Shown: positions 1-64,000 of the stretch, one piece after another
Layout of the letters: every line of letters begins with the position of its first letter
How positions within the stretch are numbered: position 1 is the first letter of the stretch
Assembly (NCBI GenBank): GCA_022447225.1
Contig: JAKVAZ010000014.1
Span: 124,001-188,000, forward strand
Source of the DNA: Fuerstiella sp.
Lineage (GTDB): Bacteria; Planctomycetota; Planctomycetia; Planctomycetales; Planctomycetaceae
Direction: 5' to 3'
DNA: 64,000 nt
Translations under genes and position numbers: made by a program
The notes under the pieces: model-generated
Databases searched by the model: none
What the model was told of the DNA's origin: nothing
What the model saw: the letters and a program-made list of their open reading frames with translations, nothing else

Positions 1-620
1 TTCATCGGCAAATAGTGACATCGCAAACGTATCAGCAGTCCAGTCGTCCGCGGGCCGAGGCATTGCGTGTTGACGCGGGGGCGCGACTGCTGTGGAGATT
101 TCCGCCAAGGCGTCTGGAAGCTGAGGCCATTCGTGACACGATGTTAAGTGTCAGTGGCCGGCTGAATCTGAAAATGGGCGGCCCTGGATTCGATTTCTTC
201 AATCAGCGGGGCGGACTTTCGGATTATATCCCCAGGGAAACATTTGATGAATCCGGATGGCGTCGCATGGTTTACGCTCACAAAATCCGCATGCAGGCGA
301 TCGACATTTTTGGCACCTTCGACTGCCCGGACGCCGGGCAGATGACACCTCAGCGCACTCGGTCGATCACACCTCTGCAGTCGCTCAGTCTGATGAACAG
401 TCCTTTTGCCAACCGGCATGCCGAGTTCTTTGCTCAACGCGTTCGGGACGAAGCCGGTCCGGAGATCTTAGCTCAGATTGACCACAGCTTTCTGATCGCA
501 CTGTCTCGGCGGCCGTCCGATGGTGAGCGCCGGCACATGATGCAGCTGGCACAGTTTCACGGACTGCAGCAGGTTTGCCGAGTATTGTTCAATACCAGTG
601 AATTTCTGTTTCTTCGGTAA
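1..620 (+). CDS. PSD1/DUF1553 protein, C-terminal part only
   Basis: This is the last ~206 codons of a planctomycete PSD1-family protein (DUF1553). The reading frame is open through the left edge: the codons before the first internal GTG read HRQI, which continues into the family's usual 'LHRLI-TS-TYRQSS' segment, so the real start lies outside the window. Visible signatures are the RRLEAEAIRD helix (about 32 residues in), the SGRLN-MGGPGF motif and the PQRT-TPLQ-LSLMN block near the C-terminus, ending in the typical FNTSEFLF. Similar stretches occur in the PSD1 genes at 7.7, 36.3 and 41.1 kb. PSD1 proteins are usually exported and paired with DUF1501 proteins; their biochemical role is not established. 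The stop lies 21 bases from the stop of the convergent oxidoreductase gene. Family assignment is secure; the substrate is unknown. Confidence 0.9.
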   Translation, partial: HRQIVTSQTYQQSSRPRAEALRVDAGARLLWRFPPRRLEAEAIRDTMLSVSGRLNLKMGGPGFDFFNQRGGLSDYIPRETFDESGWRRMVYAHKIRMQAIDIFGTFDCPDAGQMTPQRTRSITPLQSLSLMNSPFANRHAEFFAQRVRDEAGPEILAQIDHSFLIALSRRPSDGERRHMMQLAQFHGLQQVCRVLFNTSEFLFLR

Positions 621-641
621 ATTCTCTGCTCTCTGTCCGAT

Positions 642-1619
642 TCACGGAAGCAGCACCGTTGCCCCGGTCGTCTTTCGGTTTTCCAGATCACGATGAGCCT
701 GTGCCGCCTCCTGCAGGGCATACGTCTGATTGATTTCGATCCTGACGGCGCCGCTCTCAACAACGGAAAATAATTCATCGGCGTTGGTTGTCAGCTGTTC
801 GCGGGTCGCGGTGTAAGTTGCCAGGGTTGGGCGGGTAAGAAACAACGAACCGTGAGATGTCAGTTCGTGGACAGCCAAAGGAGGGACCGAACCCGACGAC
901 TGTCCGAACGTGACCATCAAACCGAGCGGCCGCAGGCAGGCGAGGGAGTTGTCAAACGTATCGCGTCCAACCGAATCGTAGACGACCGGTACCCCCTCAC
1001 CATTTGTCAGTTCGCGGACTCGATCGACAAAGTTTTCTTCACCGTACAGGATCGGGTGATCGCAGCCGTGTGAACTGGCCAGGTCTGCTTTTTCCGGTGT
1101 GCTGACTGTTCCGATTACTGTGGCGCCCAGGTGTTTTGCCCATTGACAGACCAGCAGTCCGACTCCGCCCGCCGCGGCGTGTATCAGGATTGTGTCACCT
1201 GACTTGACCGGATAGCAGCGTCGGATCAGATAATGTGTGGTGAGTCCCTTGAGCATCAACGCTGCGCCCTGCCGGTCATCGACGCCGTTTGGCAGTTTGA
1301 CGAGGCGTGCAGCGGGCATGATCCGCTCTTCGGCGTAGCTGCCGATTGGTCCACCGGCATAGGCGACGCGGTCGCCAATCTGCAGGTCGTGCACATCTTC
1401 TCCGGTTTCTTCAACAATACCTGCCCCTTCCACGCCGATTGCCGTTGGCAGCGAATCGACGGGATACAGTCCGGTACGGTGGTACGTATCGATGAAGTTG
1501 AGTCCCACCGCCGTTTGTCGCAAACGGATCTCACCGGCAGCCGGACTGGCGACTTCGACGTCTTCCCAGCGTAAGACTTCAGGGCCGCCTGTTTCGTGGA
1601 TTCGGATTGCTTTGCTCAT
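642..1619 (-). CDS. NADPH:quinone oxidoreductase, MDR/QOR family
   Basis: A 325-residue zinc-independent medium-chain dehydrogenase/reductase, the usual length for quinone oxidoreductases of the QorA type. The N-terminal GroES-like domain has the family pattern GLNFIDTYHRTGLYP (about 39-53). The Rossmann part carries AAAGGVG (148-154), the nucleotide-binding glycine motif of this family, and VYDSVG (about 214-219). The structural-zinc cysteine cluster of classical alcohol dehydrogenases is absent. The predicted activity is cytoplasmic NADPH-dependent one-electron reduction of quinones or reduction of enones. It has its own ATG, sits 323 bp downstream of the solA-like gene on the same strand, and converges on the PSD1 gene. 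It could be any QOR subfamily member; the true substrate cannot be read from sequence. Confidence 0.9.
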   Translation of the reverse strand: MSKAIRIHETGGPEVLRWEDVEVASPAAGEIRLRQTAVGLNFIDTYHRTGLYPVDSLPTAIGVEGAGIVEETGEDVHDLQIGDRVAYAGGPIGSYAEERIMPAARLVKLPNGVDDRQGAALMLKGLTTHYLIRRCYPVKSGDTILIHAAAGGVGLLVCQWAKHLGATVIGTVSTPEKADLASSHGCDHPILYGEENFVDRVRELTNGEGVPVVYDSVGRDTFDNSLACLRPLGLMVTFGQSSGSVPPLAVHELTSHGSLFLTRPTLATYTATREQLTTNADELFSVVESGAVRIEINQTYALQEAAQAHRDLENRKTTGATVLLP

Positions 1620-1942
1620 TGGTTATCTGGTCGATGTTTGAGGATATGCAGTGCTGAGTGGCTGAACGTGCCAGGTCTGGCCGGCATTTTGAGGCCCTGT
1701 GCTGCCTGTCTGAATTCCGGGTGTGTGACCGGTCGGCTTCATTCGATCGGAAACAATTGTTGACCGTCCTGCACGAAAGAGCAACACAGACCGTCGGCGG
1801 CGGGGCCGCTCCGGTCCGACTGTATCTGACGTGCTGATGAGGTCACGGAGTTGCCAGACGCCCGTGCGCCTGGCTGCCGGATGTGTGACCACGTTGCTGT
1901 TGTCGGACATCGTGTTCACAGTGACTGAACAGAATTAATCCG
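1620..1942. other. Intergenic, no convincing gene
   Basis: The gap between the solA-like gene and the quinone oxidoreductase gene. A 98-codon open frame on the minus strand fills most of it, but its product is rich in Arg, Thr, Ser and Pro, lacks any recognisable motif or hydrophobic core, and has no clear ribosome binding site. I treat it as non-coding. The gap must hold the promoter of the oxidoreductase unless the two genes are co-transcribed. Confidence 0.5.
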
Positions 1943-3058
1943 TTATCCGAATCGATTCAGTGCGAACCGTGCAATTGGCCAGGGAGTGGATCCTTCGACC
2001 ACGAGTTGCGCCAGGATCAGGCCGATCAGTGTTGAAAATTTGAAACCATGTCCCGAGAAGCCGCCACCCACCAGGATGTTCGGGTGCTGTGGATGCGGAC
2101 CAATCAGAAAATCCTGATCCGGAGTTTCGGTATACATGCATGTTGAAGCTTCGTGGAACTGAAATGAATATTTCGGCATCAGTGCCTTCAGCCAGTTATT
2201 CAGTGATTCGTGTGTGGCCCGTTCAAAGGTGCGGTCGATGCGATCAGGATGTGTCGTGTCGCCACGTGTATCATCGGCGACTTTGATGCCCGGACCGTGC
2301 ATCGGGAAACCGTAGAATCGCGTGTCGTAGTCGGCGTAGACCGGCAGACCCGTTGGCCCTGGTGACTGTGGACTGTTCGCACGGAAATAAAATTTCTGCT
2401 GGCGTGTGACAGTCAGAGGAAGACGAAGCTCGCTCAAAACATCTGCGGTCCACGGACCTGCGGTCACCACAAGGCGATCAGCCCTGAAGTCACCGGCTGA
2501 TGTGCGTACGATGCCGGGCCGGTCACCGGTAAATTCTACGTTCTCCACATGAACCTGTTGATGGACGGCCGCACCGAGTCTGCGGGCTTCAGCAAGATGT
2601 GTCCTCACGCAACGTGATGCATCAAGGAACCCGGCGCGGGGGGTGAAGCAGGCCATGCTCTGTTTCGGCAACTGCAGATCGGGAAACTGCGACGAAACGT
2701 CTTCCGGTGTGAGCTGTTCGAATTCGGCACGACTGCGTCGAATGGCCCGCAGGTTCTGTTCGAACAACGTGCAGTCGGGGCCGCCATACCCCAGAAACCC
2801 GCACAGATGAAGCAGTGATTCACCTGACACCGTCTGCAATTCCTGCCACAGAGGCAATGCGGCTTCTGCCAGTTCGGTGTACAGCGGATCGTGGTAGAAC
2901 ACGCGGAATGCGCGGGAATGTCCGTGCGAACTGCCGAATCCATGACCGGTCTCGAATTGCTCGAGACCGACAACATTCTGTTGCAGGCGGGCCAGGTGGT
3001 ACAGAGTGGCGCTTCCCATGGCCCCAAGCCCAAGTACCAGGCAGTCCACGTCGTTCAT
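1943..3058 (-). CDS. Monomeric sarcosine / N-methyl amino acid oxidase (FAD)
   Basis: A FAD-dependent amine oxidase of the MSOX/SolA family, 371 residues from the preferred start. The dinucleotide-binding GLGAMG is at residues 10-15, followed by the family's GSSHGHSRAFR segment (about 42-52). The family's covalent flavin cysteine is present: Cys307 in STCMYTETPDQDF. The C-terminus has GGGFSGHGFKFS, where the isoalloxazine contacts lie. The reaction is oxidative demethylation of sarcosine or another N-methyl amino acid to the amino acid, formaldehyde and H2O2. An upstream in-frame ATG at 3115 overlaps the aspartoacylase stop as ATGA and would add 19 residues; I prefer 3058 because the FAD motif then starts at the usual distance. 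The overlap still suggests translational coupling to the upstream gene. Confidence 0.88.
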   Translation of the reverse strand: MNDVDCLVLGLGAMGSATLYHLARLQQNVVGLEQFETGHGFGSSHGHSRAFRVFYHDPLYTELAEAALPLWQELQTVSGESLLHLCGFLGYGGPDCTLFEQNLRAIRRSRAEFEQLTPEDVSSQFPDLQLPKQSMACFTPRAGFLDASRCVRTHLAEARRLGAAVHQQVHVENVEFTGDRPGIVRTSAGDFRADRLVVTAGPWTADVLSELRLPLTVTRQQKFYFRANSPQSPGPTGLPVYADYDTRFYGFPMHGPGIKVADDTRGDTTHPDRIDRTFERATHESLNNWLKALMPKYSFQFHEASTCMYTETPDQDFLIGPHPQHPNILVGGGFSGHGFKFSTLIGLILAQLVVEGSTPWPIARFALNRFG

Positions 3059-3111
3059 GCTGATCGTCTCACAGTTTATGGAAGTCTGTTTAGCAGCAGG
3101 TTGACGAAACG

Positions 3112-4122
3112 TCATCCTGCGGGGAGTTCCAGCACGAAGACAAGAAAGTCACCTGCGAACACTCTGGGGAGTGTTCGCAGAAACAGGACCCGTCCGGCGC
3201 GTTGGCTCCGAATTTCTGCAAGAACGGTCCCGTTCGGATGGCGGATCTCACCAAGAGTCTGTCCCTGTTCCACAGAATCCCAGACGCCCACAGCCGGGAC
3301 AAATAATCCGGACGCCGGACTTGGATGGTCGATCTGCAGATGCCCCGAACCTTCGCTGTTTGTTTCGAAGCAGTGTTCCGGTGGAGTCCTCGGAAAATCA
3401 CCAGGCATCATTTCGAGAAACGACAACAGATTTCGCAGGCCCTGTTGAGCCAGCATTCGGTCGTCCGGTCGGCAACGACCTTCACCTGACATTTCGACAT
3501 AAATCGCCGGTACGCCGCATTCTCTTGCCGCAGACAGCGATCTCCCCGGCAACGCGGCAGTTCCCCAGACCAGTTCGAATCCCCAGGCGATGGCAGCCGC
3601 GCGTTGCAGTTCATTCAATTCTGAATTCAGAACCTGGTAGCCGGCAAATCGTCTGATCCGATAAGCGTTTCCGCCGGCATGCAGGTCCGCATAAAAATCG
3701 GCCTGACCGACGATGTGATTCGCAAAAGCGCTGGCGATGCGTTCACTGATCGTTCCCGTCGGACTGCCTGGAAAGATCCTTGCCAAATTCTGATGATCCC
3801 AGCCTCCCTCACGTGTGGCGGCTGTATACGCCGGTGTGTTGAGAATAGGGATGCCGATAAACGTTCCGCGGAGTGATTCGGGGTTCAGCTCATCAAACAC
3901 GTCCTGAATCGCGACCGGACCTTCGTATTCATCGCCGTGGACACCTCCGGTTGTCAGTAAGGTTTTCCCGGGATGACGGCCCCGGACGATCACCGTGGAA
4001 AACACAAGCGGCTGGCCGTCCGGCAGGCTGTCGACGATGAGTTCCAGTTTTAGTTTGGTTCCGGGGCTGACGTTCTCAATACGAAATTCTGCAGCGGAAA
4101 TCTGTTGCGGTATTGAAATCAT
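3112..4122 (-). CDS. Succinylglutamate desuccinylase/aspartoacylase family zinc enzyme
   Basis: A zinc carboxypeptidase-fold deacylase of the AstE/AspA superfamily, about 336 residues. The metal ligands are visible: GGVHGDEYEG (His62, Glu65) and DLHAGG (His148). NLARIFPG (about 112-119) matches the substrate-binding N-R-FPG segment of the family. The C-terminal ~70 residues look like the beta-domain of the family (SGLFVPAVGVWDSVEQGQ). The expected reaction is hydrolysis of an N-acyl amino acid or related amide in the cytoplasm. An alternative start at 4158 adds 12 residues; the start at 4122 has AGGA upstream. Its 3' end overlaps or abuts the FAD amine oxidase, so the pair may act in one catabolic route, releasing an amino acid that is then oxidised. 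The acyl group is unknown. Confidence 0.85.
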   Translation of the reverse strand: MISIPQQISAAEFRIENVSPGTKLKLELIVDSLPDGQPLVFSTVIVRGRHPGKTLLTTGGVHGDEYEGPVAIQDVFDELNPESLRGTFIGIPILNTPAYTAATREGGWDHQNLARIFPGSPTGTISERIASAFANHIVGQADFYADLHAGGNAYRIRRFAGYQVLNSELNELQRAAAIAWGFELVWGTAALPGRSLSAARECGVPAIYVEMSGEGRCRPDDRMLAQQGLRNLLSFLEMMPGDFPRTPPEHCFETNSEGSGHLQIDHPSPASGLFVPAVGVWDSVEQGQTLGEIRHPNGTVLAEIRSQRAGRVLFLRTLPRVFAGDFLVFVLELPAG

Positions 4123-4324
4123 GACTTCTATCGTCCTGCCAAACACTGTTGAAGTCAATCAGCGGATCCTTCACATCCGTTACCTGCAGGCCGACTGCCC
4201 GGGCATGACCCCCGGGAATACTGAGTCGCGACTGTCGTTCCGGTTGCGGCATTCATCATGCCGTCGGTAAAATGAACGCTGACTTTGCAGATAATTGAAC
4301 ACTTCGGCACAGGATCACACCTTT

Positions 4325-5626
4325 ATGGCCCTGCAAAACAAACTGTTTGTTCCGGTGACCGTTTGCTGCATGCTGCTGCAAATCAATGTTGTTGCAGCGG
4401 CCGACTGGTCCGGATGGCTTGGCGAACATCGCAACGGTTCCACCACGGAGGAATCCGGCTGGCCGAACGCGTGGCCACCTCAAAAAATCTGGCAGCAGGA
4501 TACCGGTCAGGGGACAAGTTCACCGATCATTGCAGGTCGACGTGTCTACGTCATGGGTTGGGCAAACGGAAACGATCGTGTGCAGTGTTATGATGCCCGC
4601 GATGGTCGACTCGTCTGGTCCGAATCGTACGAATCACCCGAACATGCGAGAGACTTCAGGGGGAGTAAGAGTCACTACAGCGGTCCCAGTTCCACACCAA
4701 ACCTGGATCGGTCTACCGGCCTGCTGTATACGCTTGGTTCCGATGGAGATCTGCATTGTCGAGACTCGCGGAAAAATGGTGTATTGCTGTGGGAACGAAA
4801 CCTGTACGACGATTTCAACCCGCCAACCCGTCCCGGAACGTACAGTTGCGGTTTCGTGACATCCCCGCTGATTCACCGCGATCTGCTGATCGTGGAAATC
4901 GGTGGTGAACGGGGGACTGTGGTTGCATTCGACAAGCGTACAGGGAGAAAGGTCTGGAGCTCGGAATGTCAGGATTGTCAGGGCCAAACCAGTGGTCCGT
5001 CAGCTGTGTTTAAGGTTTCAGGCAAGCCCTGTCTTGCTACATTCACGGAAGAACATCTGGTCGTCATGCGGCTTGACGGTGATCAGGCGGGACGGACCAT
5101 TGGGCAGTACGACTGGAAAACCGAACACAGCTGCAATATTGCGACACCCATTGTGCTTGACGATCGGGTCTTCATCACGTCTGCCTACGATCAGAATCGT
5201 TGTGCGCTGCTGAAGGTGAAACTTGACGGGCTGACCGAAGAATTTAGCTCACGGCTTATTGGCAGCCGGGTGTCCAGTCCTGCGTTGTGGCAGGGTCGTA
5301 TCTATGCGATCGATACGACTTTGAAGTGTCTTGACCTGGAAGCGCCGGACAGGACTTTATGGAAGGGCGGACGATTCGGATTTGGCTCTGTCATTGCCAC
5401 CGGTGACGGAAAACTGGTCGCGTTTGGACTTGGACGGCTGCAGCTGTTTGATGCAGCATCGGACACCCATGATCGGCTTTATCGGTCGAAGCTGCTTGAT
5501 GGCATCGGACAGGCGAAAGACGATTCGTATCCGCATCTCGCCCTGGGCAACGGGATACTCGTCGTGAAGGACAAGCAGGGGCATATGCAGGTGTTTTCCG
5601 TGGCGACGGGAGATCGCGGCAGCTAG
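4325..5626 (+). CDS. Secreted PQQ-like beta-propeller protein (BamB-like repeats)
   Basis: A 433-residue exported protein made of PQQ-enzyme/BamB-type repeats. The N-terminus from ATG 4325 is a signal peptide (hydrophobic VPVTVCCMLLQ, then AAA before DWSGW). The opening DWSGWLGEHRNGST is the typical start of planctomycete 'PQQ-binding-like beta-propeller' proteins. Repeats such as CYDARDGRLVWS, VAFDKRTGRKVWS and QVFSVATGD recur, matching propeller blades. A TTG at 4295 would add 10 residues without a signal-like start and is less likely. There is no catalytic residue set for a quinoprotein dehydrogenase, so a scaffold or binding role in the periplasm is more likely than an enzyme. It is transcribed divergently from the deacylase gene over a ~200 bp shared upstream region. 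Confidence 0.85.
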   Translation: MALQNKLFVPVTVCCMLLQINVVAAADWSGWLGEHRNGSTTEESGWPNAWPPQKIWQQDTGQGTSSPIIAGRRVYVMGWANGNDRVQCYDARDGRLVWSESYESPEHARDFRGSKSHYSGPSSTPNLDRSTGLLYTLGSDGDLHCRDSRKNGVLLWERNLYDDFNPPTRPGTYSCGFVTSPLIHRDLLIVEIGGERGTVVAFDKRTGRKVWSSECQDCQGQTSGPSAVFKVSGKPCLATFTEEHLVVMRLDGDQAGRTIGQYDWKTEHSCNIATPIVLDDRVFITSAYDQNRCALLKVKLDGLTEEFSSRLIGSRVSSPALWQGRIYAIDTTLKCLDLEAPDRTLWKGGRFGFGSVIATGDGKLVAFGLGRLQLFDAASDTHDRLYRSKLLDGIGQAKDDSYPHLALGNGILVVKDKQGHMQVFSVATGDRGS

Positions 5627-6055
5627 GGGACACACGTCTGCACCGGTTCAGAATTCTGAACGACTGAAACAATCGGACCGGAATTTACTGCGGACCGGAA
5701 TTTACTGCGGACCGGCCTCGATTCGCACGTTGCTTTGTGCACGACGCACAAAAATTGCGGATTATCGGTTCCTGGGAATTCAGTTGCTGGCTGATCCGCC
5801 GGGAAATATTGGCAATTTGTCGGTATTTTCTCATAATAGTGTCTCGCGTTTGTCCCATGGTTTGTGTTTGCCGGATCGCCGTGAATCAGATTAAATACGG
5901 TGTTTGATCCTCGGAGATCGAGACGAAGACACTCGTAAGGCTTCCACACACGGTGTCGAATGTTGTGTGCGGTGCGTCGATCGTCGATCAAGTTCACGTT
6001 ACGGACAGGTGGCCCTGTCCGGACCGTTCCTGGAACTCAGTCGCAGGTACCTGTC
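5627..6055. other. Intergenic region upstream of DUF1501 gene
   Basis: A 429-bp gap with no supportable gene. The open frame of the following DUF1501 protein extends back to 5960, but those extra 32 residues lack any feature and precede the Tat signal, so I leave them out. The gap contains the 17-bp tandem repeat described separately. I see no strong terminator hairpin. Confidence 0.6.
5674..5715. repeat. 17-bp tandem repeat, 2.5 copies
   Basis: The unit CGGACCGGAATTTACTG occurs at 5674-5690 and identically at 5691-5707, followed by a partial third copy CGGACCGG at 5708-5715. It lies about 50 bp after the stop of the beta-propeller gene. It could be a replication-slippage product or a pair of operator sites for the downstream DUF1501/PSD1 genes. 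The exact identity of the two full copies is directly visible; any function is a guess. Confidence 0.9.
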
Positions 6056-7486
6056 ATGTCAGTGCCCAACAACCCACACGCTCATCATTGTTCCGGTCCG
6101 GTATCCCGTCGCAATTTTCTGGAATACGGCGCCGTGGCAGGATCTGGTGCCGGTCTGGCCGATTTGTTGCGTGCCCGTGATGCTGCAGCTTCCGGCAACC
6201 AAAGTCCGCAGGATACTGCGGTGATTTTCGTGTGGCTGGCAGGCGGTCCTCCGCACATGGAAACGTACGATATGAAGCCGGATGCCCCGAGCGATTACCG
6301 GGGTGTGTTTTCTCCGATTGAGACAAATGTTCCCGGGATGGATGTCTGCGAACTGTTGCCAATGCACACGCAGGTTGCGGACCGCTACAACATCATTCGC
6401 TCCATTCGCCATGATTTTGCAGACCATGGTGGCGGGCACAAGCGATTTATGACAGGGCGCGATCCGGAAACACCAACTGGGTTTGTTAATGACAAACCCT
6501 GCGTGGGATCGATGGCTTCGCTAGCGCTTAAAGGACACCGTGATACACGAGGGCTGCCAAATTATATTGTGCTGGGAAGCAGTCGTGTAGACAGTATAGA
6601 TACGTTCAGCTTTGGTTCGGCATATCTGGGTGCGCACACACACCCGTTCCGGATTTCAGCGGATCCCAGTCGTGACGACTTTGCAGTGCAGAACGTGGGT
6701 GTCGACAAGTCGATGTCCGATCGTCTGGAAGATCGCGTGGCGCTGCTGAACGGATTTGACGGCATGCGTCGCGAACTGGACAACGTGGCGATGAGACAGA
6801 GTATGGACGTATTCAATCAGCGCGCCGTAGATATGCTGACCTCCCCTGACGTCCGCAGTGCGTTTGATATTACTCAGGAAGCTCCGGAAGTCCGTGAGCG
6901 ATTTGGTCGGCATGGATGGGGGCAGCGTGCCATCCTGGCGAGACGCCTGGTCGAACGCGGTGTGCCGTGGGTCACCGTTGTTATGGAGAATCCGTATCAG
7001 TCCGGTGTTTTGATGCCCAAATACGGGGTCTACAACTGGGATTCTCACGCGGTGAATTGTCACCTGTTCAAAGATGCTGAAATTCGATTTCCCATCTACG
7101 ACCGCACGGTCACAGCCATGATCGAAGATCTGTACGACCGCGGACTCGACCGGAAAGTGTTGCTGGTGGTTACCGGTGAATTCGGTCGCACGCCGCGGAT
7201 CACGGTCCGTCCAGGAACTCAGACCAAAGTCAATCAGCCTGGACGTGATCACTGGCCCGCTGCGATGAGTGTTTTGGTTTCCGGTGGGGGCATGAGGACA
7301 GGGCAAATCATTGGGTCCACCAACAGTCTGGGTGAGGAACCGGTTCAACGCGCCATGACCCCCAACGATCTGTGGGCCACCGTTTTTCGACATCTCGGTG
7401 TGGATTATACCAGCACATTCCCCGACTACAGTGGTCGACCGATGCACATCCTGCCCTACGGCGAGCCAATTGCTGAACTCATTTAA
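6056..7486 (+). CDS. DUF1501 family protein, Tat-exported
   Basis: A 476-residue DUF1501 protein, distantly related to the sulfatase/alkaline phosphatase fold. The start at ATG 6056 puts a twin-arginine motif SRRNFLEYG near residue 17, followed by a hydrophobic segment rich in Ala and Gly. Family blocks visible are FVWLAGGPPHMETYDMKP, the RYNIIRSIRHDFADHGGGH region, GEFGRTP and GRDHWP near the C-terminus, and a final WATVFRHLGVD. These hold the acidic and histidine residues expected of the metal site. DUF1501 proteins are typically encoded next to PSD1 genes and are thought to act with them outside the cytoplasmic membrane; the reaction is unknown. The PSD1 gene follows 185 bp downstream. AGGT precedes the start. 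The frame is open to 5960, but the longer form would bury the Tat signal. Confidence 0.9.
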   Translation: MSVPNNPHAHHCSGPVSRRNFLEYGAVAGSGAGLADLLRARDAAASGNQSPQDTAVIFVWLAGGPPHMETYDMKPDAPSDYRGVFSPIETNVPGMDVCELLPMHTQVADRYNIIRSIRHDFADHGGGHKRFMTGRDPETPTGFVNDKPCVGSMASLALKGHRDTRGLPNYIVLGSSRVDSIDTFSFGSAYLGAHTHPFRISADPSRDDFAVQNVGVDKSMSDRLEDRVALLNGFDGMRRELDNVAMRQSMDVFNQRAVDMLTSPDVRSAFDITQEAPEVRERFGRHGWGQRAILARRLVERGVPWVTVVMENPYQSGVLMPKYGVYNWDSHAVNCHLFKDAEIRFPIYDRTVTAMIEDLYDRGLDRKVLLVVTGEFGRTPRITVRPGTQTKVNQPGRDHWPAAMSVLVSGGGMRTGQIIGSTNSLGEEPVQRAMTPNDLWATVFRHLGVDYTSTFPDYSGRPMHILPYGEPIAELI

Positions 7487-7671
7487 CTCCAGCTTCCTGC
7501 CGATACCGGCGTGAAATGTTGAGCGGTTAAGTGTGTGTGAATCGGATAACCTGTCTGTACGGGTAAACCGTATCGATCGGGGGATGGACCGGCGGCGGAC
7601 GATGCGCTGAGACGGGACTTGTTTTTGATTGTGAAAATTGCGCCAGATGACTGGTGTGTCGGGTAGCAGCG

Positions 7672-10050
7672 ATGAACAACAGTATTGGGAGACATGTCAC
7701 AGCCGCGTTGATTCTTGCGGGTCTCTCTGCCGCAACAATTGCACGACTGTCCGCCGAAACACCCGATACGGCACCCGAAATTCGCTACTCGGAAGACGTG
7801 ACTGCTGCGGACCGGCAATTCTGGTCGTTTCAACGCTTGGCGCCGATCCGGGTTCCGCAGACTGCAAAAGCGGATCGCATCAGAACTCCGGTTGACAATT
7901 TTGTCCTGCGACGACTTGAAAACGTGGATCTGAGCTTTTCACCGGATGCTGATCCCCACACCTTGTTGCGCAGGGTTTATCTGGATCTGACCGGACTTCT
8001 TCCCTCTCCTGCAGAAGTCGACGCTCTGCTGGCGAATGCGGAGGCAGAGGGGATGGATGTCGCTTTTGACCGGCTGATCGATCGTCTGCTGAGTTCGTCG
8101 CAGTTCGGGGAGCGCTGGGGACGGCACTGGCTGGATGTAGCGGGGTTTGTCGATGTTCTTGGTTCCGATGAGAATGCCACGGCAATCCGGATGTCTCCGG
8201 GGAAATGGAAGTACCGCGATTATGTGATCCGGGCGTTCAATGAGGACAAACCGTACGACCGCTTTTTGACTGAGCAGCTGGCCGGAGACGAACTGGTCGA
8301 CTGGCGTGCCAGTGACGTTTTTACACCTGAAATCAAAGAGTTGCTGGTGGCAACCGGTTTTCTGCGGCTGGCGATCGATGATACCAATCAGGCAGTGCTC
8401 GATATTCCGTCCAATCGTCACGCCACAATTTACGACACCCTGCAAATGCTGGGCACCAGTCTGTTGGGGATCACGCTGCAGTGTGCTCAGTGTCACAGTC
8501 ACAAATTCGATCCGATTCCTCAAAGAGATTATTACCAGTTGATGTCGCTGCTGACCCCGGCCTACAACCCTGATCACTGGGTCCCGCTGCCGGAACGGGA
8601 TCTGGCTGACATTTCTCCTCAGCGCAGGTCCCGATGGCAGCAGGAAAACCAGGTGCTTGACCGCCAGATTTCAGCTCTGGAAGAGGACAAAACAGCGATT
8701 GTTAGTCCCGTTGAGCTCCAGATTCTGGACCGCAAACTCATTCAGGTTCCTGAGGGAATGCGGGAGAACGTCAAACAGGCTCTGCTGACGCCTGTCGCGC
8801 AGCGTAATCAAACCCAGCGCAAACTGGCCAAGAGTTTCGAGGCGAATGTCCGGCCGACAGATGAGGAAGTACAGGCGGAATTCACTGCGGAAGACAGAGC
8901 CACGGTATCGGACCTTACTGATCGTATCACTCAGCTTCAGGGCCGGCGACGTACCTGGGGAGTGATTCAGGCAATGTATGATACCGGGCCGCCGCAGACG
9001 CGTCACATCTACGAAGGTGGCAGCTATGAGGAAAAGGGTGACGAAGTGTCGCCTGGTTTTTTGACAGTCCTGTCACAGTCCGGGCAGGTGCTGTCGGGCG
9101 AAAAATCATCACGAGTCCAGGGGGAAACCAGTGGTCGGCGTCTGGCTCTGGCGGAATGGGTGACGAGGCCGGATTCTGCCGCGGGGGCAATGGCCGCCCG
9201 AGTAATGGTCAATCGAATCTGGCAGCACCTGTTCGGTCGGGGAATCGTGGATACACCGGGTAATTTGGGCATGGGCGGATCACCACCCACTCATCCTGAA
9301 CTGATCGATTGGCTGGCGTTTGAGTTCATCCGCAGTGGTTGGCGGATCAAGCCCGTGATTCGAATGCTGATGTCATCAACCGTTTACCGCCAGGCTTCGT
9401 TTCGACCGTCGTCTTTTGAGACGTCTGAAATTGTGGCCACCAAAATTGATCCGGAGAACAAACTGCTGTGGCGAATGCGGCTGAGGCGACTGGAATCGGA
9501 AATCATTCGTGACACGATATTGTGTGCCAGTGGTAAGCTGGATCTCTCGATGGGCGGGCCACCGCTGCCTCAAAAGGTGTTAGCGGGTGAAAAATTTGTT
9601 GTGGCTACCGAAGATCTGCCGGCGGATTCGAGTCCATTCCGCCGAAGTGTTTATCTGCTCTGTCGACGAAACTACAGCCTCACCTTTTTTTCTGTTTTTG
9701 ACCATCCCATGATGGCTACCAACTGCCACCAGCGAAACCACTCCGCCGGCGTACTGCAGTCCCTGACTATGTTGAACGATGATTTTGTTATGGAACAGGC
9801 CGATGCTGTTGCCAGGCGGATTGGCTTAGCCGGTGTGCGTGATGTCAGTGAGGTGATTGACCTTGCGTACCGACTGATTTTAGTCCGTCAGCCGACTCAA
9901 CAGGAATTCGAATGGAGCGAAGAGTTCCTTCATGAGCACCTGGAAGGCTACCGAACGTCCGAAGTCGCAGTGGAAGACCCGAATCGCCAGGCTTTGTCCG
10001 GTTTGTGTCACGTGCTGCTCAATTCGAGTCAGTTTCTATACATCGAATGA
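7672..10050 (+). CDS. PSD1 protein (DUF1549 + DUF1553), short form without N-terminal cytochrome
   Basis: A 792-residue exported protein with DUF1549 (about 60-270) and DUF1553 (about 500-790). From ATG 7672 it has a signal peptide (VTAALILAGLSAATIA). DUF1549 signatures are RRVYLDLTGLLPSP, FGERWGRHWLDVA and LQCAQCHSHKFDPI (near residue 270), a CxxCH motif that may bind c-type haem. DUF1553 signatures are RVMVNRIWQHLFGRGIV, HPELIDWLA and the SGKL-MGGPPLP block. Unlike the PSD1 genes at 36 and 41 kb it has no N-terminal CxxCH cytochrome domain. A weaker GTG start at 7654 is possible. It lies between two DUF1501 genes on the same strand, with short gaps (185 and 65 bp), which suggests a three-gene unit. 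Confidence 0.92.
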   Translation: MNNSIGRHVTAALILAGLSAATIARLSAETPDTAPEIRYSEDVTAADRQFWSFQRLAPIRVPQTAKADRIRTPVDNFVLRRLENVDLSFSPDADPHTLLRRVYLDLTGLLPSPAEVDALLANAEAEGMDVAFDRLIDRLLSSSQFGERWGRHWLDVAGFVDVLGSDENATAIRMSPGKWKYRDYVIRAFNEDKPYDRFLTEQLAGDELVDWRASDVFTPEIKELLVATGFLRLAIDDTNQAVLDIPSNRHATIYDTLQMLGTSLLGITLQCAQCHSHKFDPIPQRDYYQLMSLLTPAYNPDHWVPLPERDLADISPQRRSRWQQENQVLDRQISALEEDKTAIVSPVELQILDRKLIQVPEGMRENVKQALLTPVAQRNQTQRKLAKSFEANVRPTDEEVQAEFTAEDRATVSDLTDRITQLQGRRRTWGVIQAMYDTGPPQTRHIYEGGSYEEKGDEVSPGFLTVLSQSGQVLSGEKSSRVQGETSGRRLALAEWVTRPDSAAGAMAARVMVNRIWQHLFGRGIVDTPGNLGMGGSPPTHPELIDWLAFEFIRSGWRIKPVIRMLMSSTVYRQASFRPSSFETSEIVATKIDPENKLLWRMRLRRLESEIIRDTILCASGKLDLSMGGPPLPQKVLAGEKFVVATEDLPADSSPFRRSVYLLCRRNYSLTFFSVFDHPMMATNCHQRNHSAGVLQSLTMLNDDFVMEQADAVARRIGLAGVRDVSEVIDLAYRLILVRQPTQQEFEWSEEFLHEHLEGYRTSEVAVEDPNRQALSGLCHVLLNSSQFLYIE

Positions 10051-10115
10051 CAGCAGGTTTTTTTTCGGAACAGGTTTGCCAGTGTCGATCAGTCCGGAAT
10101 GGCACGGGAGTTCGC

Positions 10116-11588
10116 ATGAATTCATTTTCCCCCTCTTTGTTGACTCGTCGTCGGATTCTCAGCCAAACCGGTATGGGATTTGGGATGTTGGCTTTGCCGC
10201 TCCTGGATGACAGCAACGCCGGTGCGGCTCATTCAGCTAACCGGCAATCAGATGCCTCACTGCATGACCGCGAACCCTTTGACCTGCGACGAAAACGGCC
10301 CCATTTCCCGCCACGGGCAACGTCCTTTATTCAGCTTGTTCAGACCGGTGGCCCCAGTCAGATGGATCTGTTTGATCCTAAACCGGAACTCAACCGTCGC
10401 GACGGACAGGTGTTTGAAATCGATATCCATGACTTTCAGATGCAAAGTCAGGCCAACAAGCTGCTTGGGACTCCGTTTCGGTTTAGGCGTCATGGTGAGT
10501 GCGGAATGGAGCTTTCCGAGCTGATTCCGCACTACAGTAAAGTCGCGGACGACATTTGTCTGGTCCGTTCCATGGTCAGCGTCCACAACAATCACACTGA
10601 GGCAATTGTCAATCTGGGAACCGGTAAGATGTTTATCGGCCATCCGTCACTCGGTTCGTGGTTCAGCTACGCCCTGGGAACGGAGAATCAGGACCTTCCG
10701 GCCTATGTGGTCCTGCGCGATCCGATTGGGTATGCCACCAGCGGTATGTTGATGGTTCGAAGCGGCTGGCTGCCGTCCGTCTATTCCAGCACGGAGTTCC
10801 ATTCGAGCGGAATGCCGGTTCACAATCTTCAGCCGTCTGTCCCGCTGCCGGAAGGTATGCAGCGTCAGCGATTAGCACTGCTTGAACGCCTGAACGAGGC
10901 ACATCAGCAGAAGTATCCGCGAGAATCAGATCTTGATGCACGTATTCGAAACTATGAACTGGCAGCCCGGATGCAGCTGAGTGCGACGAATGTGGTGGAC
11001 ATTTCCCGTGAGTCCCAGGCGACGCAGCGCCTGTATGGTCTGGATCAGCCTCATACGGCCGGTTACGGCACCCGCTGCTTGATGGCTCGGCGACTGGTGG
11101 AAGCCGGTGTGCGTTTTGTGCAGGTCTTCATCGGACGGGGGCAGCCCTGGGATCATCACAACAAACTGAATTCCGGCCTGCAAACGATGAGCGCCGGTGA
11201 TGCCCCTTCAGCGGCACTCATACAGGATCTCAGGGACCGTGGGCTGCTGGACAGTACGATTGTCTTTTGGGCCGGAGAATTCGGTCGAATGCCGGTGGCT
11301 CAGGGGGACGGAGGTAACGGACGTGACGGACGTGATCACAACAAAAATGCCGGCAGTTGCTGGATTGCCGGTGGGGGATTTCGGTCAGGTCACGTCTACG
11401 GGAGTACTGACGATGTGGGGTACGCTGCCGACGAGAACCCGGTGACTGTCCCGGACTTGTTCGCCACGTTCGCACACCAAATGGGGCTTGATCACACCCG
11501 GGTCAGCTATTTGCATCTGGGGCGTGAGGAAAATATGACCGATTCAGATGTTACCGGAGCATACGTTCATGACGGGCTCATCGCTTAA
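10116..11588 (+). CDS. DUF1501 family protein, Tat-exported
   Basis: A 490-residue DUF1501 paralogue of the gene at 6.1 kb, placed 65 bp after the PSD1 gene. The ATG at 10116 follows a GGGAG ribosome site at good spacing and gives a Tat signal TRRRILSQTGMGFGM. Conserved blocks are SFIQLVQTGGPSQMDLFDPKP, CLVRSMVSVHNNHTEA, GRGQPWDHHNKLN, FWAGEFGRMP, GRDHNKNAGSCWIAGGGFR and LFATFAHQMGLDH. The frame is open to 10005, overlapping the PSD1 3' end, but the longer form would put 37 featureless residues ahead of the Tat motif. Two DUF1501 genes flanking one PSD1 gene is a less common arrangement than a simple pair. The two DUF1501 proteins differ much in sequence, so this is not a recent duplication. 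Confidence 0.9.
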   Translation: MNSFSPSLLTRRRILSQTGMGFGMLALPLLDDSNAGAAHSANRQSDASLHDREPFDLRRKRPHFPPRATSFIQLVQTGGPSQMDLFDPKPELNRRDGQVFEIDIHDFQMQSQANKLLGTPFRFRRHGECGMELSELIPHYSKVADDICLVRSMVSVHNNHTEAIVNLGTGKMFIGHPSLGSWFSYALGTENQDLPAYVVLRDPIGYATSGMLMVRSGWLPSVYSSTEFHSSGMPVHNLQPSVPLPEGMQRQRLALLERLNEAHQQKYPRESDLDARIRNYELAARMQLSATNVVDISRESQATQRLYGLDQPHTAGYGTRCLMARRLVEAGVRFVQVFIGRGQPWDHHNKLNSGLQTMSAGDAPSAALIQDLRDRGLLDSTIVFWAGEFGRMPVAQGDGGNGRDGRDHNKNAGSCWIAGGGFRSGHVYGSTDDVGYAADENPVTVPDLFATFAHQMGLDHTRVSYLHLGREENMTDSDVTGAYVHDGLIA

Positions 11589-11885
11589 TCTGATGTTGAT
11601 GTCGCAGGCTGACTTTGGTGACTGAATCCAGGCTGGAACTTTGGGTGGCGAGTTGATGAGTCCCGTAGTGCACAGGAAGTACACTCTCCGCAGCAGAAAC
11701 CACGGCTGTGGGACTGCGAATCGCGGGATGCACGATGATGCTGTTGATTCGTTTGATAAGTCGTTTTCACGGAATTTCCTGACCGCACGGAATTCAGTGC
11801 GCAGAGTGGTTGGTTCATCTGTCACTGAGGTACACTGTTTGATGTTCAACACCTGAATGTCCTGTCCATTTGCAGAATCATTTTC

Positions 11886-12407
11886 GTGACCGATGCACCC
11901 CGCAAACCGAATGTCATCGAACAGCTGGTCGCCTATCTTGACGGTGAACTGGACGGTGAACAGTCTGCAGGAATTGAAAAACATCTCAGCGAAGATCCAA
12001 AACTGCGGCAGCTGGCTGAAGAACTGGACCGCACCTGGGGAATGCTCGACGCCCTGGAATCTGTCGAAGCCAGTCAGGAATTTTCAGCTCAGACGATGAA
12101 AACGGTAGCCGCAGCCGACATGGATTCGCAGCAGCGATTCTCTGCACTGGTCAGCAGGTTCGCCGGATCATGGTTCAACAGCCACGCTTTGACCTGGTTT
12201 GGAATTGGAGTGATCGGAACATCGTGCGGACTGGCAATCAGCCTGCTCAGCGGAGCATCTCCGGAGTCGACTCAGGCTGCCGAACTGTTGCGGGATATCG
12301 ATGTTCTGCAGCGGTATCCTGAATACTCGATCGTGCCCGACGTTGAACTCCTTCGGGAATTGAAATTTCCGAGTGTCGGGCCATCATTGTCACAGGAGCA
12401 ACAATGA
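11886..12407 (+). CDS. Anti-sigma-factor-like membrane protein lacking zinc ligands
   Basis: A 173-residue protein starting with GTG 11886. The N-terminal region (IEQLVAYLDGELD, then IEKHLSEDPKLRQ) has the shape of the helical zinc-binding anti-sigma domain. The cytosolic part has no His-x3-Cys-x2-Cys set, so the fold would be metal-free. One membrane segment lies at about 102-121 (WFGIGVIGTSCGLAISLL). The C-terminal ~50 residues would be periplasmic. Its stop overlaps the start of the next gene as ATGA, so the two are translated together. No ECF sigma factor gene is adjacent, which is unusual for an anti-sigma gene. The role in sigma binding is inferred only from this shape. A 297-bp gap with no gene precedes it. 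Confidence 0.6.
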   Translation: MTDAPRKPNVIEQLVAYLDGELDGEQSAGIEKHLSEDPKLRQLAEELDRTWGMLDALESVEASQEFSAQTMKTVAAADMDSQQRFSALVSRFAGSWFNSHALTWFGIGVIGTSCGLAISLLSGASPESTQAAELLRDIDVLQRYPEYSIVPDVELLRELKFPSVGPSLSQEQQ

Positions 12408-13504
12408 TGTCTTCGAGAACGTCGAATGTTTTTGTCGCCGGTCTGTCAGCGACGGCAGGCGTCGCAATCACACTCGTGGTGGCGTCACAGCTTGTGCAAA
12501 GCGATGCCGGACTGTCTGCTGCACAACGTCGATTTGCGAATCTGGAATACTCAGAGGCGCATCGAATTCAGGCGACGTTTGAACGTCTGCAAAACCGACC
12601 TGAAGAACGACAGCAGATTATGGCAGTTCACCATGCAGTTACCGACGATGAGGATCTCGACCGTCGGCTGAAACTGCTGTACCTGTGGTGGGAAACCCGT
12701 GACGACGCGCAGCGTCAGGAGTTGCGAACGTTGTCTCCGAATGAATGGCTGAAGGAAACGCAGCACCAGCTCTCAGACACGTCTCCCCCGGACAGCTTTC
12801 TTGTTCGAGTCGCGGGGCCGCGCGGCTCCATTCGGGTGTCTCGAAAGCAGGTTGATCAGTTTCTTCAGCACGCTTTGCCTGTGGAGGGGATTCCGAACGA
12901 CGATCAGAAGTTGCTGGATTCGGTGGATGTCGGGGATCGTTCGCTGGCGAAGGTATTAATTATTGCCAAGGGGCTGGTTCGCCGGACGTCAGGAAATCCC
13001 AGGCTGAGCCCGAATGAAGATGCCTTGGTTCGGACATACAATGCGGTCACGGCAGACCTCTTTGATGATCGTCTTCCTCCGCGCCCGGCCGACTTACGCC
13101 GACAGGCTCTGATCTGCGTTTCTGTACTCAGGTCTGTGGCCGACTATCTTTCTGTCGATTTTTATCGTCGGAATTCTGTTGGACCCGAAGCCATTGAGAA
13201 GGAATTTGCCGATCTGGACACTCCCGATCGAATCAGACACATGATGATGGCTCCCGAAGTTGCCACATATTCGATTCAGGTTCGTCTGAAATCTCAGGAT
13301 CGAAATACTCCAGTCGGTCAGCTGGCTGCCCGACTGGCCGCGTTTGACCGAATTGGTAACCAGCTGCGGGATAAGTACCGACGAGGTGCTGTCAGGGAAG
13401 GTGGTCGTCCGCGCCCGGTCAGGCCGCGCGACGGCGATGCACGGCAGATCAGAAATCGCGGCCCAGGCAACGATCGTATCATCAAACGTCGCGGCGGGCA
13501 GTAG
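12404..13504 (+). CDS. Membrane-anchored protein of unknown function, partner of anti-sigma-like gene
   Basis: A 366-residue protein whose ATG overlaps the previous stop and is preceded by AGGAG. The first ~35 residues hold one hydrophobic segment (FVAGLSATAGVAITLVVASQ), acting as a membrane anchor or uncleaved signal. The remainder is helical and charged, with the pattern NRPEERQQIMAVHH and TLSPNEWLKE, like planctomycete proteins encoded after anti-sigma factors. The last ~35 residues are very rich in Arg, Gly and Pro (RRGAVREGGRPRPVRPRDG), a basic disordered tail that could bind nucleic acid, RNA or an acidic surface. I recognise no catalytic motif. The tight coupling suggests it works with the 173-residue protein in one signalling or envelope-sensing unit. 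Confidence 0.65.
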   Translation: MMSSRTSNVFVAGLSATAGVAITLVVASQLVQSDAGLSAAQRRFANLEYSEAHRIQATFERLQNRPEERQQIMAVHHAVTDDEDLDRRLKLLYLWWETRDDAQRQELRTLSPNEWLKETQHQLSDTSPPDSFLVRVAGPRGSIRVSRKQVDQFLQHALPVEGIPNDDQKLLDSVDVGDRSLAKVLIIAKGLVRRTSGNPRLSPNEDALVRTYNAVTADLFDDRLPPRPADLRRQALICVSVLRSVADYLSVDFYRRNSVGPEAIEKEFADLDTPDRIRHMMMAPEVATYSIQVRLKSQDRNTPVGQLAARLAAFDRIGNQLRDKYRRGAVREGGRPRPVRPRDGDARQIRNRGPGNDRIIKRRGGQ

Positions 13505-13676
13505 CCGGGAGTTCTTTTGTTCAGTCATTCAACTACGCTTTTCCACCCGATGACTGTTACCGCCGCCGTGTGCAGCTTCGTGTGAGCACTGATTTCCGTG
13601 AATTCCCGGGATGTGTTCGGTGTCCGGGTTTCTGATCTGATCAACATCATTTCAACGGAACAATACACTAAATTCT

Positions 13677-14492
13677 ATGATTCCTCTTCGCGACAATATT
13701 CGGTCACGTACCACACCCTGGATTAATTACACCATCATTGCTGTCTGCTGTCTGGTCTTCTATTTTCAGCTGCAGGACCAAAAATCTTTGCTGGTCGAAC
13801 GATACGGCATGATTCCGACGCGTATTGTGAACCCCGATCAGACGGTCGATGTGATTGATCGGGTGATTGTTCAAACCCCGTTTGGTGATCGGATTCGCGA
13901 AATCTCCCGACCGGTTGCTCCTGCGGGAGTCATACCGTGGCTGACAACTCTCACCTGTATCTTTCTTCACGGCGGCTGGATGCACATCATCGGCAACATG
14001 TGGATGCTTTGGATATTCGGGGACAACGTCGAGGACCGTATGGGACACCGCTGGTACCTGTTGTTCTACGTTTTCTGTGGAATGGTGGCCAGTGCGTCTC
14101 ACATGCTGATCGATACCGGTTCCACAGTCCCGACGATTGGTGCCAGTGGAGCGATTGCCGGAGTCATGGGAGCCTATATGGTGCTGTATCCGCGGGCGCA
14201 GGTACTCTCGATCGTTCCGATTTTCTTTTTCATCCAGATGATCGTGTTGCCGGCACCTGTTTTTCTGGGCATCTGGTTTCTGCTGCAGTTCTTTCAGGGA
14301 ACATTTGCGGTCATCAGCATACAAAGCGCGGGAGTGGCCTGGTGGGCTCACATTGGAGGATTCGTTACCGGGTTTTTGATCGCCTGGTTGTTCAAACAGT
14401 CCGGTTCGACCACACCGGCCGTCAAAGTCATTGATCCCCGGAACCAACGTTCCACCACTTATAGGATCTACGTGAACGACCGGCGACGCTGA
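13677..14492 (+). CDS. Rhomboid family intramembrane serine protease
   Basis: A 271-residue polytopic membrane protein of the rhomboid family. The family signature is complete: HGGWMHIIGNMWMLWIFGDNVE (His98 to Glu119 region, with Asn107), the nucleophile in GASGAIAGVMGAY (Ser158) and the partner histidine in AHIGG (His225). About six or seven membrane segments are visible. The loop after the first segment (about 45-85) is longer than in GlpG-type enzymes and carries a polar region. It would cleave single-pass membrane proteins inside the bilayer; the substrate is unknown. The start ATG 13677 gives MIPLRDNIRSRTTPW, the usual start for this subgroup. It has its own promoter region (172 bp after the previous stop) and converges on the SecA-like gene. 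Confidence 0.93.
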   Translation: MIPLRDNIRSRTTPWINYTIIAVCCLVFYFQLQDQKSLLVERYGMIPTRIVNPDQTVDVIDRVIVQTPFGDRIREISRPVAPAGVIPWLTTLTCIFLHGGWMHIIGNMWMLWIFGDNVEDRMGHRWYLLFYVFCGMVASASHMLIDTGSTVPTIGASGAIAGVMGAYMVLYPRAQVLSIVPIFFFIQMIVLPAPVFLGIWFLLQFFQGTFAVISIQSAGVAWWAHIGGFVTGFLIAWLFKQSGSTTPAVKVIDPRNQRSTTYRIYVNDRRR

Positions 14493-14633
14493 TGTTTGTC
14501 GTGACTTTAACGAGCGACTTTGGTGTTCTTTAGAAGATTGGCTGTGGCCATATATCGAATACCGGTGCCGTGCGGAGTCTGCCGACCGACAGGTCCGGAA
14601 ATTTCCGACTGCTTCGGGCGCTGTTTCCGTTCG

Positions 14634-16598
14634 TCAGTCCGCGGCACATTCGAGGTAGGGGTCCAGACCAATCCGGCGAAATGTTTCACTTTGCCGGCGC
14701 TCACTTTTGAGCAGCTGTTTTCGCTGTCGAGCATAATTTTTTTCCAGCTGCCTCTGTGCTTTTCGAAAATAAGTTTTCACGTTCAGCCCCGTGATTTCGC
14801 CCTGTTGATGTTCAATCAGAGTTCGCAGCTGCCGCCGGGCCCGGGGCGACAGGATGTTCAGAAACGGATCTTCCAGAGACAACAGGAATTGAAATGTTCC
14901 CGGGTCGCCCTGACGGGCCGTTCGGCCCACAAGCTGACGGTCAATTCGGGCTGAACTGTGGACGGACGTGGCAATCACGTGCACACCGCCGTTCCGGATA
15001 ACCTCCTGATGAGGAATAATGTCGGTGCCCCGACCTGCCATATTGGTCGCGATCGTTACTCGGCCAGGTTGTCCTGCCAGTTCCACAATTTCGGCTTCTT
15101 CGGCCTCGTGCCGAGCATTCAGTATCACGTATCGGGTACCGGCAGCATTCAGCATATTTCCCAGCGCCTCCGATTCACTCACAGAGGGAGTACCAATCAG
15201 CACCGCGCGTTTTTGACGAACCAGTTCAACCACAGTTTCTGTGAGCACCTGATTGCGTTGTGAATGTGTCGCATAGATCCGGGTTGGAAGCTCCTGCCGC
15301 AGACACGGACGATTTGTAGGGATCTCCGCGACACCGATGCGATAGGCATTCCACAACTCGTTTTTCGCCAGCGCTGCAGTCCCCGTCATTCCGGCCAGAT
15401 ACCTGTAGTGTCTGAACAGAGACTGAATTGTGATTTGTGCGGCATGCTGGGTGAGTTCCGAAACCGCTGTTCCTTCTTTAACCTCTATCGCCTGATGTAG
15501 GCCTCGCTGCCACTTACGACCATCCATCATACGACCTGTGGATTCGTCCACGATCGTCACTTCACCGTCCTTCATGACATACTCGCGGTCGAGTTGATAG
15601 AACAGATTCGCAGCCAGTGCCGTCTCAACCTGCGACAGCAATTTCTCATTACTGAAGCTTCCGAGCCACTGCGGACGGTCGGACATCAGGACGCGAAGGC
15701 TTCCCGGCTCGGTAAGTGTTACCAGTCGGCGGTCCGGCTCACAAACAAAATCCTCGTGTTCCTGGAGATCATTGACCCGTGAGTACGCCCAGTGCAGCAG
15801 GCTGACATCAGAGATCGAATTTGGTTCCGGAAGACCGATGATCAGAGGTGTGACAGCTTCGTCGATGAGGACACTGTCAGCCTCATCGATCAGTGCGAAG
15901 TACTGACCACGCTGAACCCGGTTCCGGCCACTGCCCGACGACAGCGACGTGTAGCGCGGCAGGCTGTTTTGTGTCCCAACGGTGTCCGATTTCAGACGAT
16001 CACGAAGAAAATCGAATCCGATCTCTGTGGCGGTCCCGTAGGTGATATCGCAATTGTAGGCTTCCTGTCGTTCTTCATCTTCTGATTCTGATATCACGCA
16101 ACCAACGGACAGTCCCATCATGCTGTATATTGGCTTCATTGCTGCGGCATCGCGCTGAGCCAGATAGTCGTTGACCGTGACGACATGACATCCGCGGCCG
16201 ACCATTGCATACAGTGTCGTCGGCATCGTTGCGGTCAGTGTCTTGCCCTCGCCTGTCTGCATTTCAGCAATCCATCGTTCGGCCAGAGCAATTCCTCCAA
16301 TTATCTGCACCGGATAAGGTGTCATATTCACCGTGCGGCGTGCTGCCTCACAAACCAGCCCAAACACGTCTGTTATTGCACTTTGCAGTGGAAAGCCCGT
16401 CCGGATTTTCCACGCAAGTTCGAGAGCCTGTCCGCGAATCTCCTCATCGGATTTTTCACGAAGCTGACCGGTTCGACGGTCAATGACCTGGGCCATTGCC
16501 TGCCAACGCGAGACACGCGATACCTGTGTCCTTCCGCCAGTTTTTAACCAGTGCCAAAGTGAATTTGCCAACGTCAGTTCCTCAACAAACTGCTGCAC
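14634..16598 (-). CDS. Short SecA-like translocase ATPase
   Basis: A 654-residue homologue of SecA, against about 850-950 for the housekeeping protein. NBD1 has QTGEGKT (114-120, Walker A), TVNDYLAQRD and LIDEADSVLIDEA (Walker B). A preprotein-crosslinking region with VTIVDESTGRMMDGR follows, then MTGTA. NBD2 has ATNMAGRGTDI, GGVHVIATSVHSSARIDRQL and VGRTARQGDPGTFQFLLSLED. After the NBDs only ~75 residues remain, ending in a basic helix. The helical wing, the long scaffold and the C-terminal zinc/SecB-binding tail are missing or heavily reduced. The start is GTG 16598. It is probably an accessory SecA, not the essential one. It converges on the rhomboid gene and diverges from the TolC-type lipoprotein gene; whether it serves these envelope proteins is inference. 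Confidence 0.85.
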   Translation of the reverse strand: MQQFVEELTLANSLWHWLKTGGRTQVSRVSRWQAMAQVIDRRTGQLREKSDEEIRGQALELAWKIRTGFPLQSAITDVFGLVCEAARRTVNMTPYPVQIIGGIALAERWIAEMQTGEGKTLTATMPTTLYAMVGRGCHVVTVNDYLAQRDAAAMKPIYSMMGLSVGCVISESEDEERQEAYNCDITYGTATEIGFDFLRDRLKSDTVGTQNSLPRYTSLSSGSGRNRVQRGQYFALIDEADSVLIDEAVTPLIIGLPEPNSISDVSLLHWAYSRVNDLQEHEDFVCEPDRRLVTLTEPGSLRVLMSDRPQWLGSFSNEKLLSQVETALAANLFYQLDREYVMKDGEVTIVDESTGRMMDGRKWQRGLHQAIEVKEGTAVSELTQHAAQITIQSLFRHYRYLAGMTGTAALAKNELWNAYRIGVAEIPTNRPCLRQELPTRIYATHSQRNQVLTETVVELVRQKRAVLIGTPSVSESEALGNMLNAAGTRYVILNARHEAEEAEIVELAGQPGRVTIATNMAGRGTDIIPHQEVIRNGGVHVIATSVHSSARIDRQLVGRTARQGDPGTFQFLLSLEDPFLNILSPRARRQLRTLIEHQQGEITGLNVKTYFRKAQRQLEKNYARQRKQLLKSERRQSETFRRIGLDPYLECAAD

Positions 16599-17062
16599 GT
16601 TGATTGTATGCTTTCAAAACGAAGATGTCCGTCTGGTCCACAGTGTATGACGGACGTGTTCGGTCTGCTGCCACGAATCTTCACGGAGTGACCGACATGC
16701 CGGCATCGGTGTGTTCTGTGCAGAGCATGCCGAAACAGCGATTTGCACCGAAATTACCGACTAATCGGCACGTTCTGCCGGTGACCGAAATGTGCGTGTT
16801 ACGAACGCCCTGAATGCCGGCTAAGTCGTATAGGCGCGCAGATCTGATTGCCATAGCCTCTGAAACTTCGGCTCAAATCACCGGTTTCTCCGTCCAGTCG
16901 GCACCATTTTCCCATGCTTTTGTTTCGATTCGCGCACATTCGTCCTGCCGGGAATGTTCCCCTGCGGTTTTCTGCCGCTCCACCTGGGCTGGATCGATGC
17001 GAGGCGTATCGTCACTGTTGCCGAACGGTCGAGACGCTGGTAACTCAATCCTTCACGGCCTG
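16599..17062. other. Divergent upstream region between SecA-like and TolC-like genes
   Basis: A 464-bp region. The TolC-like frame is open back to 16814, but residues before 17063 have no signal peptide character and include many Cys/Ser/Arg residues typical of non-coding sequence. It should hold promoters for both divergent genes. No other gene is supportable. Confidence 0.5.
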
Positions 17063-19033
17063 ATGACGTTTCCGATGAAACGGATCACTCACCAAAGTGC
17101 GAACTTTGACGGTTTGCGGCGATGTTTGCTGATCGTCCTGCAGATTCTGCCGGGTTGCGCGCTCACGGGTTCGTCGGACGATTTTGCCACAAATCTTTAT
17201 ACCCCTGCTGAGGGGCGGCTGACGGCTGAACGGCAAATAGAGGAATCCGCAGGCTATGGACACACTGCAGACTATGCCAATTTCATGGACAACGACGCAG
17301 ACTCAGAATCGTCCGGGGCGTCTGCCGTTTATCTGACAGGGATGGTTACCGAACAGACTTTTGATGAGATTTCAGAGGAGCAAGTCTGGCCCGTGTCACT
17401 GCTGGAGGCTGTTCAGCTGGCCCTGGATAATAATGAAGTCATTCCCGTTGATGTCCAGTTCCTTTCCAGTGGAAGCACTCTGCTCAATGCTCCGCAGGCG
17501 GTGGCGTCAATCTATGATCCGGCCATTCAGGCAACCAGTGTGGCAGCCGCACGTGGAAGCCTGGCCGCGACTTCAGATTTCGTCCCTGTGCTGACCGCTC
17601 GTTCCACAATTGGCCAGGACAGTGTTATTCAGAACAATCTGGTATCAGCCGGTCTTCCCGCGGGCGGTGTGCTTGAAAGTGACACAGGAAATCTTGATAT
17701 CAGTCTGCAGCAGCGGCTGATGACCGGTGGTCTTCTTGAATTATCCCACAATATCAGGTTTGATGACAATAACGTTGGCACGAACCTGTTTCCAAATGTG
17801 TATCAGGGGCAGTTGGCTGTCGAATTCACACAGCCCCTGTGGAGCGGTGCCGGTGACTTCTTTACGTCAGTTGCCGGACCGATCGATCTGATTGCCACGC
17901 GCGCCCCAAGTGTCGATCAGGGAATTGTGATCACGCGACTTAACGAAAAGATTTCAAACAATCAATTTCATATTGCGCTGCAACAGCTGGTCAAGGATGT
18001 CGCGGATGTCTATCAGGATCTGCACTTTGCCCACCGAAGGTATGAAATTGAGACAAAAACACAAGAGGCTGCAGAGAAAGTCTGGAAGCAGCTCAAGGCA
18101 AAATCTGAAGCCGGCACCGGACGCGGACTGGCATCAGAAGCGCAGGCCGAAGAAAATGTTTATGCAACTTCAGCCCGGGTCAAAGATGCATCCCGGGAAA
18201 TCATTACGGCAGAGAACCGGCTGCGTCGGCTGATTGGCAGGGATCCCGGACACGGGCTCATCATGCAGCCCATTCAGGCTCCGACAGTTGATCCGATTGC
18301 CGATGACTGGGAACACTCGCTGCAGACCGCGTTCTCACGACGGTCCGAGCTGAACGAAACCATCCTGACGATGCAGAGCCTGGAACTGCAGCGTTCCGCT
18401 TCCATGAGTCTGTCGAAGCCGCGTCTGGATCTGGTGTCAAATATCCACACGAACGGGTTTGGTGATCATGCATTCGATGAGTCGGGCCGGGGAGGTCCTG
18501 CACGAAGTGACAGTTATGCGCAGAATCTTCTGAATGCGGAACAGACCGGCTGGTTTGCCGGGGTGCAGTTTTCCGTGCCGCTGGACCGACGATTGTATCG
18601 CAGTCTCCAGCATCAGCTTGAATATCGACTGGCGAAGACACGTGCCACACTGAAGGCTCAGAAGAAAGAAATCTCACACGAATTGTGGCATGCATTTCGT
18701 TCGGCAGAACGCTGGTCTGAGATCGTGAGCGAAAACGAGCGTCGTGTTCAGGCGGCACGGCGACAGGTCAGTGCCCTGGATGCGGCTTCCGTGGCCGGAC
18801 GCGACATCGTGGATCTGCTGGTTCGCGCTCATTCCACACTGGCGATTGCCGAAACTCAATATGCCCAGGCGATGACAGAATACAACAAAGCCAATTCAGA
18901 AATTCGTTTCCGTCGAGGAACACTGCTCGAAGATCTCAATATCAGTATCCACGATCCCCTGTCTCTTCCCGTTTCTGATGCCAAAGCAGCTGAAACCGGA
19001 ACACAGGATGAGTCAGAAACAGTCAGCAGCTGA
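17063..19033 (+). CDS. TolC-family outer membrane efflux lipoprotein
   Basis: About 656 residues from ATG 17063. The N-terminus is a lipoprotein signal: basic residues, a hydrophobic LLIVLQ stretch and LPGC with Cys32 as the lipidated residue. The two OEP domains follow: SLLEAVQLALDNN opens the first, long heptad helices (DVADVYQDLHFAHRRYEIETK, EAAEKVWKQLKAKSEAGTG) form the periplasmic tunnel, and a second helical set near the C-terminus (RRQVSALDAASVAGRDIVD, ETQYAQAMTEYNKANSEI) repeats the pattern. It would form a trimeric outer-membrane channel for a tripartite exporter. The adaptor and RND pump lie 7 kb away on the same strand (25.9-30.6 kb), so the partner is not certain. An alternative ATG at 17075 is also good. 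A ~130-residue linker between lipobox and first OEP repeat is unusual. Confidence 0.88.
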   Translation: MTFPMKRITHQSANFDGLRRCLLIVLQILPGCALTGSSDDFATNLYTPAEGRLTAERQIEESAGYGHTADYANFMDNDADSESSGASAVYLTGMVTEQTFDEISEEQVWPVSLLEAVQLALDNNEVIPVDVQFLSSGSTLLNAPQAVASIYDPAIQATSVAAARGSLAATSDFVPVLTARSTIGQDSVIQNNLVSAGLPAGGVLESDTGNLDISLQQRLMTGGLLELSHNIRFDDNNVGTNLFPNVYQGQLAVEFTQPLWSGAGDFFTSVAGPIDLIATRAPSVDQGIVITRLNEKISNNQFHIALQQLVKDVADVYQDLHFAHRRYEIETKTQEAAEKVWKQLKAKSEAGTGRGLASEAQAEENVYATSARVKDASREIITAENRLRRLIGRDPGHGLIMQPIQAPTVDPIADDWEHSLQTAFSRRSELNETILTMQSLELQRSASMSLSKPRLDLVSNIHTNGFGDHAFDESGRGGPARSDSYAQNLLNAEQTGWFAGVQFSVPLDRRLYRSLQHQLEYRLAKTRATLKAQKKEISHELWHAFRSAERWSEIVSENERRVQAARRQVSALDAASVAGRDIVDLLVRAHSTLAIAETQYAQAMTEYNKANSEIRFRRGTLLEDLNISIHDPLSLPVSDAKAAETGTQDESETVSS

Positions 19034-19166
19034 ACCGGAGTAACAGTACCTCCGGCGGGGAACAGGACGTCGCCGCTGTCTGGCAGTTTGAGTCGTAAAA
19101 CAGACCTGGTTCACGAGGTTTCCGGCTTGTTGTCCTGTCTCGCAGCTATCGATGCGTTTTGCGGAT

Positions 19167-19685
19167 TTACTGCAATGTCTGTGCCGCGTTTTCCCGCAGT
19201 CTGTTCAGGTGACGCCGAAGTGCGGTCAGCTGAATTTGCAAACCGATGTTGATGCTTCCAATTCCTTTGCGTAATTCACGGGAGTCGGTGAGCAACTGAT
19301 TGATGGTCGCCGGGTATTCTTCTTCCGGATCCTCAAATGTCGGTTCTTCGCCGATCGGACTGCCTGTGGCGCACTCCGGACATAAAACCACCTGCTCTGT
19401 ATGATTGTCAGTAAAGTGACTGTATCGCATGATGATGTCCGAGCATTCGGTCATTAATGCTGCGGCCTTTCCCAGTTCATCGATGCCTCTTGAGTTTTCT
19501 TTGATGACGTCGGCCAGGCTGGCCTGACCGGTGCCTGTCGTGTCGTCGGAGGCTGTAGTCGTGGTTTCTTCGTTCAGGCCGGTTGTGTTTGTCTTCTGAC
19601 ATCCCGAAATACCGGGCAGAACCAGACCGCACAAAACAATTCGAAGCAAGAGCACCATATTGTTACGTGGTTGTGTTACTGCCAT
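19167..19685 (-). CDS. Small lipoprotein with CxxC motif, unknown function
   Basis: A 172-residue putative lipoprotein. From ATG 19685, preceded by GGGAG, it begins with a basic N-terminus, a hydrophobic LLLRIVLCGLVLPG segment and an ISGC lipobox (Cys29). A Thr/Ser-rich linker follows, then LCPECATG with a CxxC pair (Cys102, Cys105) in an otherwise helical, acidic domain, and a C-terminal coiled helix (LQIQLTALRRHLNRLREN). The frame is open to 19928, but those extra 81 residues lack signal features. The two cysteines could bind a metal or form a disulfide. It converges on the TolC-like gene. I recognise no family. Confidence 0.7.
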   Translation of the reverse strand: MAVTQPRNNMVLLLRIVLCGLVLPGISGCQKTNTTGLNEETTTTASDDTTGTGQASLADVIKENSRGIDELGKAAALMTECSDIIMRYSHFTDNHTEQVVLCPECATGSPIGEEPTFEDPEEEYPATINQLLTDSRELRKGIGSINIGLQIQLTALRRHLNRLRENAAQTLQ

Positions 19686-20219
19686 ATTGATCTCCCGTCT
19701 GTATCGGCAAAGTGATGCATGCTGTTGTGACTCGCACCCGGTACGCTGATTGATACATTTGTCGCTGATCAAACGGCTGTCGGGAAGCCGAATCATAAAT
19801 CCTGCACTCTGTTTTGCGGATTCTGCGGCTGACTCGTGATACGGGAGCTGACGCAGTGCCGCGACCGTGCTGGACAGCGGCAGCGAAATTTTGGTCAGCC
19901 ACTGTCGTTCATCAAGTGGCTGAGTCACGTGTCCACGATTAAATCCGTCTGGATTATTGAAGTTGCCGTCTCGACTGCTGTATTTCGGAGAGCTGATTGT
20001 TTAACGCACCTTCGAAAACATCGCTAAAAAACAATAATTGTATCAGGAGACTGCCGTGGTCAGATGTCCAGGGAAAACCAACCTTTAGATTGCCGCACCG
20101 GTGCTCAATTTTGATTAACATCAAGGGAAGCCGGTTACTGAAACCTCCGGTTTGAACCGCGAAAGCGGTTGAATGCAGACATGAAATCGTCTTTGCGCGT
20201 TTTTCTTTGAGTTGGTTTT
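19686..20219. other. Intergenic, divergent promoters
   Basis: A 534-bp region between the lipoprotein gene (minus) and the epimerase gene (plus). The upstream part of the lipoprotein's open frame covers 19686-19928 but looks non-coding. I see no further gene and no strong hairpin; promoters for both flanking genes should lie here. Confidence 0.5.
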
Positions 20220-21248
20220 GTGCGAATCACACCCCATACGGAAGCTCAGCTTGATGATCGACTTTCGGAGCCCGACACAGGGGTTCTGGATGCCGTCGAA
20301 CACTCCCCTGGTGACCTGATTGTGCTGGGGGCCGGAGGAAAGATGGGCTTCCATCTCAGCCGAATGCTCCAGCGATCACTGATGTCACTGGGGAGGTCTG
20401 ATCGAGTTATCACGGTCTCCCGATTTCGCCGTCAGAAAACCCGGGTTCAGTTCGTGCAGGCAGGTTTTGATGTCTTTCAGGTCGATCTGAGTGATCCGGA
20501 GCAGCTTTGTGAACTTCCGGATGCTGCCGGCGTCTTCTATCTGGCCGGGGTGAAATTTGGCACACAGAATCGACCGGACCTGCTGGAACAATATAACATT
20601 CAGATGCCGCGTCTGGTCACCGAACGTTACCGGCATTCACGTATTGTTGCGCTGTCGACAGGATGTGTGTATCCTTTCGTCCGACCGGAATCCGGAGGCG
20701 CTGCGGAGGAGACGCCAACGGATGCTCCGGGTGACTACGCGCGATCATGTCTGGGCCGCGAACAGGCCTGCGTTGATGCGGCCGAGCGCTGGGGAACTCA
20801 ATCCAGTCTGATTCGGCTCAACTATTCAATCGATTTGCGGTACGGCGTGCTGGTGGACATTGCACAGAAGGTGCTGGCAGGAAAACCGGTCGGGCTGGAC
20901 ACGGGATACGTGAACGTGATTTGGCAGCGAGACGCGGTGTCACATATCATTCAGACACTGCGTCATTCGTCGGCACCGCCGTTTGTGTTGAACGTGACCG
21001 GCCCCGAGGTTGTGCGGATTCGTGATCTGGCTGAATCTTTTGGCCGGAAGTTTAATCGTAAAGTGACATTCCAGGGTACAGAAGCTGATACGGCATGGCT
21101 CGCCAGCTCGGAAAAGGCGTGTGGACTTTTCGGCGTTCCGCAGACTTCGATCGCACAAATGATCGACTGGACTGCTGACTGGCTGAAACACGACGGTGTT
21201 ACTCTTGGCAAGCCGACACATTTCGATGCACGAGACGGGAAATTTTGA
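20220..21248 (+). CDS. NAD-dependent epimerase/dehydratase family protein
   Basis: A 342-residue extended short-chain dehydrogenase/reductase with a GTG start. The Rossmann glycine motif is LGAGGKMG (about 36-43). It is preceded by a 30-residue extension not typical of the family. The strand end VFYLAGVKFG, the STGCVYPF segment (where the catalytic Ser/Thr lies) and NVIWQRDAVSHI late in the protein match sugar-nucleotide epimerase-like folds. The expected YxxxK appears replaced by DYARSCLGRE, so the canonical catalytic Tyr-Lys pair is not clear and the enzyme may be an atypical member. The gene stands alone between divergent and convergent neighbours. Substrate unknown. Confidence 0.78.
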   Translation: MRITPHTEAQLDDRLSEPDTGVLDAVEHSPGDLIVLGAGGKMGFHLSRMLQRSLMSLGRSDRVITVSRFRRQKTRVQFVQAGFDVFQVDLSDPEQLCELPDAAGVFYLAGVKFGTQNRPDLLEQYNIQMPRLVTERYRHSRIVALSTGCVYPFVRPESGGAAEETPTDAPGDYARSCLGREQACVDAAERWGTQSSLIRLNYSIDLRYGVLVDIAQKVLAGKPVGLDTGYVNVIWQRDAVSHIIQTLRHSSAPPFVLNVTGPEVVRIRDLAESFGRKFNRKVTFQGTEADTAWLASSEKACGLFGVPQTSIAQMIDWTADWLKHDGVTLGKPTHFDARDGKF

Positions 21249-21394
21249 CCTGTCGCCGATGTTCAGAACAGTCCGTACAGACGTTTTCGTGCATTGAAGA
21301 CCTGTGAATAAAATCGTTTCCGGTACCACAGCACGCTGCCGGTTGATGCGTTGACAGACTGTGAAACAGCCGGTGTCATTAACTGCTGACAGCT

Positions 21395-21925
21395 TCAGTC
21401 TTCGTCGGGCGTGGTGATTTCTTCGCCTCGAAGCAAGGCTTCCAGTTCGGTGATCTCATCACGAAGTGTCGCGGCTGATTCGTAGTCTTCCTGACGAATC
21501 GCTTCACGCTGCCTGTTTCTTAACTGCAGGACACGTGACTGATCATCTAGTGACGCTGACGTGCGCGAAGGTCGTTTACCCGAGTGAGTCGGCTCTTCGT
21601 GGATATTTTCCAGCAATGGACGCAGGTGTTCACGAAACTCATCATAACAGAAGGGACAGCCCAGCCGACCGAGTTCCCGGAATTCACTCATCTTGATTCC
21701 GCATCCGGAACACGTCAGCTGATCCAGTTCCCCGTCGGTAGCGACATGCAGTTCTTCCAGCTTGGCAGCCAGGTCGGCTGCAATAGAATCAGATTCGTGC
21801 GATTCTGAATCATCCAGATAGTCGCGGGCACATTTTTCACACAGGTGAATTTCACTGGCCTGACCTTCGATCACCTCCGTGATATGCAATGTGGACTGGT
21901 TGGCACACTGTCGGCATTTCTTCAT
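21395..21925 (-). CDS. mcsA: McsA-like zinc-finger protein with UvrB/UvrC motif
   Basis: A 176-residue protein with two zinc-ribbon-like clusters, Cys4/Cys7/Cys29/Cys32 and Cys72/Cys75/Cys90/Cys93, followed by a UVR helical motif (about 128-165, LRNRQREAIRQEDYESAATL, then RDEITELEALL). This is the layout of McsA, the activator of the protein-arginine kinase McsB and part of the CtsR-ClpC stress system in Gram-positives. No mcsB, ctsR or clpC is next to it; the ATP sulfurylase gene follows 39 bp beyond its start on the same strand upstream side. In planctomycetes McsA homologues may act with McsB genes elsewhere. The C-terminal EITTPDED tail is acidic. Confidence 0.85.
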   Translation of the reverse strand: MKKCRQCANQSTLHITEVIEGQASEIHLCEKCARDYLDDSESHESDSIAADLAAKLEELHVATDGELDQLTCSGCGIKMSEFRELGRLGCPFCYDEFREHLRPLLENIHEEPTHSGKRPSRTSASLDDQSRVLQLRNRQREAIRQEDYESAATLRDEITELEALLRGEEITTPDED

Positions 21926-21964
21926 TGCTCAATTCCTTTACCGGGACGCCAGTCCACCGTTCCG

Positions 21965-23224
21965 TTACTCCTGCTTCATAGCTGCAGCCAGTATTTCAGA
22001 CGTGCTTTCTCTCATGATCCTTGGATCAACCATTTCACCTTTTTGCAATGTTTCACGAACTGCCTTGCCGGAAATGAAGACCGGCTTTTCTTCGTCATGA
22101 TTCGACATCAGGTCGACTCGGCCCAGTGATTCATAATACGCAGCAAATCCGACATTCACCGGCTGAATTTTCAGATCACCATTGAGTTGTCCAAAGATTT
22201 CCTGTGCATCGAAATCACCCCAGATAGCTGATCCGTCTTTGAATGGGGCATCGGCATGCTTTCTCCCAATTACAATGTGTGTGTAACCCATGTTTTGGCG
22301 GTAGATGCCGTGCATCACAGCTTCCCTGGGACCTCCGTAGAACATTTTGATATCCAGACCCAGCAGCCTGACGCGGTCAGGCACACTTTCACTACGATGT
22401 GCCCATAGATCGGTGTCGCTGTCTCCCTCTCCCAGTCCACGACCTTCGATGAGAGCTTCGTAAGTCCGCATACGGATCTCAGCACTCACATCGTCACCCT
22501 TGGTTTCTCCAATCAGTGGATTTAAAACCGCTCCTGCATTTTTTCCCGCACGAAGTAGTTCTTCCAGTGCGTAGACCATGGCATATTCGTGAGCCCGGTG
22601 CAGGGGATTGCGCGTCTGGAATGCGACAACAGCTTCCCAGCCTGTCTTTGCCAGAGTGGCGCGAACTTCACGTGGTGTCAGGACGTACTGTCCGAATGAC
22701 GGGTTCCTGGGTTGCGGGAGCGCCTGAATTTCTCCGCCGATCAGATGTGTCTTTTCAGCGTCATTGACCAGTACCATATCGGCGCCGGGGTGATCGGTGC
22801 GTTCTGTTCCATATACACTTTTGAGGTAATATGGCTTGTCCCACTCATAAACGTCTTTGATGTCGACGGTTGCCACAATATTTCCGTCCGGGGACGTCAG
22901 GGCAACCTTTTGCCCTGTTGACAGCTGCCCGGCAAGTTCTGAAGTGACCGGCAGGGCGACCGGAATCGTCCATGCGTATTTGTCGCCGGCAGAATCTACC
23001 GTTGAATCCTGGAGGACCTGATTCCATTGAGCGGACGTCATCGGACCTGTCAGCGGGCTGAGTGTACCGTCGGCAAATCGATACACACCGGACAGATCGG
23101 CAGCCGAAACGGGGACGCCTGTCAGTCCACCTGCGTCTGCCAGAAAAGATTCGCGATCTGCTTCCGGCACGGTACAGCAAACAGGTTCGGTAAGCCCGCC
23201 GTGAGGGGCAATGAGGTCGACCAT
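21965..23224 (-). CDS. sat: Sulfate adenylyltransferase (ATP sulfurylase), homo-oligomeric type
   Basis: About 419 residues from ATG 23224, which has GGAAAG upstream. An N-terminal PUA-like domain ([10 protein letters not shown] to about 150) is followed by the catalytic domain with [14 protein letters not shown], the nucleotide-binding and HxGH-equivalent motif, then [39 protein letters not shown] and [21 protein letters not shown] is the family's C-terminal block. It makes adenosine 5'-phosphosulfate from ATP and sulfate in the cytoplasm, the first step of sulfate activation. There is no adjacent APS kinase, APS reductase or aprAB, so an assimilatory role is likely but not shown. An in-frame start at 23290 would add 22 residues with no support. 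It lies 39 bp upstream of mcsA and may be co-transcribed with it. Confidence 0.93.
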
Positions 23225-23500
23225 CGATGTCTTTCCATACAGGTGGGACGTGTTCAGGACTCCGGAACGTCGAGTCTGCCGGAATGACACGACACGAACG
23301 GACGGTTGATCTGCAGGTTGAATCCTCGACGAAGTTCATGTCCTCGATCCGGCAGCTGAAAGCAGACAAGACTGACGGACAGTTACCGGGAATCACCGGA
23401 CTCAACCTGAAACGCGAACGTAGAGGAACCGCAGCGGTGCGTCAAGCACTTCTCATCACGAAGAATTGAGATTGTATCCCTCAGGTTCGTACGCAGTCTT

Positions 23501-23923
23501 CTACTTGCCAATGATCTTGATCAGAATTCGTTTCCGTCGGCGCCCGTCGAATTCGTAGTAAAAGATGTGTTCCCATGGTCCCAGGTGCAGTTGACCCTGG
23601 GTGACAGCAACAACAACTTCGCGACCCATGATCTGACGCTTATGATGAGCGTCAGCGTTATCTTCACCGGTTCGGTTGTGGTGATATCGTTCCGCTGACG
23701 GATTGAACGGAGCCAGATCTTCCAGCCATTTATCGTAATCCCGATGCAGTCCTGGTTCATTGTCATTGATGAACACGCTGGCGGTAATATGCATGGCATT
23801 GACCAGGACCAGACCTTCCTGGACTCCGCTTTCGTTCACCAGTCGTTCGATCTCGTCATGAATTGAAACAATCTGACGCCGCTGTGGAATGTCCATCCAA
23901 AGTTCTTTGGTGAGTGTTTTCAT
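23501..23923 (-). CDS. YjbQ family protein (UPF0047)
   Basis: A 140-residue member of the YjbQ/UPF0047 family, the usual length. Family motifs are [18 protein letters not shown] (about 37-54), the central [15 protein letters not shown] and the histidine-rich [15 protein letters not shown], ending with [18 protein letters not shown]. The histidines are the conserved putative metal site. Some members have weak thiamin-phosphate synthase activity when overexpressed, but the physiological role is unsettled. The gene is single: 276 bp downstream of the sat gene's start region and divergent from the oxygenase at 24.4 kb. Confidence 0.92.
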
Positions 23924-24421
23924 GATAAGATTTTGATACGCATGCTCTCGTGCCGGGTGAGTTCGGAGGGGTGTCGAAGTTATTCAGGCCGTTCCGGGCC
24001 GGGGGTGTCCGTGGCAGTGAACCGGTACGGGAGTTTACAACAGGTCACCGTACTGCTGAAACGGACCGGTCATATCAAGCCCGCTGACGCACAAACGCAA
24101 AGATGAAGGGCAACGACCTGCAGCATGTGAACAGCTGACGGACCAAACGATGCATGATGCTTGAGATTCACACTTCAGCTGTATGTAAAGTTCCAGGGGA
24201 CTGAATGACTCGTTGACTTCGTTCGGAGGAAATGCAATGCATCATCGATGCGGAAATTCCGCCTGCAGCGTTTGAAGAACTGTATCCGCCAAGTTTCAGT
24301 CGCCGTTTCTCAGATGACGAAGTCACCGACATCGCGGGGCTGTCAGCGGGCTGAGAGCGGGACCGTGAAACTGTTGCCGGGTGCCCGGCACGTTCGGCTT
24401 TGTGCCGACAGGACCTTTTAG
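23924..24421. other. Intergenic between YjbQ gene and oxygenase gene
   Basis: A 498-bp divergent gap. The only coding hint is the 40-codon frame at 24232-24354 listed separately. The rest shows no hairpin or repeat that stands out. Confidence 0.5.
24232..24354 (+). CDS. Possible 40-residue peptide
   Basis: A small open frame starting ATG 24232, reading MQCIIDAEIPP, then FEELYPPSFSRRF and a stop after GLSAG. The composition looks protein-like (no excess of Arg/Ser/Cys, acidic middle part). A GGAGGA is present at 24225-24230, but only one base from this ATG, too close for normal use; the ATG at 24238 has better spacing but opens a 12-codon frame. It could also be the 3' remnant of a lost gene. 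It lies 67 bp before the oxygenase start. Confidence 0.2.
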   Translation: MQCIIDAEIPPAAFEELYPPSFSRRFSDDEVTDIAGLSAG

Positions 24422-25414
24422 ATGAATTTCATTCCGGTTGTTGACATCACCGCACTCAGAACTGAGGCCACAGAAACGTCTGTGCAGCTGGTGTCGGACC
24501 GGATTGGAAAGGCCTGCCGGGAGTTCGGATTCTTCTATGTCACCGGCCATGGAATCTCCCGTGGTCTTCAGAAAAGTCTGGAAGATCTCAGTCGGCAGTT
24601 TTTCTGTCTCGATGAGTCCGACAGGATGTCCATTGCGATGACACGGGGAGGAACGGCGTGGCGTGGCTATTTTCCGGTTGGTGATGAACTGACCTCGGGA
24701 AAACCGGATCAAAAGGAAGGTCTTTATTTCGGAACAGAACTGGAAGACCACCATCCCAAAGTCAAAGCTGCTGTTCCGATGCACGGTCGCAATCTGTTTC
24801 CTGCCATTGACGGTTTTCGTGAAACCGTGTTGAGCTGGATTGAACAGATGACGCAGCTTGGCCACTCACTCATGAACGCGATTGCCCGCAGTCTCGGGCT
24901 AACATCCGGATATTTCCATGAGCGATACACCAACGACCCACTCGTTCTGTTCCGGATTTTTCATTATCCGCCTCTGGGCGAAAACCTGGACGAATTGTGG
25001 AGTGTTGGTGAACATACGGACTATGGACTGCTGACGATTCTGAAACAGGATCACACTGGCGGTTTGCAGATCAGAACGCAGTCCGGCTGGATCGACGCGC
25101 CAATTGTGGAAGATTCCTTTATCTGCAATCTGGGTGATATGCTGGATCGAATGACGGGTGGAGTTTATCGGTCAACCCCGCACCGAGTCCGCAATGCTGC
25201 ATTGTCCGGCAGACTGTCATTTCCCTTCTTCTTCGACCCCGGCTGGGATGTTGTTGTCAAACCGATTGATCCAAACATGACCGTCAGTGACGATTCTGCA
25301 GATCGCTGGGACGGTGCCCGCATCCATGACTGGACCGGCACCTATGGTGAATACCTTCTCAGAAAGGTAACTCGGGTATTTCCGGATCTGGAAAATCCTT
25401 CAAAATCAACATGA
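24422..25414 (+). CDS. Isopenicillin-N-synthase-like 2-oxoglutarate/Fe(II) oxygenase
   Basis: A 330-residue non-haem iron oxygenase of the IPNS/2OG family. The N-terminal DIOX_N region has ACREFGFFYVTGHGI (31-45), and the double-stranded beta-helix carries the iron triad His198-x-Asp200 (GEHTDYGLLTIL) and His254 (STPHRVRN), with the 2-oxoglutarate-binding RLS motif at Arg264-Ser266. PEP-like DPLVLFRIFHYPP is the usual strand before the triad. Such proteins oxidise small molecules; in bacteria the substrate is often unknown. The gene stands alone with its own upstream region. The motifs are complete, so an active enzyme is expected. Confidence 0.92.
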   Translation: MNFIPVVDITALRTEATETSVQLVSDRIGKACREFGFFYVTGHGISRGLQKSLEDLSRQFFCLDESDRMSIAMTRGGTAWRGYFPVGDELTSGKPDQKEGLYFGTELEDHHPKVKAAVPMHGRNLFPAIDGFRETVLSWIEQMTQLGHSLMNAIARSLGLTSGYFHERYTNDPLVLFRIFHYPPLGENLDELWSVGEHTDYGLLTILKQDHTGGLQIRTQSGWIDAPIVEDSFICNLGDMLDRMTGGVYRSTPHRVRNAALSGRLSFPFFFDPGWDVVVKPIDPNMTVSDDSADRWDGARIHDWTGTYGEYLLRKVTRVFPDLENPSKST

Positions 25415-25869
25415 AACCGAACCGGAAAGGGCAGGGAGGCTGAACCAGCGTCCTGGCCGGCAATCAGCTTCCCGGTCGTCCCATCAGGGCGACTTGTCCT
25501 GTGCCGGAAGGATCCGCAAAGATGAACCATGTTGCCGCAAGGACAGGAAATCCGTTCCGGACAGACGGCATTGATTTTTTCACAGGACATGTGCAGCCCA
25601 ACATTTCCTGAAAGATTTGGCGCTCATATCTAACGTGTAAAAAGTTATTGTGATGTCCGGAACGATCGGCGGATTGGGGGGAACGTTACATTTGGGACGG
25701 GCAGACAGTGCGAAACTCTTCATATGGGCATCGCTATGCGCGTGCAAATACGGGTGACTCAGGGAATAATCAAAAGTGTTGAACTGTATGGTCAAAATAC
25801 AGAGACTGGCGGACAGGGCCTGTTCCGCCTTTGAAATATGTCCTTTGCCTCGAACAACGATCCGTCTTC
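25415..25869. other. Intergenic upstream of the RND efflux genes
   Basis: A 455-bp gap. Several short frames occur but none shows a motif, hydrophobic core or ribosome site. It should contain the promoter of the adaptor/pump unit. No clear terminator for the oxygenase gene is visible. Confidence 0.5.
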
Positions 25870-27144
25870 ATGCGGCCGCTCCAAACGTCTCCAACATCAA
25901 TTCTGGTTTTGCTGGTTCTTGCTCAGGTGCCCTCGAGCGTGGTTGCACAGGGAAGTTCTGTGGTGGTGGCTGAAGTGATTGAACGTGAGGTCAACAGTGG
26001 CCATCGCGTTGTGGGGACGGTGATGCCGATCCGCAAGAGTACGGTTGGCACGGCTGTGGATGGTCGAGTGCTCGAATATCTGGTCAATGTTGGCGACTAT
26101 GTTCGGGCGAACCAGCCCCTGGCAAAACTGCGGACCGGAACTCTGGAAATTGAACTGAAAGCAGCTCAGGCAGAGCTCACGCTTCGTCAGGAAGAACTTC
26201 GCGAACTTCAGAACGGTTCCAGGCCGGAGGAAATTTCCGAAGCCCGGGCTCGTATGCGTGCTGCTGAAGCCATTCAAAAAAACGCACTGACGCGTCTGAA
26301 CCGCCTACAGCAGTTGTTTCAGCGACAGGCTGTAAACGAAACAGACCTGGACAATGCCCGGGAACAGTCCGAAGCTGCAAACCAGGTTCTGCAGGCACGG
26401 GAGAGCAGTTTGCAGCGGATCGAAGCCGGTCCGCGTGTGGAAACGATTGCTCAGGCGCGGGCACGTGTTACTCTGCAGGAATCTCGGGTGGATCTGATTG
26501 AGGATCGAATCAGGAAGTTCACCATCTTTGCTCCGTTTAACGGATACGTCACTGCGGAGCATACAGAGGTTGGGGAGTGGGTCAGCAGCGCCGATCCGAT
26601 TGCTGAAATCATCGCACTCGAACGCGTGGAGATATTGTCGGGGGTTCCGGCAGAACAGGCTGTGAGGCTGAAACGGGGTGCTGAAATTCGAGTGGAATTT
26701 CAGGAATTGCCCGGTGAGGTTTTCACAGGGATGGTCGAACGTGTTGTGCCGATTGCAGACAGCAGAACACGCACGTTTCCCGTTAATATTCGTCTGCAGA
26801 ACCGGGTGGAAGATCAGCGCCCGGTCCTGATGGCCGGTATGCTGGCTCGTGCAGTGCTTCCCACAGGGGGCCGGGCCGTTATGCCGCTGGTCCCGAAGGA
26901 TGCGCTCGTACTGAACGGAAGTCGGCGGTATGTGTTCGTTGTTCGTGCAGGCAGCGGACAGGCCGGTCATACGGTTCAGTCGGTTTCCGTCATACTGGGT
27001 GTGGCGGATGCCGGACTTGTTCAGGTTGATGGCGATCTCAATGCCGGCGACCTTGTCGTGGTGCGAGGCAACGAACGCCTGAAGGACGGTCAGGATGTCT
27101 CAATCGCGGTTGCTGAAGTTCCAAAAGAAATCGCGGCGGACTGA
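25870..27144 (+). CDS. RND efflux periplasmic adaptor (HlyD/MFP family)
   Basis: About 424 residues from ATG 25870, with a signal peptide (SILVLLVLAQVPSSVVA). Layout is that of membrane fusion proteins: barrel-sandwich half VGTVMPIRKSTVGTAVDGRV with VGDYVRANQPLAKL (biotinyl-lipoyl-like), a long coiled hairpin (AAQAELTLRQEELRELQNG, LNRLQQLFQRQAVNETDLD), the returning lipoyl half IFAPFNGYVTAEHTEVGEW, a beta-barrel domain and a C-terminal membrane-proximal domain. It links an inner-membrane RND pump to a TolC-type channel. It ends two bases before the pump's GTG start, so the two are one operon. A TTG start at 25831 is possible but breaks the signal peptide. Confidence 0.92.
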   Translation: MRPLQTSPTSILVLLVLAQVPSSVVAQGSSVVVAEVIEREVNSGHRVVGTVMPIRKSTVGTAVDGRVLEYLVNVGDYVRANQPLAKLRTGTLEIELKAAQAELTLRQEELRELQNGSRPEEISEARARMRAAEAIQKNALTRLNRLQQLFQRQAVNETDLDNAREQSEAANQVLQARESSLQRIEAGPRVETIAQARARVTLQESRVDLIEDRIRKFTIFAPFNGYVTAEHTEVGEWVSSADPIAEIIALERVEILSGVPAEQAVRLKRGAEIRVEFQELPGEVFTGMVERVVPIADSRTRTFPVNIRLQNRVEDQRPVLMAGMLARAVLPTGGRAVMPLVPKDALVLNGSRRYVFVVRAGSGQAGHTVQSVSVILGVADAGLVQVDGDLNAGDLVVVRGNERLKDGQDVSIAVAEVPKEIAAD

Positions 27145-27146
27145 CT

Positions 27147-30100
27147 GTGCAGCTGATTGGATCCTTCATTCAGAACCCGGTTAAGGTGTCGGTGGGCGTA
27201 GTGCTTACCGTGCTGTTTGGTGCCATCTCGCTGATTCAGATGCCCAAGCAGCTGGCGCCATCTGTTGAGAACCCGGTTTTGACAGTCGACACACGCTGGC
27301 CCGGCGGAAGTCCCCAGGAAGTTGAAAGGGAAATCGTTCAGGAACAGGAGGAACAGCTGCAAAGTGTGGAGGGCCTCGTGAAGATGTCTTCCGAATGCCA
27401 CGATTCACGCGGTGAAATCACCCTGGAATTCTCCGTTGGTACCAACGTTGAAGACGCCATGCTTCGCGTGAATACGCGTCTTCAACAGGTGCGGGATTAT
27501 CCGATCGATGCGCAGCAACCCGTAATTCGGGCGGAGAATGTTTCCGATCGTGCCATTGGACGAATGGTGCTGACCGCCCGACCACCGGAGCGTCAGCGGA
27601 TTGCGGAATTTCAGCAGAAACATCCGGAGTGTGCTGAATTACTTGCGTCATCTCTCAGAGCCATGAACAGTGGACTGCGTGTTTACCGCCTGCAGCAGGT
27701 GTGGCAGGAACAAGGTGATCGTTTTCCGCAGTTGAAAGAACTGCTGCCTCCCGACCTGAATCTCGAGCAGGTACGCAGATTCTCTGAAGATGTGATTGAG
27801 ACGCGGCTGGAACGAATTCCTGGTGTGTCAGATGCGTATACGTACGGCGGTCGGCAGGAAGAACTTCAGGTTGTTGTCGATCCCGAACGTCTGGCGGCCC
27901 GTCAGCTGACTGTTGCCGACGTTCGTAATGCGTTCAACAGTCAAAATAAAGATACTTCCGGTGGCGACTTCCGGGAAGGGAAACGTCGCTGGGTTATTCG
28001 AACGCTGAGTCAGTTTCGAACTCCGGAGCAGGTACGGCGACAGGTACTGGCTGTGCGGGACGGAGCACCGATCTATGTGGGTGATGTGGCCGACGTCAAG
28101 ATCGGCTTCAAGAAGATGGACAGCGTGTCCAGACGCTACGGGGTCTCCAGCAACGGACTGGGGGTTCGCCGGGTTTCAGGATCGAATGTGCTGTCAGTCA
28201 TGGCCGGAGTTCGCGCAGCTACGGAGGAACTGAACGAAGGAATTCTTAAACAGCGCGGGATGGAACTCTATCTGTATTACGACGAAACGGATTATATCCA
28301 TTCGGCGATTGGTCTGGTGCAGCAGAATATCCTCGTCGGCGGGGCACTGACGATGATCGCGCTGCTGATGTTTCTGCATCTGGGACGTCGCACACTACTG
28401 TTCGTACCAATGATTGCTGCCTCGGCGCTGGCTGCGGCCTATCTTTCTTCGGAGTTTGTTCTGATCACGTTGCTGCTGGTGATCATCGCCGGATTCTGGT
28501 TTGGCCGCGGAGCACTGGTGGTTGGACTGGCGATTCCGGTGAGTGTCATCGGTACCTTTCTGCTGCTGGGGCTGCTGGGGCGTTCTTTGAATGTGATTAG
28601 TCTGGCTGGACTGGCGTTTGCTGTTGGCATGCTGGTCGATAATGCGGTTGTTGTCCTGGAGAACATATTTCGCCGTTACCAGTCCGGGGAATCGCCGTTT
28701 GCAGCAGCGATCAACGGGACCCATGAGGTCTGGGGTGCCGTGATCGCATCCACGCTCACGACCATCGCCGTTTTTGTGCCCGTGTTATTTGTGCAGGAAA
28801 CGGCGGGTCAGTTGTTCCGGGACATTGCCCTGGCCATTAGCTCAGCGGTTGGTCTGTCCCTGATCGTTTCCCTGACAGTGGTTCCCACCGCCGCTTCACG
28901 ACTCTTCAGGCAAGGTCAGGCTGCAGATGCGGCAAAGACACTGCCTGCAACCGGCTGGCTTCCTCGACTTCTGAGCCGGGGCGGTGTGCTGCTGGTTGCA
29001 GTGGTGACAGGCATTAACCGGTGGATTCAGCGGGGAACCTTTCGTTCGGTGTCCGTTGTCATTCTGATGGTCGGAGGCTCTGTTGGATTGAGTTACTGGT
29101 TTTGGCCCAAGGTGGAGTACCTGCCGTCCGGGGACCGCAATTTTGTCTTTTGCAGGGTATCGCCTCCCCCCGGCTACAATATCAATCAGCTGGCGGAGAT
29201 GGGTGTCAAGATCGAAGAAGACCTGAAACCCTACTGGAATGCGGATCCGGGTACTGCTGAAGCCGCAAAACTCGAATACCCGGTGATCAGTTATTACTTT
29301 TATGTCGTGCGTGGTCGCCGGGTTTTTATGGGATGTCTCGCGAAGGATGGCAGTCGTGCGGCCGAACTAATTCCTCTGCTGAAGAACATTGGGTCTCAGT
29401 TTCCGGGGACAAATGCTGTTGCCAAGCAGTCGAGTCTGTTTGAACGCGGCCTGAGTGCCGGACGAACGATCGACATCGAAATCACCGGACCGGATCTCGA
29501 ACGGCTGGTAGCTATCGGGGGGCGGGTTTTGGAGGACGTCAGGAATCTGCTGCCGGCTGCGCAGGCCATGTCGCGACCCGGCCTGGATCTGTCGGGGCCC
29601 GAGATTCACATTGAACCGCGGCTGATGGAATCATCCGAAATGGGAATCAACGCATCCGAACTTGGATACACTGTTGATGCATTGGTTGACGGGGCCTATG
29701 CGGGAGACTTTTTTGTTGATGGCGACCGGGTCGATCTGACGATCATCGGTGATGAGTCATTCGCCCGCCGAACGCAGGATCTTGATTCGCTGCCGATTTC
29801 CACGGCCTACGGCCAGCTGGTGCCGTTATCATCTGTTGCCGAAATCAGTCTCAACAGCGGCCCCGAACAAATCAGTCGACGCGAACGCCAGCGGGCGATC
29901 ACGATTCAGGTGACTCCACCGATCACCATGCCTCTTGAAGATGCCATGGACCGCATCAATGATTCGATCGTGAACCCGCTCGTATCATCCGATGCGCTCG
30001 ATGGAGGCTACTTGATCCGCCTCTCCGGAACGGCCGACAAACTGCGGCAGACCTGGGCGGCACTCAAATGGAATCTGTTGCTGGCACTGGCCATTACCTA

Positions 30101-30617
30101 CCTGCTGATGGCTGCGCTGTTCGAAAGCTGGCTGTATCCCTTTGTGATTATTTTCAGCGTACCGTTGGGTGCCGTTGGTGGAATCCTGGGCCTGACTGTA
30201 CTGAATCTGTTTGTGTTTCAGTCGCTGGACGTACTTACGATGCTGGGTTTCGTGATTCTGATCGGAACAGTTGTGAACAACGCGATTTTAATTGTGCATC
30301 AGTCTTTAAATTATATTCGTGAACAGGAGATGGACCCCCGTGATGCGATTCCGCTGAGTATTCAGACTCGCGTACGACCGATCTTTATTACGACACTGAC
30401 CACGGTTCTCGGATTGATGCCACTGGTCGTGTTTCCGGGAGCGGGCAGCGAGCTCTATCGAGGTCTGGGAAGCGTTGTGCTGGGTGGCCTGCTGGTGTCA
30501 ACAGTCTTTACGCTGTTTCTGGTGCCGACCGTGTTTGTACTCACCCTGGACGCCAAAAATCGTTTGGCTGCTTTGTTGTCCGGGCTTCGAATGCCTTTAA
30601 TGGCCGACCATCGTTAA
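27147..30617 (+). CDS. RND efflux transporter permease (AcrB/MexB-like, HAE1-type)
   Basis: A 1156-residue inner-membrane pump, GTG start two bases after the adaptor stop. It has the 12-segment RND plan: TM1 (VSVGVVLTVLFGAISLIQMP), a periplasmic loop starting TRWPGGSPQEVEREI, TM2-6 with GLAFAVGMLVDNAVVVLENIFRR (the conserved region with the proton-relay aspartate), the second loop, and TM7-12 with FVILIGTVVNNAILIVHQSLN and TRVRPIFITTLTTVLGLMPL. A ~60-residue insertion at about 150-215 (RQRIAEFQQKHPECAELLA...) interrupts the first porter subdomain. Substrates are not predictable: drugs, lipids or metals are possible, although the heavy-metal signature residues of CusA are not seen. Confidence 0.93.
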   Translation: MQLIGSFIQNPVKVSVGVVLTVLFGAISLIQMPKQLAPSVENPVLTVDTRWPGGSPQEVEREIVQEQEEQLQSVEGLVKMSSECHDSRGEITLEFSVGTNVEDAMLRVNTRLQQVRDYPIDAQQPVIRAENVSDRAIGRMVLTARPPERQRIAEFQQKHPECAELLASSLRAMNSGLRVYRLQQVWQEQGDRFPQLKELLPPDLNLEQVRRFSEDVIETRLERIPGVSDAYTYGGRQEELQVVVDPERLAARQLTVADVRNAFNSQNKDTSGGDFREGKRRWVIRTLSQFRTPEQVRRQVLAVRDGAPIYVGDVADVKIGFKKMDSVSRRYGVSSNGLGVRRVSGSNVLSVMAGVRAATEELNEGILKQRGMELYLYYDETDYIHSAIGLVQQNILVGGALTMIALLMFLHLGRRTLLFVPMIAASALAAAYLSSEFVLITLLLVIIAGFWFGRGALVVGLAIPVSVIGTFLLLGLLGRSLNVISLAGLAFAVGMLVDNAVVVLENIFRRYQSGESPFAAAINGTHEVWGAVIASTLTTIAVFVPVLFVQETAGQLFRDIALAISSAVGLSLIVSLTVVPTAASRLFRQGQAADAAKTLPATGWLPRLLSRGGVLLVAVVTGINRWIQRGTFRSVSVVILMVGGSVGLSYWFWPKVEYLPSGDRNFVFCRVSPPPGYNINQLAEMGVKIEEDLKPYWNADPGTAEAAKLEYPVISYYFYVVRGRRVFMGCLAKDGSRAAELIPLLKNIGSQFPGTNAVAKQSSLFERGLSAGRTIDIEITGPDLERLVAIGGRVLEDVRNLLPAAQAMSRPGLDLSGPEIHIEPRLMESSEMGINASELGYTVDALVDGAYAGDFFVDGDRVDLTIIGDESFARRTQDLDSLPISTAYGQLVPLSSVAEISLNSGPEQISRRERQRAITIQVTPPITMPLEDAMDRINDSIVNPLVSSDALDGGYLIRLSGTADKLRQTWAALKWNLLLALAITYLLMAALFESWLYPFVIIFSVPLGAVGGILGLTVLNLFVFQSLDVLTMLGFVILIGTVVNNAILIVHQSLNYIREQEMDPRDAIPLSIQTRVRPIFITTLTTVLGLMPLVVFPGAGSELYRGLGSVVLGGLLVSTVFTLFLVPTVFVLTLDAKNRLAALLSGLRMPLMADHR

Positions 30618-30803
30618 TGTGGCCGTACCGGACGGGCCAAAAGTCGCTTTCCGGTTTTCATGGGCATGGCATCCGTGCCGGACTGTCGAAAGATTCCTGT
30701 TGTACACAGCGGTCGTCACCAGGCATCGACAGCGATTACCGGTCATCTGCCGGGATTTGCTACATGTCACCGACGGCCGGAGGTGAGCTGTTTCCGAATT
30801 CAA

Positions 30804-32582
30804 TCAGTCGGTTGCTGCTGACTTGATTGGTTTTGCCGCGTTGATCCCCAGGGCACTGATTCCGGCCGCGAAGAACGCCGCACCGCAGGCAATAAATGCG
30901 TTGTTCCAGTTGTCGGCACCCCCAACGAGCCAGATCACGATTGGTGGTGCGATGGCGGCACCCAGATTACCCCACATGTTTCCCCAGCCGAGGACAGATC
31001 CTACGTGCTGACCTCCCACATCCTGAGTGAATGCCCAGCTTGCCGGGTTGCCCAAAGCCGTGGCGAACGCGACCGTGGAAAACAGAATCACGCAGAGGGT
31101 AACACCTGGGTCAAACAAACACACAATGTAGGCGCCCATTGCAACGAAACGAGACAACGAAATCGGTAAAGCGCGTCCCCATCGTAATCCCAGATATCGA
31201 ACGGCCGTATCGGTCAGGACTCCACCTGCCAGCATACCGGCCCAGCCCAGCAGCGGAGGAATTGATACGAACAGGGCCCGCTGCTCAACCGAGACAAGAT
31301 GAACGCTGGTGTAGTAACGTGGTGCCCAGGTCAGCAGGAAGACCCAGCCAATATTGGTGAAAAACTGGGTGACACATGCGCACCACATACTGCCACTGGA
31401 CACCAAACCCCGCAGCGGCACTCCGGACGACTTCCTGCCTGGATCGATCACCGCCGAATCGGCGATCAGGGCAGCTTCAGCATCATTGCAGCGGGGATGT
31501 TCGGCCGGTGTTGTGCGACAATTCCACCAGATCAGGCCGGCCACAAAAATGCCCAGCGATCCGTACAGGAACATCATCCGTCGCCAGCCGTTTCCGTAAA
31601 TTTTTTTGATACTCCTGCGATGCAGGGCTTCCAGCACCAGCCGGTTGACCCTCTGGCTCTGAAGGTCACTGATATCGCCGGAGAGGTTTAGCAGCCGTCG
31701 AGCTTCTTTTTCGACTGAGATTCCTTTCCCGTTTAAATCATCCAACTCAAAAAAACCGGGTGACAGAATGATTGTGTTCAGCTCATTCGCCACGATTTCC
31801 GCTTCGCTGACAGGGATCACTGTTAATTCCGGAACGGCTTCATCCGGATTGCTTCCTGCCAGTTCAAGCTGTTGGCGAGCATTGTCCATCGCGTCAGCAT
31901 ACTTCTCAGCATGACGAATCACGATGTTCCGGCTGAAGGTCGAAAACGTTTCCAGACACCGCTGCCGCAATTCATCGACGGGTTCGGTGCTTTGTGATGA
32001 ACGATTCAGTTCCTGGCAAAGCAGTGGTCCGTTCAATATCTCATCAGGAGTCAATGTCGTGCGCGTGTCGACAGGTGTCAGTGCGACCAGCAAATAGCCA
32101 CTGGCGAACAGAGCCAAAAATCCTCCAAAACGACCTCCCAGAGCAATGACCCCGCTTGCGGTCCCGCGTTTGGAGAACGGAATCCATTTACTGACGATGC
32201 TGGAAGCGGTGGGGTATGCTCCGGCCTGTCCAAATCCGAAGCCCAGTCGCAGCACGAGCACAGCGACAAATGAGGAGACCGCACCTGTCAGTCCGGTAAA
32301 CAGGGACCATGCCAGGACGTACAGCGTCAGCATCTTTCGCGACCCAAACAGGTCGGTCAGCCATCCGGAAGGCACCTGACCCAGAGCATATGTCCAGAAG
32401 AAGGCGCTCAGCATCCAGCCGACCTGTCTGTTCGTCAGTCCCAGATCTTCCTGGATGTACATTTCGACAAACGAAATGCAAAAGCGATCCAGGTAGAGCA
32501 AAACAGCCATCAGCGACGTCGACCCGATGACGAGGTGTCGAATGCGGGTTGGCTTATCGTTCGATGTCAAATGCGTGGCCAT
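30804..32582 (-). CDS. MFS transporter with large periplasmic insertion
   Basis: A 592-residue major facilitator. Twelve membrane segments are recognisable, with motif A GWLTDLFGSRK (about 73-83) after TM2 and YLDRFCISFVEMYIQEDLGL near the N-terminus, a sequence style of the anion:cation symporter (ACS; hexuronate/glucarate) group. Between TM5 and TM6, at about 170-330, lies a hydrophilic, helical ~160-residue insertion; by topology it is periplasmic. Typical ACS transporters have ~430 residues and no such loop. The start at ATG 32582 begins the N-terminal helix sensibly; a longer frame to 32699 is Cys/Ser-rich and unlikely. It follows the amidohydrolase gene by 164 bp on the same strand, so it may import that enzyme's substrate. 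Confidence 0.88.
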   Translation of the reverse strand: MATHLTSNDKPTRIRHLVIGSTSLMAVLLYLDRFCISFVEMYIQEDLGLTNRQVGWMLSAFFWTYALGQVPSGWLTDLFGSRKMLTLYVLAWSLFTGLTGAVSSFVAVLVLRLGFGFGQAGAYPTASSIVSKWIPFSKRGTASGVIALGGRFGGFLALFASGYLLVALTPVDTRTTLTPDEILNGPLLCQELNRSSQSTEPVDELRQRCLETFSTFSRNIVIRHAEKYADAMDNARQQLELAGSNPDEAVPELTVIPVSEAEIVANELNTIILSPGFFELDDLNGKGISVEKEARRLLNLSGDISDLQSQRVNRLVLEALHRRSIKKIYGNGWRRMMFLYGSLGIFVAGLIWWNCRTTPAEHPRCNDAEAALIADSAVIDPGRKSSGVPLRGLVSSGSMWCACVTQFFTNIGWVFLLTWAPRYYTSVHLVSVEQRALFVSIPPLLGWAGMLAGGVLTDTAVRYLGLRWGRALPISLSRFVAMGAYIVCLFDPGVTLCVILFSTVAFATALGNPASWAFTQDVGGQHVGSVLGWGNMWGNLGAAIAPPIVIWLVGGADNWNNAFIACGAAFFAAGISALGINAAKPIKSAATD

Positions 32583-32746
32583 GCTACGTTCGTGTCCAGT
32601 GGATAAATCGGGTGACGAACACTTATGTGCTTCAAATAAACAAGTTCCGGACGAGCAGTACTCATACGATCCGGTGTTACAGGATCTGTCTGACAGCAAT
32701 CATCGTACCGGTGCCCGGGCGAACGGCAGACAGGAAACAGGTCCGT

Positions 32747-33733
32747 TCAGCCCACACCCAGCAGGCTGGCCGCGTTGTTCCAAAAAATATCCTCGACCTG
32801 CCGGTCAGACAGTCGCTCTGACCAGCAGGCCCATTTGAGCGAACGCAGATGTTCCAGACCAACCAGAACCGGATCAATTTGCGTATGCTTTTCGCCCCAG
32901 ACGGGTGTCTGCTCATATAGCCACACAAATGAATCGCCAGCCGACAGTGAGCGTCCGCGCTGGTGGCTGATCGGCAAATCTGAACCGTACATTAACCTGT
33001 CGTGTCCGATGATGCGTATCACCGCCTGATGGGCAATTGGTTCGCAGTTGGCACTGGTATCAAAATACAGGTTGTCCAGACCCCGCAGATGCGGAAGTCC
33101 TTCCAGATTGTGGGCCGGCTGAAATCCGCGAGCCGAATGAGCGAGGACCATCTTTATATTCGGATACGATTCGCAGTAACGGCGAATACACGCGATGTTG
33201 GCCGGGTCGGCCACCGCTCGTGATTTGACCATGTGCAGCGTGATCCACCAGCCTTCTTCGTCGGCAACTTTAACCAAAGGTTCCGGCAGGAAATCTTCAA
33301 TATCAGCCTCAAATGTCGGCTGAGAGGATGCCATGGTGTGATAGCACTTGAGCCCGTGAAGCCCCAGACGACGGACCTCCTGACGCACCCATTCGGGGTC
33401 GTCTTCCGGTTTTATGAAAAAGATGCCCCGGCATTCACGATCGTTGGCCATCTCCTGTGAAACCCATTCATTGGCGAACTGCATCCTGGCCTTGTTATCA
33501 GCGGTCAGGAAGGGAATGAACAGCGCTTTTGTTTCACGCCCCGGATGGATCAGGTCCATTGCGGACATGTATTTTTCATAACCGCAGTCTTCCGGTTCGC
33601 TGCCAACAGACCAGCGAACACAGTCTTTACGCCACAGATGTGTGTGCGCGTCGTAGATGCGATCGGGCAGGAATGAATCGAGTTCCCGGGCAAAGAACTC
33701 ACGATCAACGGTGCACTCACTGGTGGAATTCAT
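32747..33733 (-). CDS. Amidohydrolase-family metal-dependent hydrolase
   Basis: A 328-residue TIM-barrel hydrolase of the amidohydrolase_2 group. The metal ligands are in place: DAHTHLW (His30, His32) on strand 1, LHMVKSR (His167), VLAHSARGF (His199) and MYGSDLP (Asp252). FDTSANCEPI and FWNNAASLLG at the C-terminus match the group's ends. Such enzymes hydrolyse or decarboxylate small carboxylic or aromatic compounds. The gene lies just upstream of the MFS transporter gene on the same strand, which suggests uptake and breakdown of one compound. A divergent or own promoter should lie in the ~230 bp before its ATG 33733. Substrate unknown. Confidence 0.88.
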   Translation of the reverse strand: MNSTSECTVDREFFARELDSFLPDRIYDAHTHLWRKDCVRWSVGSEPEDCGYEKYMSAMDLIHPGRETKALFIPFLTADNKARMQFANEWVSQEMANDRECRGIFFIKPEDDPEWVRQEVRRLGLHGLKCYHTMASSQPTFEADIEDFLPEPLVKVADEEGWWITLHMVKSRAVADPANIACIRRYCESYPNIKMVLAHSARGFQPAHNLEGLPHLRGLDNLYFDTSANCEPIAHQAVIRIIGHDRLMYGSDLPISHQRGRSLSAGDSFVWLYEQTPVWGEKHTQIDPVLVGLEHLRSLKWACWSERLSDRQVEDIFWNNAASLLGVG

Positions 33734-33965
33734 AACATCGCTTTCCGCAGGTACCGCAACCGGGGAAATTTCTCAGTAACGGATAACGTTTATTTCCTCG
33801 TCAACATACCGGCTTTGCGGTCAATCGACAATTCGCCGCATCTCCGGACCGTTTCTGATTCCGGGGACTCATCCCCATGACTTATTGCCGTTAAACTCTA
33901 TGCTCACAATCTAAAAACAACGTCCGGGCTCGCAGGGAGCGGCCGTTGAAGTTCCGCGAGAGATT

Positions 33966-34889
33966 TCAGGCGGTTTCGGTACGACGAACGGCGTCTCGAA
34001 GTCCGAGTCTGACCTGGTCGAACTGGAATCTGATCGGCAGTGATGCACGCACTTCACTAATAACTCGCTTGTTTCCACCACGAATTTTCGTGGATGCGGT
34101 GTCAAATTCCGGTGTCGGGAGGTCCACCAGGCGTGCCAGCTCAGAGTAATACTGTCGGCGCGTCAGCGTGTCAGTGTTTACAACGTTCAGCAGCGAAACG
34201 TCACGCAAAGATGACAGCTCCACAACAGCCGTTACGGCATCATCGATATGGATCAGGTTGAGGAAACTGTCGGGCTGTCCGGGAACGGATATGCCGGCTT
34301 TGAGGTCCGAGATGCGTCGCAGTAGGCGGTTCGGTCCGTACAAACCTGCCATTCTGAGAACGGTAAGCGATTCAGCACAATCCCTGTCAGCAAACGACTG
34401 CTGCAGCATCTGTTCGGCCCGAAGACAGCAACTCCCACTTTCGGTGACCGGGTGAGACACAGTGGATTCGGTCACGGTTTCACCATGCTTCTGCCCGTAG
34501 ACCGACGTGCTGGATACATACAGAAATCGTCGGACTGATGTCGGGAGCTGCTTCAACAGAAACTGCAGCCCGTCGATCCAGACGGTTTCCCGTGACTGGA
34601 CAGACGACCGATCAAGGCCGACCGACCAGAGGAAAGTATCAGCAGCCGGAAGTGACGGCAGTTGTCCTGTGGCCAGGTCGCCCACCAGAGCTTCAATGCC
34701 GTCGGCACGCAGTTCATCGGCTTTCGCCGGGCTGCGAGTGATGACAGTGACCTTCGCTCCGATACTCTGCCATCGACCGGCGGCGCGTCGGCCAAGATAT
34801 CCACATCCGGCGATCAAAACGTGTTTGGGCAGTTCGTTCAAGACGGAACCATTCAGGACGCCGACGGCTATTCCTGATTCTGAAACCAC
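33966..34889 (-). CDS. NAD-dependent epimerase-type SDR (YeeZ-like)
   Basis: A 307-residue extended SDR with a GTG start. The N-terminal motif is LIAGCGYLGRR (about 24-34), the GxGxxG variant seen in YeeZ-like proteins, followed by VITRSP. VSSTSVYGQKHGE carries the Ser-Tyr element. LYGPNRLL and LIHIDDAVTAVV are standard SDR segments. The first 19 residues precede the Rossmann strand and overlap by 22 bases the end of the upstream 335-residue epimerase gene. The true start may be slightly further inside (for example at the residues before LPKHVLIAGC), but the overlap already indicates co-expression. Both genes encode related folds with clearly different sequences. Substrate unknown. Confidence 0.82.
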   Translation of the reverse strand: MVSESGIAVGVLNGSVLNELPKHVLIAGCGYLGRRAAGRWQSIGAKVTVITRSPAKADELRADGIEALVGDLATGQLPSLPAADTFLWSVGLDRSSVQSRETVWIDGLQFLLKQLPTSVRRFLYVSSTSVYGQKHGETVTESTVSHPVTESGSCCLRAEQMLQQSFADRDCAESLTVLRMAGLYGPNRLLRRISDLKAGISVPGQPDSFLNLIHIDDAVTAVVELSSLRDVSLLNVVNTDTLTRRQYYSELARLVDLPTPEFDTASTKIRGGNKRVISEVRASLPIRFQFDQVRLGLRDAVRRTETA

Positions 34890-35875
34890 TCGACTGTCAG
34901 CTTCATCGCATCGGTGAAATCCACTGATGGACTGTAGTCCAGTTGTTGCACTGCTTTATCAATACTGAAGTCCAGATTCAGCCCCAGAAATTTGATTCGG
35001 GCGCTGTTGACCAGCGGAGCCGTTTTCTTTCCCCGCAATTTCCAGAGTCCTTCCATCGTTGCCGCAAGCAGTCTCGCAACCGGCAGGGGGACAACCTTCG
35101 CCGGAATCTCATAGCCTGCTGCGGTGCAGATTGTGTCCATGAACTCTTTCTTACTCACTGCTCTGGGGTCACGAATGTTGAAGGTTTCACCGACCTGGTC
35201 GTCCTGTTCGATTCCCAACCAGATGGCTTCACAAAGATTTCCCACAAAAGTGTTGTTCATCAGTTTGTCTGTTGCTCCCAGGTAAGCAAACTTCTTTGAT
35301 GATAGTCGTTCCATCAGTCGTGGGAGAACCGTCCGATCCCGCGGACCATAGATGAAGCCTGGTCTCAGCACGACACCCGGCAGTGTGTGATCGCGGATAT
35401 AGTCCGTCACCAGCTGTTCGGACTCCACTTTGGTCAGCGTGTATCCGTCGATGCCTGCGGTATTCGGAGGAGTTGTTTCATCCGTTCCGTAGTGATCAGT
35501 GCCTTCGTAGACTCCCAGTGAACTGATCTGGATCCATCGCTGAAGTGATCCGGCATTGAGTGCTGCGTCCAGCAGTGAACGCGTCCCGTCCACATTGATT
35601 CGACGATAGTCTTCGGTCGGTCCCCAGTCACCCACTTTGGCGGCGCAGTGAACGATGACGGTTGCTCCCTCGCAGGCCCGTGCCAGACTTTCTGTATCGC
35701 TCAGGTCACCATCGATGATCTGTACCTGCCATTCGTTAAGCAGATCTGTGGCGGCGGACGATCGACAAAGCGCTCGAACCCGAAAACCCTGCTGCCGTGC
35801 CTGCTCGGCAAAGTGGCTGCCCACAAGGCCGGTGGCACCCGTTACAAGAATTAAGTCACTATCGGTCAGCTGCAC
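34868..35875 (-). CDS. NAD-dependent epimerase / 3-beta-hydroxysteroid dehydrogenase-like protein
   Basis: A 335-residue extended SDR. The Rossmann motif VTGATGLVGSH is at about 11-21; VIVHCAAKVGDWG, QISSLGVYEGTDHYGTDE (Ser and Tyr elements) and YTLTKVESEQL (catalytic YxxxK) follow; VLRPGFIYGPRD and NTFVGNLCEAIWLG match the 3-beta-HSD/NSDHL-like group. It could oxidise a sterol- or hopanoid-like alcohol, a sugar nucleotide or a polyketide alcohol; sequence alone does not decide. It overlaps the downstream SDR gene by 22 bases and has its own 433-bp upstream gap before the divergent PSD1 gene. Confidence 0.87.
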   Translation of the reverse strand: MQLTDSDLILVTGATGLVGSHFAEQARQQGFRVRALCRSSAATDLLNEWQVQIIDGDLSDTESLARACEGATVIVHCAAKVGDWGPTEDYRRINVDGTRSLLDAALNAGSLQRWIQISSLGVYEGTDHYGTDETTPPNTAGIDGYTLTKVESEQLVTDYIRDHTLPGVVLRPGFIYGPRDRTVLPRLMERLSSKKFAYLGATDKLMNNTFVGNLCEAIWLGIEQDDQVGETFNIRDPRAVSKKEFMDTICTAAGYEIPAKVVPLPVARLLAATMEGLWKLRGKKTAPLVNSARIKFLGLNLDFSIDKAVQQLDYSPSVDFTDAMKLTVEWFQNQE

Positions 35876-36308
35876 GGTCGTTTCTTTTCTGATCGCCCTG
35901 AGTCCACGGTTTCTGCAGAGCCCATCCTACGCGAGGCGTTGCCACACACAAGCCGTGAACACCAATTCAGGATTGATTTATCAGCCAGGCTGTCCGGAGA
36001 CCTTTCGTCCGACCGTCTTTGGCCAGGTGGCCGGAAACTCGTCCGGCACTCTGTGAATGCTGGGATTTACCTGTGTTTGCGGATGCAGCGGTCTCCGGTG
36101 TTGTCCCGGCTGAGGCCTCAGATGGCCAATAAGCATTTTGCGCAACCTGACGACTCATTGTCTGCTCGGTGCAGATTCACTCGACAGGGCACCGGATTGT
36201 GATTGTAATTGTGGGACACACGTTGACGTGATTCCGGCTGATTTTCCTTTGTGGAAGCCGCGAGCCGGACTGTTTGAAGCTGTATGATTCCACAGGTCTG
36301 AGTACGAA
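35876..36308. other. Intergenic, divergent promoters
   Basis: A 433-bp divergent gap between the 3-beta-HSD-like gene (minus) and the PSD1 gene (plus). Short frames on both strands carry no motif. No hairpin of note was seen. Confidence 0.5.
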
Positions 36309-39308
36309 ATGATACGCACTGCAATCAACGTGACTTTCCTGACGGCCGCAGTTACGGCAGCCCATTTTACACTTCCGACCTGTGACGCTGCCGGTGAAGT
36401 GACTCAGCAGGCTCTCAAAATTCTGGAACGTCGTTGTCTTAGCTGCCACAACGATGTCGACCGCAAAGGTGATTTGTCCCTGGAAACCCAAGGCGCGGTT
36501 CGGGCTGCTGCTGTGATTGATGACGAGCTTCCGCTGGACAGTCCTTTACTGACTGCCGTGTCTCCAGTGGACGGCGAATCACCGGCAATGCCCAAAAATG
36601 CCGACCCGCTGACTGACACGGAACGACGCATCCTGCGTCAGTGGATCGTTCAGGGAGCAAAATGGCCGAAGGATTACCGTCTGAAGCCGACGGCCGCCTA
36701 CGACTTCGACTGGTGGTCATTTCAGTCTCTCCGTCGACCCGATATACCCCAATTCGATGCCGATTCAGCAGAAGCCCGATGGATCCGGAACCCCATCGAT
36801 GCCTTTATTGCGGCTAAACATGTTGAGCAGGGCCTGACTCACTCTGATCCGGCTGACCGTCGGACACTCATTCGACGTTTGTACTACGATCTGACCGGGT
36901 TGCCGCCGTCCCCGGAAGCCGTTCAGGATTTCATGCACGACACCGATCCCGGAGCATGGGACCTGCTGATCGAAAAATTGCTGGACTCGGATGGTTACGG
37001 CGAACGCTGGGCACGTCACTGGCTGGATGTCGTCAAGTATGCTGACACCTGTGGCTACGATAAGGACAAGCTGAGGCCGAATGCGTGGCCGTATCGGGAC
37101 TACGTCATTGAGTCGTTTAATGCAGACAAGCCTTACTCGCAGTTTGTCCAGGAGCAAATTGCCGGTGATATTTTGTTTCCGGGTACGGCTGACGGTATTC
37201 GGGCACTGGGATTTATCGCTGCCGGACCGTGGGACTTTATTGGTCATGCCGAAGTGTCTGAGGACAGGATAGACGGCCAGGTTGCCCGTAATCTGGACCG
37301 TGACGACATGGTGTCCAATACGCTCAATACTTTCTGCAGTTTGACCGTTCAGTGTGCTCGCTGCCACAATCACAAGTTCGACCCGTTCACTCAGGAACAT
37401 TATTACAGCCTGCAGTCTGTGTTTGCTGCGGTGGACAAAGCTGACCGTCCGTTCAATATGACTCCGGAAAGTGAACAGCAGTATCGGAGTCTGACGGCCC
37501 GACATGACCAGGCCCGCAAATCACTTCGGGCTTTGCAGAAAGAAATCCGGACCGCCGGCGGCGACGAACTGAAGCAGGCTCAGGAGTTGGCGGGCGGTTT
37601 TGAGGCCGGGCGCAGGGAACAATTACGACCGCCTCAATACGGATACCACAGTCAGATTGAAACAAATGCCGATATTGAGAAGTGGGTCGAAGTGGATCTC
37701 GGGCGAGTGGTGTCTTTGAAAGAAGTCCGACTGCGGGCGTGTGCCGATGATTTTTCCGACATCGGAGCCGGATTCGGATTTCCGCTGCGTTTCCATGTTG
37801 AAGTTTCCACTTCTCCGATCGATGACTCGTCAAAGACACGGCTGGTGAGTTTTGAAGCGGCCGATGTTACAAATCCACGTTTGGCGCCGCTGCGAATTCC
37901 GGCCAACGATCTGGCTGTCCGGTTTATTCGAGTCACCGCCACGCGACTGGCGGTTCGCCGTAAAGATTATATTTTTGCATTGTCAGAGCTGGAAGCAATT
38001 GACAATGAGGGAGTCAACGTAGCGCTGCACTCCACCGTCACCGCCAAAGACTCCTTCCAGGCACCGGTACGCTGGGCCAAAGCCAACCTGACCGACGGAT
38101 TATTTCCGGTTGCCAGGGATCCGGAAGCGGCTGAACGGCTGCTGGAAGCTGAAATCCGTCTGGCTGGAATTCTTGCCGGTCTGCAGACCGCAGAATGGAA
38201 GTCCCGACGCCGCGAATTCACCGAAACCATTGAAAACACGCAGCAGGAACTCAATGATCTGCCTCAAAGAAAAATGGTCTACGCGGCTGCTACACACTTC
38301 AAAACCAGGGGAAAGTTCAAGCCAACGAAGGGACGGCCGCGAACGGTCCGGGTTCTGCATCGCGGCAACGTGACACAACCGCTGGAGGAAGTCACACCCG
38401 GCGTTGTTCCACTGAGTTCCGACGCGGACTGGCATGTGCGGCTGGATCCGGATCACACCGAAGCAGATCGACGAGCGGCCCTGGCTCACTGGCTGTCGGA
38501 CAAAAGTAACCCGCTGACCTGGCGTTCGGTGGTGAACCGAATCTGGCAGTATCATTTCGGTTTGCCGATTGTTTCAACGCCCAATGATTTCGGCCGAATG
38601 GGACAGCTGCCGACGCATCCGGAATTGCTGGACTGGCTGGCCACGGAATTTCGAGACAACGGTCAGTCGTTTAAACATCTGCACCGACTGATACTCCGGA
38701 GTGCCGTCTGGCAGCAGGCGTCTGCACACCATGACGGTCATGCACAGATCGATAGTTCCAATCGTTTTCTGTGGCGGCAGAGCCGGCGTCGTTTGTCTGC
38801 TGAGGAATTACGCGATTCGGTGCTTGCGGTCAGTGGCCGTCTCAATCCGGCCATGGGAGGGCCGGGGTTCTACCTGTTTGCTCTGGAGAAGACCGAGCAT
38901 TCGCCTCACTATGAGTATCACAAGTTCGATCCGGCCGATGAATCATCGCACAGGCGGTCAGTTTATCGCTTCATTGTGCGGTCTCAGCCTGATCCGTTTA
39001 TGACCACACTGGACTGTGCAGATTCATCACAAAGCACTCCCAGACGAACGGAAACCTTTACGCCGCTTCAGGCACTCTCACTGATGAACAACGATTTCAC
39101 TCTGGTGATGGCTGAATCCTTCAGCATGCGGCTGCAACAGGATTTCGACAAAGTCAGTGATGCGGTTCACTATGCGTTTCAGTTGTGTACCGGGCGACAT
39201 CCTGCTGATGCAGAACATACGGCCCTGGTGAACTATACAGAAGAATACGGAACCGCGGCCCTGGCCCGGCTGCTGTTCAATCTCAACGAATTTGTTTTTG
39301 TCGACTGA
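36309..39308 (+). CDS. PSD1 protein with cytochrome motif and inserted F5/8 type C-like domain
   Basis: A 999-residue exported protein. A signal peptide (TFLTAAVTAAHFTLPTCDA) is followed by PSCyt1: RRCLSCHND (Cys43, Cys46, His47, CxxCH) and an AMPKNADPLTD-type segment that supplies the distal methionine. DUF1549 spans about 145-380 (RRLYYDLTGLPPSP, YGERWARHWLDVVKY, VQCARCHNHKFDPF near 350). At about 440-560 lies a beta-sandwich resembling discoidin/F5-8 type C domains (IEKWVEVDLGRVVSLKEVRL, then FHVEVSTSP and VRFIRVTATRL). DUF1553 fills the C-terminus (RSVVNRIWQYHFGLPIV, GGPGFYLF, RRTETFTPLQALSLMNN). The inserted domain suggests binding of a carbohydrate or surface polymer. It converges on the DUF1501 gene at 39.4 kb and has no DUF1501 gene on its own strand nearby. 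Confidence 0.92.
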   Translation: MIRTAINVTFLTAAVTAAHFTLPTCDAAGEVTQQALKILERRCLSCHNDVDRKGDLSLETQGAVRAAAVIDDELPLDSPLLTAVSPVDGESPAMPKNADPLTDTERRILRQWIVQGAKWPKDYRLKPTAAYDFDWWSFQSLRRPDIPQFDADSAEARWIRNPIDAFIAAKHVEQGLTHSDPADRRTLIRRLYYDLTGLPPSPEAVQDFMHDTDPGAWDLLIEKLLDSDGYGERWARHWLDVVKYADTCGYDKDKLRPNAWPYRDYVIESFNADKPYSQFVQEQIAGDILFPGTADGIRALGFIAAGPWDFIGHAEVSEDRIDGQVARNLDRDDMVSNTLNTFCSLTVQCARCHNHKFDPFTQEHYYSLQSVFAAVDKADRPFNMTPESEQQYRSLTARHDQARKSLRALQKEIRTAGGDELKQAQELAGGFEAGRREQLRPPQYGYHSQIETNADIEKWVEVDLGRVVSLKEVRLRACADDFSDIGAGFGFPLRFHVEVSTSPIDDSSKTRLVSFEAADVTNPRLAPLRIPANDLAVRFIRVTATRLAVRRKDYIFALSELEAIDNEGVNVALHSTVTAKDSFQAPVRWAKANLTDGLFPVARDPEAAERLLEAEIRLAGILAGLQTAEWKSRRREFTETIENTQQELNDLPQRKMVYAAATHFKTRGKFKPTKGRPRTVRVLHRGNVTQPLEEVTPGVVPLSSDADWHVRLDPDHTEADRRAALAHWLSDKSNPLTWRSVVNRIWQYHFGLPIVSTPNDFGRMGQLPTHPELLDWLATEFRDNGQSFKHLHRLILRSAVWQQASAHHDGHAQIDSSNRFLWRQSRRRLSAEELRDSVLAVSGRLNPAMGGPGFYLFALEKTEHSPHYEYHKFDPADESSHRRSVYRFIVRSQPDPFMTTLDCADSSQSTPRRTETFTPLQALSLMNNDFTLVMAESFSMRLQQDFDKVSDAVHYAFQLCTGRHPADAEHTALVNYTEEYGTAALARLLFNLNEFVFVD

Positions 39309-39414
39309 CCGGAAGCAAATTACTCCGACGAAGATGACCGGTGTTCCGTAAGCCAGGGGTTACGTTTGAACATGAAAGCTTTCATCCTGGCTCCGTTGCC
39401 GGCGACGGATACGA

Positions 39415-40842
39415 CTATGCAGGGATCGGATCCGCACCGTACAGGCCGATCGGACGTTCCTGCAGGTCATACCAGTGGGTATCGCGCGGTATTCCTAGGG
39501 CCGAGTACATCGTGGCTGCCAGATTTTCGGCAGACTGACGGTCGTCCAGAGGCTGGCCTCCCTGACTGTCTGACGAACCAATGATTTTTCCACTGTCGAA
39601 TCCGCAACCGGCCAGTATGACCGACTGCACCGCACCCCAGTGATCGCGGCCTGGTTTGTCATAGTGAGACGGCAGACGGGTGATGTTGGGTGTTCGCCCA
39701 AACTCACCGGCCATCACCACCAGGGTCGAGCTCAGCAGGCCCTGCTGAGCCAGATCGTCCAGCAGGGCGGAAACCGATCGGTCCATGGGTGGCAGCAGAT
39801 AGTTTTTCAGATTAGGAAATGCGTTGCCGTGGGTGTCCCAGGTTTCATTATTGCCGAGGTTGACCTGGACGTAACTCACACCTGCTTCCACCAGCCGTCG
39901 CGCCAGCATCAGTGACCAGCCAAACGAATTCCGACCGTAGCGATCCTGTGTCTCCGGGGCCGCGTTATGAATGTCGAACAGCCGACTGAGTTTACCATCG
40001 CCCAGCATGGAGACCGCTCGTTCGCGATAACGGTCGTACGCACGGACATCATCCACTGCGGCGAGCGATCCGGTCTGATTCTCAAACCGGTTCAGCAGGT
40101 TGAGTCGCTGATTGAACTGAGACTCTGTGAGTCCCCCGGGAAGGGCCAGACCGGGTGTGCGGAACTCCAGATTATCCGAATTCTCTGCGCCGCGCGCGTG
40201 ATGAAATTCATACTCCGGCCAGGCACCGTAGGTGGTGGCGTTGAAACGACTGGACGCCAGAAACCAGGGCTCCTGCCGGCTGCCCATTACTCCCGCGAAT
40301 TGTCCGGGAAGGACACGCCCCGATCGATGAATCAGTTTCTCCGGCAGCACAACCGACGAAGGCAGTCCTCCGCGTTCCGGAAGCAGCGCTCCCAGCAATG
40401 CCGCGATCGAAGGGTGATCGGTGGGCTGTGGCAACAATTCGTTGAAGCCGGCCGGTAAATCCGTCCGCCCGGACAGCATTACCATGTGTCCCTGAGAATG
40501 TTCGTTGTACGGATGACTCAGACTGCGCACAACACTCCACATGTGACTGCGGGCGGCCAGCAGAGGCATGTGCTCACAGATTTTCAGCCCCGGGGTCTGA
40601 GTGGCAATGGGGTTGAATTCACCTCGAATTTTCAGCGGCGCTGCGGGCTTCATGTCGAATGAGTCCTGTTGACCCAGACCGCCCGAAAGAAAGATGTAGA
40701 TGACTGACCGAGGTGACTTCGTTTGCACAGGACTGCCGTGCAAAACTGACTGACCCGCGACACTCGCTGCGGCAGCACTCAGCCACGACCGACGCGAAAA
40801 CACGTTACAGAAGTTTTGACTGGAATGAGTCACAAGAGACAC
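39415..40842 (-). CDS. DUF1501 family protein, Tat-exported
   Basis: A 475-residue DUF1501 protein with a GTG start; a second GTG three codons later is equally possible. The Tat signal is FSRRSWLSAAAASVAGQS. Family blocks are VIYIFLSGGLGQQDSFDMKP, MWSVVRSLSHPYNEHSQGH, NNETWDTHGN, MAGEFGRTPNI and KPGRDHWGAVQS. The usual exported metal-site residues are present. It lies 252 bp downstream of the PSD1 gene at 41.1 kb on the same strand, the standard PSD1-DUF1501 order, and meets the other PSD1 gene tail to tail 106 bp away. Function is unknown; pairing with the upstream PSD1 protein is likely. Confidence 0.9.
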   Translation of the reverse strand: MSLVTHSSQNFCNVFSRRSWLSAAAASVAGQSVLHGSPVQTKSPRSVIYIFLSGGLGQQDSFDMKPAAPLKIRGEFNPIATQTPGLKICEHMPLLAARSHMWSVVRSLSHPYNEHSQGHMVMLSGRTDLPAGFNELLPQPTDHPSIAALLGALLPERGGLPSSVVLPEKLIHRSGRVLPGQFAGVMGSRQEPWFLASSRFNATTYGAWPEYEFHHARGAENSDNLEFRTPGLALPGGLTESQFNQRLNLLNRFENQTGSLAAVDDVRAYDRYRERAVSMLGDGKLSRLFDIHNAAPETQDRYGRNSFGWSLMLARRLVEAGVSYVQVNLGNNETWDTHGNAFPNLKNYLLPPMDRSVSALLDDLAQQGLLSSTLVVMAGEFGRTPNITRLPSHYDKPGRDHWGAVQSVILAGCGFDSGKIIGSSDSQGGQPLDDRQSAENLAATMYSALGIPRDTHWYDLQERPIGLYGADPIPA

Positions 40843-41094
40843 CCGCTGACAGGGTTTTCACAATTCCTGTTTCTGAAACGTTACCCGTGTATTGTGGCCG
40901 TGAAACAGGTCGGTTGTCTACTGCTTCCAGGCCGCATCCACCGTTCCGTTGGCAAAAGGCGGCTGACAGTTGATGCAGTCGACTCAGACAGGAGGGCTTT
41001 TTTATCCCGATTACAGTACCGCCCAATAAACGCAGCTGAAACAACCACCGGGCCGGTTAACAACCACACTCACATGATCGATTTGGCTGTTGAC

Positions 41095-44000
41095 CTATCG
41101 ATAATACAGGAACTCTTTGGCATTGAAGAAGGCGTGACCCAGATTGGACCAGGCCCGTTCATCGGTCATCGGATCATCGCCCGCCGAAAAACTGAGCACA
41201 GCTTTCGTCCACCGTTCGACTTCCGCCGGGGCCGGTCTGCGTCCGACGGCGCTGATAAACATTGCCTGTACGCGATCGGATAGATTTGTATGACCGTCCT
41301 GAATGACTCGCTGTCCCCAGGCATTTGCCAGCTGAATCACCAGCGGGTCGTTCAGCAGAGCCAGAGCCTGAGCGGGTACGTTGGTGACGTCGCGACGTCC
41401 TGCCGGCAGTTTGAGTTCAGGCAGGTTGAATGCCACCAGAAATTTGGGCGGGTCCATAATGGACATTTCCATGTACAACGACCGCCGACCGTGGCTGTCA
41501 ACCGGACCGGAATACAACCGTTTGGCACCGTCTTCGACCAGACGCGGAGGATTGATCGGGCGGCCGTAGAGTTTGGGATCCAGTGTTCCGGAAACCATCA
41601 ACATGCTGTCGCGGACAGCTTCTGCTTCCAGTCGGCGCGTCGGATAATGATGCAGCAGTCGGTTGTCCGGATCCTGGTCCGCAGCGGACTGCGGGTGGAG
41701 GCCCGACTGTCGAAACGTTTGACTCAGCACCAGGCGGCGCACCAGCCGTTTTGTGGACCAGCGGTTGTCCATGAATTCGGTGGCCAGCCAGTCCAGCAAT
41801 TCGGGATGCGACGGCTGGTCACCCAGTTGTCCGAAGTCGTCCGGAGTGGCCACAATTCCCTGTCCAAACACCCACTGCCACACTCGATTCACGTACACAC
41901 GGGCTGTTTGAGGGTTGTGGCGACTGCTGAGGTATTCGGCCAGTTCCAGTCTTCCGCTGTGCGGACTGTCGTTCACTCGATGTTTTCCGTTGAACACCGA
42001 CAGAAAACCTCGCGCTACGGCTGGGCCGTCTTCGTCCGGACTCCCGCGGACGTTCAACCGATAATCCATCGCGGCCACATTACGTTCGTCCATACTGTTG
42101 GCTGTACGCGGAAAATCAATTGCCGCTTCAATTTTGCGATAGTCCTTCACGAGTGCGAAGACCTCCGGAGCGTCCGTCGGGTCGTTTGGCAGAAACTCGT
42201 ATTCAATCAGCCAGTTGATCAGTCGGATATCGCCCGGAGTCAGGTCGTTTGAAGTCCACCGCAGGACTGATCTGTTGAACCAGTCAGCAATTCGGTTCCA
42301 GGCGTCATGACATGTGGCTGGCGGACCGGAAGATTCGTACAGCGACCGGAAGTGATCCAGCGGATCGGCCGGTGCGTCGGACACATCGTGAACAACAATG
42401 CCGGTGATGCTCAACCAGCTGCGTTTGTCGAAGCCGTCATCGCTGGTGTCCAGTTTTATTTTGCCGGCGCTGGCCAGACCGGTTCTCGGCGGAAAATTCG
42501 GATTCAGCGACGCTGTCATGAATTCCGTCATCACGCGACTGACACCATTCTTGAGTGCGTTGTCTGCAATCGTATCCCATTCGCTCTGCAATCCGGAATT
42601 GAAGAACTTCACGGCTTCCGACTGGAATGCATTCTGAGGCATCGTCAGCCGTCCGGCCCATTCACCACCACGCAGCCGGAGACTCACGTATTTGCGATCA
42701 ACACGATGCTGCGGCGGCAGGCGAACGGCTCCGGGAAGTTTCGATGACAGCGCGTGAGTGTGATAACCCTGCGGCAGCAATTCCCGGATCAGTGAGTCAC
42801 CCGAGAGGCTGACGAGCGGTGTTCCGGACTTGACATAGCCGTGGGTGATTCCGTCACCTTCGGTCGTCCAGCCGTCAGGAAAACCGGGTTGGCTGAAATC
42901 GGACAGGAGCGTGTGGTTTTGTTTGTTGTCGGTGAGTCGCTCTGTCCTTGCTGACCTCCACTGATGTTCCAGTGTCGTCCAGTCTGAAGTGACTGACGTG
43001 TCGGTTGAGGCCGCCAGACGGGCGATCGGGAACACAACCTGATTCATGTCCGAGGTTTTGATTTCGTCTGCGTGATCGACGGCCCACTGTCTGAGCGCCG
43101 CTGACGCGACCAGCGGTCGGCGGTCAGCTGACGACCACAACGTCACAAGCTTACGATGGATTTGGTCTCGAAGTTTCGCAAGGGCGGCGATGGCCGAATC
43201 GTGTTTGTGCGGCGCATCGATAACGCGAGACGTCCATCGAGGCGACATGAAAATGCCGGCCAGAGCGTAGTAGTCTTTTTGTGAAACGGCATCCAGCTTG
43301 TGATCGTGGCAGCGAGCGCAGGAGACGGTCGTGGCCAGAAATGCTTTGGAAAATGCATCAATCTTGTTATCGACCATGTCCTGGTGCAGGCCGTTAAAAT
43401 CCAGACTGCTGCCGTGTCGATGTTCACCCAGATGATAAAACATGGGACCGATCAGACTCTCATTCACACCAGCCCGTTCGTTGATTCGGGATTCGTGCAG
43501 CAGGTCGCCGGCAAGCTGTTCGCGAATCAACTGGTCAAAGCCGATATCATTGTTGAATGCGCGAATAAGATAATCCCGATATTCCCAGGAACCCCTTGCC
43601 GGGTTGTCCCACTCGTAGCCGTACGTATCGGTATAGCGCACCGCGTCCATCCAGTGTCGGGCAAACCGTTCTCCATAGTGCGGTGACTGCAGCAGCGTAT
43701 CCACCAGTTCGGTGAGCGCCCGTCGGGGATCCGCTGCGTACCGAGCCGGAAATTCAATCACAACTTCCGGTTTCGGCGGCAGTCCGGTGAGCACAAACGA
43801 CAGACGTCGCAGCAGAACCTGGGGCGTGGCGGGTTCGGAAGGTGGAAGGTCGGCCTTCCGGAGCCTGGCGAGGATGAACTGGTCGATGGGCTCGCCGGAC
43901 CACTGAGGATTGTCAGGTTCCGGGGGAGTCACCGGTCGGAGGGGCTGAAGGCTCCACCAGCTGCGACGCTCTTCAAACTGAATTTTCCATGCTGCTGCGG

Positions 44001-44418
44001 CCGCTTCGGAGGCGGTTGGCAACGTATCACGAGGATCGGCGGCTCCTCTTCGAATCCATTCCTCAAAGTCCGCGATGACGGCATCCGGCAACTGAGCTGC
44101 CGGCGGCATTTCCAGTGATTCGTACTTGAGGGATTCCAGCAGCAGGCTTTCGGCCGGTTTTCCTGGCACAACGACGGCTCCGGATTCACCGCCTTTCAGC
44201 AGTCCGTCACGAGAGTCTAAAAGCAAACCGCCTTTGGCCTCGGCAGAGGCGGTCGAATGACATTCGTAACAGTGTTTGATCAGCTTCGGTCGGATACGGG
44301 ATTCAAAGAAGGCAATGTCGGCGGCCGCGGGATGCGTATCCTGAACGTCGGCAACCGTGTGCGGGGCAAGACACGCAAGGACGGTGAACAAACCAAAGGT
44401 AAAGAGGTGTCGGGTCAT
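41095..44418 (-). CDS. Long PSD1 protein (PSCyt1 + DUF1549 + extra beta domain + DUF1553)
   Basis: An 1107-residue exported protein, ATG 44418, signal peptide [16 protein letters not shown]. PSCyt1 has KHCYECHS (Cys50, Cys53, His54) and the [15 protein letters not shown] and [11 protein letters not shown] segments with the axial methionine. DUF1549 carries [29 protein letters not shown] and [14 protein letters not shown] (near 370). At about 500-700 is an insertion with a beta-rich style ([25 protein letters not shown]) similar to secreted binding domains. DUF1553 follows ([37 protein letters not shown]). Such long forms are frequent in planctomycetes and have been linked by context to polysaccharide or sulfated compound use, though no sulfatase lies here. 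It heads the PSD1-DUF1501 pair on this strand. Confidence 0.92.
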
Positions 44419-44467
44419 CCTTTGATTATGTCAAAGTTTGCACGCTGATTGTATACACAGTTTGAAT

Positions 44468-45445
44468 TCAGCGGTTGCTGACGTCCTTCAGCCGGGTCAG
44501 CAGCTTTTGCAGAGTCTCCAGATCGCCGGCCGGTCGGGATGGGGCTCCCTGTGGGGGTTCACTGTCGGTGATCTGACCGCGCAGCTTGAGAAACTGAGCA
44601 CAGGAGTGTCGGTAGGCAGGCACGGGCGACCGGAATGTGAATTCGCCCAGATACTGCAGGGCATCGTTTAGTTCATAGAACCGACAGTCACCGGACTGCC
44701 ACCAGGAATCGCGGAGAGCGAACAGATCAGGTGCAAAACTACTGAGTCCCAGCAGGTAATCGCTGCCGTACTTCACCATATCGATGGCGAGATCGTTACC
44801 GGTAAACACCTTGAAATCGGGACGGATTTGGTCGCGGAGCTGCAGACGTTCCCATTCCGGAATTCTTTGCAGGGACGAATGTTTTGCCCCCTCACATTGT
44901 GAAATCTGCAGTAGCTCCCGGTACACATTCAGAGAATAGATTTTTCCGAAGGGAGCAAATGCTTTGCTGAGTTCAAATCCGATGAAGTGATCGCAGCCGG
45001 CTGCAATCTGTCGGTAGGCGTCCACGATGTCCTCGTCGGACTGCTGAGTGAGTCCGTAAGACGGAAAGATGACCGGCGTGCCTCCATGCTGATGGATCAG
45101 ATCCGTCTGTTGTTGGTAGGTTCCGGCATTGAATGACGATTCAGGCTGATCGGATACGAAGGCGCCGGCCACGAATCTGCGGTCTCCGGTCAGTCGTTGA
45201 GTTCTTTGCAGGACTTCCAGCTGCGTGGGTGCATCAATCAGGTTGATGTACCCGGTGTCCATGTTGACGGCAGGAATCAGACCGGCATCCAGGGTTCGTG
45301 AAACGTGAGTTTCGAATGAATCCCAGTCAATAGTTGCGCCCTCCAGAAACGGCAGTAGAACCGCTGAGATTCCGGTGATTTTTCGGCCGGGAATTATCGC
45401 AGGGACCGATGTGAGTGCCGGCGCGAGCAGCGTTTCCGATGACAT
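44468..45445 (-). CDS. Dihydrodipicolinate synthase-family (DapA/NAL) aldolase
   Basis: A 325-residue class I aldolase-type TIM barrel. [19 protein letters not shown] opens it like DapA. FPSYG (about 127-131) matches the family's PYY element, and GAKHSSL with Lys188 fits the Schiff-base lysine of the GIKxSS motif. [21 protein letters not shown] is the usual following block. The length and the insertions differ from true DapA, so lysine synthesis is less likely than a keto-acid lyase or synthase on another substrate. AAGGA precedes the ATG. The gene begins 13 bp after leuD, indicating one operon with leuC and leuD. The ~35-residue C-terminal extension is polar. Confidence 0.8.
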
Positions 45446-45458
45446 CTGGGGGGATCCT

Positions 45459-46058
45459 TCAGGAATGGAAACCGTTCAGGTACGGTACTGTGGCCGAATG
45501 GGCCGTGATCTGATCCTGAGCACTCAGCAGCTGGGCCAGAAAATCCCATTCTCCGGTGACCAGGGCGTCGCGCACACTGTCGGGCATTTCCACAGACACT
45601 GAATTGTCTCCTGCGGTTGCCGTAAGAGTCTGCAGGTCCACAGTTAAACGGGTGGACGGATCATGTTCGACGGCATCCGCCAGTATTTTCAGGTCATCAC
45701 GGGTGGCACACACTGCCGCGACGCCCAAAGATCCGCAGTTGCCAAAGAAGATTTCGGCAAACGATTCCGCAACAATCGCCCGGATACCCCATCTCATCAG
45801 AGACTGCGGTGCATGTTCGCGTGAAGACCCACATCCGAAGTTACGTCCGGCCACCAGAATTGACGCCCCCTGATACTGTGACTGATTGAACGGATGATTG
45901 GGGTCCTGCTGGCGATCGTCTTCGAAGGCGTGCTCGCCCAGACCGTCAAAGGTCACGCAGCGAAGAAACCGAGCAGGAATGATGCGATCGGTATCAATAT
46001 CGTCGAACATCAGGGGAATACCGGTGCCGGTAACCGTTTTGATTTCAGTGTTGGACAT
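45459..46058 (-). CDS. leuD: 3-isopropylmalate dehydratase small subunit
   Basis: A 199-residue swivelling-domain subunit. From ATG 46058 it reads [15 protein letters not shown], with [13 protein letters not shown] (about 20-32) and the active-site loop [17 protein letters not shown], both diagnostic of LeuD. It combines with LeuC to isomerise 2-isopropylmalate to 3-isopropylmalate in leucine synthesis, or a related hydro-lyase reaction. The longer frame to 46181 is not supported. It follows leuC by 103 bp and precedes the DapA-like gene by 13 bp, all on the minus strand. Some LeuCD-type enzymes act on citraconate or homoaconitate; the presence of a DapA-like partner leaves that open. Confidence 0.95.
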
Positions 46059-46161
46059 TGCGTTTGCAAATCTGTGTGGGGGATGGAGATGATTGTGTGG
46101 AGAGCCAGGAAACGGACACTTCGCTATAGCCTGACAAAGACCGTTTGCCGGGAAGAGAAAT

Positions 46162-47580
46162 TCAGACTCCGGCCGTGGCAAACTGCCGGATATCAGTCAC
46201 GCGACCCTTGATCGCCGCAGCGGCAACCATGGCCGGACTCATGAGCAGTGTGCGTCCGGTGGGACTGCCCTGTCTGCCCTTGAAATTGCGGTTACTGGAG
46301 GAGGCACAGACTTCACGACCCTGCAGCTTGTCCGGATTCATGGCAAGACACATGGAGCAGCCTGCCTCCCGCCATTCGAATCCGGCGGTTTCGAAAACTT
46401 CATGCAGGCCTTCGTCCATGGCCTGCTCACGAACCAGTTGTGAGCCCGGCACCACAATGGCCTTGACCCCTTCGGCCACTGAGTGACCTTTGACGACCTG
46501 TGCCGCCTCGCGAATATCAGAGATTCGGGAGTTCGTACATGATCCGATAAAGGCAACATCGATCTTTGTGCCTTCGATCGGGGAACCTTCAGACAGTCCC
46601 ATGAACTGTATGGCTTCCTGAATCAATGTTTGTTCACCGGGCGCACTGTCTTTGACCCTGGGAAGTTGCCGACTGACGCCCACGGACTGAGCCGGTGTGA
46701 TACCCCAGGTGACCGTTGGTTCGATCGCGTCCGCATCGAAAACGACTTCATCATCGAATTCGGCACCATCGGGGGAGGCTATGCTCAACCACCACGCCGC
46801 TGCCCGTTCGAATTCTTCTCCGGCGGGCACAAACGGACGTCCGCGAAGGTACTCAACTGTTTTCCTGTCCGGATTGATGTAACCGCAACGAGCTCCTCCT
46901 TCGATACTCATATTGCAGACCGTCATTCGTTCTTCCATCGACATCTTCTCGAATACCGATCCGGCATATTCATAGGCGTATCCCACTCCACCTTCGACAC
47001 CCAGCTGCTGAATGATGTACAGGATCACGTCTTTGGCATAGACACCTGGAGTCAAATCGCCGTTGACAATGATTCGACGAACTTTCGGTCGTCTCAGAAA
47101 CATTGTTTGAGTGGCCAGGACCTGAGCCACATTGCTGGTGCCGATTCCGATCGCGATACTGCCAAACGCACCATGCGTGCTGGTGTGACTGTCACCACAA
47201 ACGATCGTCATGCCAGGTTGCGTCAGACCCTGCTCGGGGCCGACCACATGTACGATTCCCTGCCGATTGTCATCCAGGTTCAGCAATGTGACACCGAACT
47301 CATCGCAGTTGCGTTCGATGGCGGACATCATCTGTTCGGCCAGATCATCCTGAAACGGTCGAGCCTGACCGGCTGTGGGAATGATATGGTCCACCGTGGC
47401 CACGGTTTGTTTCGGACAGCTGACTTTCAGTCCCCGGTCCCGCAGAATTTCAAATGCCTGAGGGCTGGTGACTTCGTGAATCAGGTGCAGACCCACGAAC
47501 AATTGAGTCTGTCCGTTCGGCAACGTACGGACTGTATGCAGATCCCAGACTTTGTTGAATAGATTGCGATGATCAGACAT
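46162..47580 (-). CDS. leuC: 3-isopropylmalate dehydratase large subunit
   Basis: A 472-residue aconitase-family subunit. The iron-sulfur cysteines are in [14 protein letters not shown] (Cys in SCTN) and [11 protein letters not shown] (CxxC pair). [27 protein letters not shown] and [10 protein letters not shown] are standard LeuC segments. It starts at ATG 47580 ([13 protein letters not shown]); three residues could be added from 47589. With LeuD it forms the heterodimeric isopropylmalate isomerase. It heads the leuC-leuD-dapA-like unit, with its promoter in the 412-bp gap upstream. No leader peptide rich in leucine codons or clear attenuator was seen there. Confidence 0.96.
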
Positions 47581-47992
47581 AGGAATCATTCAGTGTTAAA
47601 ATTCGAACGGGACTGGTGTCCTCTGAGTTTTTAAATGAGGTGTGTAATTGTTGTGTGTTTTGAAAAGGTGATTGAGATCCGGTGCCAATCTGACAGAGAA
47701 GCATCCGTCGATTACGCCCCGCCCATCTCCATAACCTGGCACACCCGTCCGGAATTCAGACGAATGCATGAGAACGGTGCAGTATAACGCTGTTTTGGTG
47801 AGTTTTGAGCCATGAACCCTGTCGACTTGAATTTGGGACATGTCGCCGGAATTTCATTGGTCCCCGGTGATGAACTGAGTAAGCAAAACAGGTTGAACGG
47901 CGGCAACTGCCGCCGTCGGCTTGCGATGCAGAATGCCAGTCATGAGAATAACGCCCAGTCTGATTCGCTTTGAAATTGACGGACTGTGACTG
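47581..47992. other. Intergenic, divergent promoters (leuC / cupin)
   Basis: A 412-bp gap between leuC (minus) and the cupin gene (plus). An 81-codon frame on the minus strand has no recognisable features. I see no leader peptide, T-box or strong terminator. Promoters for both directions are expected here. Confidence 0.5.
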
Positions 47993-48358
47993 ATGTCAGA
48001 AATCGATCGAATTGCCGGATGTCCCACGGTGGACTTTGCTGAGGTTGCTGCGGTTGCCTGTCCCTGCGGTCAGGCCCGACGCGGATACGCGGATGTGCCG
48101 GAGTTTCCAGGGACGATTCATGTGACCGACATCAGTGAAGATGCCCGCATCCACTACCATAAAACACTGACCGAAACTTACTACATTCTGGAATGCGGAC
48201 CTGATGCGGCGATGGAACTGGACGGCAAAAGACAGGACGTCCGACCGGGATGGAGTGTGGTGATTCCTCCGGGAACACGGCATCGAGCTGTCGGTAAAAT
48301 GAAAGTCCTGATTGTGGTACTGCCTGAATTTGATCCTGCTGATGAATGGTTCGATTAA
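47993..48358 (+). CDS. Cupin domain protein
   Basis: A 121-residue single-domain cupin. The two cupin motifs are recognisable: DARIHYHKTLTETYYILE (first, with the two metal histidine positions reduced to H-x-H and Glu) and PGWSVVIPPGTRHRAVG (second, with the final histidine). Such small cupins bind a metal and act as isomerases, dioxygenases or sensors. It is followed 38 bp later by the Tat-exported unknown protein on the same strand, so the two may share a transcript. Substrate cannot be named. Confidence 0.85.
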   Translation: MSEIDRIAGCPTVDFAEVAAVACPCGQARRGYADVPEFPGTIHVTDISEDARIHYHKTLTETYYILECGPDAAMELDGKRQDVRPGWSVVIPPGTRHRAVGKMKVLIVVLPEFDPADEWFD

Positions 48359-48396
48359 AGCCTGGAATGAATCCACTGCAGGCTGGAGTAACTGTC

Positions 48397-49908
48397 ATGG
48401 CCGTAAACCACCCGCGTCGTCGATTTCTGACACAGACGGTCGGTTCACTTTCTTCCGTATCACTGCTGCCCGGGCTTGGCGAGGTTTCTCGTGCCGGGAT
48501 GAGTCTTGACGACGGAGTTGTGAAGTTTCAGCCGGAGGTGGAGCCGCTGGTGAGACTGATCGAGGACACACCTCGCTCGCGATTAATGGAAGAAGTTGGT
48601 CAGCGTGTTCGTGCGGGGACGGGTTACCGCGAAGTTCTCACCGCGCTGTTTCTGGCAGCGATTCGCAATGTCCAGCCCAGACCTGCGGTGGGATTCAAAT
48701 TCCATGCGGTGCTGGTTGTTCATGCGTCGCATCTGGCCAGCATTTCTTCTCCCAATGCTGATCGCTGGTTGCCGATATTCTGGGCTCTGGACGAATTTAA
48801 GAGTTCTCAGGTACGCGACGTTCAGGAAAACGACTGGACAATGCGTGCGGTGGATGAGGCCGCCGTACCCAATGTCAGCAGGGCTCGTGAAGATTTTCAT
48901 GCTGCCATGCACAACTGGGACGAAGTGAAGGTTGACGCCGCTGCCGCGGGACTCGTCCGGTTTACGGGGGCCACGGAAGTCTTTGAATCATTTGCACGCT
49001 ACGCCGCGCGGGATTATCGAAGTATCGGGCATAAAGCGATCTTCACTGCCAACGCCTGGCGGACCCTGCAGACCATTGGCTGGCAGCATGCCGAACCCGT
49101 GTTCCGCTCCCTGGCGTATGCCATGGTGAATCACCACGGGGAACCCAATCCGGCCACCAGTGATCTGGCAGCCGATCGTCCCTGGCGCCAAAACACGGAA
49201 CTGGCTTCCGGCATTCGAGATCACTGGCAGCAGGGGCGTGTGGACCCGGCCGCCGCACAGTCTCTGCTGGAGACGCTCCGAACAGGTACGCCGGCAGAAG
49301 CGTCAGCGGCGGCTGTCGAAGTGCTCAATTCCGGAGTCGCTCCGCAGTCCGTGTATGACGCCCTGCATACTGCTGCCGGTGAGATGCTGCTGCAGCAGGC
49401 GGGCATTATTGCTCTGCATGCGGTCACCACCACCAATGCGATTCGATTCCTGTTTGATACCACCGGAAATGAACACACGCGACGCATGCTGCTGTTACAA
49501 AACGCGGCCTTTCTGCCTATGTTTCGAGCATCCATGCAGCGCCGCGGCCGCGTCCGCCGCACTCAGATTGATGCGGTGATGACGGCGGCGACCGACACCG
49601 AGTCAATGAGCCTGGAGACGATCTTTGATAACGTTGGCAAAAATCCGCTGGGGGCCTCCCGAGGAGTCTTCGGTTATGTCAATGACGGCCGGGATGCACG
49701 GGCTTTGCTTTCCGCTGCCCGACGGCTGATCTTTCTGAAGGGCAGTAATGCCCACGACTACAAATTCAGTTCGGCTTTGCTGGAAGATTATTACAAGGTG
49801 TCTCCTGAGTTTCGTAATCAGTTTCTGGCGGCCGGTTCAACCATGCTGCGAGGGCGTTCGTCCGCGGACAATGGCCTCGTCGGACGAATCCGAGCTGCTC
49901 TCAGCTGA
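48397..49908 (+). CDS. Tat-exported protein of unknown function
   Basis: A 503-residue protein starting at ATG 48397, preceded by GGAG at normal spacing. A twin-arginine motif PRRRFLTQT near the start and a hydrophobic stretch show export, probably with cofactor already bound. The mature part is mostly helical with several His/Trp-rich elements (VVHASHLAS, RWLPIFWALDEFK, IGWQHAEPVFRSLAYAMVNHHG, LLQQAGIIALHAVTT). The histidine spacing could build a metal centre, but I recognise no family; similar proteins are annotated as hypothetical in planctomycetes. It lies between the cupin gene and sbcD, 35 bp before sbcD. No relation to DNA repair is evident. Confidence 0.75.
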   Translation: MAVNHPRRRFLTQTVGSLSSVSLLPGLGEVSRAGMSLDDGVVKFQPEVEPLVRLIEDTPRSRLMEEVGQRVRAGTGYREVLTALFLAAIRNVQPRPAVGFKFHAVLVVHASHLASISSPNADRWLPIFWALDEFKSSQVRDVQENDWTMRAVDEAAVPNVSRAREDFHAAMHNWDEVKVDAAAAGLVRFTGATEVFESFARYAARDYRSIGHKAIFTANAWRTLQTIGWQHAEPVFRSLAYAMVNHHGEPNPATSDLAADRPWRQNTELASGIRDHWQQGRVDPAAAQSLLETLRTGTPAEASAAAVEVLNSGVAPQSVYDALHTAAGEMLLQQAGIIALHAVTTTNAIRFLFDTTGNEHTRRMLLLQNAAFLPMFRASMQRRGRVRRTQIDAVMTAATDTESMSLETIFDNVGKNPLGASRGVFGYVNDGRDARALLSAARRLIFLKGSNAHDYKFSSALLEDYYKVSPEFRNQFLAAGSTMLRGRSSADNGLVGRIRAALS

Positions 49909-49943
49909 TGTCCACCGTTTGTTTTGCGTGATCTCAAAAAATC

Positions 49944-51197
49944 GTGCTAAAGATATTTCATACGGCAGACTGGCATCTGGGCCAATCTTTCTGCGGATTC
50001 GATCGGGATTTCGAACACGCGCGATTTCTGGAATGGCTGCTTGAGCAGCTGCAAAGACACCGTCCTGACGCGCTGCTGCTGTCCGGTGATGTTTTTGATT
50101 CCATCAATCCGTCGGCCGTTTCTCAAAAACGTTTTTACAACTTTCTGGCACGTTCTCATGAAGCACTGCCAGAGCTTCAGATGGTGATTACCGCCGGCAA
50201 TCATGACGCAGCGGCCCGGCTGGAAGCGCCCGCAGGTCTGCTGGACACGCTGAACATCACTGTGGTGGGAACCGTGAAACGTGACGACAGCGGTGCCATC
50301 GATACGGAACGTTTTCTTGTTCCGCTCAGAAACGCCCAGGGGATCATTGCCGGTATTGTGCTGGCGGTTCCGTTTTTACGACCTGCCGATGTTCCGCTTG
50401 TGCCGGATGCGGTCGACCCGTATCTCGATGGTATCCGTGAACTCTATCGACGTGTGTTTGAGGCTGCACTGCGAATGAGGTCCGGTGAGTCTGCAGATGC
50501 TGCTTTAATCGGGATGGGGCATTGTCATCTTTCCGGCGGTTCGGAGTCTCCCGATTCAGAACGCCGTCTGGTGGTGGGAGGTGCTGAGGCTCTTGCGGTT
50601 GATGTGTTTGATCCACAGCTGACCTATGTTGCTTTGGGGCATCTGCATCGAGCTCAGAGCTTTGACCAGGGACGGGTCCGATACAGCGGCAGTCCGATTC
50701 CGCTGTCCTTCGCCGAAACCGGTTATCATCATCAGATCCTGCAGGTCACTCTGGAAGGAAAAGAACGTGCCATTGTGGACAGGATTGAGGTCCCGCGAAG
50801 CACACCGCTGATCAGGATACCACCCGGTCAGTCCGGTCCGCTTGAGGACCTGATTCCGCATCTAAAGTCTCTGGATCTTGATGTTTCTGTGCCGCCTGAG
50901 CAGCATCCGTTTCTGGAAGTCCGTGTTCTGGAAGATGGTCCTGACCCAAATCGACGGGCGCGTATTGAACAGGCTCTCGGAGATCAGCCGGTCCGCCTGG
51001 CGTCGATCAAAGTGCAGCATGCGGCCGTCGACCAAACCGGCGCTGATGAAAACGATCAGTCCGGCACGGCTTCGTTGAGTGACGTCCGGCCGATGGACAT
51101 TTTCCTGTCTGCGTGGCAGGAAAAATATGAAAACGATCCCGGTCCGGACGTAATCGAAGCCCTGCGCGAGATCCTGATTCAGGAGTCCTGTTCCTGA
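49944..51197 (+). CDS. sbcD: Exonuclease SbcD (Mre11-type nuclease subunit)
   Basis: A 417-residue calcineurin-like nuclease with a GTG start. Metal-binding motifs are FHTADWHLGQ (Asp8, His10), LLSGDVFDSINPS, TAGNHD and GMGHCHLSGG, then VALGHLHRAQ. The capping domain follows, ending near DIFLSAWQEKYENDPG, a typical SbcD C-terminus. It forms the SbcCD complex that cuts hairpins and blocked DNA ends. The stop TGA shares a base with the ATG of sbcC (TGATG), so the subunits are translated together. Length and motifs match the family. Confidence 0.96.
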   Translation: MLKIFHTADWHLGQSFCGFDRDFEHARFLEWLLEQLQRHRPDALLLSGDVFDSINPSAVSQKRFYNFLARSHEALPELQMVITAGNHDAAARLEAPAGLLDTLNITVVGTVKRDDSGAIDTERFLVPLRNAQGIIAGIVLAVPFLRPADVPLVPDAVDPYLDGIRELYRRVFEAALRMRSGESADAALIGMGHCHLSGGSESPDSERRLVVGGAEALAVDVFDPQLTYVALGHLHRAQSFDQGRVRYSGSPIPLSFAETGYHHQILQVTLEGKERAIVDRIEVPRSTPLIRIPPGQSGPLEDLIPHLKSLDLDVSVPPEQHPFLEVRVLEDGPDPNRRARIEQALGDQPVRLASIKVQHAAVDQTGADENDQSGTASLSDVRPMDIFLSAWQEKYENDPGPDVIEALREILIQESCS

Positions 51198-54100
51198 TGA
51201 GGATTCTGCGGATCACTGTCAACAACATTGCCTCACTGGCGGGCACTCATACGGTCGATTTCACCTGTGATCCCCTGCGGTCTGCCGGACTGTACGGGAT
51301 CAGCGGTGCCACGGGTGCCGGTAAAAGCAGCCTGCTGGATGCGCTGTGTCTGGCTCTGTTCGATGCCACTCCACGATTGAAACACGTGGGGCAGCTGCAG
51401 GAAATCAATCGGGGCGAGAAGCAGAACAACAGCCGAACGCTGCTGCGCCGCGGAACGGCCGCCGGAATCGCGGAAGTGGCCTTTGTCGGCGTCGATTCTG
51501 AAATCTGGACCGCGCGCTGGAGCGTGCGGCGAAGTCGCAATCAGGTCGATGGCAGGTTGCTGGCTCCGGAAATGACTTTGTTCCGCGGCAACGTTCTGCC
51601 CGGACAGACGGGACCCGTTGAAGCCGGTGGAAAGAAGACACTGGTTCAGGAGGCCATCGTCGAAAAGCTGGGACTGACATTTGATCAGTTCACCCGAGCC
51701 GTGCTGCTGGCCCAAAATGAGTTCGCAACCTTTCTGAAATCCAGTGATCGTGAACGTGCCGAAATTCTGCAGACTCTGACCGGGACAGAACAGTTTGAAC
51801 GCATCTCCCGAGCTGTCTTCAGCCGTCATTCCGAAGAACGGCAGCAACTTGATGCGTTGCAGTCGCGTCTGGCAGGCAACGCGCCGCTGTCGGCCGATGA
51901 ACGCAGCAGTGCAGCAGCCAAATCTCAGGCGGCTTCAGAAATCGTTCGGCGTACCGAATCCGGACTGCACACCTGTGAGTCCCATGTTGCCTGGTTCCAG
52001 CGTTTGAAGTCGCTTCGTCAGGAGCTGGCACAGGCCTCCGAACAGCTGCGTGTCGCTCGCAGCGCCCGTGTACAGTCCACCGCACAGCGAAATGAACTGG
52101 AACAGACAGAACTGGCGATTCGTGAAGCATCCATTCTTTGGAAGGATCAGCAGGAGGCGGTTAGCAACGATCTGTCAGCCGAACAGACGCTGGCCCAGGC
52201 GTGCGAACAACAGGACACGCAGTTCCGACTGCTGAAACAATCGCAGGAGAAGCTCCGGACAACCCGGCAGGAACGAACACGAGTCTCAGCGGAACTGGAG
52301 TCAATTCAGCCATCATTGAAGACGGCTCGACAGCTTGATGCCCGGCTGCAGCCGCTGCAGCAACAGGCAGCACGGGCAGAAGATGCTTTCGACGCTGCAC
52401 GGAACGCTCACCAAACGGCAGTAACCGCGCTGTCCGCAGCCACAACCCGTCACGAACGGCTGTTGACCGATCAGCAGGATCTTCACAGGAAACGTGATCG
52501 TCTGGCTGCATTTGAACGGTTTGTCAGTGAGGCTTCCAAATGGCTGCATCTGCTGCGTGAGGCGATGACTGCTGAAACCGAAGTCGTGCAGGCAGACACC
52601 AAACGACAGGACCTGGACGATCGTTGCGCTGACGTGCAGCAACAGCGGGAATCCGTTCAAAAATCGATGGAGCAGGCCACAGAAAAATGGGAAACTGCAA
52701 AGCAGCAGCTGGCGGATGCGGAGTCCGTTGAACAGAAATTCGATGCAGAATCACTTGCCGAACAACGTCGTCGCTGTGACAGCGATGTCCTGGTTCTGCA
52801 GAATCTGATACAGGAGCTGGACCGGCACCACGAGCAGCTGACACAGCTGGATGCCGTCGCGGCTGAGCTCCGGGAACTCGAAGAACGGCTGGAGACTGAA
52901 TCCGCAACACTGCGCACGCTGACCGAACACCAGGTTCCCCGGGCTGATCGGGATCTGGAACTGGCTGAACGACAGTTAAGTCTGGTTGAAGCCGCGGTGG
53001 ACGACCATGCCACACGACTGCGAGCTGCGCTGCAGGACGCGGAGCCGTGTCCGGTTTGCGGATCCCGTGAACACCCCTATCAGTGCCATGCTCCGGATGC
53101 CGAATCGGCCGGTGTGCATGCGGCCAAGCAGCACGTTACAGAATTGCGAGTAACGCGGGACACTCTGAAAGAACAACAGCAACGTCAACTGCTGTGGATC
53201 GAATCCGCATCGAAACAAATCACCGGACTCAAACAGCAGCACCTGGCTTTGTATCAGGAAACGCAGGCCGTCACGTTTAGTCATGCGGATTCAGCGGTCG
53301 TTGCCGCGATTCTTGCTGCGGACCGTGAGTCGCGGCCTGCTATGGCTCAGGATCAATTGAGTGTCGCTTCCGGTTCACGCGAGCAGTGGGAACGTGAGGA
53401 ACAGGCTTATCGAACAGCTAGTGAAGACACGCGTGCCCGCCGAAAACAGGAAGAACATGCACGTCGGCAATGGGAGACGCAGCGGCAGCAGCAGGAGGTG
53501 TGTGAGCGGAAGCTGGCTGCTGTTCAGGCTGAATTCAAAGCGGCCCGACGAACGTGTGAATCAGCAGAACAGCGTCGCAAGAATGCGGATGTTGGACTGG
53601 GGGACCTGTGGAGTGGTCTGCCGGAATCACGGAATCAATATGAAACGGATTCAGAATCGTTCTGTGAGACCTTTGAACAGTCCACCCGTGACTGCGGGCA
53701 GATTGCCTCCGAACTGAACTCACTGACGCAGACCATTCAGACTCAGGTTGCCCGCATGGGGCCGCTGGAAGAAGCTGTCCGGCAATCCCGTCGTGCACTG
53801 GTTGCCGGTGAAGCTGAGTACAAAGCGGCCGCTGAGGCTCAGGAAGAATTACTGAAGCAGCGTGAGCAGTTGTTGAGTGGCCGGGCTGCCGATGACGTGG
53901 AAGCCGAACTGCTGCACGGGGTGCGTACCGCGGAGCAGGCAGCCGAATCAACAGCGGTTGCCTATCATCGTGCCGACAAACAGCAGCAGTCGGCAATGCA
54001 GCAACTGGAATCGGCCAAAAGTCTCAGGACGACCACCGCAGCCGAACTTCAGTCCGCAAAAAATCGGCTCACCACATGGATCGACCGGTTTGTCGTGCAG

Positions 54101-55198
54101 TATTCCAGACAACTGAGCATGGACGAACTTCAGCTGATGCTCAGTCGCGATCAGGACTGGATTGGTGATCAGCGGCAAAGACTGAAACAGCGTGATGACG
54201 ACGTCACGGCTGCTGAAAGCGCATTGAATGTTCATTCGGACCGAATTCAGCACCACGAAAAACAGCGACCCACGCCGGAAGAGGAACAGACCGTGATCAG
54301 GTCTCGTGATCAGCTGGTCGAGGAACTGAAACAGTGCAAAGCCGCTGAGACCCGTGCGGCCGCGGTCTTGACCAGTGACGATCAGCGACGTGAGCAGAAT
54401 GCGGCGCTGGCGCGGGAGTTAACACAGCGAGAAGCCACTGCCGCGCCCTGGATCAAGCTGAATGATCTGATTGGCTCAAAGGAGGGAGACAAGTTCCGTA
54501 TGATCGCTCAAAGACGCACGCTGGATGTGCTGTTGAGCTATGCCAATCAGCAGCTGAACCAGCTGGCGGTGCGGTATCGTCTGCAACGCCTGCCGGAGTC
54601 ACTGAATCTGATCGTGATTGACGAACTGATGGGAGACCAGCGACGTTCGGTGCATTCACTTTCCGGAGGTGAATCATTTCTTGTGTCTTTGTCGCTGGCT
54701 CTTGGTCTGGCGTCACTGACGTCCAGTCGCATGCGAATTGAATCGCTGTTCATTGACGAAGGGTTTGGCAGTCTTGATCCGGAGACGTTGAATACGGCGA
54801 TGAATGCCCTGATGCATCTGGAAGCACAGGGCCGCAAAGTTGGCGTGATTTCGCATGTGACGGAGATGACGGATGCCATTCCGGTTCAGGTTCAGGTCGT
54901 GAAACGCAAAGGCGGGGCATCCAAAGTCGTGGTTCCGGGAGCGCCCGGTCCTGCGGGTTTACCGGTGACCTCCGCCGCAGCGTCTTTGACGACTTACGAA
55001 GCTCCGTCATCCGACATTGATCTGATTGCCGGTCGGATCGTGGAAATCCTCACACGAGAATCTCAGTCCGGCAAAGTCAAGGTTTCCATGCGAGCGCTGA
55101 GAAGCGAACTGGGCTGTGGTGCGGGTGACTTCAAGGCGGCTCAAAACCTGCTGCAGGATCAGGTGACCGTGGAATCCCGCAGCCTGCGACTGAGGTAA
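51197..55198 (+). CDS. sbcC: Exonuclease SbcC (Rad50-type SMC ATPase) with C-terminal extension
   Basis: A 1333-residue SMC-like ATPase. Walker A GATGAGKSS is at 37-45, followed by a very long Gln/Glu/Arg-rich coiled coil broken by the zinc hook CPVCGSREHP (Cys618, Cys621). The C-terminal half ATPase has the signature LSGGESFLVSLSLALG (about 1155) and Walker B SLFIDEGFGSLDPE (about 1184). The ATPase region ends near 1235 (ISHVTEMTDAIPVQVQVV). Beyond it are ~95 more residues: a Pro/Ala/Ser linker, then a compact helical region (VKVSMRALRSELGCGAGDF) with winged-helix-like spacing, which most SbcC proteins lack. Together with SbcD it processes DNA ends. The hairpin at 55.4 kb may end the transcript. 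Confidence 0.95.
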   Translation: MRILRITVNNIASLAGTHTVDFTCDPLRSAGLYGISGATGAGKSSLLDALCLALFDATPRLKHVGQLQEINRGEKQNNSRTLLRRGTAAGIAEVAFVGVDSEIWTARWSVRRSRNQVDGRLLAPEMTLFRGNVLPGQTGPVEAGGKKTLVQEAIVEKLGLTFDQFTRAVLLAQNEFATFLKSSDRERAEILQTLTGTEQFERISRAVFSRHSEERQQLDALQSRLAGNAPLSADERSSAAAKSQAASEIVRRTESGLHTCESHVAWFQRLKSLRQELAQASEQLRVARSARVQSTAQRNELEQTELAIREASILWKDQQEAVSNDLSAEQTLAQACEQQDTQFRLLKQSQEKLRTTRQERTRVSAELESIQPSLKTARQLDARLQPLQQQAARAEDAFDAARNAHQTAVTALSAATTRHERLLTDQQDLHRKRDRLAAFERFVSEASKWLHLLREAMTAETEVVQADTKRQDLDDRCADVQQQRESVQKSMEQATEKWETAKQQLADAESVEQKFDAESLAEQRRRCDSDVLVLQNLIQELDRHHEQLTQLDAVAAELRELEERLETESATLRTLTEHQVPRADRDLELAERQLSLVEAAVDDHATRLRAALQDAEPCPVCGSREHPYQCHAPDAESAGVHAAKQHVTELRVTRDTLKEQQQRQLLWIESASKQITGLKQQHLALYQETQAVTFSHADSAVVAAILAADRESRPAMAQDQLSVASGSREQWEREEQAYRTASEDTRARRKQEEHARRQWETQRQQQEVCERKLAAVQAEFKAARRTCESAEQRRKNADVGLGDLWSGLPESRNQYETDSESFCETFEQSTRDCGQIASELNSLTQTIQTQVARMGPLEEAVRQSRRALVAGEAEYKAAAEAQEELLKQREQLLSGRAADDVEAELLHGVRTAEQAAESTAVAYHRADKQQQSAMQQLESAKSLRTTTAAELQSAKNRLTTWIDRFVVQYSRQLSMDELQLMLSRDQDWIGDQRQRLKQRDDDVTAAESALNVHSDRIQHHEKQRPTPEEEQTVIRSRDQLVEELKQCKAAETRAAAVLTSDDQRREQNAALARELTQREATAAPWIKLNDLIGSKEGDKFRMIAQRRTLDVLLSYANQQLNQLAVRYRLQRLPESLNLIVIDELMGDQRRSVHSLSGGESFLVSLSLALGLASLTSSRMRIESLFIDEGFGSLDPETLNTAMNALMHLEAQGRKVGVISHVTEMTDAIPVQVQVVKRKGGASKVVVPGAPGPAGLPVTSAAASLTTYEAPSSDIDLIAGRIVEILTRESQSGKVKVSMRALRSELGCGAGDFKAAQNLLQDQVTVESRSLRLR

Positions 55199-55483
55199 CA
55201 GTTCCGGTGGCGGTGGCTGGGGCGATCGCGCAAGGCGTTGACGTTCGGCATTCCGCAGAAACATCAAATCGGGCTGTGGCCAGGGACTGTTTGTCCTCAA
55301 TGCTTCGAGCGTTCCATCACTGAGGAATCTTTCATCACCCGGCAGCATTGGCCGTCGGTGGTCTTCGTGGATGCAGGAACTTCCCGGCCCGGCGTTCCGA
55401 AGCCGGAGCTTCGGAACGAGATGAAAGAACATGGAGCGGATCAGACACAATGATCGCTTCATGTCGGGCCGCATTCTAACTGC
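55199..55483. other. Intergenic between sbcC and the duplicated short-ORF locus
   Basis: A 285-bp gap after sbcC with no supportable gene. Open frames here on both strands (55238-55453 plus, 55007-55474 minus) contain peptide text that comes from the repeat element, not from a protein. It contains the REP-like hairpin listed separately. Confidence 0.6.
55393..55418. repeat. REP-like palindrome / possible terminator hairpin
   Basis: An inverted repeat with an 11-bp perfect stem (CGTTCCGAAGC at 55393-55403 and its complement at 55408-55418) and a CGGA loop. It is preceded by a GGAACTTCCCGGCCCGG-type segment. Translated on the minus strand this gives VPKLRLRNAG, a peptide text I recall from many spurious planctomycete ORFs, which suggests a dispersed intergenic palindromic element. 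No T-run follows, so it is not a standard rho-independent terminator, although it could stop or protect the sbcDC transcript. Confidence 0.7.
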
Positions 55484-55735
55484 TTACCACCAGATCCGGT
55501 CGATGTTTGCGTGGTGGCTGTAAAACACAGGATCGTCCGGGGAGTAATAAATGGCAGACGGATCGCTCCTGTCTTCACCCACAACCATTTCGACGATGTC
55601 AAAGGCTTCGTCTGCGGTGTATCCGGCATCCACTAAATCCAACCACAGGTGCATTTCGGGACTAATTGCAGATGCCTCGTTAGCACACAGGGCCACAGAT
55701 ATGGTCAGGGTCAGGATTGCGATGCAGCGTTTCAT
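55484..55735 (-). CDS. Short secreted peptide, copy A, ending in a tyrosinase CuB motif
   Basis: An 83-codon frame from ATG 55735. The first ~23 residues are a signal peptide (MKRCIAILTLTISVALCANEASA). A ~30-residue domain follows (ISPEMHLWLDLVDAGYTADE, then AFDIVEMVV), nearly identical to copy B at 56.2 kb. After MVV the sequence diverges completely and ends with YSPDDPVFYSHHANIDRIWW and a stop. That tail is the copper-B motif of tyrosinases (DPxFxxHHxNxDRxW), with nothing else of the enzyme present. It may be a real small secreted protein or a fusion left by a deletion that removed most of a tyrosinase gene. AGAAAGA-like sequence precedes the start. It could be a pseudogene; expression is not shown. 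Confidence 0.5.
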   Translation of the reverse strand: MKRCIAILTLTISVALCANEASAISPEMHLWLDLVDAGYTADEAFDIVEMVVGEDRSDPSAIYYSPDDPVFYSHHANIDRIWW

Positions 55736-55869
55736 GGGGCGTCTTTCTGAAGTGGAGGAAGTTAGTGTTCTGTGGAATGAACCTGCGTACCAGATCAGTG
55801 AGTTGCCGAAATTTGAAAACAATGACCGAATCGGCTGCTTTGCATGAAAACAATACGGTGCGTGCAAAA
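55579..55869. repeat. 291-bp direct repeat, copy A
   Basis: This segment aligns without gaps to 56174-56464 (offset 595 bp). I counted about 15 mismatches, so roughly 95% identity. It covers the first ~52 codons of copy A and ~130 bp of its upstream region. The right-hand edge (upstream side of the ORF) ends in GTGCAAAA in both copies and the left-hand edge in CCACAACC. Identity stops sharply at both ends. Confidence 0.92.
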
Positions 55870-56060
55870 AGCCGCAGCAAAAACCTGCAACACCGGCACC
55901 AGACCTCTGCGCCCGCCGGTTCCCTTCTGCCGTTGCTGCATGCTGGGTGTACACTTTGATTAATGCCTCAGCGTCTGCCTGTTGCATCACACGTATTAGA
56001 TCCGGATTTGAGACATAAGTGGCGCGTTTGCTTCCTGTTCCGGATGTCGCAGATTTACCT

Positions 56061-56330
56061 TTAATCTCCGCAGATACCACATGAATAGCATCTGTAGCCA
56101 TTTCGACCGGACCGGTTCCCTTTTTCGTAACTGAAGTCGTAGTTAAAAATTCCTGATGTTCCCTGGTCGTTTTCCACAACCATTTCGACGATGTCAAAGG
56201 CTTCGTCTGCGGTGTATCCGGCATCCACTAAATCCAACCACAGGCCCATTTCAGGACTGATCGCAGATGCCTCGTCAGCACACAGGGCCACAGATATGGT
56301 CAGGGTCAGGATTGCGATGCAGCGTTTCAT
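56061..56330 (-). CDS. Short secreted peptide, copy B
   Basis: An 89-codon frame from ATG 56330, preceded by an AGAGAG ribosome-like site. The signal peptide (MKRCIAILTLTISVALCADEASA) and the domain ISPEMGLWLDLVDAGYTADE, AFDIVEMVV match copy A with only two amino-acid changes (D/N and G/H). After MVV the tail is unrelated: ENDQGTSGIFNYDFSYEKGN and a Cys-containing end (CYSCGICGD). The shared six base changes in the coding part give only two amino-acid changes, which hints at selection but is too few to prove it. No family recognised. The tail may have been acquired by recombination, so the frame could be a damaged gene. Confidence 0.5.
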   Translation of the reverse strand: MKRCIAILTLTISVALCADEASAISPEMGLWLDLVDAGYTADEAFDIVEMVVENDQGTSGIFNYDFSYEKGNRSGRNGYRCYSCGICGD

Positions 56331-56464
56331 GGGGCGTCTCTCTGAAGTGGAGGGTGTTAAGGTTCTGTGGAATGAACCTGCGTACCACTTCAGTGAGTCG
56401 CCGAAATTTGAAAACAATGACCGAATCGGATGCTTTGCATGAAAACAATACGGTGCGTGCAAAA
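56174..56464. repeat. 291-bp direct repeat, copy B
   Basis: The partner of the segment at 55579-55869, in the same orientation. The 304-bp spacer between the copies (55870-56173) carries copy B's unique tail and, in the frame of copy A, a protein-like stretch (PDLIRVMQQADAEALIKVYT) that may be a relic of another gene. Confidence 0.92.
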
Positions 56465-56567
56465 TGTTGTGGCAAAATGCCCCAGGAAACTGTCACGAAA
56501 ATAACACTTCCGATAACTGTCCTGCAGTAGCGATCTCGCCAACAACAATTTTTCCCTCCGTCACAGG

Positions 56568-58544
56568 CTACCACCCGCCTCCGCCGCCACCTCCGCCGCC
56601 ACCACCGGAAAACCCGCCGCCGGAGAATCCACTGCCGGAGGAACTGCTGCCACTGGAACTGCCGGGAGCTGTACTTGACGACGAAATCGCCTGACCCAGT
56701 GAGCTGCCCAGAATGGATGCGAAATCGCTACGGGAGGAAGGATTCCAGTAGCGACCGCGGTACCAGTCAGGATGGTAGTCCCCTGGTTGACCTGAGGTGA
56801 TGGAAGTTTCCTGCAGGATCTCGGAGAATCTTTCCGCCCATTTGTTTTCCACATCCAGGGCCAGTGCATACGGCAGGTATTTTTCAAATAGCTCAGGCGT
56901 CTGCTCCGGTGGATGCATCCGTTGCAGGTATTCCTGTTCAGCGGTGCCCAGGTACATTCGAAACCCCTCAATCTGATCCATGATCCGGCGCCCTTCCACG
57001 GTTGGCTGCCTGATCAGATGCCAGAAAGTCCAGTTGAGGGCCACCAGACCAACGAGCATCGGCATCATCCAGATGGTTGTCGCCCGGACCAGGATGACAA
57101 GTCCGAACGTTTCACCGATGAAGAACGGAATGGCAAAGACCGTGAGGAACAGTGCTCCGCCGAAGGATCCGAGGCGTTTCTGAGTATTGCGTCTTAATGC
57201 CAGCGCACTTCGCCACGTTGCGACGACCATGCCCGCGAGCGCGCCGCACCCACAGGTCCAGATGGAAAGCCAGACGCCCAGGAAACCAACGATGCCGAGG
57301 GCCTGCCATCCGCTGCACACCGCTCCCGCCATCACGGCCAGAGCCGAAAGCAACCAGCCAGGCAACAGCCACCAGCGATTCCTGAAAAACAATTTGCCTT
57401 CAAACTCACTGGAAAGTCGTTCACCCAGTTTCTCAATGGCCTTGCCGATCCTGGAGTGATTTTTCTGTTCAAGTTTGATCGAGCTGGAATTCAGCAGCGT
57501 CCTGGCAATTTTTTGCTCGCCGGGTGACAGCTTGCCCTTTTGTGAATCGGTGTTGCGCCGCAGAGTGTACTCACCGTCCTCCTCGTCGATGGTCAGCCAT
57601 TTCTTAACCGCCATATTCAGCAAAGCTGCGGTAAAGCACTTGCGGTCGTAGCCGCAGCGGTGCAGGAAACGCATACATGCCGGCGGCAGGTCCAGCGGCG
57701 GTTGAAACAGTGGAACGATCGTATTGCCGGGCGGGTCGCGTCCGACAGCGACCCACGCGCAGATATAATAGACAAACACCACAAGCAACCCGCCAAGCAT
57801 CACCCACAGGGCGAGGTTGGCTTTGAAGTACAGTTTGCTCCGCTCCCTTTTCGTGGGCTCATCGACAAAGCCTTTGGAAAAACCGACGACAACGGTCAGT
57901 CCTTCGCGAGGTCCCAGGACGCGGGTAGTGGCGAAACTGACGGTCCCGTCTGCTTCGTCCACCTGCGATGTCAGATGTTTCGCCCGGGAATTCTGCAGGC
58001 CCGTATAACCTTCGTGGGTCAGCTTATCCCGCGGCACGTCCGACGGCAGCCGCACCCGGGCCGTGGCCTGCTCAATCGGGAACTCCCAGCCATTGCCGGT
58101 GACGTTCCAGTACAGTTCGTCGTGTTCCTCAAAGTACCCCAGCTGGTAGTTCGTGGTGTAGATGATTTCGTAAGTGTATTTGTCCGGTGGTAGAGTGTAG
58201 TTCTTACGGCCGATGTAAAGCCGAACGCCATTTGACTGCTGTTCGGTGTGATAGGGTTCGTCTGTGCCGTCACGTTTAACGGAGACAACGTCAAACGGAA
58301 GTTCGATTCGGACAAAGTACCGGGACCTGTAAAGGGTGGGGAAGTCACGATAGATGCCGCGTTTGATCCTGTTTTGCCCGGAGGTGACCGTGATTGTCTC
58401 GGTGACTCGTAACGATCCGTCCCTGAGGACGTCGATGTCGCTGTGGAAGCTGTGAATTTTCTCCGACTGCGCGACGGTGATCGAAGTTGATGTGAGCACG
58501 ACGAGCCCGGCGATAAGCGATCCAACGGCTTGACGAACTGACAT
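56568..58544 (-). CDS. DUF2207 membrane protein
   Basis: A 658-residue exported/membrane protein. A signal peptide (VGSLIAGLVVLTSTSITVAQ) leads into the DUF2207 extracytoplasmic beta domain: IHSFHSDIDVLRDGSLRVTE, KRGIYRDFPTLYRS, YEIIYTTNYQLGYFEEHDEL, YWNVTGNGWEFPIEQA. A membrane segment lies at about 245-265, then a soluble region with helix-turn-helix-like elements (CGYDRKCFTAALLNMAVKKW), three or four more membrane segments (about 390-500), and a cytosolic domain ending in a Ser then Gly run with a final Trp (GFSGGG...GGW), the known style of this family. It is 13 bp downstream of lemA, one operon. Both face the SpeD-like cassette divergently. Role unknown; context links DUF2207 and LemA to envelope stress. 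Confidence 0.92.
   Translation of the reverse strand: MSVRQAVGSLIAGLVVLTSTSITVAQSEKIHSFHSDIDVLRDGSLRVTETITVTSGQNRIKRGIYRDFPTLYRSRYFVRIELPFDVVSVKRDGTDEPYHTEQQSNGVRLYIGRKNYTLPPDKYTYEIIYTTNYQLGYFEEHDELYWNVTGNGWEFPIEQATARVRLPSDVPRDKLTHEGYTGLQNSRAKHLTSQVDEADGTVSFATTRVLGPREGLTVVVGFSKGFVDEPTKRERSKLYFKANLALWVMLGGLLVVFVYYICAWVAVGRDPPGNTIVPLFQPPLDLPPACMRFLHRCGYDRKCFTAALLNMAVKKWLTIDEEDGEYTLRRNTDSQKGKLSPGEQKIARTLLNSSSIKLEQKNHSRIGKAIEKLGERLSSEFEGKLFFRNRWWLLPGWLLSALAVMAGAVCSGWQALGIVGFLGVWLSIWTCGCGALAGMVVATWRSALALRRNTQKRLGSFGGALFLTVFAIPFFIGETFGLVILVRATTIWMMPMLVGLVALNWTFWHLIRQPTVEGRRIMDQIEGFRMYLGTAEQEYLQRMHPPEQTPELFEKYLPYALALDVENKWAERFSEILQETSITSGQPGDYHPDWYRGRYWNPSSRSDFASILGSSLGQAISSSSTAPGSSSGSSSSGSGFSGGGFSGGGGGGGGGGGW
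56571..56700. repeat. Low-complexity Gly/Ser-coding tract
   Basis: Within the 3' end of the DUF2207 gene, CCN repeats (plus strand) encode a run of at least eleven glycines and a Ser/Gly tract. Such tails are common to the family and length variation by slippage is likely. It is coding, not a separate element. Confidence 0.8.
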
Positions 58545-58557
58545 CGTTCACCTTTTC

Positions 58558-59133
58558 TTATTTGGTGTCTTTGAATTCAACTTTCGGGAGTTCGCGTTCG
58601 GTCAGACTCTCCAGTTCAAAAAACTCAGCCGGCGTGAATTCAAACAGACCGGCAATCAGATTTGACGGGAACGACTCCACTTGGATATTGAAATCGCGCA
58701 CGGTACCGTTGTAGTATCTGCGCGCCTTCTGCAGGTTGTCTTCAATACCGGACAACTGCTGCTGCAGGTCCAGAAAATTGTTCCCTGCCTTTAATTCGGG
58801 ATAGTTTTCGGCCACGGCGAACAGGGTCTTTAAGCCGGCAGACAGAGCGTTCTCATCGCGTTGCTTGTCGGAGATTGACTGATCTCCCATCGCTCGTAAC
58901 CGCAAACGGACTACTTCGTCCAGCACGCTCCGCTCAAAATCGGCGTAGCCCTGCACTGTGTTGATGAGGTTTGGAATCAGGTTGTGTCGCTGTTTCAGCT
59001 GTACATCGACACCGCTGAAAGCTTCGCGAACAAGCATGCGGCTGCGAACCAGCCTGTTGTAGATCGCCACCAGAATGACGCTCGAGATCAGGGCGATGAC
59101 CAGCACGACCGCCAGGAAATAGATGCCCTGCAT
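58558..59133 (-). CDS. lemA: LemA family protein
   Basis: A 191-residue protein with one N-terminal membrane segment (GIYFLAVVLVIALISSVILV), then the LemA helical bundle: YNRLVRSRMLVREAFSGVDV, QLKQRHNLIPNLINTVQGYA, AENYPELKAGNNFLDLQQQL, SGIEDNLQKARRYYNGTVRD and FNIQVESFPSNLIAGLFEFT. Length and motifs are those of the family. It sits 13 bp before the DUF2207 gene. LemA proteins are membrane-anchored helical bundles of unclear role, commonly found with DUF2207 or TPM-domain genes. Together with the cassette opposite it may form a membrane-stress module. Confidence 0.95.
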   Translation of the reverse strand: MQGIYFLAVVLVIALISSVILVAIYNRLVRSRMLVREAFSGVDVQLKQRHNLIPNLINTVQGYADFERSVLDEVVRLRLRAMGDQSISDKQRDENALSAGLKTLFAVAENYPELKAGNNFLDLQQQLSGIEDNLQKARRYYNGTVRDFNIQVESFPSNLIAGLFEFTPAEFFELESLTERELPKVEFKDTK

Positions 59134-59689
59134 AATTTACAGCTCCCAGGCTGAGTTCACGCTTGCCATGTTTTAACCTGATCCGCGTCGCGGGTTTTTG
59201 ATCAGGAGCCGTTGTCTGGCTTCTGCTGCTGTACTGACGAAATCGTCTGCACCATTTCTATCTCCATTGTAGTAGTTCGTCGACATCCAGCAGTTGCCGG
59301 CAGGATTTGTGAAACAGCACTCACTGGCATTGTGCTGAACTGACGGCCCTGCAGTTCCTTTGATTTTGCAAAACAGAGATGTTTTCGTCAACGGTGAGCA
59401 GCACTTTCCACGTTGCCGGTATGCCTCCAGGCAGGAGTACCGGCTTTTTTCCTCCGTCTCAGGCTCCCGTCCGGAACTGCCTGTCCCTGACGCTCCGCTT
59501 CGATCGTTTCATCAATGAGCAGCATTCCCCTGACGTGACTACCCCGGTTGTGAAGCTGTCTGTCGGAACCGGATTCAGCCATGCCGGCAATGAACACGAT
59601 TTTCGAATCAGGGGAAGTTGGTTCCCCCTGATTCCTCGTTCTGTTACGGTGTTTTACTCAATTGCCACGCACTCCGGCGGAGCAACCTA
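59134..59689. other. Intergenic, divergent promoters (lemA / SpeD-like)
   Basis: A 556-bp gap, the largest non-coding stretch of the right end, between lemA (minus) and the SpeD-like gene (plus). A 72-codon minus-strand frame (59173-59391) starts only with TTG and shows no family. The cassette promoter is probably here. No obvious inverted repeat was found. Confidence 0.5.
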
Positions 59690-60148
59690 TTGAGTCAGAC
59701 GGTCCCTCAGAAACAACAAATCCCTGTTCCTGGGTATCCGGAGAAAACTTTCTGCGGTGAGTTGCTCTCAACGGGATCGGAATGGGTGGTGGACGCTACC
59801 GGCTGTGATCCGGAGAGACTGGCCCGGCAACCGGTCCTGCAGTCACTTTGTGACGCCATCATTGCAGACAATCGGTTGAATGTAATCGGCTCTCCGCAAT
59901 GGCACACGTTTCCCTCCCCGGGAGGAGTTACGGGCCTGTATCTGCTCAGTGAATCGCACCTTGCCTGTCATTCCTTTCCGGAGCATCAACTGCTGACCGT
60001 CAATCTGTACTGCTGCCGCGATCATGCTGACTGGGACTGGACAAGTCAGCTGGAACGTCGATTGGGCGCGATTGACGTTGTGCTGAGAAAGATGGACCGG
60101 GGCATTCTGCCTTCGGGAGATTCTGTTTCTTCCGGAGACGCCGTATGA
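59690..60148 (+). CDS. S-adenosylmethionine decarboxylase-like protein (SpeD fold)
   Basis: A 152-residue SpeD-family protein. I choose TTG 59690 because GGCGGAG lies at good spacing upstream; the frame is open to 59618. The pyruvoyl-forming segment is LLSESHLACHSFPE (Ser89, His90, His94), matching the ESHLSIHTWPE motif of small bacterial AdoMetDC, and NLYCC supplies Cys108. All three catalytic positions are present, so autocatalytic cleavage at Ser89 and decarboxylation of S-adenosylmethionine are plausible. Decarboxylated AdoMet is the aminopropyl donor for spermidine-type polyamines. Its stop overlaps the ATG of the DUF4178 gene (ATGA), and the SpeE-like gene of the same cassette would use its product. 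Confidence 0.82.
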   Translation: MSQTVPQKQQIPVPGYPEKTFCGELLSTGSEWVVDATGCDPERLARQPVLQSLCDAIIADNRLNVIGSPQWHTFPSPGGVTGLYLLSESHLACHSFPEHQLLTVNLYCCRDHADWDWTSQLERRLGAIDVVLRKMDRGILPSGDSVSSGDAV

Positions 60149-61713
60149 AAGTTCGGGTCGCCAACTGTCCGTCGTGCGGCGGGCCGGTGGAATTTCAGGT
60201 GAGTACCTCACTGGTCACCATCTGCGATTTTTGTCAGTGCGTGGTGGCTCGAGCAGACAAGTCGGTGGCGGATCACGGAAAAGTATCCGATCTGGTTCTG
60301 ACCGATTCTCCCTTAAGTCGCGGGGTCACCGGCAAGTGTCGCGGAAAGAAATTTGAGTTGGTTGGGCGTGTGCAGTATCAGCATCCTGCCGGCGGCGTGT
60401 GGGATGAATGGTATCTGCTGTTCTCCAACGGGCGCTGGGGATGGCTGGCGGAGGCTCAGGGTAAATACTATCTGATGTCCCAAAAGAAGGCGTTCCACAA
60501 ACTCGATTTCCCGGAGTTTGATGATCTTGAACCAGGTCGACGGTTGAAGCTTGGAAAGAAGGAGGACATGACTGTCACGGAAGTCGGAGTCGCCGTCACA
60601 AAAGCGGCGGAGGGAGAGATTCCCTGGACGTTTCAGGAAGGGATTCCACACCGGTTCGTCGATTTTCGCGGGCAGGGCAGGACATTCGGAACCCTGGACT
60701 ATTCGCTCAGCGAACCCCGCCTCTTTCTGGGCCGGGAACTCACTTTGGATGAACTGGGACTTTCGGAGACCGGCTGGTACGGGGGAGTGCCGGCAGGCGT
60801 CAGTCAGCACGACGAAAGTCGGGTGCAGGCACTCTCTGTGAATTGTCCACATTGTGCAGGTGCTCTGACGCTGCATGCTCCCGATGAGACGCAGCGGGTC
60901 TGTTGTCCGTCATGTGCATCGCTGCTGGATTGTCAGAAAGGAAAGCTGGAGTATCTGCAGACGCTGCACACCAGGCGAAAAAAACCGCAGATTCCACTGG
61001 GAACCGTGGGCACACTGGATGGTGTGGAGTACACCGTGATTGGTTTCATGGAACGCTTCGCTCGCTACCAGGGACTCGACTATCCCTGGACGGAGTACCT
61101 TTTGCGAAGTCAAAGATCAGGGTATCGCTGGCTGGTCTGCAACAAACGTCACTGGTCGTTTGTCGAACCGGTTTCTGCCCATGAGGTTTCGACTTTCATG
61201 GGTTCGGCGACCTACGACAACCAGAAGTTTTCCCGCTATGACCTGGGAACAGCGACCGTCCGATTTGTACTGGGCGAGTTCTACTGGAAAGTCACAGTGG
61301 GGGATATGGTGCACACCGTTGACTATATCGCACCACCACTGATGCTGTCCTCTGAACGTTCTGAGTCGGATGATTCGCAGGAATTAAACGTATCCTTAGG
61401 TGTCTACAAATCAACGGAAGAAATCGAACAGGCGTTTGGGATTACGGACCTCGTACGTCCGTGGGGTGTTGGAGTTATTCAGCCGGCCCCCCGGGCCGGT
61501 GACGTCATGAAGCTGTGGGCCATGTTCCTGGTGGTACTGGGTCTGCTGGATCTGTTGTTTTTGGCCACTTTGAAGCAGGGTGTCGACCAGTGGTTTTTCG
61601 CTACGTCACTGGGATTGGCGTCGCTGATTCCGATCGGGTTTTTGTTTTACAAATATCAGTTCGAAGTAAATCGCTGGAAAGACAGTGACTTCAGTCCGTA
61701 TGCGACTGAATGA
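60145..61713 (+). CDS. Double zinc-ribbon/DUF4178 membrane protein
   Basis: A 522-residue protein with a duplicated module. Module 1: zinc ribbon Cys8-x2-Cys11 and Cys27-x2-Cys30 (VANCPSCGGPVEF, ICDFCQC), then a DUF4178 domain to about 210 (GRVQYQHPAGGVWDEWYLLF). Module 2: zinc ribbon Cys234/Cys237 and Cys254/Cys257, then a second DUF4178 domain (YTVIGFMERFARYQGLDYPW, about 296-315). Two membrane segments end it (about 458-475 and 484-502). GGAG precedes the ATG. It would sit at the inner membrane with its ribbons in the cytoplasm. Neither module has a recognisable catalytic residue set; binding of a modified lipid, protein or polyamine is a guess. It is coupled to speD-like by a 4-bp overlap. 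Confidence 0.88.
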   Translation: MKVRVANCPSCGGPVEFQVSTSLVTICDFCQCVVARADKSVADHGKVSDLVLTDSPLSRGVTGKCRGKKFELVGRVQYQHPAGGVWDEWYLLFSNGRWGWLAEAQGKYYLMSQKKAFHKLDFPEFDDLEPGRRLKLGKKEDMTVTEVGVAVTKAAEGEIPWTFQEGIPHRFVDFRGQGRTFGTLDYSLSEPRLFLGRELTLDELGLSETGWYGGVPAGVSQHDESRVQALSVNCPHCAGALTLHAPDETQRVCCPSCASLLDCQKGKLEYLQTLHTRRKKPQIPLGTVGTLDGVEYTVIGFMERFARYQGLDYPWTEYLLRSQRSGYRWLVCNKRHWSFVEPVSAHEVSTFMGSATYDNQKFSRYDLGTATVRFVLGEFYWKVTVGDMVHTVDYIAPPLMLSSERSESDDSQELNVSLGVYKSTEEIEQAFGITDLVRPWGVGVIQPAPRAGDVMKLWAMFLVVLGLLDLLFLATLKQGVDQWFFATSLGLASLIPIGFLFYKYQFEVNRWKDSDFSPYATE

Positions 61714-61759
61714 TGATTAAGCAATTGGAAGATTCGTTCCATCGAAGGACGGACAGGTG

Positions 61760-61933
61760 ATGCCTGATTTCAAATCGACTCTCGTCAAACTGTACCTGGT
61801 CGTGGGGATCAGTGTTTGTTTGTTTTTTGGCACCGGTGCGATCGCCGGATGGAAAATGCCGAGCATGGATTTTGGTGCCAGCGGTTTCGGCGGCGGACGC
61901 AGTACCGGTGGCTTTTGGGGGATAGGAAAATGA
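61760..61933 (+). CDS. 57-residue membrane peptide with Gly-rich tail
   Basis: A short gene below usual length cut-offs. It reads MPDFKSTLVKLYLVVGI at the start, a single hydrophobic segment at about 10-29, then DFGASGFGGGRSTGGFWGIG and a final Lys. The ATG follows a GGACAGGT ribosome-like site at 61751. Its stop (TGA at 61931-61933) overlaps the ATG of the DUF350 gene (ATGATG), so it is placed for translational coupling. The Gly/Phe/Trp tail resembles in style the DUF2207 tail but is not homologous by eye. I know no family. It is likely to be a real component of the cassette, acting in the inner membrane with DUF350. Confidence 0.7.
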   Translation: MPDFKSTLVKLYLVVGISVCLFFGTGAIAGWKMPSMDFGASGFGGGRSTGGFWGIGK

Positions 61934-62199
61934 TGGCTGCTCTGTCTGCTGTTTCCGGTGTACTGCTTCTGGGGCAATCTGCTGATGCGGGTTCGCTGAT
62001 ACGGCCTCTGATTGCTGCGATTGTGTTCGCGGTCGTGGGCATTTTTGTGCTGGCTCTGAGCTTCTGGCTGATGGAGAAACTCTCTCCGTTTTCACTCAAA
62101 AAAGAAATTGAAGAAGACCAGAATCTGGCACTGGGATTCGTGATGGGATCTGTGGTGATCGGCATTTCCCTGATCATTGCCGCGTCGATTCAGGGTTAG
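61930..62199 (+). CDS. DUF350 membrane protein
   Basis: An 89-residue protein starting ATG 61930 inside the stop of the previous gene (a second ATG follows directly). Two or three membrane segments are visible: LIRPLIAAIVFAVVGIFVLA and the C-terminal GFVMGSVVIGISLIIAASI. Between them KKEIEEDQNLALGFVMG is the DUF350 (YjfL-like) signature with its acidic EIEEDQN core. DUF350 proteins are small bundles of unknown function, often near polyamine- or glutathionylspermidine-related genes. Position between the 57-residue peptide and the SpeE-like gene supports a shared membrane complex. Confidence 0.88.
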   Translation: MMAALSAVSGVLLLGQSADAGSLIRPLIAAIVFAVVGIFVLALSFWLMEKLSPFSLKKEIEEDQNLALGFVMGSVVIGISLIIAASIQG

Positions 62200-62305
62200 T
62201 ATCGAGGCCGCTTTGCTGCAGTCGGCCAGCGACGGCTTCCCATCGTTTCCGCCGGCCACACAGGCCATGCGCGTTCAATCCGTCATTCAATAAGCAGTCG
62301 TCCGA

Positions 62306-63829
62306 ATGAACCGGGCACCTTTATTTCTGTTCTATCTGAACGTGCTGATCATAGCCACCTGCGGGCTCATCTATGAGTTGCTCGCGGGGACTCTGGCCAG
62401 TTACCTGCTGGGAGATTCCGTCACCCAGTTTTCGCTGGTGATTGGAATTTACCTTTCGGCACTGGGTGTGGGTGCCTGGTTGTCTTCGTTTGTCGAAGAA
62501 AGGCTGGCCCGCTGTTTTATTGAAATCGAACTGGCCGTGGCCCTGGTGGGTGGAACGTCGGCCCCGTTATTGTTTCTGGCGTTCGGTTATATCGATTGGT
62601 TTCGTCCGCTGCTGTACGGACTGGTGTTTCTGATCGGAGTTCTTGTTGGACTGGAACTGCCGTTACTGATGCGGTTACTGAAGGAACATGTCGATTTTTC
62701 CGATCTGGTGTCACGTGTACTGACGTTCGACTACATCGGAGCTTTACTGGCCGCGTTGCTGTTTCCCATTCTGCTGGTTCCTCATTTGGGGCTGGTCCGT
62801 ACGTCGCTGATATTCGGTATTATCAATGCACTGGTCGGATTATGGGGGACGCATCTGCTGCGACCGCTGCTGTCGACCAAAGGTCTGGGCGGGTTACGGG
62901 GACGAGCCATACTGGTGGTCGGTCTGCTGGTCACGGGAATCATCAAGGCTGACGCGATTACCACCGTTGCCGAAGAAAACCAACTGGCCGGCACTGTCGT
63001 GCATGCGGAAAGCTCACCCTACCAGCGGATTGTCATTGCAGAGAACAACACCGGGATTCAGCTGTTTCTTAACGGCCAGCTTCAGTTCAACTCCGCAGAC
63101 GAATACCGCTATCACGAGGCTCTCGTGCATCCGGCAGTGGCGTCGTGCCGCAACGCACGCCGGATTCTGGTACTGGGCGGCGGTGATGGTCTGGCCGTGC
63201 GGGAAATTCTGAGGTACGCAACGGTTGAGTCTGTCACTTTGGTTGATCTGGATCCCGCCATGACGTCATTGGCTGATCGTTTTCCGCCTCTGGCGGAACT
63301 CACCGGTAACGCACTGCGGGATTCGCGGGTGACTGTGATTAACCGGGACGCGTTTTTGTGGATTGACGATGATACGGCCCGGTTCGATGCCGTGATCATC
63401 GATTTTCCGGACCCGGGAACTTACTCAGTCGGCAAGCTCTATACGAGTTACTTCTTTTCCCGACTGCGACAGCGACTGGCCCCGCAGGGGGTTGTCACGA
63501 TTCAGTGTTCTTCACCGCTGGTGTCGCCGAAATCGTACTGGTGTGTCATCAACACACTGGAACAGTCCGGTTTTCGCGTACGACCTTTTCAGGCAACCGT
63601 TCCTACGTTTGGTGTCTGGGGATTTGCGCTGGCGGCCGTGGAGGATCTGCCGCCGATTCCTCAACTGTCACCACAGGTCAGTGAGCAGCTGAAATTTCTG
63701 GATCAAACGGTTCTGGACGACCTGTTCATCATACCAAAGGATATGAGCCATGTTGAAACCGATATTAACCGGTTGAACAATCAGGTTCTGGTGCGCTACT
63801 ACGATCGCGAATGGAGTCGCTGGCAGTGA
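62306..63829 (+). CDS. Membrane-fused spermidine synthase-like aminopropyltransferase
   Basis: A 507-residue fusion. The first ~215 residues hold six or seven membrane segments ([40 protein letters not shown] and others). The C-terminal part is a SpeE-type methyltransferase fold: [44 protein letters not shown] (GGGDG at 291-295), LVDLDP and [20 protein letters not shown] with the aspartates of the aminopropyl-transfer site. It would move the aminopropyl group from decarboxylated AdoMet to an acceptor near or in the membrane. The acceptor need not be putrescine. Start is ATG 62306, 106 bp after DUF350. Both donor and transferase are in one transcript unit, a strong functional pairing. Confidence 0.9.
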
Positions 63830-63846
63830 GACAGGAGTGAGCCGGC

Positions 63847-64000
63847 GTGACCGGATTTGATCGACGTGAACTTCTGCTGACCGCTCTGGCCGGTTCGTCC
63901 TCTGTATTGCTGCCGGGATGTTCTCAGGCCAACGCTGCATTCACCGGTGAACTGTTGAGTCCCTCGCTCGACGTGGGGCACCGTATCCGAGACGGCGATC
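63847..64000 (+). CDS. Tat-exported putative lipoprotein, 5' end only
   Basis: The first 51 codons of a gene cut by the right edge. A GTG start has AGGAG 10-15 bp upstream. The protein begins TGFDRRELLLTALAGSSSVL, a twin-arginine type signal, and continues LLPGCSQANA with a lipobox-like LPGC, so the mature protein may be a Tat-exported lipoprotein. Only 17 bp separate it from the SpeE-like gene, so it belongs to the cassette. In related clusters I recall FAD-dependent amine oxidases at this place, which would fit, but no flavin motif is inside the window. Confidence 0.7.
   Translation, partial: MTGFDRRELLLTALAGSSSVLLPGCSQANAAFTGELLSPSLDVGHRIRDGD

Follow-up and report, generated by a model that had tools for sequence, protein, structure and literature searches.

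The PE and PPE proteins of mycobacteria are a multigene family with a conserved N-terminus and a variable C-terminus, and their polymorphism has been linked to recombination (PMC3034920). Polymorphic toxins combine a constant N-terminus used in trafficking with C-terminal parts that are swapped by recombination, and they are sporadically distributed (PMC3482391). The two genes described here, copies A and B of Fuerstiella sp., resemble the PE/PPE proteins in having a constant, putative export end followed by a variable rest. In contrast to PE/PPE, the constant part here consists of a predicted signal peptide, a 24-residue module and a noncoding 5' block, and the family is far smaller and occurs in planctomycetes. 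With the polymorphic toxins, A and B share a constant end predicted to serve trafficking, different C-terminal parts and a sporadic distribution, but the tails here are about 30 residues long, no solo tail cassettes were found in the window's own genome, and a Pfam search of the stretch between B and A recognised no adjacent immunity gene. No Pfam match to a PE domain, a PPE domain or a toxin family was obtained with A, B and nine family proteins. A third point of comparison is provided by the bacterial tyrosinases and type-3 copper proteins (PF00264). Tail A and some proteins of a sister genome carry the last CuB helix motif of these proteins, HHxxxDxxW, whereas CuA and most of CuB are missing.

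Planctomycetes have many genes without known relatives. The bacterial family to which A and B belong is previously undescribed, and our literature search found no earlier description of such a family in Fuerstiella or planctomycetes. We consider it likely that A and B are part of a mosaic family that is restricted to one lineage and dispersed in the genome, codes for small, probably exported proteins and was diversified by duplication and by recombination anchored in the head and the module. On a small scale, the family illustrates how bacterial genes can be built by mixing short parts. The DNA of two related genomes directly shows the joins, the parts and at least one recombinant, so that the origin of new small, putatively exported planctomycete proteins can be studied here.

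Two neighbouring genes with one head and two tails

The window is the whole stretch of 64,000 nucleotides of Fuerstiella sp. DNA that was analysed. Copies A and B are neighbours on its minus strand with a spacing of 595 bp, and they are each other's closest relatives in the head. Their features are as follows.

55484..55735, minus strand: copy A, 83-aa predicted secreted protein with a tyrosinase CuB-like tail (open reading frame; Pfam PF00264, E 1.5e-9)
55736..55881, minus strand: conserved upstream block of copy A (alignment A5 and model R1, E 1e-38)
55667..55735, minus strand: predicted signal peptide of copy A, MKRCIAILTLTISVALCANEASA (by eye from the sequence; conserved in the family)
55580..55651, minus strand: 24-residue module of copy A, HLWLDLVDAGYTADEAFDIVEMVV (profile A4, E 1e-14 in its own genome)
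55484..55579, minus strand: variable tail A, with one tyrosinase CuB-type motif, SHHANIDRIWW (Pfam, solved structures; related to the tail of sister gene S1)
56061..56330, minus strand: copy B, 89-aa predicted secreted protein with a Cys-containing tail (open reading frame; tail homologous to that of sister gene S3)
56331..56499, minus strand: conserved upstream block of copy B, with the inverted repeat TTTTGCA...TGCAAA (model R1, E 7e-41; pairing counts)
56262..56330, minus strand: predicted signal peptide of copy B (by eye from the sequence; conserved in the family)
56175..56246, minus strand: 24-residue module of copy B (profile A4, E 3e-14)
56061..56174, minus strand: variable tail B, last residues RCYSCGICGD (related to the S3 tail)

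The original prediction, made from the letters of the window, described two same-strand copies of about 95% identity without indels, and the alignment bears this out. Copy A (55579-55881) and copy B (56174-56476) align without gaps over 303-304 bp at 93.4% identity (E 4e-132), and the 291-bp core is 95% identical. The repeat spans about 146 bp of upstream DNA, the predicted signal peptide and the module, and it ends at one codon; homology stops past codon 52 in each copy, in agreement with the abrupt divergence that had been claimed. The coding part differs at 6 of 156 nucleotides, giving three synonymous codons and two amino-acid changes. The upstream region had been called identical, which was too strong, as its 146 bp are conserved yet hold 14 differences (about 90% identity). 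The signal peptides of A and B can be written as MKRCIAILTLTISVALCA[ND]EASA and the modules as [HG]LWLDLVDAGYTADEAFDIVEMVV. By inspection, the N-terminus has the makings of a putative export signal, with Lys/Arg, a hydrophobic core and an ASA site.

A structured RNA in the upstream block was considered and rejected. The covariation support for the consensus fold was 0.24 kcal/mol, almost nil, and the block is therefore noted for its short inverted repeat only. The frame of copy A stays open in the 5' direction through the intergenic stretch (window 55736-56227, minus strand), making 246 codons in all. The open stretch between B and A gave no Pfam match except for the tyrosinase tail of A.

The tails of A and B

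Tail A has 32 codons and tail B 38, each including the stop. The C-termini had been predicted to be unrelated, and a frameshift of one tail from the other had been named as the finding that would speak against this. No DNA similarity between the tails was detectable on either strand at any offset (shuffle fraction 0.87 plus, 0.08 minus); thus, neither tail is a frameshifted version of the other. Copy B has the Cys-containing tail that was expected of it.

Copy A was correctly said to end in a tyrosinase motif. Its tail matches positions 177-209 of the 214 in the Pfam tyrosinase profile, and it also matches the CuB region of solved tyrosinases and haemocyanins (E 2e-5 for the solved tyrosinases). 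The homology is local to the CuB motif, and a complete domain with CuA and CuB is absent from copy A. A complete tyrosinase domain is likewise absent from its own genome and from the sister genome, and no donor tyrosinase gene was found. We take the CuB fragment in tail A to hold at most one of the six histidine ligands of type-3 copper and, therefore, tail A is not an enzyme. The possibility of an active tyrosinase was rejected on the short profile match as well as the lack of a complete tyrosinase in either genome. In our reading, a piece of a type-3 copper protein was captured as tail A, which could not work as a tyrosinase.

Further members and their distribution

It had been proposed that the genome and its relatives be searched for the repeated segment, and that several further copies with different tails would favour a cassette-like locus. 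The search returned two relatives in the same genome and nine genes in a sister genome. One of the two is a third gene, C (G000:C10:19014-19397). It shares the upstream block and the module with A and B and its signal peptide is related to theirs, but it has a different tail and an extra stretch ahead of the module. The other relative is a relic, a decayed module at C11:2206-2285. Directly upstream of the relic, at L010:1918-2147, lies a protein in which a unit of about 20 residues, ASPEAPDNVAILGQANGVS, occurs four times in near-identical form. The sister genome (G001), the MAG Fuerstiella sp. ALOHA_ZT_14, carries nine genes (S1-S9) with eleven full modules. Both Fuerstiella genomes are draft assemblies, of 33 and about 230 contigs. 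In A, B, C and S1-S6, the upstream block is followed by the signal peptide and then by the module. S8, whose upstream block is of the usual kind and whose signal peptide is related, lacks the module, and S7 and S9 have a second head type. These members, with their varied middles and tails, uphold the part of the original prediction in which one leader is joined to different tails. The idea of a strict cassette is not supported, since the window's own genome has no tail-only, silent or headless intact copies and the locus has no recombination site, dedicated recombinase or array.

Beyond these genomes the family is rare. A scan of about 85,000 species genomes, which is sensitive to fairly close relatives only, gave matches only in ALOHA_ZT_14 and on one Rubripirellula contig. 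The gene on this contig has a signal peptide and module without the upstream block. The contig, of Rubripirellula ANT-60, is short, at 7 kb with a coverage of 6.6, and could be misbinned. Module DNA was found in 2 of 398 genomes of the class, one being the window's own, and the module profile matched 1 of 392 genomes in the sample of the phylum, again the window's own. The third genome of the genus has no family members by the module profile or the upstream-block model. The upstream-block model found 12 sites (E <= 0.001) in 120 genomes of the taxonomic family; all were in the two Fuerstiella genomes, and each lies 5' of a family gene. The best account is a young, lineage-restricted family. 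A mobile element of viruses or plasmids was rejected, as no relatives were found in viral contigs or in plasmids. Comparison of the module with solved structures gave nothing credible, and the structure model of S3 was too poor for interpretation (pLDDT 42.6).

Mosaic architecture and constraint

An all-against-all DNA comparison showed that members have segments in common in conflicting combinations. The module is carried by nearly all of them, and the stretch between head and module varies from member to member, as does the tail after it. S5 and S6 are 97.3% identical upstream; the values for the signal peptide and for module plus tail are 98.3% and 98.2%, respectively. For the middle of S5 there is no matching sequence in S6, but the middle of S3 matches it at 92.4% identity. 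Judged by these identities, S5 is a clear recombinant, with head, module and tail from one paralog and the middle from another. S9 combines the head type of S7 with the middle of S1, S2 and S6 and the GGQEGE stretch of S3, S4 and S5. S7 has four modules, three of them within a 117-bp tandem repeat, and the middle of S1 and S6 is filled by 27-bp DPxDCP repeats. In S5, S6 and S9, the tail consists of part of a second module in another reading frame.

The two tails of the window also have counterparts among these genes. Tail B corresponds to that of S3, with 82% identity over 187 bp that take in the module and reach to the stop codon, where the homology ends. Tail A corresponds to that of S1 (80.6% over 36 bp; 0 of 200 shuffles reached the score). 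Both types recur in the sister genome on differently built genes. The tail types are thus older than the split between the two genomes, whereas the parts with which they are combined differ.

The tyrosinase-like middle of S3 and S5 has a pS of 0.263 and a pN of 0.030 and is, therefore, constrained as protein. The module is under moderate constraint, with a pooled dN/dS of about 0.5. The tails of B and S3 (pS 0.165, pN 0.182; few sites) show no purifying selection, and some tails may thus be decaying.

Origin of the family

The constant head of each member consists of a 5' region of about 150 bp and a predicted Sec-type signal peptide. A new member would arise when the head is duplicated. The duplication may be local, as from B to A, or may carry the head to remote places in variable DNA. 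Middles and tails would then be exchanged by homologous or template-switch recombination, for which the near-identical DNA of head and module could provide the anchors. Export is probable, judging from the predicted signal peptides. The common upstream block might also allow co-regulation, and the variation may be useful, for example in supplying varied extracellular binding peptides. The question opened is whether the common upstream block and module drive the shuffling. It is rather doubtful, in our view, that the family goes as far as a diversification system in which promoter-leader and module act as anchors and exported proteins are continually assembled, under selection, from pooled parts including unrelated enzyme fragments.

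The main rival is neutral decay, in which heads of a decaying exported family became joined by chance to gene fragments, such as a lost tyrosinase or frame-shifted modules, without selection for tail diversity. The presence of a CuB tail although neither genome has a tyrosinase, the frame shift of the module tails, the unconstrained tails of B and S3 and the relic on C11 all fit this explanation, which possibly applies to some members. For the family at large it is unlikely, though to be taken seriously, as heads and modules remain open and conserved, the S3/S5 middle is under purifying selection, the homology of tail B to S3 stops exactly at the stop codon and the upstream blocks remain conserved.

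A further explanation would make the 75 bp of module DNA a small selfish repeat with genes as its insertion targets, similar to the Rickettsia palindromic elements. Between contexts, copies of the module DNA are about 80-97% identical, and they are found in more than one frame. The Rubripirellula module is 96% identical over 57 bp to S5 and S6, compared to 72-85% for its signal-peptide region. These values would suit an inserting repeat, but full modules always lie in the same frame inside family proteins, the module contains no palindrome, and a DNA search of 398 genomes found no module copies in unrelated genes. We regard a selfish repeat as improbable.

The original prediction had also offered a recombination scar, and the simplest view of A is that B's head was duplicated locally and linked to another tail. 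The position of A and B as same-strand neighbours and closest relatives agrees with one tandem duplication of B's head that acquired a new tail and has no wider meaning. Such a scar accounts for the origin of A only. With other tails, head and module are also found elsewhere in the genome and in nine cases in the sister genome, which has counterparts of both tails; these further copies rule out a local scar as the full account, and we give it very little credence. Programmed tail switching, in which an expressed head recombines with a silent tail store as in pilin or surface-antigen systems, would explain a constant head, variable tail and common anchors, but it is highly improbable and unsupported here since the genome has no silent tails, the members are dispersed as single genes that have an upstream block of their own, and A/B has no dedicated machinery such as an invertase or site-specific array. 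The diversity seems to have come from mosaicism among paralogs in evolution, and not from switching at the A/B locus.

Genomic setting

Comparison with the sister genome places A and B in the following segment.

49974..59347, no strand assigned: lineage-variable segment with sbcD, sbcC, A, B, a DUF2207 gene and lemA (blastn of the window against G001:C222)

The flanks on both sides are 82-92% identical to the sister contig by blastn, and the segment is absent from the syntenic place, where about 1.6 kb is found instead. This replacement holds another gene, zinc-ribbon/thioredoxin-like by inspection. The third genome of the genus (G002) retains sbcD and sbcC. Reciprocally, the window's genome lacks the segment with S3 and S4 at the corresponding site, and around S2 synteny is lost just past a tRNA-Gln. 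A/B, S3/S4 and S2 thus adjoin synteny breaks, and the loci examined sit in variable DNA. Recombinase or integrase genes lie within a few kb of S1 and S5, and the Rubripirellula copy adjoins a transposase/integrase-like gene. No insertion boundary common to the loci was established.

Other elements were seen near individual members. At L051:5833-7147, about 2.5 kb from S5, a phage-type integrase gene ends beside a tRNA-Sec gene. Near copy C (L009:7545-7620), its upstream block begins about 150 bp downstream of a tRNA-Arg(CCT) gene on the same strand. Just downstream of copy A, at window 55391-55427, there is a palindromic element, ttccgaagccggagcttcggaac, a REP-like repeat that occurs several times in other genomes of the taxonomic family (G017, G025, G029 and G035).
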